Source: Geobacter sp. (GTDB lineage: Bacteria; Desulfobacterota; Desulfuromonadia; Geobacterales; DSM-12255). From it: 41,233 bases of DNA. This document shows, piece by piece, positions 1 to 41,233 of the stretch; positions within the stretch are counted from its first letter, which is position 1; the number at the start of each line of letters is the position of its first letter. Both the position numbers and the translations under genes were made by a program. The stretch is taken from NCBI GenBank assembly GCA_009886125.1, contig VFJK01000059.1, positions 1 through 41,233 of the forward strand. Direction: 5' to 3'. The notes below the pieces were generated by a model that saw only the letters and a program-made list of their open reading frames with translations, searched no databases and was not told where the DNA came from.

Positions 1-1734
1 CAGCAGGAGGTGATCGAACGGACCATCGCCGGTGAAGACGTCTTCCTCGTCATGCCGACCGGCGGGGGGAAGTCGCTCTGCTACCAGATCCCTGCCCTGC
101 ACCGGGCCGGCTTGGCAGTGGTGGTCTCTCCCCTGATATCCCTGATGAAGGACCAGGTCGATGCCCTGGTTGCCAACGGCATAAAAGCTGCCCTGCTGAA
201 CTCTTCTCTCACGCAGAAGGAAGCCCGGCAGGTTTTTGAAAAGATCGATTCGGGCGGACTGGACCTCCTCTACGTTGCCCCGGAACGACTGATGATGCCG
301 GAGTTCCTGGAGAAGCTCGCCACGCTTCAGCTGGCGCTGTTCGCCATTGATGAAGCGCACTGCATCTCCCAGTGGGGCCACGATTTCCGGCCGGAGTACA
401 CGCAGCTCGGCAGATTGCGCGAACTGTTCCCCGGAGTGCCGCTGGTCGCTATGACCGCTACGGCTGATCCGCAGACCCGCACCGATATCATCAATCAGCT
501 CGGTATTCAGGAAGCAAAGGTCTTTGTCGCCGGGTTCGACCGTCCCAACATCACCTACACGGTTTTCCCGAAACAGAAGCCGGTTGCCCAGTTAGGGGCG
601 TTTCTCGCCAATCGGCGCAATGAAGCAGGGATCGTCTACGCTCTCAGCCGCAAACGGGTCGAACAGGTTGCAGAACGACTGCAGCTGGCAGGCTTCTCAG
701 CTGCCGCCTATCACGCCGGGCTCTCCGATAAAGAGCGTCAACGGGTGCAGGATGCGTTCCGGAAGGATGATCTTCGCATCGTTGTCGCCACCGTCGCCTT
801 CGGCATGGGGATCGATAAGCCTGATGTCCGCTTTGTGGTCCACTACGACATGCCCAAAAGCGTCGAAAGCTACTACCAGGAGACCGGCAGAGCCGGGAGG
901 GACGGCCTGCCGTCCGAGGCGCTCATGCTGTTCGGCATGGGGGATGTGATGACCGCCCGCAAACTGATCGAAAACAGCGACAATTCCGAACGGGTCCGGA
1001 TCGAAATCCAGAAACTGAACGCCATGGTGTCATATGCCGAGGCGCTCACCTGCCGGCGGCGGGCGCTGCTTGCCTATTTCGGCGATCTGGAGGAGCACCG
1101 GTGCGACAACTGCGATATCTGCACCGATCCACCGGAGCGCTTCGACGCCACAGATGCAGCCAGAAAAGCGCTCTCCTGTGTGTACCGGGTGGGTGAACGG
1201 TTCGGGATGATGCATGTCATCGAAGTGCTGCGCGGCAGCAAAGCCCGGCGCCTCATGGATCTCAGGCACAACCTCCTCTCCACGTACGGCATCGGCGACG
1301 ATATACCGGCGAAAGAGTGGGAATACATCATCCGTCAACTGATCCACCTTGGGTATCTCGTTCAGGATTTCAGCCGGTTCGGAGCCCTGCGTCTCTCTCC
1401 TGCTGCACGGCCGGTGCTGAAGGGCGAGCTGGAAGTGATCATGGGGCGTCCGCGCAGCGTAGAAGCGACCGTTGAAAAAAGGAAGCAATCGGACGTCCGG
1501 AAGGGGGATTACGATCAGGAGCTGTTCGACACCTTGCGCAGACTCCGCAAGCAGCTTGCCGATGCAGCCGGTGTACCGCCGTTCGTGGTCTTCTCCGACG
1601 CGACCCTGGCTGATATGGCCGTCCATATGCCGGTTACTGCTACCCAGTTCCGCCAGATCATCGGTGTCGGCGAGCACAAGCTCCACCACTACGGTAAACC
1701 CTTTATGGAGGCTATTGCCGGGTTCCGTCAGTAA
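1..1734 (+). CDS. recQ: ATP-dependent DNA helicase RecQ (5' end cut by window)
   Basis: RecQ-family 3'-5' DNA helicase acting in recombination and repair of stalled or broken forks. The frame is open from base 1 (Gln-Gln-Glu-Val) and the family normally has a short helicase lead-in before this point, so the true start lies upstream; the GTG at 10 is internal. Numbering from that GTG, the sequence shows Walker A (TGGGKS, 17-22), the DEAH box (114-117), the C-terminal helicase lobe with the ETGRAGRDG motif near 290-300, a RecQ zinc site formed by Cys348, Cys365, Cys368 and Cys371, a winged-helix region, and a C-terminal HRDC domain from about 495. That is the full classical RecQ layout. purQ starts 120 nt downstream on the same strand. 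Identification is firm. Confidence 0.97.
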   Translation, partial: QQEVIERTIAGEDVFLVMPTGGGKSLCYQIPALHRAGLAVVVSPLISLMKDQVDALVANGIKAALLNSSLTQKEARQVFEKIDSGGLDLLYVAPERLMMPEFLEKLATLQLALFAIDEAHCISQWGHDFRPEYTQLGRLRELFPGVPLVAMTATADPQTRTDIINQLGIQEAKVFVAGFDRPNITYTVFPKQKPVAQLGAFLANRRNEAGIVYALSRKRVEQVAERLQLAGFSAAAYHAGLSDKERQRVQDAFRKDDLRIVVATVAFGMGIDKPDVRFVVHYDMPKSVESYYQETGRAGRDGLPSEALMLFGMGDVMTARKLIENSDNSERVRIEIQKLNAMVSYAEALTCRRRALLAYFGDLEEHRCDNCDICTDPPERFDATDAARKALSCVYRVGERFGMMHVIEVLRGSKARRLMDLRHNLLSTYGIGDDIPAKEWEYIIRQLIHLGYLVQDFSRFGALRLSPAARPVLKGELEVIMGRPRSVEATVEKRKQSDVRKGDYDQELFDTLRRLRKQLADAAGVPPFVVFSDATLADMAVHMPVTATQFRQIIGVGEHKLHHYGKPFMEAIAGFRQ

Positions 1735-1854
1735 CGGATCATCCGGATTTTCGAGGCAGATCAGAAAAGGACCGCACTCCTGAAGATATTCTAAAAGACA
1801 GATCGACAACAATTTAGTAAGATGATTATTTGCAGACAAGGAGATCCTACCGAG

Positions 1855-2682
1855 ATGTCAAAAGCACGCGCAATCGTCATAACCGGCAACGGCACCAACT
1901 GTGAGATGGAGGCAGCGCATGCCTGCCGACTCGGCGGATTCGATGAGGCAGTGATCGCCCACATCGCCGAGATCCTCTCCGGTGAGATCCGGCTTGACGA
2001 TTTTCACTTCCTCAACCTGACCGGAGGATTCCTTGACGGAGACGACCTCGGCAGCGCAAAGGCCCAGGCAAACCGCCTGAAACACGCCTACGTCAGTGGT
2101 TCCGGCGAAAAACTTGTCAAACAGTTCACCCGCTTTATAGAGGACGGAAAACTGATCCTCGGGGTATGCAACGGCTTTCAGCTGATGGTCAAGATGGGGA
2201 TGCTCCCCGGATTTGACAACGACTACCTGAACCAGACAGTCACCCTGATGCACAATGATTCAGGCCGGTTCCAGGACCGCTGGTGCTACCTGCAGTCGGA
2301 TCCCGCATCACCCTGCATCTACACGAAAGGGATCAGGAAAGGGATCTACCTCCCGGTACGGCATGGCGAAGGGAAGTTCGTCTGCGACAGCGAGGCGACT
2401 CTCGGACGTATCGAGAACGGACATCTTGCTGCCCTGAAATACTCCGGCCCGGACTACTCCGGCCCGGTCATGGAGTTTCCGGCAAACCCGAACGGGTCGA
2501 CCAATGCGATCGCCGGGCTCTGCGACCCGACGGGGCGGCTTATGGGGCTGATGCCTCACCCGGAAGCCTTTGTCCACTATACCCAGCATCCGAGATGGAC
2601 CAGAGAGCAGCTCCCTGAAGACGGCGACGGACTGGTCCTCTATAAAAACGCCGCGGAATTTGTTAAACAAAATCTTTGTTGA
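1855..2682 (+). CDS. purQ: Phosphoribosylformylglycinamidine synthase, glutaminase subunit PurQ
   Basis: Class I glutamine amidotransferase subunit that supplies ammonia for conversion of FGAR to FGAM in purine synthesis. The nucleophile is Cys105 in GVCNGFQ, and the His/Glu of the triad lie in the C-terminal PHPE motif. I chose the ATG at 1855 because AAGGAG stands 11 nt upstream (1838-1843) and the protein then begins SKARAIVITGNGTNCE, as the family does; an upstream in-frame ATG at 1822 would add 11 residues without support. The 275-residue product is longer than the Bacillus PurQ (about 227) and resembles the longer stand-alone type. The synthetase partner PurL is not in the window. purF follows after a repeat-rich 136-nt spacer and is probably co-transcribed. 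Confidence 0.92.
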   Translation: MSKARAIVITGNGTNCEMEAAHACRLGGFDEAVIAHIAEILSGEIRLDDFHFLNLTGGFLDGDDLGSAKAQANRLKHAYVSGSGEKLVKQFTRFIEDGKLILGVCNGFQLMVKMGMLPGFDNDYLNQTVTLMHNDSGRFQDRWCYLQSDPASPCIYTKGIRKGIYLPVRHGEGKFVCDSEATLGRIENGHLAALKYSGPDYSGPVMEFPANPNGSTNAIAGLCDPTGRLMGLMPHPEAFVHYTQHPRWTREQLPEDGDGLVLYKNAAEFVKQNLC

Positions 2683-2720
2683 GTAGTAAATCAGTTGAGT
2701 GGGTAAGTGGAAACATCTTT

Positions 2721-2800
2721 CTCAACCACTCAACCACTCAACCACTCAACCACTTAACGACTCAACCACTTAACGACTCAACGACTCAACCTCTTAACCA
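2721..2800 (+). repeat. Ten-copy octanucleotide tandem repeat between purQ and purF
   Basis: Ten back-to-back 8-bp units, consensus CTCAACCA with variants such as CTTAACGA and CTCAACGA, fill 2721-2800. The first four copies are identical and the later ones diverge. About 15 nt upstream, 2694-2710 carries the reverse complement of roughly two units (GTTGAGTGGGTAAGTGG, 15 of 17 positions matching the complement of part of the tract), so the transcript can fold into a hairpin in several registers. The tract ends just before the purF ribosome binding site (AAAAAGGAG, 2805-2813). It lies outside any gene and is not a CRISPR array, since the units have no spacers. Confidence 0.9.
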
Positions 2801-2818
2801 CTCCAAAAAGGAGCAAAG

Positions 2819-4237
2819 ATGCATCTGTACAGGCCGGAAGAAGAGTGTGGAATTTTCGGGATCTTCAATCACCCTGAGGCGTCAAACCTGACCTATCTCG
2901 GTCTTTATGCACTGCAGCACCGGGGGCAGGAAGCGTGCGGAATCGTTTCATCAGATGGGGAGAACCTGCATACCCATAAGGCTATGGGCCTCGTGGCCGA
3001 CGTCTTCGGGGATCAGAACACCTTCAGCAAACTCCCCGGAAGCGCGGCGATCGGCCATGTCCGCTATTCAACCGCCGGCTCCTCCGTCATAAAGAACACC
3101 CAGCCAATCATGGTCGAGTACTCCAGAGGCGCGATCGCCGTCGCTCATGACGGTAATATCGTCAATGCCCAACTGATAAGATCGGAGTTGGAGGCATACG
3201 GCTCGATCTTCCAGACATCCATGGATACCGAGATCATCGTCCATCTTCTTGCAACGGCACGGGACGACTCCCTGGTCGAACGGATCACCACCGCCCTGGA
3301 ACGGATCGAAGGAGCCTACTGCCTCCTCTTTCTGACCGAAAGCCGGATGATCGCAGTCAGGGACCCCTACGGATTCCGCCCGCTCTGTATCGGCAAACTG
3401 GGGCAGTCCTATGTCGTCGCATCGGAAAGCTGTGCGCTCGACCTGATCGAAGCGGAACTCATCAGGGAGCTGGAGCCGGGCGAGATGATCGTCATCGACA
3501 AGAACGGCATGTCGAGCTGTATGCCGTGGAAAAAGGTCAAACCCCAGCCCTGCATCTTCGAATTCGTCTACTTTGCCCGGCCTGACTCCTTTATCTTCGG
3601 CAAAAACGTGTATATGGTCAGGAAACAGATGGGACGGCAGCTTGCCCGCGAGCATGGGATCGAAGCGGATCTGGTCATCGCCGTACCTGACTCCGGAGTC
3701 CCGGCGGCCATGGGGTATGCAGAGGAGGCTGGTCTCCCGTTCGAACTCGGGCTTATCCGTAATCACTACGTCGGCAGGACCTTCATCGAGCCGCAACAGT
3801 CCATACGTCACTTCGGCGTGAAGATCAAGCTGAACCCGGTGAGGGAGATCCTTAAAGGGAAACGGGTCGTCATCATCGATGACTCGATCGTCAGAGGGAC
3901 GACCTCCCGCAAGATCGTCAAGATGGTGAGGAACGCCGGTGCCAGCGAAGTCCATATGAGGATCTCCTCCCCCCCCACCAGCTACCCCTGCTACTACGGG
4001 ATAGACACCCCGAACAGGAAAGAGCTGATATCAGCATCACACTCGATCGACGAGATCAGGAAATACATAACCGCCGACACCCTCGGGTACCTTTCGCACG
4101 AAGGGCTGACAGAGGCGGTCGGCGAGGAGAACAGCTCCTACTGCACTGCCTGTTTTTCCGGTGACTATCCGATCCGCTTTCAGAACATGGGGAGAAACCC
4201 CCAGCTGGATCTATTTGAAAAGGAGTATATTAAATGA
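2819..4237 (+). CDS. purF: Amidophosphoribosyltransferase PurF
   Basis: Catalyses the first committed step of purine synthesis, PRPP plus glutamine to phosphoribosylamine. The N-terminal Ntn-hydrolase glutaminase domain has its nucleophile at Cys10 (EECGIFG) after a nine-residue propeptide that is expected to be cleaved, followed by QHRGQEACG. The phosphoribosyltransferase domain carries the PRPP motif [13 protein letters not shown] from residue 350. Cys245, Cys391, Cys442 and Cys445 match the four ligands of the [4Fe-4S] cluster of the Bacillus-type, oxygen-sensitive enzyme, which fits an anaerobe. Start ATG 2819 has GGAG 5 nt upstream. The stop overlaps the pyrE start by four bases (ATGA), so the two are translationally coupled. 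Length 472 is normal. Confidence 0.97.
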
Positions 4238-4782
4238 CCGACCGCGATAAACTGAAAAAAATCATCCTTGAACTCTCCTATGAAAAACGATTGGTGACCC
4301 TGGCATCCGGACGTCAGAGCGATTTCTACTTTGACGGCAAACAGACCACGCTTCATGCAGAGGGTGGCCTACTGGTCGGGAAGCTCTTCTATGAGGCCAT
4401 AAAGGATGTACCCGGCGTCCAGGCTGTCGGCGGGATAACTCTGGGCGCAGACCCGATCGCAACGGCAACTTCGATCGCCGCGTATCTGGCCGGGCAGCCC
4501 CTGCATGCCTTTATCATCAGGAAGGAGCCGAAAGGGCACGGGACCGGTCAATGGCTGGAGGGGAGAAAGAACCTCCCTGGAGGGACAAAAGTCGTTATTG
4601 TAGAAGACGTGGTGACCACCGGCGGCTCCTCCATGAAAGCGGTGAACCGGGCAATAGAAGAGGGCCTCGAAGTCCTTGGCATTGTCTCGCTGGTCGACCG
4701 GGAAGAAGGAGGCCGCGAGAACATCGAGGCTGAAGGGTACTGGCTGAAGGCGATCTTCACCAAGTCCCAGCTGGTCGGATAG
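4234..4782 (+). CDS. pyrE: Orotate phosphoribosyltransferase PyrE
   Basis: Converts orotate and PRPP to OMP in pyrimidine synthesis. The product (182 aa) has the PRPP-binding motif [14 protein letters not shown] in its C-terminal half and the [14 protein letters not shown] segment near the N-terminus typical of PyrE. It starts inside the last codons of purF (ATGA overlap), making a purine-pyrimidine pair of PRPP-consuming enzymes. A strong intrinsic terminator follows 22 nt after the stop, so this is the end of the transcription unit. Confidence 0.95.
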
Positions 4783-4803
4783 GACCAAGTCCTTATTACA
4801 TGC

Positions 4804-4827
4804 AAAAGGCGGCATTTGCCGCCTTTT
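4804..4827 (+). terminator. Intrinsic terminator after pyrE
   Basis: Perfect 10-bp stem AAAAGGCGGC / GCCGCCTTTT with an ATTT loop, ending in a T run, 22 nt after the pyrE stop. The A/T symmetry means it could also act on the opposite strand. Confidence 0.92.
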
Positions 4828-4846
4828 CTCTTAGTTGGACTGACAC

Positions 4847-5001
4847 CGTTACGGTTAGGGGCGTATCGAAAGGCAACAGCCGGGGCCCAGCGCCAGATGC
4901 AGCAAGAATTGATAGTGCCGATTATCTTCACTGCTATCGAACAAAACACCGCAGGTGCAGAGGCAGAGGCGTTGTCGTGAGAGACGGCCCTGACCGTAAC
5001 G
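4847..5001. repeat. 155-bp interval bounded by 14-16 bp inverted repeats
   Basis: The left arm 4847-4862 (CGTTACGGTTAGGGGC) and right arm 4986-5001 (GGCCCTGACCGTAACG) pair over 14 bases with one G-U. The flanks GACACC (left) and GACAAC (right) next to the GTTACGG cores are near-identical, as a degenerate target duplication would be. The interior has no gene that I recognise. One frame (stop at 4978-4980) is open for about 50 codons with a plausible amino-acid composition but no convincing start. Two readings are possible: a small non-autonomous mobile element or decayed remnant, or a structured RNA leader of the downstream cysteine-cluster gene. The pairing is clear; the meaning is not. Confidence 0.5.
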
Positions 5002-5051
5002 ACAACAAATCATATTCTGGCAGTCGCCGTGACCCGGTAAAGCAGATTATT

Positions 5052-5720
5052 ATGAACGAAATTCTCTCCGCCTACAAAAATCTCCTCTCTGAAGTCGATG
5101 TCTGGTTCAGCCGCTGCATCGCTCTTTTCCCTGACAAGATCGCCTGTTCAATAGGGTGCAGCGAGTGCTGCCGTTCGCTTTTCGACATAACTATTCTCGA
5201 TGCAGCCCTGTTGCAATCCGCTTTTGACAGGCTCCCCGAAGCAGTCAGAAAGAGTGTCAGGTCGCGGGCTGAAGAGCGCTTGCAACAGATCCAGGCCATC
5301 TGGCCGGAGTTTGACCAGCCGTTCACGCTGAACCATCGTCCGGAAAGTGACTGGCAGGAGCTGATGCCGGAGGACGACGAAACGCCGTGCGTCCTTCTGG
5401 ACAACAGCGGGAACTGCCTGCTGTACGACTGTCGGCCGATGACCTGCCGCCTGCACGGACTGCCGTTGATCGACGTTTCAGGAGAGATCATGCACGACGA
5501 GTGGTGCAGCAAAAACTTTCCGGGGAGTGACCCGCTCCTGCTCGAAGGGCTGCGGTCGGATTTCGACCGGATCCTCCGCGCAGAAGTCGCGCTTGACCGG
5601 CTCTTCACAAAGGAACTTCTCGGCAGGGTCGTGTATGAGTGTGATACCTTCATACCGACTGCGATTCTGATAGACTTTGCTGACATCAAACTCAAATATC
5701 CGGCATCTCAGAGCGATTAA
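5052..5720 (+). CDS. YkgJ-type cysteine-cluster (zinc/iron-chelating) protein
   Basis: A 222-residue protein of the YkgJ (UPF0153-like) cysteine-cluster group, predicted to bind a metal or Fe-S cluster; biochemical role unknown. Near the N-terminus Cys32, Cys36, Cys39 and Cys40 form CxxxCxxCC, and further cysteines follow in the second half (NCLLYDCRPMTCRLHG and WC), the usual pattern of the family. I start it at ATG 5052 (MNEILSAYKN). The same frame is open back to 4800, but that extension runs through the pyrE terminator and the inverted-repeat interval and has noncoding composition. No strong ribosome binding site is visible. The small gene at 5776 follows 55 nt later. Confidence 0.85.
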   Translation: MNEILSAYKNLLSEVDVWFSRCIALFPDKIACSIGCSECCRSLFDITILDAALLQSAFDRLPEAVRKSVRSRAEERLQQIQAIWPEFDQPFTLNHRPESDWQELMPEDDETPCVLLDNSGNCLLYDCRPMTCRLHGLPLIDVSGEIMHDEWCSKNFPGSDPLLLEGLRSDFDRILRAEVALDRLFTKELLGRVVYECDTFIPTAILIDFADIKLKYPASQSD

Positions 5721-5775
5721 TAAAGCTGCCCGGCAGGTCAACGCAGCCCCCTTTGGGATTCAAGAGGAGAACACC

Positions 5776-5988
5776 ATGAATACAACATATGTTTTACGTC
5801 AATCAGATAATCTGGTTTTTAATACCGAAAGTGAAACATATACCTTTACGTCCAGGAGATTAACGGACGCAAAACGCAGGGCAATCCGTAAGCAGTTTCA
5901 TGAAGATTCCAATCTACGGCTCGAAGATGAGACCGGTAAAGTGATCAGCATCAAGCGCAGCGGTTTCAAATGGGAAGATAAACTTTAA
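5776..5988 (+). CDS. Small conserved-looking protein of unknown function (70 aa)
   Basis: Not recognised. The product starts MNTTYVLRQSDNLVFN and is a soluble, charged, 70-residue protein with a central basic segment (RRLTDAKRRAIRKQF) and no membrane segment, signal peptide or cysteine. The start is supported by AGAGGAG (5764-5770) 5 nt before ATG 5776; the frame is open from 5677 but would overlap the preceding gene. Codon use and a well-placed Shine-Dalgarno make it a real gene rather than a chance frame. It lies 55 nt after the cysteine-cluster gene and converges on rodA. Confidence 0.7.
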   Translation: MNTTYVLRQSDNLVFNTESETYTFTSRRLTDAKRRAIRKQFHEDSNLRLEDETGKVISIKRSGFKWEDKL

Positions 5989-6040
5989 TGCCGGGAAGGT
6001 AGCAAGCCCGGCAGCCCCGGTCGCGATAAACCTGTGCCGG
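5989..6040. repeat. Three alternating 7-nt complementary segments (convergent intergenic hairpin region)
   Basis: Between the small gene at 5776 and the rodA stop, TGCCGGG (5989-5995), CCCGGCA (6007-6013) and a second TGCCGGG about 20 nt later follow one another. The middle segment can pair with either neighbour, giving two mutually exclusive hairpins. No T run follows either one, so neither is a classical terminator. It may still end or stabilise the two converging transcripts. Confidence 0.5.
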
Positions 6041-6055
6041 GTCACTGCCGCACCG

Positions 6056-7156
6056 TCAAAACATGAATTTGCGCATGCTGACATTCAGCAGTATCCCCGC
6101 CCCAACCATCGAAGTGATCATGGATGTGCCCCCATAGGAGAAGAACGGCAGCGGTACGCCGACGACCGGAAAGAGTCCGATGACCATTCCCAGGTTGATC
6201 GCGATATGCCAGAAGAGCATTGCCGTCACCCCGACCGAAAGAAGAGTCCCGAACCTGTCATTACAGCGGCTTGCGACATGCAGGCCCCACAGGATAAGGG
6301 AGAAATAGAGAAAAAGGATAAAGACAGAGCCGGCAAACCCCCACTCCTCAGCAAAGACCGAGAAGGCGAAATCGGTGTGCTGCTCAGGGAGGAAACGAAG
6401 CTGTGACTGGGTCCCCTGCATGTAGCCTTTACCGAAAAGCCCTCCGGAACCAACCGCGATCTTGCTCTGGATAAGGTGATAACCGCTTTTCAGCGGGTCC
6501 CGTTCCGGACTGAAGAAGTTCAGAACCCTGTTCTTCTGATACATATGCAGCAGGAAGGTCCAGGCGATGTAGATCAGCGGTACCGAGGTCAGGAGCAATG
6601 TCAGGATGACACTCCAGCGCATACCGACCGCAAGAGTGATCGTTGCTGCCACCAGACAGACCATAATAGCCGTACCGAGGTCCGGCTGCTTCATGATCAA
6701 CGCCGCCGGGAGGAGAAGGAGCAGCAGCGGCAGGAATATCTCCCTCAGGCCTAACAGCCCCGGCATCTGATTTCTGGTAAAGAATCTGGCAAACGTAATT
6801 ATTATGACGATCTTCATCGGCTCGGACGGCTGCATGGTAAACAGACCGAGGTTCAGCCATCGTGTCGCCCCCATGGAGGTTTTCCCGACAACCAGCACAA
6901 GCAGCAGTAAAAAGATGAGCATTCCATAAAACCAGTAGGATACGTCTTCGAAAATATGGTAGTCGACAGTGCAGATGAAGAGGAGCAGCGCGACCCCTAT
7001 GACGGTCCAGTAGAACTGTTTGAGCGCATATGGCGTCCCGACGATCCGGTATGATGCTGTGGCGCTGTGAATATTCAGGATTCCTACTGCAGCGATCAGA
7101 GCAATCAGAAGTAGTATCTTCCAGTCAAAACTTGTAAACAGCCTTCTATCTATCAC
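6056..7156 (-). CDS. rodA: Rod-shape determining SEDS glycosyltransferase RodA
   Basis: SEDS-family peptidoglycan glycosyltransferase that polymerises lipid II during lateral wall growth, working as a complex with the PBP2 encoded just upstream. The 366-residue protein is almost entirely hydrophobic, with about ten membrane segments. The conserved extracellular loop RFLPEQHTDFAF contains the Asp needed for activity in the family, and the C-terminal PFFSYGGTS is the SEDS signature. The start is a GTG that overlaps the mrdA stop by four bases (GTGA). It is the last gene of the guaB-guaA-mreD-mrdA-rodA run. Confidence 0.96.
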   Translation of the reverse strand: MIDRRLFTSFDWKILLLIALIAAVGILNIHSATASYRIVGTPYALKQFYWTVIGVALLLFICTVDYHIFEDVSYWFYGMLIFLLLLVLVVGKTSMGATRWLNLGLFTMQPSEPMKIVIIITFARFFTRNQMPGLLGLREIFLPLLLLLLPAALIMKQPDLGTAIMVCLVAATITLAVGMRWSVILTLLLTSVPLIYIAWTFLLHMYQKNRVLNFFSPERDPLKSGYHLIQSKIAVGSGGLFGKGYMQGTQSQLRFLPEQHTDFAFSVFAEEWGFAGSVFILFLYFSLILWGLHVASRCNDRFGTLLSVGVTAMLFWHIAINLGMVIGLFPVVGVPLPFFSYGGTSMITSMVGAGILLNVSMRKFMF

Positions 7157-9033
7157 TCTTCATCACCCTCTGGATCACCGTCACCGGTCGTGTCATCAGC
7201 ATCCGAACCCGGCTTTTTGATGATACCCTTCAGTTCGAAATATTTCCTGAGGATCTGCCCTGCAGCCACCGCAGCAGCTCCCCCGCCATGCTCCCCATGC
7301 TCGACCACGACTGCAACGGCGATCTCGGGCTTGTCGAAAGGCGCGAAGGCGACAAAGAGTGCATGGTCCCTGTGCTTATAGGCAAGAGCCTTCTTACTCT
7401 CCTTCATTTTCACGACTTGCGATGTACCGGTCTTCCCGGCGACCTTGACCTCATACAGCCGGGCTGCTGCTCCGGTGCCGCGAGGCTCGTTCACGACAGC
7501 CCAGAGCCCTTCCCGAACCAGGCGAAAATGCTCCGGCTTCAGGTCGATGCTCTTCATTATCTCAGGGGGAAACTCTTTCGCGCTCTTCCCCTCCCGGTCG
7601 AGTATCCGCTTGACTATGTGAGGTTTATATATCGTTCCATTGGTCGCAAGTCCGGACGTCATCGCTGCAAGCTGGAGCGGTGTGGTAAGCAGAGAGCCCT
7701 GGCCGATCGAAACAGGAAGCGTCTCACCTCTGTACCATTTGATCCCGGTCTTTTTCTCTTTCCACGCCGAGGTCGGGACAAGACCGCTCTTCTCCCCATC
7801 CATGCCAATGCCGGTCGGATCGCCGAGACCGAATTTTCTGGCATACAGGGCGATCCTGTCTACGCCGAGTTTCTCCCCGAGTGCATAGAAATAAACATCG
7901 CACGACTCCCTGAGAGCAGTTCTCAGATTCACCCTGCCGTGACCTTTCTTGTTCCAGCAGCGGAATGTGCCGTTACCGAGCTTGTACTCACCGGTACAGT
8001 TGACCGCTGTATTCTCATCGATAAGGCCTTCGGAGAGCCCTGCAAGCGCCGTGATGATCTTGAAGGTCGACCCGGGAGGGTACTGCCCTCTGACAACCTT
8101 GTTCTCAAGCGGATGGCGGATGTCATCCAGATATGTCCCCCACTGTTCGGAGGACAATCGCCTGGTAAAAAGTGTCGGATCGAAGCCGGGACTACTCGCA
8201 AAAGAGAGGATCTCTCCGGTGTTCACATCCATGACGACGGCTGCAGCAGCTTTATCTCCAAGCGCTTTTTCGGTCACTTTCTGGAGTTCGCGGTCGATTG
8301 TCAGTACCAGGCTCTGCCCCGGCACCGGGAGAGTCTCATTCATGATCCTGAGGAAACGCCCCCTGGCATCCACCTCGATCTGCCTTCCTCCGTCCTCGCC
8401 ATGCAGATACTTCTCATAACTTCTTTCAATACCGCTTTTGCCGATATAATCACCCGAATTAAAGTCGGCATTGTCCGGCATCTCAAGCTCTTTTTCGGAG
8501 ACTTCGGCGATATATCCGAGAAGATGTGAGGCAAGCATCCCCTCAGGGTACTCCCTGACGGGTTTGACCTCGATCTCGATCCCTGAAAGCCGAAGCGCAT
8601 TCTCCTCGAAGTACTCGACCTGATCCCGCGTGAGTCCGGAGGCAAGAACGACCGGGAAGTACTTTGCCCGCCCCTTCCCCCGCTCCCATCTGGCAAGGAG
8701 TTCATTTCTATCTATCCCGAGGATCTTTGAGAGATTCCCCAGGAGATATTCCTTGTCCTTGACCTCATTCGGGACGACCGCAAGACTGAACGACGGGGTG
8801 TTGTTGACGATGATCTTGTTGTTCCTGTCAAGCAGCGCTCCCCTCGATGCGGCAACCGGTATAAAGCGGAGCCTGTTGTTTTCCGACATCTCCCGTAAAC
8901 GCCCGACCTCAATGAATTGAAGGAACCAGAGCCTGCTGAGGATTATCAGGAAGAATGCTGCAGCACCCAAAGAGATGAAATAGAGCCTTTTGTTGAGGTC
9001 CTGTCCACCTTGTATGTAGCGCTGTCCCTTCAA
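7153..9033 (-). CDS. mrdA: Penicillin-binding protein 2 (peptidoglycan transpeptidase)
   Basis: Class B PBP2, the cross-linking enzyme of the elongation machinery and partner of RodA. A single N-terminal membrane anchor (about 17-40) is followed by the PBP dimerisation domain and the transpeptidase domain. Catalytic motifs are STFK (Ser322), SCD (Ser377, third residue Asp as is usual in PBP2) and KTGT (534-537). Length 626 fits the family. The C-terminus carries an acidic tail rich in Asp, Gly and Glu that is probably unstructured. The gene overlaps mreD upstream and rodA downstream by four bases each, so the three are translationally coupled. Confidence 0.97.
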   Translation of the reverse strand: MKGQRYIQGGQDLNKRLYFISLGAAAFFLIILSRLWFLQFIEVGRLREMSENNRLRFIPVAASRGALLDRNNKIIVNNTPSFSLAVVPNEVKDKEYLLGNLSKILGIDRNELLARWERGKGRAKYFPVVLASGLTRDQVEYFEENALRLSGIEIEVKPVREYPEGMLASHLLGYIAEVSEKELEMPDNADFNSGDYIGKSGIERSYEKYLHGEDGGRQIEVDARGRFLRIMNETLPVPGQSLVLTIDRELQKVTEKALGDKAAAAVVMDVNTGEILSFASSPGFDPTLFTRRLSSEQWGTYLDDIRHPLENKVVRGQYPPGSTFKIITALAGLSEGLIDENTAVNCTGEYKLGNGTFRCWNKKGHGRVNLRTALRESCDVYFYALGEKLGVDRIALYARKFGLGDPTGIGMDGEKSGLVPTSAWKEKKTGIKWYRGETLPVSIGQGSLLTTPLQLAAMTSGLATNGTIYKPHIVKRILDREGKSAKEFPPEIMKSIDLKPEHFRLVREGLWAVVNEPRGTGAAARLYEVKVAGKTGTSQVVKMKESKKALAYKHRDHALFVAFAPFDKPEIAVAVVVEHGEHGGGAAAVAAGQILRKYFELKGIIKKPGSDADDTTGDGDPEGDEE

Positions 9034-9521
9034 TGGGAGAACCTTTGCTCACAAAAAGAGTAGGCAGGGAATATAACAGCCGCGACAAGCGCTGTGACAA
9101 CAGCCTGAGGTATCATGCTTGAAAGAAATGATCCGTAGATGCCGGTACTGCTGGAAAAAAGTGAAATCAGGATGAGAGAGACAAAGGTATCAAAGAGAGT
9201 TGCCAGGAATACCGCGAACACGATGAGATGGGTACTTTCTGTATAAAGCTGATCTGATATCCGTTTCAGGAACAGATAGATCAACAGGTACGAAATGCCG
9301 GAAAGACCGAAATAAAATCCGCTGAAAACACCCTGCAGCAGCCCCGAAAAGTAGGTGAACAGAGCACCGAGCAGCGTCCCCTCTTCACGCAGGGCAAGAT
9401 AGCAGACCATGATGATGATCAGATTCGGTTTGAAAGGGTCTTCCAGCAAGGTCGGAAGCAGAGAGACCTGGATGAGCACTATAAGGACAAGATACAGTGA
9501 GAGACGCACCAGCCTGAACAT
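9030..9521 (-). CDS. mreD: Rod-shape determining protein MreD
   Basis: Inner-membrane protein (163 aa, about five membrane segments) that links MreC to the elongation complex. The central GALFTYFSGLLQGVFSG followed by FGLSGISYLL matches the conserved core of MreD. It begins 6 nt after the guaA stop and overlaps mrdA by four bases. In many bacteria mreD follows mreB and mreC; here it is separated from them and sits behind guaA, so mreBC must lie elsewhere in the genome. Confidence 0.9.
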   Translation of the reverse strand: MFRLVRLSLYLVLIVLIQVSLLPTLLEDPFKPNLIIIMVCYLALREEGTLLGALFTYFSGLLQGVFSGFYFGLSGISYLLIYLFLKRISDQLYTESTHLIVFAVFLATLFDTFVSLILISLFSSSTGIYGSFLSSMIPQAVVTALVAAVIFPAYSFCEQRFSH

Positions 9522-9527
9522 CTGCGG

Positions 9528-11087
9528 TTATTCCCACTCAATTGTTGCGGGGGGTTTGCTCGATATATCGTAGACCACCCTGTTTATCCCCTTGACCTCA
9601 TTAATGATCCTTCCGCTTATCCGCGCAAGGTCCTCATACGGCATCTGATACCAGCCGGCAGTCATGAAATCCCTGGTCTCGACCGCCCGTAATGCGACGA
9701 CGTATTCGTACGTCCGGCCATCGCCCATGACGCCGACACTCCGGACCGGCAGGAACACGGCGAATGCCTGGCTTATTTTGTCGTAGTGGCCTGATGCGTA
9801 GAGCTCCTCGATATAGATGGCATCTGCCTGACGAAGTATATCGGCATACTCTTTCCTGACTTCGCCGAGGATCCTGACCCCCAGACCCGGCCCGGGAAAA
9901 GGATGCCTCCAGACCATCTGATGAGGGAGACCAAGTTCTTCGCCGATAGCCCGCACTTCATCCTTGAAGAGCTCACGCAGCGGTTCCAGAAGTTTGAGCT
10001 TCATATACTCCGGCAGCCCGCCGACATTGTGATGACTCTTGATATTGTGTGCCTTGCCGGTCTTCGCTCCGGCTGACTCGATAACGTCAGGATAGATGGT
10101 CCCCTGGGCAAGCCACTTCGCATCCTTGATCTTTACCGACTCTTCCTCGAATATCTGTACGAAGAGATTACCGATGATCTTCCGTTTCTTTTCCGGGTCT
10201 GCTTCTCCGGCAAGGTCAGTGAGAAAACGCTCTTCGGCATCAACGCGGATGACCTTGACCCCCAGATTGCTGGCAAAGGTCGCCATGACCTGATCCCCTT
10301 CTCCCAGACGAAGAAGACCGTTATCCACAAAAACGCAGGTCAGCTGGTCACCGATCGCTTTGTGAATAAGGGCTGCGGCAACAGATGAATCGACTCCTCC
10401 GGAAAGCCCGAGGATGACACTGTCTGAACCGACCTGGGCAGTGATGCGGGCAACCGCATCATCGATGATATGCCCCGGCGTCCACTGGCCGCTGCAGCCG
10501 CATACCGTGCGGACAAAGGTATCGATAAGGACTTCCCCGCGCGGGGTATGGTTCACTTCAGGGTGGAACTGGACTCCGTACAGGTTTCGGGAGATATCCT
10601 GTATGGCGCAGACCGGGGCGTTCCCTGAATATGCCACCACCTCGAACCCTGCCGGGACCTTTTTGACATGGTCACCATGACTCATCCAGACCGGACTTTT
10701 CCCTTCGACGAAAAAGGATTCGAACAAGGGCCCGGTCTCACCCGCAGCGAAGATATCGGCATGGCCGAACTCCCGCTTCCCTGCCGGCACGACCTCACCG
10801 CCGAAGTGGCGGCTCATGAGCTGCATCCCGTAGCAGATACCCAGCACCGGGACACCAAGTTCGAAAAGCTCCTCTGCAACACCCGGAGCATCTGCTTCGT
10901 ACACCGATTTCGGCCCCCCGGACAGGATGATGCCGCTCGGACGAAATGCCTTGATCGCTGAGAACTCGATATCAAACGGATGGAGCTCACAGTAGACATG
11001 AGCCTCTCTCACCCGCCGTGCGATCAGCTGGGTATACTGGGAACCGAAATCAAGAATCAGTATTTTTTCACGATGTATGTCAGTCAT
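9528..11087 (-). CDS. guaA: GMP synthase (glutamine-hydrolysing)
   Basis: Converts XMP to GMP with ATP and glutamine. The N-terminal class I amidotransferase has its nucleophile at Cys85 (GICYGMQ) and the His/Glu pair in FHPEVNHT. The ATP pyrophosphatase domain has the PP-loop LSGGVDSS (around 228-236), and the dimerisation domain ends in the typical [10 protein letters not shown]. Length 519 is normal. It lies downstream of guaB, separated by 141 nt that hold a 118-bp quasi-palindromic element, and 6 nt upstream of mreD. Confidence 0.98.
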
Positions 11088-11110
11088 TGAGGTATTTCCC
11101 TGATATCAGG

Positions 11111-11228
11111 AGAGCGGATATTTTTCGTTCTGGCAAGGCTGTCGAGGGATGACGCGGAGTCGTAGCCCCGCTACGCCGCACAAGTCAGCGCGAAGACTTA
11201 CGCCGCCAGAGCGGAAAAGAGCCGCTCT
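11111..11228. repeat. 118-bp quasi-palindromic element between guaB and guaA
   Basis: An imperfect palindrome centred near 11168. The apex is CGTAGC-CCC-GCTACG (11161-11175). The inner and outer arms match in patches (TCTGGC with GCCAGA) and the ends are AGAGCGG (11111-11117) and CCGCTCT (11222-11228). It begins directly beside the guaB stop codon. A second element with the same apex lies at 20764-20904. It probably belongs to a dispersed palindromic repeat family, and the transcript could fold into one long hairpin between the two gua cistrons. Confidence 0.75.
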
Positions 11229-12808
<1,580 letters not shown>

Positions 12809-12866
12809 GTTAAAATAGGCTTATACAGGAGTTTCATAGGGAGACAGGGAGATCGTTTTCAGGATG

Positions 12867-13250
12867 TCAGCATCCCAGCACATTTTTAACACTCTCCAGA
12901 ACCTCATCATCGAAAAAAGGTTTGTACACAACGCCTTTGGCCCCGACCTGAAGAGCAGCATCGATATCCGAATCATATCCGGTACCGCTGCAGATAAGGA
13001 CCCGGGCAGAAGGATCGATCGAGAGTATCTCCTGGGTTGCTTCGATCCCGCCTTTAACCGGCATATAAATATCCATCAGCACAAGCGCTGGTGACGATTC
13101 CCTGAACTTCGCAACAGCCTCCTCACCATTGGAGGCATCGGCGATCACGGTATATCCGGCCTGCTGCAGCATATCCGCAAGAAGTGCCCTGAAGAAGACC
13201 TCATCATCTACAATCAGTATCCCGGAAGATTTTTTATCTGCATCATTCAT
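12867..13250 (-). CDS. Single-domain CheY-like response regulator
   Basis: Stand-alone receiver domain (127 aa) with intact phosphorylation residues: acidic pair Asp15/Asp16, phospho-acceptor Asp60 (LMDIYMP) and Lys110 (YKPF). There is no output domain. ATG 13250 is chosen over the GTG at 13286 because GAGGAA stands about 7 nt upstream. No histidine kinase is adjacent. The gene follows the PAP2-HemN-MazG run after a 117-nt gap and precedes guaB, so it may be a separate unit. Its partner and target are unknown. Confidence 0.88.
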   Translation of the reverse strand: MNDADKKSSGILIVDDEVFFRALLADMLQQAGYTVIADASNGEEAVAKFRESSPALVLMDIYMPVKGGIEATQEILSIDPSARVLICSGTGYDSDIDAALQVGAKGVVYKPFFDDEVLESVKNVLGC

Positions 13251-13367
13251 CGTATTTTCCTCGTCGATATCAGGATTTCTCTCCACAATGGAATATTACA
13301 GGTTTCAGTCGAATAATCCAGTAAAATCAGGCATAAACATCCGGTCGGCATTGACAGCCGGCCAGAT

Positions 13368-13739
13368 TCATTCCTCGTATTCAGTGTATTTCCTGGCGCT
13401 TCCCCGTACCTTCTCGGCAGGATATTTGACGGCGTTTATTGCGATCTTCCGTTCAGCAGCCGAGTAAAGGTCGATTCCAAGCTTGTCCGAGATCCTGACC
13501 AGATAGATGAATATGTCGGCGATCTCTTCCTCCACTGACGGACGCACCTTCTCCTCGAGCAGATGACTGCTCTCTCCATCCACCCACTGAAAGTGCTCCA
13601 CCAGTTCGGCAGCCTCGGCAATAAGAGCCATGGAGAGGTTCTTCGGGGTGTGGAACTGATCCCAGTCCCGCTCCTTTGCAAACGCACGCAGCAGGTCGCG
13701 CAGGGTTTCGATCGACGTTATCCTTGTATTCTCTTTCAC
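13368..13739 (-). CDS. MazG-like nucleotide pyrophosphohydrolase
   Basis: A 123-residue all-alpha NTP pyrophosphohydrolase of the MazG/dCTPase superfamily, probably a house-cleaning enzyme that hydrolyses non-canonical or excess (d)NTPs. Magnesium-binding acidic residues are visible in EAAELVEHF and EEEIADIFIYLVRISD, the paired EExxE/ExxD-type motifs of the family, with a tryptophan-rich DWDQFHTPKNL lead-in as in the DCTPP1/RS21-C6 branch. The start is GTG 13739 with AAGGAG 6 nt upstream; this Shine-Dalgarno overlaps the end of the radical SAM gene, so the two are coupled. Confidence 0.85.
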   Translation of the reverse strand: MKENTRITSIETLRDLLRAFAKERDWDQFHTPKNLSMALIAEAAELVEHFQWVDGESSHLLEEKVRPSVEEEIADIFIYLVRISDKLGIDLYSAAERKIAINAVKYPAEKVRGSARKYTEYEE

Positions 13740-13749
13740 ATCTGGCTCC

Positions 13750-15147
13750 TTACAATATCTGTGCTCCGAGCCGCGCTGACCTGCTCCCTTCTGAATGAGG
13801 GATCCTGACCGCTCCGCCGGAATCGACTTTCAACGCTTCATCGATGATACAGTCGCAGACATCTTCGACAAAATACGCGCCGCATTCAGTCAGTTTTGCC
13901 GAACCTGCGGATGTCTCAAGACAGCCAAGCTTCTCAAGCCTGGTGAACAGCTCCCGGAAAAGTTCGAACGGCTCCTCAAAGTATCTGCACCTGAAGCTTT
14001 CGATATCCAGACCGCTTGCAAGCTGAACCTGCAGCATCAGGGTCCTGAACATCATCTCTCGCTTGGTAAGGACGATATGCCTGCCGATGGGGGGGATACC
14101 TTTTTCTATCATCCTGAGATACGTGGCAAGGTCCTCATGCTTGTCATAGCAGAGGGTGGTCGAATACGAGCGGGTACGCAACCCGAAGGCGATGATCGGC
14201 ATCTCTTTCAGCCAGTAGTAGCGGTATGCCCACTGCCTGTCATCCGTATAGCTGCCGTTCTGCTCGTACCCCGATGCCTTCATCCATTTCTGGGCGGCAA
14301 GGACCATCTCGAAAAGGGTCCCATCCGAAACGACAAGCTCGGGTCTTTTTTTATAGAGGTCCACGACCAGTGGGTTGACGATCTCATGACGGATGTACTC
14401 GACTGCATCCGGCTTGATCCTCTCCACTGCTGCCAGGTCGTTTGCAAGGCTCCGGAGGGTCTGGCCGGGGAGCCCTGCCATCATATCGATATTGACACTG
14501 ATCCCTGCGTCATGGGCAGCATCGACGACCTGGCGTATCTGGGTTTCCGAGTTGCTCCGGTTACATAATGCCAGCAGATCCGGGTCGAAGGTCTGGCACC
14601 CCATGCTTATCCTGTTGACACCTGCCTGCGCAAGGCCCGTGATCCGTTCTTTCGAAGAAACAGTCGCAGGATGCGCCTCTGTGGTGATACTGCAACCGTC
14701 TGTCAGCGGTATCACGGCACGTATCCTGTCGAGGATCGACTCGATGGCACTGTTCGGGAACAGGGTCGGCGTCCCTCCTCCGAAGTAGATACATCTGACC
14801 CGTTTCCCTTCAAAGAGCCCTGATGCTGCCATCAGGTCGATCTCCTTCAAAAGTCCCTGCAGATAGTCACTCTGCAAGGTTGTATCAGCAGCCAAAGGGA
14901 ATGAGTTGCAGAAGAGGCATTCGGAAAAACAGAACGGCAGGTGAACGTAGATCAGTATCTCTTTTTCGGGCAGTCCCTGTTTCAGGGTCTCAAGATAGTG
15001 ATTCACCTGCGAAGGAGCCAGCATCTGAAAGCGGTGCGGGACAAAGAGGTCCGGCTGGTTCTTGGTGTAGTCGGAGGATCCGTAGAACAGCTCTTCCTTT
15101 ATTTTTTGCAGAATCTTTTCCTGATCCATTGTTTTTTGACCTACCAT
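13750..15147 (-). CDS. HemN/HemW-like radical SAM protein
   Basis: Radical SAM enzyme of the coproporphyrinogen-oxidase-like group (465 aa). The cluster motif CFSECLFC directly follows YVHLPF, as in HemN and HemW. FGGGTPTL and the ISMGCQTF segment (with Cys in place of the usual Val) continue the pattern, and the C-terminus is a HemN-type helical domain. The length suits HemN or the HutW/ChuW heme-degrading branch better than HemW (about 380). Function could be heme insertion, anaerobic heme synthesis or heme breakdown; the sequence alone does not decide. ATG 15147 overlaps the end of the PAP2 gene (ATGGTAG); an in-frame ATG at 15129 is equally possible. Confidence 0.82.
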   Translation of the reverse strand: MVGQKTMDQEKILQKIKEELFYGSSDYTKNQPDLFVPHRFQMLAPSQVNHYLETLKQGLPEKEILIYVHLPFCFSECLFCNSFPLAADTTLQSDYLQGLLKEIDLMAASGLFEGKRVRCIYFGGGTPTLFPNSAIESILDRIRAVIPLTDGCSITTEAHPATVSSKERITGLAQAGVNRISMGCQTFDPDLLALCNRSNSETQIRQVVDAAHDAGISVNIDMMAGLPGQTLRSLANDLAAVERIKPDAVEYIRHEIVNPLVVDLYKKRPELVVSDGTLFEMVLAAQKWMKASGYEQNGSYTDDRQWAYRYYWLKEMPIIAFGLRTRSYSTTLCYDKHEDLATYLRMIEKGIPPIGRHIVLTKREMMFRTLMLQVQLASGLDIESFRCRYFEEPFELFRELFTRLEKLGCLETSAGSAKLTECGAYFVEDVCDCIIDEALKVDSGGAVRIPHSEGSRSARLGAQIL

Positions 15148-15689
15148 ACCCTGGAAAGTTTTACTCCGAAGTATCCCGAATTTATGTCAGTTGCAAGGTT
15201 GAAATCCCTGTTCGGGGTGGTAAAGAGGTAACTGCTGGCCATGCCGATAGCCGCACCTGCGAGGACATCATGGAGATAGTGCGCCTTTGACTCGACGCGA
15301 CTGTACGCGACAAAAGCAGCTACTCCGTAAGCAGGCAGCCCGTACTCCCATCCGTACCTTTTTCTCAGATACTCCGCTGAAGCGAATGAAACGGATGAGT
15401 GGGCAGAAGGGAAGGATTGGTCGTCTGTTCCGTCAGGTCTTCTTTCACGGACGGAGTATTTAAGCCCGTATGTCACGGCGAGGTCGAGTGCAGCAGACTC
15501 CGCAAGCTGGATCATCCCCTCCGTATCTTTCTGCCAGAGAGTCATCCCGCCTGCAAAAGCTGCAACGGCAAAGACCGCTGCATCACCTGCCGATTTGACG
15601 GTATCTGATGCAGATGCAGTGAAAGGAGCGACTGAAATTACGATCGAAAACAGTAAAGAGCGAACCCATGATTTTCCGTTTATTGCCAT
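15141..15689 (-). CDS. PAP2-family phosphatase, exported or membrane-bound
   Basis: Type 2 phosphatidic acid phosphatase family protein (182 aa). The three motifs are present: KYSVRERRP, SFPSAHS, and SRVESKAHYLHD with the catalytic His. The N-terminus (MAINGKSWVRSLLFSIVISV, then an AxA site) looks like a cleavable signal peptide, and few strong membrane segments remain, so a periplasmic or outer-membrane-facing location is likely. Substrate is probably a lipid phosphate or undecaprenyl-type pyrophosphate. I start at ATG 15689 because the upstream open frame (to 15872) lacks family similarity and a signal peptide begins here. It is the first gene of a PAP2-radical SAM-MazG run. Confidence 0.85.
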   Translation of the reverse strand: MAINGKSWVRSLLFSIVISVAPFTASASDTVKSAGDAAVFAVAAFAGGMTLWQKDTEGMIQLAESAALDLAVTYGLKYSVRERRPDGTDDQSFPSAHSSVSFASAEYLRKRYGWEYGLPAYGVAAFVAYSRVESKAHYLHDVLAGAAIGMASSYLFTTPNRDFNLATDINSGYFGVKLSRVW

Positions 15690-15899
15690 CTGCAGAGCTA
15701 CCTCGCTTTGATAATCAAAAGAGCTTGAAGACTTTTTTCCCTGCTGCCGGCCTGGAGGGGAACAGAAGCCCCTCTCATCTGCGCTGCATACAATATGATT
15801 CAAGAGAATTGAGCAGCAGATTACCCCGTACCCGACCATTTTGGCAAGGTCGAAATCAGCCCGGAAGAGCATCTGAATCTCAGACTGGCACTTCAGCTC

Positions 15900-15928
15900 T
15901 TGACTTACAAATCAACTTCCAATAACTT
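15900..15928 (+). promoter_or_regulatory. Putative sigma-70 promoter of the MBL-fold gene
   Basis: TTGACT (15900-15905), a 17-nt spacer and TAACTT (15923-15928) lie about 58 nt before the ATG at 15987. The 297-nt divergent spacer 15690-15986 holds no gene. Besides this promoter it contains a small GAGGGG/CCCCTC hairpin (15755-15774) in what would be the PAP2 leader. Confidence 0.6.
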
Positions 15929-15986
15929 TCCAAAATAGAGCTGTTTTTCATCATAAACAGGCCGATTTCAGGCTGTAAGGACCATT

Positions 15987-16841
15987 ATGAAGATCAAGAT
16001 ATGGGGATGCCGCGGATCACTGCCAACACCGGGACGAGATACCTACAGATACGGCGGGAATACGACCTGCATCGAGGTAAGGACTGCTTCCGGACAGATC
16101 GCAGTCGTTGATGCGGGATCAGGACTATCGAATCTTGGAAAAGAGCTCTGCAGCGATAATGACGTAAAAAGCATCCGCTTTTTCTTTACCCATTCTCACT
16201 GGGACCACCTGCTTGGTTTCCCTTTTTTCAGGCCGGCCTATCGCAACGACTATACTCTTACCTTCTGTTCCGGCCCGCATGCAGAGCATACGATCCGGAA
16301 TTTTCTATCCCACCAGATGCAGGCGCCTTTCTTCCCGGTAGAGCTCGACTCATTGAGTGCCCGGATGGTTTTCCACTGTGACAACCCGTGCCACGAAGAG
16401 AGATTCTGCTGCTGCGGTGATTTACAGGTCAAAGCCTTTCCCGTTAACCATTCGAATGGAGGCTTCGGGTACCGGTTTCTCGAAGAAGGTAAGGTCTTCG
16501 CCTTTGCCCCAGACAATGAGCTCAGCTTTCACCACCCGGACGGACCTGACCGTGATTATTTTGGCGATCTTTTCAAAGGGGCTGACCTGCTTATCCACGA
16601 TGCCCAGTACACTGATGAACAGTATAGGCATACCCGCGGCTGGGGGCACTCAACCTATACAGACACGGTAGATCTTGCCCTAAAGGCCGGGGTGAAGCGG
16701 CTGGGACTTTTTCATCATGATCCTGACAGGACGGATGACGATCTGGAACGGCAGCTTGAACGCTGCAAGCAGAAAATCACTTCTGCCTGTAGCGATCTGG
16801 AATGTTTTGCCGTTGCTGAAGGGATGGTCCTGAATATCTGA
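15987..16841 (+). CDS. MBL-fold metallo-hydrolase
   Basis: Metallo-beta-lactamase fold hydrolase (284 aa) with the zinc motif HSHWDH (His69, His71, Asp73, His74), a GGNTTCIEV segment near the N-terminus as in the PhnP/RNase Z-like branch, and later ligand candidates VNHSNGG, DAQYTD and FHHDPDRTD. It has no signal peptide, so it is cytoplasmic. The substrate cannot be named; cyclic nucleotide or phosphodiester hydrolysis would be usual for the branch. The next gene, a MshEN/pseudo-receiver protein, starts 43 nt downstream and is probably in the same operon. Confidence 0.85.
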   Translation: MKIKIWGCRGSLPTPGRDTYRYGGNTTCIEVRTASGQIAVVDAGSGLSNLGKELCSDNDVKSIRFFFTHSHWDHLLGFPFFRPAYRNDYTLTFCSGPHAEHTIRNFLSHQMQAPFFPVELDSLSARMVFHCDNPCHEERFCCCGDLQVKAFPVNHSNGGFGYRFLEEGKVFAFAPDNELSFHHPDGPDRDYFGDLFKGADLLIHDAQYTDEQYRHTRGWGHSTYTDTVDLALKAGVKRLGLFHHDPDRTDDDLERQLERCKQKITSACSDLECFAVAEGMVLNI

Positions 16842-16884
16842 TAAAACCATTACATTTCCTGACTGTTTTCTAAAGAGGTGAACG

Positions 16885-17766
16885 GTGGATATACCGAAAG
16901 AGCGTATGAAGCTTGGCGAGATTCTTATCCAGCAGAAGATCCTGACTCCTCTGCTCGTAGAAAGGATAATCGGCATATCCAATGCCACTCATCGGCGATT
17001 CGGACAGACCCTTGAAGACATGGGGCTTCTCACCGGTGAAGAGCTGGCTCAGGCGCTTGCCTTTCAGTTCGATTACAAGATCGTCACTAACATCATCTCA
17101 ATCACCATAGCGAAAGAGATCCTCAACCTCATCACCGTTGAGGAGGCTGTGGGGAACAGGATCTTCCCGCTTCAGTTACGTGAAGGCCGTCTTGCTCTTG
17201 CCATGGCAGACCCGACGAACTACGAGACCATCGCCTCTCTCTCTTCAAGACTCGGGATGAAGATCGTCCCGTTCATCGCTACTACCAAAGAGATAATGAA
17301 AGCGATCGCTGACAAGTACCTCTGCATTTCGCTCGAGCAGATGAAGAATTCGGTCCTGGTGGTAAATACCGACCCTAAGGAACGCTCCGAACTGATCGAC
17401 TCTCTTACCGCAGAAGGGTATCATGCCATGGAGGCGGTAGATCCGGAGGACGGCTTCAGGCTTGCACTCCTCTATCAACCGAGTCTGATAATAACTGCCA
17501 AAGACATGCCTTTCTCAGACGGATTCTCATTTTTTACCTCTCTTCAGGGGGTCCCCGAGACAAGACGGATACCCGTTATTCTCCTTTCAGGACGCCCTTC
17601 CACTGAAGAGGAGGCTACCGCTTTCAAGCGAGGTTTCTTCGATTACATCCCCATGCCGGCCAAGGATATTACCCTGATCGCCCGTGTCGCCCGGGCACTT
17701 GCCGCAGGGAAAGCCTATACACCGTATCGTAACGGGCAGACGGTCATAGATCTCGGGAGAGAATAA
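16885..17766 (+). CDS. MshEN (GspE N-terminal) domain fused to a degenerate receiver
   Basis: A 293-residue two-domain protein. Residues 9-150 resemble the N-terminal domain of GspE/PilB/MshE ATPases, with two motif copies: KLGEILIQQKIL... and the well-kept RFGQTLEDMGLLTGEELAQ. MshEN domains of this kind can bind cyclic di-GMP. Residues 156-275 fold like a response-regulator receiver but have lost the chemistry: the phospho-acceptor position is Ala205 (TAKDMP), the conserved Lys is Met257 (YIPMP) and the acidic pair is Asn161-Thr162. The ATPase domain of GspE is absent. GTG 16885 has AGAGGTG just upstream. The SPFH gene starts 1 nt after the stop, so the two proteins are probably partners. 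Confidence 0.8.
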   Translation: MDIPKERMKLGEILIQQKILTPLLVERIIGISNATHRRFGQTLEDMGLLTGEELAQALAFQFDYKIVTNIISITIAKEILNLITVEEAVGNRIFPLQLREGRLALAMADPTNYETIASLSSRLGMKIVPFIATTKEIMKAIADKYLCISLEQMKNSVLVVNTDPKERSELIDSLTAEGYHAMEAVDPEDGFRLALLYQPSLIITAKDMPFSDGFSFFTSLQGVPETRRIPVILLSGRPSTEEEATAFKRGFFDYIPMPAKDITLIARVARALAAGKAYTPYRNGQTVIDLGRE

Positions 17767-17767
17767 A

Positions 17768-18865
17768 ATGTCTTTATGGGAAAAAGCGACAAATGAACTG
17801 CTCGACATAATCGAATGGACGGATGACTCGGCCGATACCATGGTCTGGCGGTTCCCCCGCTTCGACAATGAGATAAAATACGCGGCCCAGCTGGTTGTAC
17901 GGCAGTCCCAGGCAGCAGTTTTCGTCAACATGGGTACGGTGGCGGATGTTTTTACCTCCGGCATGCACCGGTTGGTGACCGAAAACCTCCCTGTACTGAC
18001 GACACTGGCCGGGTGGAAATACGGATTCCACAGCCCTTTCAAGGCTGAGGTCTATTTCATTAACACGAGAAACTTCACTAATTTGAAGTGGGGGACGAAA
18101 AATCCGGTCATCGTCCGTGATCCCGAGCTGGGACCGGTGCGTCTGAGAGCATTCGGTTCCTATGTCATCAAAGTCTCTGACCCACGGAAATTCGTTCAGG
18201 AGATCGTCGGGACAGGTGGGCACTTCACGACTGAAGGCATAACAGAGCAGCTCAGGAATCTCATTGTCACCCGTTTTTCAGACCTGCTCGCCTCAAGCCA
18301 GATACCCCTGACCGATCTTTCTGCGCAGTACAATGAACTCTCAAAAGAGTTGACTGACAAGATTGCTCCGGAGTTCCTGGAATATGGTCTCGAAGTAACC
18401 AAACTCCTTGTCGAGAATATCGCCCTGCCTGAAGACGTAGAAAGTGCTCTGGACAAGAAAAGCAGTATGGGGATCATAGGGAATCTCGACAATTACCTGA
18501 AATTTCAGAGTGCAAACGCCATGGAAGCTGCGGCAGGCAATCCGGGCGGAGATGCATCGGCGGGTGTCGGGATGGGGATCGGCTTTGCCATGGCAAACCA
18601 GATCGGAAAATCGATGGCCGGTCACCTTGATGCTTCTGCACCCGGTTCTCCGCCGCCTTTTGCAAAGCCGGATCACCAGTATTTTATCGGCAGAGACGGA
18701 AAGCAGAGCGGACCGTATGATGCCGCAGCCATCTGCAGCTCTATAGTGAACGGGACCATTAGCAGAGATACGCTGATGTGGCGGTCAGGAATGGAAAAAT
18801 GGGAATCTGCGGGGCAGTTTGTCGAATTTGCACATCTGTTCAAGACACCGCCGCCGCTGCCGTGA
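17768..18865 (+). CDS. SPFH-domain protein with C-terminal GYF_2 domain
   Basis: A 365-residue SPFH (stomatin/prohibitin/flotillin) protein of the YdjI/virion-core-like branch. The SPFH-like core spans about residues 25-235 and includes NTRNFTNLKWGT and the helical IPLTDLSAQYNELSKELTDK. A Gly/Ala-rich region (about 250-285) and a Pro-rich linker lead to a GYF_2 domain (QYFIGRDGKQSGPY ... MWRSGMEKWESA, about 310-360), which usually binds proline-rich peptides. There is no signal peptide and no obvious membrane helix, so membrane association would be peripheral. It starts 1 nt after the MshEN protein and precedes a zinc-ribbon gene. Function unknown; scaffold or microdomain organiser is inference. 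Confidence 0.82.
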   Translation: MSLWEKATNELLDIIEWTDDSADTMVWRFPRFDNEIKYAAQLVVRQSQAAVFVNMGTVADVFTSGMHRLVTENLPVLTTLAGWKYGFHSPFKAEVYFINTRNFTNLKWGTKNPVIVRDPELGPVRLRAFGSYVIKVSDPRKFVQEIVGTGGHFTTEGITEQLRNLIVTRFSDLLASSQIPLTDLSAQYNELSKELTDKIAPEFLEYGLEVTKLLVENIALPEDVESALDKKSSMGIIGNLDNYLKFQSANAMEAAAGNPGGDASAGVGMGIGFAMANQIGKSMAGHLDASAPGSPPPFAKPDHQYFIGRDGKQSGPYDAAAICSSIVNGTISRDTLMWRSGMEKWESAGQFVEFAHLFKTPPPLP

Positions 18866-18874
18866 TAACGGCTT

Positions 18875-18916
18875 GAATCCGTGACGGTGAGAGCCGTCTC
18901 TCACCGTCACGGATTC
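18875..18916 (+). other. Perfect 18-bp hairpin between the SPFH and zinc-ribbon genes
   Basis: Left arm GAATCCGTGACGGTGAGA (18875-18892), 6-nt loop, right arm its exact complement (18899-18916). No T run follows, so it is more likely an mRNA processing or stability element, or a partial terminator, than a full terminator. ACGGCT at 18868-18873 can also pair with AGCCGT at 18892-18897, giving a competing smaller fold. Confidence 0.85.
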
Positions 18917-18939
18917 ACAAAATTTTATCAGGAGATTTT

Positions 18940-19638
18940 GTGCCCAACTGCACCAACTGCTCAGCCCCGCTACCGCAGGGTTCCATCGTCTGCGCCTACT
19001 GCGGAAGCCGCAATGATGTCGACCTTAAAGGTGTTCATTACTACACCACCCACGAAACAGATACTTCCCGGATATGTCCGCGCTGCAGCATCGGGATGAA
19101 GACAATAGACCTCAGGATCGATGGCAGATTCCTGATAGAACGATGTGAGAAGTGCCTCGGGATCTTTACCGACCCGGGTGAACTCGAAGCGCTGCTTGAA
19201 GCGGCGGTCTCGAATGTCTTTGCAATCGACAGGACCAGACTCGGGCTGCTGAGTGAGACAAGATTGTCTGCAGAGCACCCGATCTCGTACCTGAAATGCC
19301 CGGTCTGTTCAAAAATAATGAACCGGATAAATTTCGGGTCCAGAAGCGGAGTAGTCGTAGACAGATGCAAAGATCATGGAATATGGCTTGACGGAGGAGA
19401 ACTCCGGCAGCTGTGCGAATGGATGAAAGCAGGTGGGAAACTGCTGGACCAGGAGCGGAAAGAGCAGATCAGAAAAGAAGAGGCTCTGCAGGAGGAAAAG
19501 CGGAAACAGTCTCTTCAGCACTCAGGGACTGGAGAAAGTTACAAAAGTTTTGATGAATACGGCAGCAGCCTTAGAGCCCAGGACCCGGACCTCTTCAGCA
19601 TCGTGTCCAGTGCGATCAGGTTCTTCAGCAGACTATAG
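18940..19638 (+). CDS. Triple zinc-ribbon (TFIIB-type) protein
   Basis: A 232-residue cytoplasmic protein with three zinc ribbons: Cys4/7/18/21, Cys46/49/69/72, and Cys120/123/143 with His146. The second and third are of the zf-TFIIB type (CPxC...RCxKCxGIF/DxGEL and CPVC...CKDHGIWLDGGEL). A charged, Glu/Lys/Gln-rich coiled coil follows (about 165-195), then a short C-terminal tail. The start is GTG 18940 with AGGAG 5 nt upstream. Proteins of this type often accompany SPFH proteins, as here, where only the 18-bp hairpin separates them. Function unknown. It converges on the SemiSWEET gene with a gap of 4 nt and no terminator. Confidence 0.83.
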   Translation: MPNCTNCSAPLPQGSIVCAYCGSRNDVDLKGVHYYTTHETDTSRICPRCSIGMKTIDLRIDGRFLIERCEKCLGIFTDPGELEALLEAAVSNVFAIDRTRLGLLSETRLSAEHPISYLKCPVCSKIMNRINFGSRSGVVVDRCKDHGIWLDGGELRQLCEWMKAGGKLLDQERKEQIRKEEALQEEKRKQSLQHSGTGESYKSFDEYGSSLRAQDPDLFSIVSSAIRFFSRL

Positions 19639-19642
19639 TCTG

Positions 19643-19915
19643 TCAGGAGGAGCGCCTTAAACGCATGTCATACACGATTTTCATTCCAAGCAGAAAGATG
19701 TAGCAGGCCACAGAAAAAGAGTTTGCCACGATGAGCGGAGTATCCTCCAGCAGCAAGCCGTAATAAAGCCAGAGCAGCATCCCGACAATAAGAATCAGCG
19801 GCTGCCAGATCGATATATCTACCGCCTGTTTTCTCCGCCAGGTACGTACCACCTGCGGGATAACCGCTATGCTGGTCAGAAAGCCGGCAGCCAGACCAAT
19901 CCACGTCGCCTTCAC
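19643..19915 (-). CDS. SemiSWEET/PQ-loop small transporter
   Basis: A 90-residue membrane protein with three predicted helices and a PQ motif (Pro20-Gln21 in AVIPQVVRTWRRK) in the first, the layout of bacterial SemiSWEET sugar transporters, which work as dimers. The substrate is unknown. The start is GTG 19915, directly abutting the trmJ stop (TAAGTG), with AGGGGG 5 nt upstream inside the end of trmJ, so translation is coupled to trmJ. Confidence 0.85.
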   Translation of the reverse strand: MKATWIGLAAGFLTSIAVIPQVVRTWRRKQAVDISIWQPLILIVGMLLWLYYGLLLEDTPLIVANSFSVACYIFLLGMKIVYDMRLRRSS

Positions 19916-20650
19916 TTAAACCCCCTTCTTCCCTTTGAATTCACTTGAAGCCCAGTCGATCTGGGACATCATCCCCCTGAATATCGCGACCTCCCGTTCG
20001 TCGAGCTCTGCCCGTGAGAGTATCCGGCGAAGCGACATCATTATATGGGCCGGATTTTCAGGATTGAGATAACCGATCTTGAGCAGGACCTTCTCCATCT
20101 GACCGTACATCGACTCCAGAGAGTCACCAGGAGCGATCTCACGACCAGCCGGTTTTTCAGCAACACCCGCAGCCTCAAGCATCTCATAGCAGAAGATGAG
20201 AACGGCCTGGGAAAGATTGAGCGAACCGTAATCCCCGAAGGTCGGTATGGTGGCCTGCCACCGGCAGAGCGAGACTTCGGCCGTTGTCAGGCCACTATCC
20301 TCACGTCCGAAGACGATAGCACTTCTGTTACTACCGGAATCAGCTGCAATCCTGGCGACGATCTCTTTCGGGGTGAAAATCTCCTGACGATATTTTCCAT
20401 GCCTTCTGGTTGTCGCAACTGAAAGCGGCGTATCTGAAAGTGCGGCGTGCAGATCGGGATATATCTCTGCTTTTTCAAGGAGATCACTCGCCGAAACAGC
20501 GAATTTGAGCGCTTCAGGATGATCGAGCGGGCAGGGATTTACGAGCCTTAAAGTGGATAGCCCCATGTTCTTCATTGCCCGGCAGACCATGCCGACATTG
20601 CCGGGGCTTTGCGGCTCTACAAGAATAATCGAGATTTTTTCAGGATTCAT
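19916..20650 (-). CDS. trmJ: tRNA (cytidine/uridine-2'-O-)-methyltransferase TrmJ-like
   Basis: SPOUT-class RNA 2'-O-methyltransferase (244 aa, close to E. coli TrmJ at 246), expected to modify tRNA position 32 with SAM. Diagnostic motifs are EPQSPGNVGMVCRAMKNMG at the N-terminus, FGREDSGLT in the middle and SLNLSQAV near the knot. I start at ATG 20650 (MNPEKISIILVEP), where family similarity begins. The frame is open to 20770, but that extension enters a quasi-palindromic repeat and does not look coding. No strong Shine-Dalgarno is visible at 20650, so the start is somewhat uncertain. A TrmH-family paralogue with another target is possible. Confidence 0.85.
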   Translation of the reverse strand: MNPEKISIILVEPQSPGNVGMVCRAMKNMGLSTLRLVNPCPLDHPEALKFAVSASDLLEKAEIYPDLHAALSDTPLSVATTRRHGKYRQEIFTPKEIVARIAADSGSNRSAIVFGREDSGLTTAEVSLCRWQATIPTFGDYGSLNLSQAVLIFCYEMLEAAGVAEKPAGREIAPGDSLESMYGQMEKVLLKIGYLNPENPAHIMMSLRRILSRAELDEREVAIFRGMMSQIDWASSEFKGKKGV

Positions 20651-20763
20651 TTTTTTGCCATGGCTGTAAGGGGACCGGGTTTTCTTGCAAACGCATACTG
20701 CTCTCATCACGGGGAGAAATATAAAACCGGCAGACACGGTAAAGGGACTTGGAAATAACTGAT

Positions 20764-20904
20764 TTACCATATTTACGCTCAGATTTAGGTCAGATTTGTC
20801 GCTCCTGATTGAGCAAAACCGAAAGCGTAGCCAAGGCTACGCTGAGGATTTTGTTATTGAGGGATTGGCAAAGATGGCCTGAAGATGAGATGTAAAACGG
20901 TATA
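20764..20904. repeat. About 140-bp quasi-palindromic element upstream of trmJ
   Basis: The perfect apex AGCGTAGCC-AA-GGCTACGCT (20824-20843) is flanked by long imperfect arms of about 60 nt. For example, TTTACGCTCAGATTTAGG on the left matches the complement of the GATGAGATGTAAA region on the right, and GAGCAAAACC matches GATTTTGTT. It shares the CGTAGC/GCTACG apex and the words TGGCAA and GAGGGAT with the element at 11111-11228. It occupies most of the 314-nt spacer between trmJ and the small cytochrome (20651-20964); I see no gene in the rest. Confidence 0.75.
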
Positions 20905-20964
20905 TTTGTTGTTTCCGAGTCCCTAAGTGCCGCCGGTTAAGGTTTCTTTTTGTACATGCTGTAC

Positions 20965-21273
20965 CTACTTCTTCGGATGACACCCTTTACAGTTGATCGG
21001 CCCCTTTTCGTTCAGATCATGACAGGGAATGCAGAGCTTATGGGCAGTAGCCTCTCCCCAGTTGGCTATCTTGCCTGCTTTTTTGTCATGACACTCCCAG
21101 CACTGATTTTTGGTCAGCTGCTGATGCTTCAGATGAGTAAAATCAAGAGCCTTCTTGCCCATCATCAGCTTTATCATCTTCGGGCCGGGATTTTCAGGCT
21201 GCGCTGCAAGAAGAGACGTGGACATGAGTAAAAGAGCCCCGAGAATCAGCAACGATATGAGATATTTCGACAT
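20965..21273 (-). CDS. PpcA-like periplasmic triheme cytochrome c7
   Basis: A small electron-transfer protein of 102 residues. A signal peptide (about 1-24, ending LLAA) is followed by three heme motifs: CWECH (58-62), CIPCH (81-85) and CKGCH (95-99). Three further histidines, His47 and His50 in FTHLKHQ and His78 in EATAHKL, stand where PpcA-family proteins place their distal ligands, so all three hemes should be bis-His. The mature form is close to the 70-odd residues of PpcA, with the same AGKI...GP...C spacing. Periplasmic shuttling between the inner membrane and outer-membrane conduits is the usual role. ATG 21273 has AGGAG 6 nt upstream, with its own promoter (21312-21339). Confidence 0.92.
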   Translation of the reverse strand: MSKYLISLLILGALLLMSTSLLAAQPENPGPKMIKLMMGKKALDFTHLKHQQLTKNQCWECHDKKAGKIANWGEATAHKLCIPCHDLNEKGPINCKGCHPKK

Positions 21274-21311
21274 TATATTCTCCTGATTATATTTTCCTGA
21301 AATATATTAGC

Positions 21312-21339
21312 TTTGTACCAGAAAACGACCTGCTGTCAA
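21312..21339 (-). promoter_or_regulatory. Putative promoter of the PpcA-like cytochrome
   Basis: On the minus strand, TTGACA (21339-21334), a 16-nt spacer and TACAAA (21317-21312) predict a start near 21305 and a leader of about 30 nt. The -35 box lies in the loop and arm of the upstream gene's terminator hairpin. Confidence 0.5.
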
Positions 21340-21347
21340 GCAGCAGG
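21322..21347 (-). terminator. Probable terminator of the M42 peptidase gene
   Basis: Minus-strand stem CCTGCTG / CAGCAGG with a 5-nt loop, followed 3 nt later by TTTT. It lies 23 nt after the stop of the M42 gene and overlaps the promoter of the cytochrome. Confidence 0.6.
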
Positions 21348-21369
21348 GAGATCAATCATGCCGATCAGA

Positions 21370-22443
21370 TCAGCTGACCGGATTGAAAGAGTCCTTGGCA
21401 ACAATCTTCGGCAGTACCGCGGTAATAAGTTTCACGGCATTCTCAAGGTCCGACAGGTCCAGTACCTCGACCGGAGTATGCATGTACCGGAGCGGGATCT
21501 TTACCAGAGCAGTCGCAACTCCGCCCCGGGAAATCTGCATCACATTGGCGTCAGTCCCGGTAGCACGGGCAATCCCTGTAAACTGCACGGGAATTCCCTC
21601 GCTCTCTGCCGTGCTTGCCAAGAGATCAAAAAGTGCCGGATTTATGTTCGCTCCGCGCGGCAGGATCGGGCCCTTTCCTAACGCCACATCACCGTTATGT
21701 TTGCGCTCGACATCGGGCTGGTCGGTTGCAAAATCGACTTCGACGCAGATGCCGACATCAGGCCTTACATTATAGCAGCTGGTCGTTCCACCTCTCAGAC
21801 CGATCTCCTCCTGCACTGATGATACCCCGTAGAGATCGCTCCGGAGTTTTTCACTCCGCGCAGCAATATTCCTCAGCACCTCTGCGACTATAAAACTCCC
21901 CGCTTTATCATCAAAACCGCGGGCAGTGACCCTCCCGCCCTGTAGCCGGGTCAGTTCAGATGAAAAAGTGACCGGATCCCCGACCCGGACCAGAGTCTCT
22001 GCCTCTTTGCGATCGAATGCACCGATATCGATGTACTGCGCTTCAAGCTTGACGACACTCTCCCGCTCTTTAGCCTCCATAAGGTGAATCGGCTTTTTCC
22101 CTATGACACCGGCAACTGAACCATTTAACGTATGGATATTCACTTTCAGGCCGGGAGTAAGATGAGGATCGACTCCGCCGATTGGTGCAAACCAGAGAAA
22201 GCCTTTGTCATCGATATATTTGATCTGAAGACCGATCTCATCGCTATGTCCGACAAGCATGACTCTGGGGCAGGATTCACCGGCGCCCTGAATACAGCCG
22301 TAGACGTTTCCCATGACATCACTGGTAACGTCAGAAAAAGACTCTATGTAGGCACTGAAAATCCGCTGGGCAGGCTGTTCATACCCTGAAGGGCTCGGAG
22401 CTGACAGCAACTTCTCAAGAAACGCAAAGGACTCTTCTCTCAT
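21370..22443 (-). CDS. M42-family metallo-aminopeptidase
   Basis: Dinuclear-metal aminopeptidase of family M42 (357 aa), normally a cytoplasmic tetrahedral dodecamer that degrades peptides. Metal ligands and catalytic residues are visible in GHSDEIG (His66), GFDDKAGS (Asp178 or 179), QEEIGLRGG (Glu212/213), VEVDFATD (Asp237) and the C-terminal PLRYMHTPVE (His). A PDZ-like insert lies between residues 70 and 170. The start is ATG 22443 with GGAGG 4 nt upstream. It stands between the DUF151 gene and the cytochrome; substrate preference is not predictable. Confidence 0.92.
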   Translation of the reverse strand: MREESFAFLEKLLSAPSPSGYEQPAQRIFSAYIESFSDVTSDVMGNVYGCIQGAGESCPRVMLVGHSDEIGLQIKYIDDKGFLWFAPIGGVDPHLTPGLKVNIHTLNGSVAGVIGKKPIHLMEAKERESVVKLEAQYIDIGAFDRKEAETLVRVGDPVTFSSELTRLQGGRVTARGFDDKAGSFIVAEVLRNIAARSEKLRSDLYGVSSVQEEIGLRGGTTSCYNVRPDVGICVEVDFATDQPDVERKHNGDVALGKGPILPRGANINPALFDLLASTAESEGIPVQFTGIARATGTDANVMQISRGGVATALVKIPLRYMHTPVEVLDLSDLENAVKLITAVLPKIVAKDSFNPVS

Positions 22444-22481
22444 CAGACCTCCAGATCAGATCAACAAAAACCTGATCATCT

Positions 22482-22994
22482 CTATATCGGATATTTGCCC
22501 ATCTCTTCAGGACTCATTCTCTCCAGCATCTCCAGAAGCCGGTTCTCATCGTCGAGCTCGATCTTCTGCTCACCGCTCCTGTCAACAAGAGACGATGTCG
22601 AAAGAGCCTCATCCGAGATGCCGACAGGGAGTTTAAAGCGTATTGCCGCAAGAAGAGCAGTGACGAGATCGACTCTCACTTTAACGGTTCTCCCTTCTCC
22701 TTCGAGACAGACATCTGCCTGATAGCCCTTTCCAGCGGTACCCTCGATCAACACATCAGTGACTTTGAGACCGATCGTCATGAGCACGGAATCCAGCAGA
22801 TCACCCTTATCGGCCTTCCCTGACAACCGGTTTGTCAGCAGGTCGGCGGTAATCGAGAGGATATCCCCCATCTCCAGCCAGAGCGGGAAAGTACTCTCAT
22901 CGATCTCATCCTTGAACAGTGCCAGCGGCTGAACCGCATCAACCGTGAAACCGACAATATTCAGATACCTGTACGCCACACTCTTTTCAGTCAT
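22482..22994 (-). CDS. Bifunctional nuclease-like (DUF151) protein
   Basis: A 170-residue protein matching the DUF151/BFN fold: VGFTVDA...LFKDEIDESTFPLWLEMGDILSIT, then a helical DLLDSVLMTIGLKVTDVLI and RVDLVTALLAAIRFKLPVGISDEAL, the order of conserved blocks in the family. Some members were reported as bifunctional nucleases; the activity of this one is inference. The C-terminus is an acidic helix (NRLLEMLERMSPEEM). It starts 14 nt after the miaB stop and is probably co-transcribed with it, an arrangement that suggests an RNA-related task. Confidence 0.78.
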   Translation of the reverse strand: MTEKSVAYRYLNIVGFTVDAVQPLALFKDEIDESTFPLWLEMGDILSITADLLTNRLSGKADKGDLLDSVLMTIGLKVTDVLIEGTAGKGYQADVCLEGEGRTVKVRVDLVTALLAAIRFKLPVGISDEALSTSSLVDRSGEQKIELDDENRLLEMLERMSPEEMGKYPI

Positions 22995-23008
22995 GATTGC
23001 CCCGTGTA

Positions 23009-24325
23009 TTATGTCAGTTCGCCGAGAAGACAGTTCTGCATAGCCTTCACTATCAGAGGCTTCTGGAGAGTGCCAACAAGGTCAAGCGATCCCTGGAGGT
23101 TTACAATCCGGCTCCCGGATGACCGGCCGAATATCTGTCCGTCATCCCTCCCTTTGCCTTCAACAAGAATTTCCAGGCGCTCACCGACCATTGAAGACTG
23201 GATTCTCGCTGTCAGACTTTTCTGCAGCGCAAGCAGACGGTTCAGTCGCTCATGTTTTTCCCTGCTCTCGATCGAGTCGTGCAGAGCAGCGGCTTTCGTC
23301 TCAGGCCGCGGCGAGTATATGAAGGAGAATGTGTCTACATAGCCGACTTCTTCGATAAGTGAAAGGGAATCGGAGAACTCTTCTTCAGTCTCCCCGGGAA
23401 ACCCTACGATTATGTCGCTCGTTATCAGTATATCGGGACGGGCAGCACGCAGCCTGGCCACCTTCTCCAGATACCCGGCACGTGTATACCCTCGGTTCAT
23501 CATCTGCAGGACCCTGTCACTGCCCGACTGAACGGGAAGGTGTATGTGAGAGCAGAGTTTCCGGACCTCTGCATAACATTCGATCAGTGGAGCCGAGATA
23601 TCTTTGGGATGAGAAGTCATGAAGCGTATCCGCTCTATGCCGTCTATCTCAGCCACATCTCTTATCAGAGATGCAAAACCGCTTCCGTCATCTCCCTTTG
23701 ATCCGTAGGAGTTGACATTCTGGCCAAGCAGTGTGACCTCTCTCACCCCGGAATCCGCAGCAGACCTGATATCGTCCAGAAGCTCTGAAAACCGCCTGCT
23801 GACTTCACGCCCCCTTACATACGGGACTATGCAGTAAGAACAGAAATTATCGCACCCCTGCATAATGGTCACAAAACGGGTGACCCCGGAACCTTCACTC
23901 TGCATGGGAAACAGATCCAACCGGCTTTCGTCATCGATAAAACTTGTTTCCGCAACCCGTTTACCCGCCTCGGCCTGCCGTACCATTTCGGGCAGAAGAT
24001 GCAGGTTGTGGGTGCCGAACACAAAATTGAGATGAGGGACCTTTTTCAACAGGCGCTCCCCCTCCTGCTGGGCAACACACCCTCCTACGCCGATCAGCAG
24101 ACCTGGGTTTTTCTTCAGTCTGCCTTTCATGGTAAAGAGGATGCCGTATATCTTTTCTTCGGCTTTTGCCCGAATGCTGCACGTGTTCAGGATGACCATA
24201 TCAGCACCGTCTATAGTGGGAGACGACTCGTAACCCGCCCCCCGAAGAGCAGTTGAGATCTTCTCTGAATCGCTTACGTTCATCTGACAGCCGTATGTCA
24301 TGATATGTACTTTTTTCTGCAGCAT
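23009..24325 (-). CDS. miaB: tRNA-2-methylthio-N6-dimethylallyladenosine synthase MiaB
   Basis: Radical SAM methylthiotransferase that adds the 2-methylthio group to i6A37 of tRNAs reading UNN codons. The N-terminal UPF0004 domain has the auxiliary-cluster cysteines Cys13, Cys49 and Cys83. The radical SAM motif is CDNFCSYC (Cys158, Cys162, Cys165), with LLGQNVNSYG following as is typical for MiaB rather than RimO or MtaB. The C-terminus is a TRAM domain. Length 438 is normal. It is divergent from rpsT; the 195-nt spacer 24326-24520 holds the rpsT promoter and nothing else that I recognise. Confidence 0.96.
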   Translation of the reverse strand: MLQKKVHIMTYGCQMNVSDSEKISTALRGAGYESSPTIDGADMVILNTCSIRAKAEEKIYGILFTMKGRLKKNPGLLIGVGGCVAQQEGERLLKKVPHLNFVFGTHNLHLLPEMVRQAEAGKRVAETSFIDDESRLDLFPMQSEGSGVTRFVTIMQGCDNFCSYCIVPYVRGREVSRRFSELLDDIRSAADSGVREVTLLGQNVNSYGSKGDDGSGFASLIRDVAEIDGIERIRFMTSHPKDISAPLIECYAEVRKLCSHIHLPVQSGSDRVLQMMNRGYTRAGYLEKVARLRAARPDILITSDIIVGFPGETEEEFSDSLSLIEEVGYVDTFSFIYSPRPETKAAALHDSIESREKHERLNRLLALQKSLTARIQSSMVGERLEILVEGKGRDDGQIFGRSSGSRIVNLQGSLDLVGTLQKPLIVKAMQNCLLGELT

Positions 24326-24436
24326 TCAACCCCGCTCGACAAATATATCCTTAAATAGTACGCAATAAGCTTTTCATTAGTCAACAGGTTTCCCATGCCG
24401 CGCAAACAATCCAACACCTCTCCGCCTATTTTTTGA

Positions 24437-24466
24437 TTGACAATGAAGGGTTGCCGGTGCTATAAG
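24437..24466 (+). promoter_or_regulatory. Strong sigma-70-like promoter of rpsT
   Basis: Consensus -35 TTGACA (24437-24442), an 18-nt spacer and TATAAG (24461-24466) predict a start near 24473 and a leader of about 48 nt to the UUG start codon. Confidence 0.8.
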
Positions 24467-24520
24467 TTTTTTTTCAAAATATATTTCAGTCGTGTTTATA
24501 TATTACTTCGGAGGTGCAGT

Positions 24521-24784
24521 TTGGCACATCATAAATCAGCTCTCAAGCGTATCAAGCAGAACAAGGTAAAGAACACCCGCAACAAGCACGTCCGTTCGAC
24601 ACTCAAGACTTTTGTCAAAAGAGTCCGCGAAGCTGTAGAAAGCAAGGACATCACTGCTGCAAAAGAAGCTCTGGCAGCTGCAATCCCGGTCATTGACAAA
24701 ACTGCTACCAAAGGTGTCATTCACAAGTCAAACGCTGCAAGAAGCGTTTCCAGACTGGTAAAACTCGTAAACACCCTTGGCTGA
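24521..24784 (+). CDS. rpsT: 30S ribosomal protein S20 (TTG start)
   Basis: Small basic 16S rRNA-binding protein of the 30S subunit, 87 aa. The sequence [17 protein letters not shown] is diagnostic for S20 and follows immediately on a TTG codon at 24521, with GGAGG (24510-24514) 6 nt upstream. No ATG or GTG lies near, and the open frame back to 24437 overlaps the promoter, so TTG is the true start. E. coli rpsT also begins with UUG and is controlled translationally by its own product; a similar control here is inference. It is monocistronic, between a strong promoter and a strong terminator. Confidence 0.97.
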
Positions 24785-24796
24785 GATCTAAGTATA

Positions 24797-24840
24797 TAAG
24801 GCAATAAAAAAGGGTCAGATGACCCTTTTTTATTGCCTTA
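24797..24840. terminator. Bidirectional terminator between rpsT and holA
   Basis: A 21-bp perfect stem with a 2-nt loop (GA, 24818-24819) around an AAAAAAGGGTCA / TGACCCTTTTTT core. Read from either side it gives a GC-containing hairpin followed by T residues, so it serves both converging genes. The holA stop codon is its last three bases. Confidence 0.95.
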
Positions 24841-25839
24841 ACTTCGCTTTTCTTCCAGGCAGACTGAATAAACAAAAAGCTCCAGCAGGATTTCTCCTCT
24901 CCCCCCGCTTTTCAGACCGACATCGACTTCATGCAGCAGTGTAAAGATCTTCCGGTATTCATCAGCCTTGAATCTCTTTGCCTGTAAAAGCATCCCTTTC
25001 AGAAAAAACGGGTTTATCTTGACCGTTTTACTGATCTCGTCAGAAGAGACCCGCCTGTCAAGAAGCTCCTTTATCATGGCAAGCTGGCGAAAATGCCTCG
25101 CCAATGCTCCCACAAGCATATACGGTGCGTCTGCATCGCGAAGGATCATCTGCAGCTGTCTCATGGACTTGTCTAGATCACGGTTGCCGATCGCATTTGC
25201 AAACTCGAACACGGTGTCGATCTTTGTGTCAGAAGCCATACATCGTACATCATCGACGGTTACCGCAGGCCTCTTGCCCGCATAGACCGAGAGCTTCTCG
25301 ATCTGGGAGACAAGTTCCCTCAGATTGTTCCCCGAATAATAGACCAGCATTTCCGAAGCTGCTGCTTCAAATCGCTTGCCTGCTCGATCAGCCTCCCGTT
25401 GGATGAACGCAGGGAGCTGCTCCTCCTTCATTTTTTTATATTCGACCAGATGATCGTTTTTTTTAAGTTCGAGGAAGAATTTACGGCGCTGATCGATCTT
25501 TGCACCCTGAAAGATGACACAGCTCTGAGGTGACGGCGAGAGGATATAGGGGATCAACTGCTCCATAGCATCTGCCTGAAGCTCTTCGGCACGCTTTACC
25601 AGTATGACCCGACGCTCTGCAAACATGGGGAGAGTCATAGCGCTTTCTATTATCTGATCGGCACGGCACTCCTTCCCGTAATATACGGAGAAGTTGAAAT
25701 CCCTGAAATCAGCTGAAACAGCCTTATCAACCAGACGCTGAACAGCCCGATTCACAAGAAATTCATCTTCCCCGTAAATAAAGTAAAGGGGAGCTATCTC
25801 CCCTTTAGTGACCGATCTATCTAGATCTTCCGGCTTCAT
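24838..25839 (-). CDS. holA: DNA polymerase III delta subunit HolA
   Basis: Clamp-loader subunit that opens the beta sliding clamp (333 aa). The N-terminal PLYFIYGEDEFLVNRAVQRLVD is the degenerate AAA+ P-loop region typical of delta (no functional Walker A), followed by the central AAA+ lid and a C-terminal helical collar domain. I start at ATG 25839 (MKPEDLDRSVTKGEIAPLYF) with GAGG 4 nt upstream. The longer open frame to 25965 overlaps lptE and is not family-like. The order leuS-lptE-holA is the same as in E. coli. Confidence 0.93.
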   Translation of the reverse strand: MKPEDLDRSVTKGEIAPLYFIYGEDEFLVNRAVQRLVDKAVSADFRDFNFSVYYGKECRADQIIESAMTLPMFAERRVILVKRAEELQADAMEQLIPYILSPSPQSCVIFQGAKIDQRRKFFLELKKNDHLVEYKKMKEEQLPAFIQREADRAGKRFEAAASEMLVYYSGNNLRELVSQIEKLSVYAGKRPAVTVDDVRCMASDTKIDTVFEFANAIGNRDLDKSMRQLQMILRDADAPYMLVGALARHFRQLAMIKELLDRRVSSDEISKTVKINPFFLKGMLLQAKRFKADEYRKIFTLLHEVDVGLKSGGRGEILLELFVYSVCLEEKRS

Positions 25840-25861
25840 TGGACCTCTGGAAAATGTAATT

Positions 25862-26368
25862 CTAAAATGCCTGATCCATCCTGTTGACCACTGCCCGTGC
25901 CATCTTCCCGCAGAGAGCGGAGAGCGCTGCATCGTGGGCGTTGCGCTGCAATGCGAGATCTGCACCGGCAGGATACTCCTGCACGAGGGATTCTGACGAT
26001 TTCCAGATAACTTTCCCGCTCGTATTTTCTGTCAGCTGGATCATCACCGACATGGAAACCCTGTAGAGCATTGCCTTGTCAGCCGAAGAGAACGCTGCCG
26101 TATCTATTGAAAGAGACTCTATCTCTCCGTTCATGACAAGATCGTTGCTTCCGGGCTCGGCATGACTCCCCCGGGAAGCAAGTTCACTTACAAGAGCCAG
26201 CCGCAGTTTCCCCTCTATACTTGACTGGAATGTCCTGTTAGCAAACATGCTGACTGCAATCTTGCGATCCTTTATCTGACCGGTGCCCTTTCCGGTCAGA
26301 GAGTAACCGCATCCGGAGATCAGACCAAGAAAAACTGCCAGCATTAGAAAATGTGAAAGTCTCTTCAC
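25862..26368 (-). CDS. lptE: LPS-assembly lipoprotein LptE
   Basis: Outer-membrane lipoprotein (168 aa) that plugs the LptD barrel and helps insert lipopolysaccharide. The N-terminus is a lipoprotein signal with lipobox LISGC (Cys20), followed by GYSLTGKG, and the core FANRTFQSSIEGKLRLALVSEL resembles the family. Sequence similarity in LptE is low, so context matters: it lies 3 nt after leuS and 22 nt before holA, the classical arrangement. It implies an LPS-bearing Gram-negative cell. Confidence 0.88.
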   Translation of the reverse strand: MKRLSHFLMLAVFLGLISGCGYSLTGKGTGQIKDRKIAVSMFANRTFQSSIEGKLRLALVSELASRGSHAEPGSNDLVMNGEIESLSIDTAAFSSADKAMLYRVSMSVMIQLTENTSGKVIWKSSESLVQEYPAGADLALQRNAHDAALSALCGKMARAVVNRMDQAF

Positions 26369-26371
26369 CTG

Positions 26372-28843
26372 CTACACCACTATGTTGAGAAGCTTGCCAG
26401 GAACATAAATCACCTTTTTCGGGGCCTTCCCTTCCAGGAACGCAGTCACTTTCTCATCAGCAAAGGCAACTGACTTTACCGAATCCTCACCTGCATCGAC
26501 AGGAACTGTGACACGGCCTCTGAGTTTCCCGTTTACCTGGACGACGATAAGGAGCTCTTCATCTGCGGCGGCTTCCTGATCATAGGAGGGCCAGCCTGCC
26601 TTCTCTATCCCCCCTTCATGCCCTGTCTTTTCCCATAACTCTTCAGAAAAGTGAGGGACAAACGGGTAAAGAAGCAGAAGAGTGCTCTCCAGTGCCTCCC
26701 TGAGAAGCGGACCGTTCTGCGGAAGGTTTTTCGGAGAAAAGGAGTGGACGGCATTCACCAGTTCCATAATGGCAGCTATTGCGGTGTTGAAGTGAAAACG
26801 CTCATCAATGTCTGCCGTAACTTTCCTGATGGTCTTGTGAACTACTCTCCTTAACCCCTTTGCTTCATCTGAAAGGCTGTTTACATCTACAGGGGTTGTC
26901 GAACTGATGAACGGCATAGCTTCGGCGACAAGCTTCCAGAGACGGTTAAGAAAACGGAAACTGCCGTCCACACCGGCATCGTTCCAGTCAAGGTCTTTTT
27001 CAGGAGGTGCGGCGAAGAGCGAGAAAAGACGGGCTGTGTCTGCTCCATACCTTTCGATAAGCGCATTCGGGTCGACGACGTTACCCTTTGACTTGCTCAT
27101 CTTGGCGCCATCCTTAATGACCATTCCCTGCGTCAGCAGATTGGTAAACGGTTCGTCGACATTCACATAGCCGAGATCACGAAGGACCTTGGTAAAAAAC
27201 CGTGCATAGAGAAGATGAAGCACCGCATGCTCGATACCGCCGATATACTGGTCAACGGACATCCAGTACTTTACCTTCTCCGTGTCGAGCGGACCGCCGG
27301 TATAATCGGAACAGGAGTAACGAAGGAAGTACCAGGAGGACTGCACAAAAGTATCCATGGTATCGGTTTCACGACGGGCGGGTTTACCGCATTTCGGACA
27401 GTCGACATTGATGAATGTATCGAGCCTGGCCAGCGGGCTACCGCCTTCTCCCGTGAAAGCGACATCTAAGGGGAGGACGACCGGCAGGTCCTTTTCAGGG
27501 ACGGGCAGAGTCCCGCATGAGTCGCAGTAGATGACCGGGATCGGATTCCCCCAGTAGCGCTGGCGGGAAATCCCCCAGTCCCTGAGACGGAAATTGACGG
27601 TCTTTTTACCGCGCCCTTTCCCCTCCAGCCAGTCAGCAATGCGCTCCTTGGCCGCAAGGCTGCTGATATTGTCAAACTGTCCGGAGTTGACCATTGTACC
27701 TGGTTCTGTGTAGGCAGAAATCATACCGGAGGGATCGATCGGTTCACCATCCGGCTGTATGACTACTACAACCGGCAGATCGTATTTTTTCGCAAATTCG
27801 AAGTCGCGCTGGTCATGCGCAGGCACAGCCATGACCGCACCGGTCCCGTAATCAGTGAGAACGAAATTCGCCAGATAAACCGGTATGCGCAGCCCTGTAG
27901 CAGGGTTTATGCAGTAAGATCCGGTGAATACCCCTTCTTTTTCAAAGTCTTCAGCAGTTCGTCTGACCTTTTCAGTACTCTTCACTTTCTGGATGAAAGC
28001 CTCGACCTCGCCTCTCCGCTCAGTTGTTGCAAGAGAAAGTGCCTGCGGATGCTCCGGAGCCAGCGACATGAACGTTGCGCCATAGAGTGTATCCTGCCGT
28101 GTCGTGAAGACTTTTATTGCACCGCTGCCTTTTTCAAGGGGGAAATCTATCTCGCAGCCGAAGCTCTTCCCGATCCAGTTCCGCTGCATGACCAGTACGC
28201 GTTCAGGCCATCCGGGGAGTTTCTCCGTACACTCAAGGAGTTCTTCAGCGTAATCGGTAATCCTGAAAAACCACTGCTCAAGCTCTTTCTGCTTCACATC
28301 GCTGTCGCACCGCCAGCAGGCGCCGTCCTCTACCTGTTCATTTGCCAGGACAGTCTCACAGGATGGGCACCAGTTGACAAAAGAGCTCTTTTTGTAGGCA
28401 AGCCCTTTTTCAAACATTTCCAGGAATATTTTCTGCTCCCAGCGGTAATATGACAGGTCACAGGTAGCAAGTTCTCTGTCCCAGTCGTATGAAAGGCCCA
28501 TTCTCTTGAGCTGACCACGCATGTAGTCGATGTTCTCGGAAGTCCACTTTGCCGGATGGCTCTTGTTCTGGATAGCTGCATTCTCAGCCGGCATGCCGAA
28601 AGCATCCCAACCCATAGGATGAAGGACATTGAAACCACGCATCCTCTTGAATCTTCCGACCACATCACCGATCGAGTAGTTCCTGACGTGCCCCATATGG
28701 ATCCGCCCGGAGGGGTAAGGAAACATCTCCAGCAGGTAGTACTTCTCCCTGGATTGATCCTCAGTAACCTTGAAACTCTTCTCAAGCGCCCATTTCTTCT
28801 GCCATTTAGCCTCGACTGCTCCGGGCGCATATCTCTCTTCCAC
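26372..28843 (-). CDS. leuS: Leucyl-tRNA synthetase
   Basis: Class I aminoacyl-tRNA synthetase charging tRNA-Leu (823 aa). The HIGH motif appears as HMGH (49-52, in [15 protein letters not shown]) and KMSKS as KMSKSKGN near residue 580. A zinc module with CPSC and CWRCD, an editing (CP1) domain with [12 protein letters not shown], and a second CPKC zinc pair are present. The start is GTG 28843 with AGGGGG upstream. It lies 63 nt downstream of the 27-heme cytochrome gene with no clear terminator between, so some read-through from the che operon is possible. Confidence 0.98.
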
Positions 28844-28906
28844 GCATTTCCCCCTGATAGTTACTGTTGCTTCACCACTCTGCCTTGAAAGCGGGCAGCT
28901 CTGTTG

Positions 28907-31060
28907 TTATTCGAACTCCGGCGGTTTGTGACACCGCTCACAATTGCCGGCATCTCTTGTTGAAAAAGCCATCTGGAAACCGTGACAGGCTCCGCAGGAC
29001 TTGCCGTTGTCCATATCTCTCATGGTCATCGGTTTTCTGTTCACACTGGCGGGGACAATTTTGTAATGGCAGTCATCGCAGCGATAGCCTCTCCCCACAT
29101 GTATCTTGTGGCTGAATTGAACAGGCTCCACGTTCTTTTTTGCAGGGAAATCGTAATTTATCGACTTCAGCACGGGATGACATTTCTGGCAGCTCTCCTT
29201 GACCGTGAAAGCAACTGATCCGTTATGGCAGAGACCGCAAGAAAAGCCTTTCTCCATATCAAGCATAGAGAAACGCCTGTTCCCCTCTTTGGGGACAAAC
29301 GTCTTGTCATGACAATCATTGCATCGATATAAGGCTGTATGTACTTTATGGCTGAAAACCGCGCCCGAATCCCTGAATTTTATCTCTTTCGTCGGATGAC
29401 ACTTGTCACACGAACCCTTGACTGAAAAAGCACTCTTGCCGTCATGACAGGCCCCGCAGGAAGCACCACTCTCCATTTGCTGCATAGTGTGCCGCTTCCT
29501 GTCCTTACCGGTAGGGAATATGCCATAGTGGCACTCACTGCACTTGTACAATCCGGTATGAAACTTATGACTGAACACGGTCGGCCCGGTCTCTTTCACT
29601 TCATATCGGATTTCCTTGGTAGACCTGTGACAGCGGTCGCAATCTCCCTTTACAGAAAATGCCAGGTAACTGTCGTGACAAGCTCCGCAGGAGCGGTCCT
29701 TCTCCATCTCCGCCATGGAATAGCGAGTGTTATTCTTGTCCGGGCTAAAGAATGCATTATGGCAGTCACTACAGCTGTACATCTCGATATGCCGCACGTG
29801 GGGGAATCTGGCATCAGCGGTAAACTGGATCTCTTTCACCGGATGACATTTGCTGCACTCTTTCGCAACAGAGAAGGCTGTCTTGCCATCATGACAGGCA
29901 CCACAGGATTTCCCTTTCTCCATCTGAGCCATTGAATATTTTTTTCTTTGTGCTCCTGTAGTAAAGACTTTGTTGTGGCAATCATCGCATTTATACATAC
30001 CGAGATGGAAGGAGTGGCTGAAATCGACCTTCCCAGCATTCGGGATATCGAAGACTATGGTCTTCGTCGTATTGTGACACCTGTCGCAGCTTCCGGTCAC
30101 ACTGAATGCTATGTTTGCGTCATGGCATGCCCCGCAGGAAAGGTCCTTCTCCATATCCCCCATGGAAAACCTGCGGCTCCCCTTTCCTCCGACAAAAATA
30201 CCGCTGTGGCAATCCACGCAGACATACATCTTCTTAACCGGATCCGTATGTATCTTGTGGCTGAAGGTTGCGGGTGTCTCCTTGAAAACAATATCAGAGG
30301 CCCCTTTGTGGCACCGGATACAGTCGCCCTTTATGGAAAAAGCCTCTTTCCCGTTGTGACATCCGCCACATGACCTGCCACTCTCCATTTCGGTCATGAG
30401 ATAGCGTCTGTTGTTTGCCCCTGCCACAAAGAACTTGTTGTGACAGCTGCCGCACAGATACCCGGCGCCGAGATGGAAGCTATGGCTGAATCTGGCGTCG
30501 GCATCAAAGCTGATATCTTTTACAGAGTGACACTTTGTACACTCCCCCTTAACACTGAAAGCAGACTTTCCATCGTGGCAGCCGCCGCAAGAGGAGCCGC
30601 TCTCCATCAGCTTCATGGTCACATGAGGATTCGTTCCGTCTGCCTTGAAGAGCTTGGTATGACAGTCGGTGCAGGAAAAGACCGTAAGATGGAACTTGTG
30701 GCTGAATACAACCGTGCCGAAATCGGGGATCCTGATCGTGATCTCTTTGGTCAAATGACAAAGTGAGCACTCATTCAGACCGAATGCGCGCACCTTGTTG
30801 TGACACTTCCCGCATGACTTCCCCTTCTCCATTTCAGCCATGGTGACCGAAGGGTTTTTCTCTCCTATCTTGAAGATTGCGTTATGGCAAAGAGTGCAGT
30901 TACTTCCGAGTTTTTTGAGGTGCGGATCATGAGGAAAAGCAATATCGCCGACATCCGCAGTTCTGATGGTTACACTCTTGAAATCTTTTGCCATGAGCGC
31001 AATCGGAATCAGAATCAGTAGCAGAACAGGGAGCAGAAAACGTTTCAATGATTTCTCCAT
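28907..31060 (-). CDS. 27-heme c-type cytochrome of nine c7-type triheme modules
   Basis: A 717-residue exported cytochrome. A signal peptide (1-24, hydrophobic core LLPVLLLILIPIALMA, no lipobox) is followed by nine tandem modules starting at residues 42, 119, 191, 267, 348, 419, 497, 569 and 649. Each has FxHxxH, three CxxCH motifs (27 in all) and a conserved MxxM(E/D)...SCGxCH block before the middle heme, then AF(S/T) and the third motif. This is the architecture of the c7-type triheme nanowire family known from Geobacter. The two conserved distal histidines per module leave the middle heme without a His partner, which points to Met. It begins 13 nt after cheY. Periplasmic or cell-surface electron conduction is likely; no homologue-based name is given. 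Confidence 0.95.
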   Translation of the reverse strand: MEKSLKRFLLPVLLLILIPIALMAKDFKSVTIRTADVGDIAFPHDPHLKKLGSNCTLCHNAIFKIGEKNPSVTMAEMEKGKSCGKCHNKVRAFGLNECSLCHLTKEITIRIPDFGTVVFSHKFHLTVFSCTDCHTKLFKADGTNPHVTMKLMESGSSCGGCHDGKSAFSVKGECTKCHSVKDISFDADARFSHSFHLGAGYLCGSCHNKFFVAGANNRRYLMTEMESGRSCGGCHNGKEAFSIKGDCIRCHKGASDIVFKETPATFSHKIHTDPVKKMYVCVDCHSGIFVGGKGSRRFSMGDMEKDLSCGACHDANIAFSVTGSCDRCHNTTKTIVFDIPNAGKVDFSHSFHLGMYKCDDCHNKVFTTGAQRKKYSMAQMEKGKSCGACHDGKTAFSVAKECSKCHPVKEIQFTADARFPHVRHIEMYSCSDCHNAFFSPDKNNTRYSMAEMEKDRSCGACHDSYLAFSVKGDCDRCHRSTKEIRYEVKETGPTVFSHKFHTGLYKCSECHYGIFPTGKDRKRHTMQQMESGASCGACHDGKSAFSVKGSCDKCHPTKEIKFRDSGAVFSHKVHTALYRCNDCHDKTFVPKEGNRRFSMLDMEKGFSCGLCHNGSVAFTVKESCQKCHPVLKSINYDFPAKKNVEPVQFSHKIHVGRGYRCDDCHYKIVPASVNRKPMTMRDMDNGKSCGACHGFQMAFSTRDAGNCERCHKPPEFE

Positions 31061-31073
31061 GACAGTAATCAGG

Positions 31074-31451
31074 TCAGACGATCTTCAGCAGCTGCTTTGC
31101 GACTTCAAGAATCCTGTTCGGCTGGATCGGCTTGGTGATGTAATCATTAGCTCCAAGAGCAAGCGCTCTCTGGCGGTCTTCCTGGGCACCTTCAGTCGTG
31201 ATGACAACGATTGGTACCCCCTTATGCGTAGCATCCTCACGAACAAGGCTGATGAGCTTGAGTCCATCCATGACCGGCATATTGATATCAGTGAAGATCA
31301 AGTCGAATTTCTCTGCTGAAACTTTTTTCAAGCCGTCAACACCGTCACCTGCCTCGACGATCCTGACCCCCCTGATCCTTTTGAGCGCAAAAGAGATGAG
31401 CTGTCTCATGGTAGGAGAATCTTCAACTATAAGAATATTGAAATCTGCCAT
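31074..31451 (-). CDS. cheY: Chemotaxis response regulator CheY
   Basis: Single receiver domain (125 aa) with intact residues: Glu10/Asp11, phospho-acceptor Asp55 (FTDINMP) and Lys107 (ITKPI). Its MRQLISFALKRIRG helix is typical of CheY proteins that serve a CheA. ATG 31451 is preceded by GGAGG with 9 nt spacing. It ends 13 nt before the 27-heme cytochrome and follows the GAF gene by 36 nt. As a terminal output of the cluster it may act on motility or on another target; nothing in the window shows which. Confidence 0.92.
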   Translation of the reverse strand: MADFNILIVEDSPTMRQLISFALKRIRGVRIVEAGDGVDGLKKVSAEKFDLIFTDINMPVMDGLKLISLVREDATHKGVPIVVITTEGAQEDRQRALALGANDYITKPIQPNRILEVAKQLLKIV

Positions 31452-31487
31452 ATTAAAACCCCTCCAAAGATAGTGTAAGCATGCATG

Positions 31488-32306
31488 CTACTTTGTCAGC
31501 AGATCTATAAACCCCTGAATCGTGGAGAGCCTTCTCTCCGAATCCGAATAGAGTCTGGCTCCGAAAATAGCTGTCGCAGCGTGGCCAGCCAGAAGGGTAA
31601 ACAGTTCATAATCGACCTGTGCGAACTCCTCCTTCTGGATCAAGAGTTTATAGATTGCAAGGACACCAATGACATGCTCCTTTATCTTCAATGGAACACA
31701 TACCATGGGGCTCAGCAGGTCACGACTGTAGGTCTCGATGTTTTCAGCAAAATAGCTCTCACCGCTCTGGAGCGTCTGCCCGATAAGACCGCTTCCAAGC
31801 ATGATGGGCGGTATGTCATCACGATCAAGACCTTCACAGGCTACCGCCCTGAGGTCACCTGTCTTCTCGTCGAGAAGCAGCAGGGCAAACTCTTCGGCAC
31901 CTATCAGGTTAATGACGATCTCCATGATTATCTGCAGGACCTCTTTGAAGTCCAGGGTCGAATGGAGCTGATAACTTGCGATATAAAGATTCGCAAGATT
32001 GTTGTTCTCAGACTCTATCTCGATATACCGGTTGGCAAAATCCTCATTCTCATCTTCCACTTTGCGGATCCGGTCGAGAATATCCTGCTTCTCCTGTTCA
32101 AGCTCCTTGATGCGGTTCAAAAGAGCCTGACTCTGGTCCCCTCCGGATCCACTGAGGGTACCGGCCCCGGAGTTCTCGAGCTCAAGAACCCGATATCTCA
32201 ATCTTTCATTCTCACGCAGCAGGTCATGAGTAAATTCGGCGCCCTTCTTGAACGCCTGCAGGAACTCTTCAGCCTTGCCTCGATATCCCGACTCTTCATC
32301 TATCAT
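31488..32306 (-). CDS. Coiled-coil GAF-domain protein
   Basis: A 272-residue cytoplasmic protein. Residues about 20-110 form a long charged coiled coil with a Ser/Gly-rich break near 46-58, and residues about 115-265 form a GAF domain (TLDFKEVLQIIMEIVINLIGAEEFALLL ... MVCVPLKIKEHVIGVLAIY). No kinase, GGDEF or other output domain is attached. It lies between cheB and cheY with short gaps, so it probably senses a ligand or redox cue for the chemosensory complex or organises it; the ligand is unknown. ATG 32306 has GGAGG 8 nt upstream. Confidence 0.85.
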   Translation of the reverse strand: MIDEESGYRGKAEEFLQAFKKGAEFTHDLLRENERLRYRVLELENSGAGTLSGSGGDQSQALLNRIKELEQEKQDILDRIRKVEDENEDFANRYIEIESENNNLANLYIASYQLHSTLDFKEVLQIIMEIVINLIGAEEFALLLLDEKTGDLRAVACEGLDRDDIPPIMLGSGLIGQTLQSGESYFAENIETYSRDLLSPMVCVPLKIKEHVIGVLAIYKLLIQKEEFAQVDYELFTLLAGHAATAIFGARLYSDSERRLSTIQGFIDLLTK

Positions 32307-32324
32307 ATCTTCTACCTCCCCATA

Positions 32325-33398
32325 TCATTTACTGGAAGTAAATCCACAGAACTCCAATATTTTTGAAGCCATCTGATCCAGATGGGCAACAATATCAACA
32401 ACACCGGTTGCAATTGCTTCACGAGGCATACCAAAGACCACGGATGACTCCTCTGCCTCGGCAAGCACTCCGCCTCCCGCCTCCTTGACGCGTCTGACTC
32501 CCTGACTTCCGTCGTTCCCCATACCGGTCAGTATGACCGCCATGGCGCGGCTTCCGTAAACGCGTGCAACAGAAATCAGCATTGCATTTACAGAAGGCGC
32601 ATACTTATCGTCCTTTGAAGGTATCTTGAGTCTTACGATAACCTGATCTCTCACCTGGACCGCTACCATATTGAATCCGCCCGGGGCGATAAGAACAGTA
32701 TTGGGTCTTACCTGTTCGCCGTCAGAAGCCTCACGCACTTCAAAAGGGAACATCCTGTTCAGTCTCTCAGCAAAAGTCTTGGTAAAACCGGCGGGCATAT
32801 GCTGAGAGATCAGAATGGCGAACGGAAGCACTTCCGGCATCTGTGAAAGAATTTTCTGCAGCGCAGGGGGCCCTCCGGTAGATGACCCGATGGCAACGAC
32901 CTCAAATTTCTGGACCCCTCCACGAGGGAGTCTGGCAGTTTTTCTGACTGGAGGGTTCTCAAGATGAAGCTGCGTATCAGTCCTGTTCTTCAGGCCTTTC
33001 AGGTTGAGGTTCAGAAGAGTTCCGACCTTCAGCTGGAGTTCATCACGTATGTCAAGCAGCTGATCGGAAAGAGGCCGGGAAGGCTTTGCCACAAAATCAA
33101 CCGCTCCCAGTTCCAGAGCCTTGAACACTCTTTCATCAGAGTTTTGTGAACTGACGACTATGACCGGAGTAGGACAGGCAGTCATGATGATTCTGAGGAG
33201 CGTAAAACCGTCCATGCCCGGCATCTCCAGGTCAAGGGTTATCAGGTCCGGGCGCAGATCCATGACTTTCCTCAGTCCTTCCTCACCATTCATGGCATAA
33301 CCGACGACCGTGACCCCGGGGATCTCTTCAAGGAGCCTGATAATCGTCCTGCGGCTGTAAGCTGAATCATCTATGACCAGTACCTTGACACTTTTCAA
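32325..33398 (-). CDS. cheB: Chemoreceptor glutamate methylesterase/deamidase CheB
   Basis: Removes methyl groups from, and deamidates, chemoreceptors for adaptation. The N-terminal receiver has Asp10/Asp11 and phospho-acceptor Asp56 (LDLEMP). After a linker the catalytic domain has Ser173 (GSSTGG), His200 (SQHMPAGFT) and Asp297 (GMGNDGS), the full catalytic triad. Length 357 is normal. The start codon is TTG 33398, overlapping the cheR stop by four bases (TTGA), with GGAG 7 nt upstream. Its presence implies methylated receptors encoded outside the window. Confidence 0.96.
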
Positions 33399-34270
33399 TG
33401 CTGATCTCCATCGTTTTGATGAGGCTTTTCATAGACCATATCGTTCTTGAAGTGCCGTAACTTGAACGCTGTCGTAATGTTCATCAGAGATTCCGAGTGG
33501 CCAAGCAGAAGAAACCCCCCCGGTTGAAGCGTGCTGTAGAAATTCTCTATCACTCTTTTTTTGGCATGCTGATCAAAATAGATAATGACATTGCGGCAGA
33601 AGATTATATCCATTTTACCAAGGAAGAGAAACCTGTTCTGATCATAAAGATTCAGCCGGCTGAAGGTCACCAGCGCACGTATCCTGTCAGCTACCCGGTA
33701 GCCTCCATCCTGTTCATGAAAGTAGCGACTCTTGTAAAGAGGCTCGGTGACCCTGAATGAAGAGTTGCCGTAAACCCCCTTGCGTGCCTGATGAAGAACC
33801 CGTTGGCTTATATCTGTACCGATTATCTCGATCTTCCAGCCGGCAAGCTCTGGTCTTTCAAGAAGAAGTATCGCTATCGTATATGGCTCTTCACCGGTAG
33901 AACAGCCGGCACTCCAGATCCTCAGCGTCCGGTCGGAACCTGCCCCCTTCTTGCGAACAAGTTCAGGGATTATCTCGTCTGTAAATGCCTTCAGCTGAAA
34001 CGACTCCCGAAAAAAATAGGTCTCGTTGGTTGTAAGGAGATCCATAATATCGGAAAGCTCCTGATCCCGGTTGATGTCATATCTCAGATAATAGTAATAC
34101 TCATGAAATGTCGAAAGCCTGTGGTGTGAAAGTCTTGGAGAAAGGCGTCTTTCAAGCAGAAATCTGTTGTCATCGGTAAAATACAGTCCGCTGTAATTAT
34201 AGACGAGATCACGCAGGAGGCTGAACTCGTCGTCACTCATCTTAATGTCAGCGTCCGCAAAAAACTGCAT
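33395..34270 (-). CDS. cheR: Chemoreceptor glutamate methyltransferase CheR
   Basis: SAM-dependent methyltransferase that methylates receptor glutamates (291 aa). The N-terminal helical domain contains [12 protein letters not shown], the SAM site is [16 protein letters not shown], and [13 protein letters not shown] and [12 protein letters not shown] complete the CheR pattern. There is no C-terminal TPR or NWETF-binding extension. Its ATG shares one base with the stop of the HEAT-repeat gene (TGATG) and its end overlaps cheB, so the three are translationally linked. Confidence 0.96.
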
Positions 34271-36093
34271 CAGTACCTTTCTGAAATCAGTGTGAGAAGA
34301 TTTACAGCCACCCTGGCGACCTCTTCATCAGGATCATTGGAAGCCTCCCGGACAGATTCAGCTGCCCTTGCAGGGTCAATCTGCGTCAATGCATTCATCG
34401 CGGCGATTTTAAGCATTCCTGACGAAAAACTCATGAACGGCTTTATGCTGTCAAAAGCCGATTTTTCAGACCGCATCCCAAGACTCTTGATTACCGCGGC
34501 CTGAACTCTCTGAGTCGAGTCTTCGAGAGCAAGCTTGAGATACCCGGACTCATCTATGAACCCGCTCCATCCAAGCGCTGAAGCTGCTGCCAACCTTACA
34601 TCCGCCTCTTCGTCAGCAAGTGACATGAAAAGTATCCCTGCAGTCTCGGGAACCCTCATCTCCCCGAGTGTCGCTACAGCCTCTCTCCTGACAAGAAAAT
34701 CCTCGTCCTTGCTCAGAGACGTCAGGTGGGTGATATCCCTCAATGCACCAAAAAGCCGTACCGCCTGAAGACGGGAGTCCGGATTGTCAGACCCGGAAAG
34801 CTGAATGGCTGAGCCGAAAACGCTCTCCCTTGAGACTGTTGCCAGCTTGACCAGTGCAGCTGCCCCCCTGCGTCTGACCTCCTGATTTTCATCATTTATC
34901 AGCGTGACGAGAACAGGGATGAATTCGGTTAGCCCCGCTTTGCCGACAGCTTCCGCTGACAATGCCCTGACCATCGAAGAAGGGTCATTGACTCCTTCAG
35001 AAATAATATGAGCAGACTCCTGAAGGCGCAACTCTCCGGCCAGATGAACTATGACGCAGCGCTGTACTTCATCTCCTGAACTGAACCGGTCAGATAGAAA
35101 TGGAGCGGCCCCTTTTCCTATTTCGCGAAATGCTTCAAGTGATACCTGCTGGACATTCTCGTCCTCGTAGCCTTTCAGCAGGAAATCAAGAGCTCGCGGG
35201 TCACCCACGATGCCTAGAATCGCAATTGCTGCAGCTCTGACTTTCCGGTCAACGCTCTCGCGCATGGACATCAGATACTCGACCGTTTCGCTCCCGGCCA
35301 GAGGTTTAAGGCCCTGACTGATCTGCATCTTAAAATCCGGAGATGTCGATCTCAACCGTATCATGTCGAGTGCCGTAAGCGCCGCCTCTCTGACATTCCG
35401 TGCCCTGTCGCTCAAACCGGTGATCAGCAGCGTCAGTGAGCCGATATCACCTATAACCCCCAGACATTCAAACAGCGCCTTCTTAAGCAGTGGATCGCCG
35501 GCAAGCGGTGTTATCGAATCCAGCGGAACCGGGCTTCCGATCTTGACGAGAGCTTCCAGGATTGCATAGCGTATGAGCAGGTCATCCCTTGCGAGTATCT
35601 TCAGAAGGGATGGAAGTGAACTGGGATCGCCTATCAGCCCGAGACTCTCGGCAGCTGCAGCAGCAACATTTGAATCACCATCTGAAAGAGCGCCGGTAAG
35701 ATGCGGGATACTTGCTACAGATCCAATCCCGCCCATGATGTCAACTATGAATTTGCGAATTCCTGGATCTTCATTGGCAAGATGCTCCACAAGGTGAGGG
35801 ATCATCTTCTCGCCGACAGCCTGGAGGACCTCGACGACTGAGTTTCGGAGGCCTGCATTCCCCTGGACCGTCAGCAGTTCTATCAACTCTTTTGCAAGCT
35901 CATCCCCTGGAGAGACCGACAGGATAAGATCAACAGCCTCCTTCCGGACCCTCCAGCTCTCGTCACCGAGAGCAGAAACGGCAAGCGGCTTTATCTCGCT
36001 GAACGGAAACCCTGAAAGAGAGGAGACGGCAACTCTTCTCTCCTCTTCATCGGCAGACCTCAACCTGCGTAAAAGGTCATTAAATGCTTCCAC
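34270..36093 (-). CDS. HEAT-repeat scaffold protein in the che operon
   Basis: A 607-residue soluble protein made almost wholly of about 30-residue helical HEAT repeats (PBS-lyase type), for example LAVSALGDESWRVRKEAVDLIL and LLIRYAILEALVKIGS, repeated to the end. No catalytic motif, signal peptide or membrane segment is visible, so it is probably a cytoplasmic protein-binding solenoid. The start is GTG 36093 with AGAGGTG just upstream. It overlaps the zinc-ribbon pseudo-receiver gene by 14 bases and cheR by one, so it is made together with the adaptation enzymes. A scaffold role in this pathway is inference. Confidence 0.88.
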   Translation of the reverse strand: MEAFNDLLRRLRSADEEERRVAVSSLSGFPFSEIKPLAVSALGDESWRVRKEAVDLILSVSPGDELAKELIELLTVQGNAGLRNSVVEVLQAVGEKMIPHLVEHLANEDPGIRKFIVDIMGGIGSVASIPHLTGALSDGDSNVAAAAAESLGLIGDPSSLPSLLKILARDDLLIRYAILEALVKIGSPVPLDSITPLAGDPLLKKALFECLGVIGDIGSLTLLITGLSDRARNVREAALTALDMIRLRSTSPDFKMQISQGLKPLAGSETVEYLMSMRESVDRKVRAAAIAILGIVGDPRALDFLLKGYEDENVQQVSLEAFREIGKGAAPFLSDRFSSGDEVQRCVIVHLAGELRLQESAHIISEGVNDPSSMVRALSAEAVGKAGLTEFIPVLVTLINDENQEVRRRGAAALVKLATVSRESVFGSAIQLSGSDNPDSRLQAVRLFGALRDITHLTSLSKDEDFLVRREAVATLGEMRVPETAGILFMSLADEEADVRLAAASALGWSGFIDESGYLKLALEDSTQRVQAAVIKSLGMRSEKSAFDSIKPFMSFSSGMLKIAAMNALTQIDPARAAESVREASNDPDEEVARVAVNLLTLISERY

Positions 36094-37024
36094 CGGCCAC
36101 CTCTTTGTCCTGGTTGATTCCCATCTCCCGCTTTTTCTGGCTTATCAGTTCTGAAAGTGCCTCTTCAAAAAAATCTACCGGAAAAGATGCTGCTTCGGGT
36201 AAACGGCTTTCAAACAGTGCACGCCCGTCACGTATCTCGATGCCGAGACATTCGTCAATCTTTCCGGTCTGTACCCCTTCTTCAAGTTCAGCCTCCCGGT
36301 AAAGAGATATGTCCGAAACGATACTCCTTGCAAGCTGTCTGGCTGCCTTGTATTTCGCATCGTTCTCCGGTCTGATCTCAGGAGCCTGATTGGCCATAAG
36401 CTCTTTTCTGACCTTTTCCTGATCATTCTCTTCGGTAGGGGTAAAGGACGCCGGAGATGTATCGATCTCATTTTCAGAATCCGGAAGAGTCCCGTTGCCT
36501 GATTGGACCTCACGTGCGTCTGACGCAAGACGGTATATCATCGGAGCCAGCGAATCCGGAATATGATGCTGCTCGATATAATCATCAGCTCCATAGAGAG
36601 ATTGAGGAGAACGTTTATATTTTGTCTTGTCGTAGATCGCCGCAAGCAGGATGATCTTTATGTCGCTTGTCCGCTTGTCATTCCGTATTGCCTCACAGAC
36701 CTGAAATCCATACATCGTGGGAAGGGCTACATTTAGAAGCACCACATCCGGCATGAACTTTAAGGTAAGTGCCAGGGCCTCTTTCCCGTCATGACAGGAG
36801 AAGATATCGAACGGTTCAGGAGCCAGGACTTTCTGTACTGCTGCGCAGAATTCAGCGCTCTCATGCGCTACAAGCACGGTAAGCCTTCCGGACTTCTCAC
36901 TCTTTTCTGTCGAAAGCAGAAAAACCGAAGAGCATCTGCTGCATCTCAACCTGATACCCGCACCACTGACTTTCTGTTCATCGAATTTGAACCTGGTCCT
37001 GCAGGCAGGACAACTGATATACAT
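36080..37024 (-). CDS. Zinc-ribbon protein with degenerate receiver domain
   Basis: A 314-residue protein with an N-terminal MJ0042-type zinc ribbon (Cys5, Cys8, Cys28, Cys31), a receiver-like domain at about 47-170, and an acidic linker followed by a helical C-terminal region of unknown fold (about 215-314). The receiver lacks its chemistry: the phospho-acceptor site is Asn98 (LLNVALP), the acidic pair is Ala53-His54 and the Lys is Gln152. It should therefore act by binding rather than by phosphotransfer. I start at ATG 37024 (AAGGAG 11 nt upstream); the ATG at 37033 lies only 2 nt from that Shine-Dalgarno. It follows cheW by 36 nt and overlaps the HEAT-repeat gene. Confidence 0.83.
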   Translation of the reverse strand: MYISCPACRTRFKFDEQKVSGAGIRLRCSRCSSVFLLSTEKSEKSGRLTVLVAHESAEFCAAVQKVLAPEPFDIFSCHDGKEALALTLKFMPDVVLLNVALPTMYGFQVCEAIRNDKRTSDIKIILLAAIYDKTKYKRSPQSLYGADDYIEQHHIPDSLAPMIYRLASDAREVQSGNGTLPDSENEIDTSPASFTPTEENDQEKVRKELMANQAPEIRPENDAKYKAARQLARSIVSDISLYREAELEEGVQTGKIDECLGIEIRDGRALFESRLPEAASFPVDFFEEALSELISQKKREMGINQDKEVAGGSI

Positions 37025-37060
37025 TCTAAGCATCTCTCCTTCGCAAATGAGAACAGTAAA

Positions 37061-37522
37061 TCAAGTCAGGGAGCCCAGGGCATTCACTTCGTTTGCATTG
37101 AGGAGCCTGTCAATATCAAGCAGCATGACCAGAATATCCCCGTGCAGACATACTCCGAGCAGATGATCGGCGATAAGACCATCAGAGACCGCAGGTGGAG
37201 GTTTTATGTCGCTGACAGGGACAGTAATCACCTCGGTGACATCATCGACAACCAGGCCGATGGTCTGCGCAGAAAGCCGCACGATCAGGAGCCGTGTTGA
37301 TGAACCCGGATCTCTTGCCGGCATATCGAATCGCTTGCGCAGATCTACGACAGGGATGACAGAGCCTCTCAGATTTATGACCCCGTCAATAAAAGAAGGC
37401 GCTTTCGGAAGGTTCGTCAGCCTCTGAGGACGGATAATCTCCTTTATCCTCATGATATCGACAGCATATAGATCATCAATGAGGCGGAAACAGGCGATCT
37501 GTATCTCGGTTACACTGGTCAT
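37061..37522 (-). CDS. cheW: Chemotaxis coupling protein CheW
   Basis: Adaptor linking receptors to CheA (153 aa). The SH3-like CheW fold is recognisable from YAVDIMRIKEIIRP, INLRGSVIPVVDLRKRF and IGLVVDDVTEVI. No extra domain is present. It is the shorter of two CheW-type proteins in the cluster, so the pathway may use two coupling proteins with different partners. It stands 54 nt downstream of a receiver gene and 36 nt upstream of the zinc-ribbon pseudo-receiver. Confidence 0.94.
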   Translation of the reverse strand: MTSVTEIQIACFRLIDDLYAVDIMRIKEIIRPQRLTNLPKAPSFIDGVINLRGSVIPVVDLRKRFDMPARDPGSSTRLLIVRLSAQTIGLVVDDVTEVITVPVSDIKPPPAVSDGLIADHLLGVCLHGDILVMLLDIDRLLNANEVNALGSLT

Positions 37523-37576
37523 TTGCGTCCTCTCGAAAAAAACCTGCCGATATATTCTGGAATCTGCTCCCGGTCT

Positions 37577-37951
37577 CTACCTTTTCTGCAGCAGACCTGT
37601 GATTACATCAATTATTTTCAATGATTTGAAAGGTTTCGTTATGTAAGCGTCAGCACCGACTTCAATCCCTCTGGCCTGGTCAACCGCACTCTTTTTGGCG
37701 GTGAGCATGACTACCGGTATGCCCCTGGTCTCCGGGTTCTCTTTTATCCTGCGGCAGACTTCGAAGCCATCGATTCCCGGCATCATGATATCCAGCAGGA
37801 CAAGATCCGGCTTGTTCTGCTCGATCTCACTCAAAGCTGCAAGACCGTCCTTTACCCCGGTAACTTTATACCCTTTTGAAGCGAGCAGAATGGTTTCGAG
37901 TTTCAAGAGACTCTCTTCATCTTCGACAATGAGTATATGGTTATTTCCCAT
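37577..37951 (-). CDS. Single-domain response regulator in the che operon
   Basis: Stand-alone receiver (124 aa) with intact residues: Glu10/Asp11, phospho-acceptor Asp54 (LLDIMMP) and Lys106 (ITKPF). Its sequence is closer to PilH/DivK-type receivers (GADAYITKPF) than to motor-binding CheY. With the CheY at 31074 and the CheB receiver it gives CheA at least three possible phosphate acceptors here, so it could be a phosphate sink or a separate output. It lies between the two CheW genes with gaps of 72 and 54 nt. Confidence 0.9.
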   Translation of the reverse strand: MGNNHILIVEDEESLLKLETILLASKGYKVTGVKDGLAALSEIEQNKPDLVLLDIMMPGIDGFEVCRRIKENPETRGIPVVMLTAKKSAVDQARGIEVGADAYITKPFKSLKIIDVITGLLQKR

Positions 37952-38023
37952 GAGGACTCTCTTTCGGCAACGACCGTCGCCAATTATTTATTGAAGCTGT
38001 TAGAGTGAGTGCTAAAAACCGTT

Positions 38024-38932
38024 TCAGTTGATGCAGATATCAAGAATCGAATCCAGATTGAGCAGGATCAGCATCCTCTTCTCAAAGCGTCCAAGACCCT
38101 TTACAAAATCGCGATCGATCCCGTCAAGGACAGCCGGGGGATCTTCAATATCCGTGTTATTAATTCTTGCGACCTGCACCACCTCATCCACGAGGATCCC
38201 GCAGTATCCAGAATCCTTCTTGACCACGATGACCCTCTCCCTTCCGGTACTTCCCCCTAAAGTGAGAGCCAGCCTGAGACGCATATCCATGATCGGGATA
38301 ATAACTCCGCGAAGAGATATGACCCCGGAGATGAAGCCCGGCATTCTCGGCACTTCAGTTACATCTCTTGGCTTGATGATCTCCTTGATAGCCATGATAT
38401 TGATAGCATACTCCTCCTTTGCCACCTTGAAGCAGAGATACTCTTCAATGACGACTGAAGAAGAAGGCAGAGTGCTGTAATGCGATGCCTCATCGGAATC
38501 TGAAGAGCACTCCCTGCCTGAAATGATCGTTGCCATAGGATCATACCCCGCCGACTTTATTCTGGGTGAAAAAGGCGGGGCCGTCTGATTCAAGGGAGTG
38601 ATATCGTCCGGCATGGAGGGCGTTTCTTCATTCAGAGTGGTCTTCTGAGGGAAGTATTCCGGCAGACCGGCATCTGAAAAAAGTTCAGGCGTAAATTCGG
38701 TCAAAAGGTCTTCAACTGACTCACCTTCTTCAACCGCCACTCCTATGGCGCAGTTGGCCAATTCGTCTTCTCTGACCTCAGCGGCAAGGGTCTCCGGCTC
38801 TTCACTCTCAGTCTCGAAATCATACTGCTGATCCTCAAAGAGCTCTCCGGCGATCTCAGGCCGCTCAAATCCAACGATTGGATCGCCCTTTTTCTTGGAT
38901 TCGGATTTTTTACGTATCTCGGCTAGGTTCAT
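38024..38932 (-). CDS. CheW-domain protein with long acidic N-terminal extension
   Basis: A 302-residue protein whose last 140 residues are a CheW domain (EEYLCFKVAKEEYAINIMAI, ISLRGVIIPIMDMRLRL, CGILVDEVVQVARI). The first 160 residues are low in hydrophobic content, rich in Glu, Asp, Pro and Ser, and probably disordered. The CheW domain is complete, so it should dock on CheA and receptor tips; the tail may bind another protein of the cluster. It lies 16 nt after the AAA+ ATPase gene. Confidence 0.9.
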   Translation of the reverse strand: MNLAEIRKKSESKKKGDPIVGFERPEIAGELFEDQQYDFETESEEPETLAAEVREDELANCAIGVAVEEGESVEDLLTEFTPELFSDAGLPEYFPQKTTLNEETPSMPDDITPLNQTAPPFSPRIKSAGYDPMATIISGRECSSDSDEASHYSTLPSSSVVIEEYLCFKVAKEEYAINIMAIKEIIKPRDVTEVPRMPGFISGVISLRGVIIPIMDMRLRLALTLGGSTGRERVIVVKKDSGYCGILVDEVVQVARINNTDIEDPPAVLDGIDRDFVKGLGRFEKRMLILLNLDSILDICIN

Positions 38933-38948
38933 GGCTTTCCAGTCCTGA

Positions 38949-39749
38949 TCAGATTAATAGTTCTGAGGCAACTGCTTCAACAATGGAAGCATCGATCAGT
39001 GAAGCATCACTTCCATACCCCTCAAGGATCGCATTGGTCGCAATCAGGTTTATGCGCCGGGGGACACCTTCAGAAAGCTCGTATATTTTCTGAACGGCAT
39101 CAGGCGAAAAGAGCCCCGCCCCGCCACCTGCTGTTTCAAGACGGAAATCAAGATAGTCCTGAACATCATCCATCTCAAGGGGCAGAAGGTGAAACTGCAT
39201 GGTAATACGCTGCCTCAGCGGCTCGAAAACCGGATTTGAAAGCATGGTACGCAGTTCAGGCTGTCCCATGAGTATCACCGTTAAAAGGTTTCTATCATCA
39301 AGCTGATAATTAGTCAGGAGGCGTATCTCGTCAAATATCTCCCTGTCAGGGATAAGCTGTGCTTCATCGACGATCAGTACCGGAGAAACACCTTCATTAT
39401 GCAGTATATACAGGGCATCGGCAATCTGATTAAGCAGTGACTCCTTGTCAGCAGCAGGTGAAACAGGTGAAAGTGAACGGGCAATGCTTCGCAGAAATTC
39501 AACTGCGGAGAGGCGTGGATTTACGATAAAGCAGAATCGGTACTCATCTCCGAGAGAGTCCATGAGAGCCCTGGAAAGAGTCGTCTTGCCACAGCCGATC
39601 TCGCCGGTGAGCAGTGCGATCTCCCGCTCCTCGGCAACGTAGTGAAGCCTTGCCAGCGCCTCCCGATGTCCCCTGCTTAAATAGAGGAACCTGGGGTCGG
39701 GTGTTTTGCTGAAAGGGCGCTCCTTCATGCAGTAGAAATCATTATACAT
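38949..39749 (-). CDS. ExeA/GspA-like AAA+ ATPase in the che operon
   Basis: A 266-residue AAA+ ATPase starting MYNDFYCMKERPFSKTPDPRFLYLS, the entry sequence of the ExeA/GspA/MshM family. Walker A is GEIGCGKT (49-56), Walker B is LIVDEAQL (Asp128, Glu129), and the sensor regions ILMGQPEL and GVPRRINLI are present. The C-terminal peptidoglycan-binding part and membrane anchor of full ExeA are absent, so only the cytoplasmic motor is present. ExeA relatives help assemble secretion or pilus machines; here the gene lies 5 nt after cheA and 16 nt before the CheW-domain gene, which suggests a role in placing or remodelling the chemosensory complex. That role is inference. Confidence 0.87.
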   Translation of the reverse strand: MYNDFYCMKERPFSKTPDPRFLYLSRGHREALARLHYVAEEREIALLTGEIGCGKTTLSRALMDSLGDEYRFCFIVNPRLSAVEFLRSIARSLSPVSPAADKESLLNQIADALYILHNEGVSPVLIVDEAQLIPDREIFDEIRLLTNYQLDDRNLLTVILMGQPELRTMLSNPVFEPLRQRITMQFHLLPLEMDDVQDYLDFRLETAGGGAGLFSPDAVQKIYELSEGVPRRINLIATNAILEGYGSDASLIDASIVEAVASELLI

Positions 39750-39754
39750 GGCTG

Positions 39755-41233
39755 TCAGACCTGACCTCCACCCTTGGTAACTTCATGGATTATCCCGCTG
39801 ACATCAAGAACCAGTATTGTCCGCTGATCACCCAGATCTGCTGCGCCGGAAATCCCTTTCAACCCTTCAAAAATGGAACCAAGGGTCTTGATGACAATAT
39901 CCTGCTGCCCGAGAAGATCGTCTACCACAAGACCGAGTCTTTTCTCGGCAACGCCCACTACGACGACAAACACGCTGTCAGATTCGATATGCTTCGCATC
40001 CAGATGGAAAAAACTGTCCAGCCTCAGAAGTGGAAGGGTGCTCTCCCGGAGTTGCATCACCTCTTTCCGTTCAACCGTAAGGATGTCTTTTTTCTCAAGC
40101 ATCAATGATTCAAGCACTGATGTTATCGGCAGAGCGTAATAGCGATCGGCGGAAGCGATAATGAGCGCTTTGATAATAGCCAGGGTTATCGGCAGAGTTA
40201 TGGTCATCCTGCTGCCATGGCCCATTGTGCTCTCGACATCTACCATCCCGCTGACCGCAGAAATGTTATTTTTAACCACATCCATCCCGACACCGCGACC
40301 GGAGACCTCGGTGACCGTCTCACTTGTAGAGAATCCGGGGAGGAAAATAAGTTCAATCGCTTCACGCTCTGTCAAGATATCAGACGCAGAGATGAGTCCC
40401 TTTTCAATCGCCTTTTTCTTGACCTTGTCAATATTTATACCCCTGCCGTCATCCTCAACCTCGATAACGACGTGATTACCCTTCTGATATGAGGAGAGAC
40501 TGATGAGACCACGTTCCTCTTTCCCTGCCGCACGCCGCTCTTCAGGCGGCTCAATCCCGTGGTCTATCGCATTCCGGATTATGTGCATCAACGGATCTGC
40601 AATATCCTCCATGATAAGTTTGTCGAGTTCAGTATCTGCACCGAATGTTTTCAGTTCGACCTTTTTCCCCTGCTCTCTGGATATTTTACGAACGATCCGG
40701 CCCATTTTCTCATAAAGTTGGCCTACGGGGATCATCCTGATCTCCATGACCCCTTTCTGAAGTTCGTTCAGCTTTCGTTCGAGCCCCTTGGCAGCCTTGA
40801 CAAGTTCAGAAAAAACCGTCGAGTACCCCTCTTTCCGCATCTTTTCAGAGATATCGTTTATCGTAGAGTGAGACAGGACGAGTTCTCCGACGATATTCAT
40901 CAGCTCATCAAGCTTTCCTATGTCGACCCGTACCGTCCGGCTCATGCTCTTTGCTGTCATCGCATTTTCAGGAGGCACAGTTAACACAGTAGCTGCCTCG
41001 ATTTCCGATTGGACAGCCGCGTCAGACGCAGAGATACCCTGACTTGGAACGTGCTTGCCGCTTAAGACCCGTACGGTTGCATTTGAATCAGCAACAAGAG
41101 CGGCAATCTCGTCGACCCCTTTGGCAGAAGCGTACAGTATTTCGAAATCGATCGAAGCCTCGATGTTCGACCCGACACTCGGGAGCGTGCTGATCACTTC
41201 TCCTGAGCGCTTGAGCGCCTCGGTCAGTTCAGC
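39755..41233 (-). CDS. cheA: Chemotaxis histidine kinase CheA (N-terminal part outside window)
   Basis: The central kinase of the cluster. The frame is open to the window edge (codons before the GTG at 41197 read AELTEALKRSGE), so the HPt domain with the phosphorylated His lies upstream and is not seen. Visible parts are the end of a P2-like region, the dimerisation domain (SRTVRVDIGKLDELMNIVGELVLS), the ATPase domain with N box (MHIIRNAIDHGIE), G1 (EVEDDGRGI), F box (FLPGFST) and G2 (GRGVGMDVV), and the C-terminal CheW-like domain. All kinase motifs look intact. The AAA+ gene begins 5 nt downstream. Confidence 0.96.
   Translation of the reverse strand, partial: AELTEALKRSGEVISTLPSVGSNIEASIDFEILYASAKGVDEIAALVADSNATVRVLSGKHVPSQGISASDAAVQSEIEAATVLTVPPENAMTAKSMSRTVRVDIGKLDELMNIVGELVLSHSTINDISEKMRKEGYSTVFSELVKAAKGLERKLNELQKGVMEIRMIPVGQLYEKMGRIVRKISREQGKKVELKTFGADTELDKLIMEDIADPLMHIIRNAIDHGIEPPEERRAAGKEERGLISLSSYQKGNHVVIEVEDDGRGINIDKVKKKAIEKGLISASDILTEREAIELIFLPGFSTSETVTEVSGRGVGMDVVKNNISAVSGMVDVESTMGHGSRMTITLPITLAIIKALIIASADRYYALPITSVLESLMLEKKDILTVERKEVMQLRESTLPLLRLDSFFHLDAKHIESDSVFVVVVGVAEKRLGLVVDDLLGQQDIVIKTLGSIFEGLKGISGAADLGDQRTILVLDVSGIIHEVTKGGGQV

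Follow-up and report, generated by a model that had tools for sequence, protein, structure and literature searches.

A 27-heme c7-type nanowire cytochrome of Geobacter with nine modules, each predicted to hold one His/Met heme

The window analysed here is a stretch of 41,233 nucleotides from a Geobacter sp. contig. On its reverse strand, an open reading frame at positions 28907-31060 starts with ATG and encodes a product of 717 aa, in which a motif count on the translation gives 27 CxxCH and 54 cysteines, every one of them within a CxxCH. Nine stretches of the product match the NCBIfam model TIGR04257 nanowire_3heme (720 bits against a cut-off of 40), and nine match Pfam Cytochrome_C7. The mature part is about 693 aa long (77.0 kDa without hemes), and its 25.7 residues per heme are close to the 26 quoted for GSU1996 (PMC9129911). 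Judged by these motifs and domain matches, the gene is a 27-heme c7-type nanowire cytochrome, a kind previously described in Geobacter (GSU2210/GSU1996). It is preceded by a chemosensory cluster and followed by leuS and lptE, and the features of the locus, all on the reverse strand, are as follows:

31074..41197 (-), upstream chemosensory cluster: CheA-like, ATPase, CheW, response regulator, CheW, zinc-ribbon/response regulator, HEAT, CheR, CheB, GAF, response regulator
28907..31060 (-), 27-heme c7-type nanowire cytochrome gene (open reading frame, TIGR04257, Pfam Cytochrome_C7)
30989..31060 (-), probable signal peptide, residues 1-24, for export to the periplasm (by eye: KR near the start, a hydrophobic run, an ALMA-KD end)
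30752..30979 (-), module 1, predicted axial Met74 (motif positions)
30524..30748 (-), module 2, predicted axial Met149, extra His146 (motif positions)
30305..30532 (-), module 3, predicted axial Met222, preceded by a short 14-aa linker
30071..30307 (-), module 4, predicted axial Met300, preceded by a short 16-aa linker
29840..30064 (-), module 5, predicted axial Met377, modelled with AlphaFold2
29624..29848 (-), module 6, predicted axial Met449, preceded by a short 14-aa linker
29393..29617 (-), module 7, predicted axial Met526, extra His524
29174..29398 (-), module 8, predicted axial Met599, preceded by a short 15-aa linker
28925..29158 (-), module 9, predicted axial Met680
25862..28843 (-), downstream neighbours: leuS, then lptE (Pfam)

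All nine modules contain three CxxCH and one HxxH, the combination that marks membership of the c7-type nanowire cytochromes. The HxxH motifs begin at residues 44, 121, 193, 268, 349, 421, 498, 571 and 651, and an MxxM motif begins at residues 74, 149, 222, 300, 377, 449, 526, 599 and 680. Counted from the first Cys of the middle CxxCH, the first Met lies at -9 and the second at -6 in 9/9 modules. A sequence-only reading of this DNA had described nine such modules, with an MxxM before every middle CxxCH and no exception, and the motifs are found exactly where it placed them. Beyond the HxxH pairs, the non-proximal His residues are His146 (module 2) and His524 (module 7), which gives a total of 20 for 27 hemes in the 717-aa protein. 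When the nine 23-residue inter-heme segments are shuffled, the probability of obtaining Met at both positions in all nine is about 7e-22, a figure that measures conservation rather than independent events, as the modules are homologous.

We next consider how far the MxxM is kept in the best 80 of 97 relatives plus the window protein (81 proteins, hereafter the 81-protein set). The motif is present in 419/419 three-heme modules of this set, at exactly -9/-6 in 415 and with an insertion of 1-2 residues in the remaining four; a further 20 anchors were left out because they lacked three CxxCH, 18 having none at all and two being interrupted by X. All six seeds used to scan the genomes were taken from sequence surrounding the MxxM, so at least one Met-bearing module per locus is expected nearly by construction. 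This bias does not touch three further proteins (L088-L090), which were found by whole-protein similarity rather than with a Met-containing seed, and their modules also have the MxxM in 31 of 31 cases. With these added (the 84-protein set), the motif is kept in 450/450 modules, and both Met residues thus seem to define the family. His residues other than the HxxH and proximal ones are absent from 289 of the 450 modules of the 84-protein set and present in 161, frequently at an offset of -12 or -11 relative to the middle CxxCH.

The nearest PDB matches of the window protein are the GSU1996 entries 3ov0, 3oue, 3ouq and 1rwj, and among the 5 + 28 matches listed, no chain of the nanowire kind is longer than the 318 residues of 3ov0. 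An AlphaFold2 model of module 5, the one of the nine modules that was modelled singly, was built from an alignment of 114 modules (9 from the window and 105 of 410 from other loci) and has a pLDDT of 94. It superposes on GSU1996 domain C (3ov0) with Z 12.3 and 1.5 A over 75 residues at 57% identity, and it reaches a TM of 0.90 to 1rwj and approximately 0.6 to PpcA-type cytochromes (Z about 5). The module examined is thus predicted to have the c7-type domain fold. A full-length AlphaFold2 model from an 18-sequence alignment gave a mean pLDDT of 49 and a pTM of 0.27 and was set aside.

The comparison with GSU1996 bears on which Met would serve as a ligand. In print, GSU1996 has one His/Met heme in each domain, and Met209 and Met287 were identified by NMR as the axial methionines of domains C and D (PMC10138318), in line with what the sequence-only reading had stated of Geobacter dodecaheme c7 domains. 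Because residues 1-75 of the module 5 model align, 75 on 75, with GSU1996 165-239, model Met45, the first Met of the MxxM, corresponds to Met209, and Met287 stands at the equivalent place in domain D when counted along the 3ov0 chain. The residue equivalent to Met209/Met287 is the first Met of the MxxM in 9/9 window modules, and both model Met45 and Met48, the two Met residues of the motif, are invariant in the 114 aligned modules. By this homology, the axial ligands should be Met74, 149, 222, 300, 377, 449, 526, 599 and 680, and each module very probably contains one His/Met heme, for a total of 9 His/Met and 18 bis-His hemes, as the sequence-only reading had also proposed. The extra His found in 161/450 modules, here His146 and His524, could compete with the Met in those modules.

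The heme that receives the Met can be assigned by comparison with PpcA. PpcA-type cytochromes c7 resemble the window modules in their HxxH, three CxxCH and, at lower similarity, overall fold, and differ in a third distal ligand, His47, at -4 from the middle CxxCH; all three of their hemes are bis-His (PMC10138318). At this position, all nine modules of the window protein carry K, S or N and none a His (0/9), and a His occurs there in 3/419 modules of the 81-protein set. In PpcA, His17, His20 and His47 ligate hemes I, III and IV, respectively (PMC11787507); of the two lysines on either side of His47, Lys43 is placed near heme IV and Lys52 either there or between hemes III and IV (PMC4143306). 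When the module profile is set against a PpcA chain, the window HxxH matches His17/His20. Since the HxxH would thus take hemes I and III, and heme IV is served in PpcA by a residue of the loop preceding the middle CxxCH, the Met-bound heme should be the last (IV) of each module rather than the middle one. The same is reportedly stated for GSU1996 in the abstract of Pokkuluri et al. 2011, in which the last heme of the c7-type domains is said to be His-Met.

Two other ligation schemes can be weighed against this assignment. The sequence-only reading had taken the MxxM as the ligand source, its first Met being the equivalent of the NMR-identified Met209/Met287 (PMC10138318), but had directed it to the middle heme (III), which would leave the HxxH to serve I and IV. 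What speaks for that choice is the location of the Met pair, at -9 and -6 relative to the middle CxxCH; given that the HxxH aligns with His17/His20, that His20 goes to heme III and the loop ligand His47 to heme IV in PpcA (PMC11787507), we give it hardly any credence. A scheme that makes an exception of module 2, and perhaps of module 7, is very improbable. Here, His146 would be the distal ligand or would swap with the Met according to redox state, leaving eight rather than nine permanent His/Met hemes. A His at -12, three residues before Met149, is indeed found in module 2 of 17/18 nine-module proteins of the 81-protein set, and it is common in the 12-heme relatives (28/54 first modules among the best 80 of 97 relatives). 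However, Met149 is invariant in all 18 of these nine-module proteins, and the His at -12 occurs beside the Met and never in its place, the MxxM being kept throughout the 84-protein set. His146 could serve as an alternative ligand, or else as a partner in a hydrogen bond.

The number of modules varies among the relatives. As parsed, the 81-protein set includes 54 proteins with four modules, 18 with nine, four with five, three with three and two with six. Nine modules as a family-wide rule is ruled out by relatives with 3 (L087), 4, 5 (L028-L030), 6 (L026), 7 and 12 modules. Three of the shorter proteins (L023, L024 and L031) are found at the same chromosomal site as the nine-module loci, and their linkers (19-14-19-15-20, 18-14-16-19 and 18-14, respectively) repeat the end or start of the nine-module pattern; because of this shared site and pattern, we read them as cut or broken nine-module genes. 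In a further locus, L067, one module is broken by X.

Within the 18 intact nine-module proteins of the 81-protein set, a module finds its best match in another protein at its own index in 2216 of 2754 comparisons, and by this measure of sequence similarity the modules of all 18 are positional orthologues. The linkers into modules 2-9 of these proteins are 18, 14, 16, 19-20, 14, 19, 15 and 20-22 aa long, and those into modules 2, 3, 4, 6, 7 and 8 are identical in length in 18/18. Short linkers of 14-16 aa precede modules 3, 4, 6 and 8 in every one of the 18, whereas the 54 four-module proteins, which are of GSU1996 size, have linkers of 18-23 aa throughout, with 0/162 in the 14-16 aa range (best 80 of 97 relatives). 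The two 12-module proteins (L088 and L089) each have a single linker of 15 aa.

A full-length match to the cytochrome is present in 35/117 genomes of the order, including the window's own and one with an internal stop (G025), and 82/117 are without one; in two further genomes (G104 and G110), the gene is split. A class-wide search of 146 genomes (E <= 1e-100) gave a match in 26, three of them outside the order. These three are L088 (3553-6468, reverse strand) and L089 (3732-6626, forward strand), from two genomes of another family of the class, each with 12 modules, 36 hemes, 12 HxxH and 12 MxxM, and L090 (2237-3988, reverse strand), from yet another family, with seven modules, 21 hemes and the same motifs. 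In the window's own genome, further similar stretches occur on contigs C53, C8 and C125, in open frames of 349, 257 and 91 aa.

The genomic place of the nine-module gene is fixed in the loci examined. In 17/17 intact nine-module loci besides the window (best 80 of 97 relatives), relatives of CheB, CheR and HEAT lie upstream of the cytochrome and leuS and lptE lie downstream. No leuS match was found beside the four-module loci (best 80 of 97 relatives) within the fetched flanks, none of which exceeds 6 kb and many of which are shorter. The window's chemosensory cluster, from the CheA-like gene to the last response regulator, is on the same strand as the cytochrome gene and ends 13 bp from it. 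Within the cluster, the ATPase gene at 38949-39749 resembles the XrtA/PEP-CTERM-associated ATPase, with 225 bits, below the cut-off of 324.5. The main text of a paper on chemotaxis genes (PMC2577667) contains no mention of cytochrome, HEAT, leucyl, GSU2210 or GSU2212. In one locus of a genome of genus g14 (L091 in G027), the cluster adjoins leuS with no cytochrome between them, and a full-length cytochrome match is found in 0/19 genomes of that genus. The cytochrome gene can therefore be gained or lost separately. The idea that the chemosensory cluster needs the cytochrome is weakened by this locus, which has the same neighbours without it.

A 27-heme cytochrome of this kind has been described. 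GSU2210 of Geobacter sulfurreducens has 27 hemes and is named together with the 12-heme GSU0592 and GSU1996 in the periplasmic nanowire class (PMC10138318), and its row in a SNP-count table gives the location as 'Unknown' (PMC13194489); Gmet_0558 and Gmet_0575 are 27-heme proteins of G. metallireducens (PMC10989804), to which we draw no link. Likened by published heme count rather than by sequence, the window protein is very probably the counterpart of GSU2210; the nine modules and 27 hemes of the GSU2210 group are found in it and in the 17/17 intact relatives beside leuS (best 80 of 97 relatives). With GSU1996, it has in common the triheme module, the fold and the position of the axial Met, and it differs in having nine modules rather than four. 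As the 27 hemes of GSU2210 and the His-Met heme in each GSU1996 domain are already in print, the window protein is an unremarkable representative of an established kind, apart from one architectural peculiarity that can be put to the test.

The motifs and domain matches, their conservation and the modelled fold of a single bead, with ligands assigned by homology to GSU1996 and PpcA, make it very likely in our view that the gene encodes a 27-heme c7-type nanowire cytochrome, presumably periplasmic and the GSU2210 counterpart by heme count. Its nine triheme beads would form a head-to-tail string. In each bead, hemes I and III would be bis-His, with the HxxH pair on their distal sides, and heme IV, the last, would be His/Met, its distal ligand being the first Met of the MxxM. 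His/Met hemes tend to have a higher potential, and a probably higher-potential heme would thus recur once per bead, at the bead's end. We infer from its class that the 27 hemes, lined up at close spacing, would hold electrons and conduct them through the periplasm, a storage and transfer role that has been proposed for GSU1996-type nanowire cytochromes (PMC10138318). The sequence-only reading suggested a wire-like protein that could be well over 10 nm long; a length above 10 nm is an estimate that gains support by homology from the 12 nm given for the 12-heme GSU1996 in the title of the 2011 paper.

Other roles can be proposed from the neighbourhood and from the architecture. The conserved company of CheB, CheR, HEAT and leuS, together with the 13 bp gap to a response-regulator gene on the same strand, would fit a cytochrome that provides a redox input to the adjoining chemosensory cluster upstream instead of taking part in respiration. 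This is very improbable in view of G027, the one examined locus in which cluster and leuS stand together without the cytochrome, and of the difference in distribution, with a close CheR relative (E <= 1e-90) in 109/117 genomes versus a full-length cytochrome in 35/117; moreover, chemosensory proteins are generally cytoplasmic, whereas the cytochrome is expected to be exported. A more specific version of the nanowire role, which we regard as doubtful, is a fixed-length, unevenly jointed wire. In this proposal, the short linkers would fuse the modules into the blocks 1, 2-3-4, 5-6, 7-8 and 9, with looser joints between them; the full length would equal the width of the periplasm, allowing a single molecule to bridge the inner and outer membranes, and the His/Met heme ending each module would act as a potential step. 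The conserved module number and eight linkers would then be explained by the importance of total length and joint geometry, and a review puts at approximately 27 the number of hemes required to span a periplasm some 200 A wide (PMC7096707). Counting against a bridging wire are the relatives with 21 and 36 hemes from other families, the broad occurrence of 12-heme relatives and the absence of the gene from 82/117 genomes.

What is new here is the set of positionally orthologous modules, near-fixed linkers and fixed genomic place of the 27-heme proteins. For a 27-heme c7-type nanowire of the predicted architecture, the ratio of 9 His/Met to 18 bis-His hemes becomes readable from sequence, with the underlying motif kept in every relative examined, and the corrected heme assignment moves the sites of probably higher potential to other places along the wire. 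Short linkers and a constant number of modules offer a handle on whether such a protein may be a ruler spanning the periplasm or a bigger electron reservoir.
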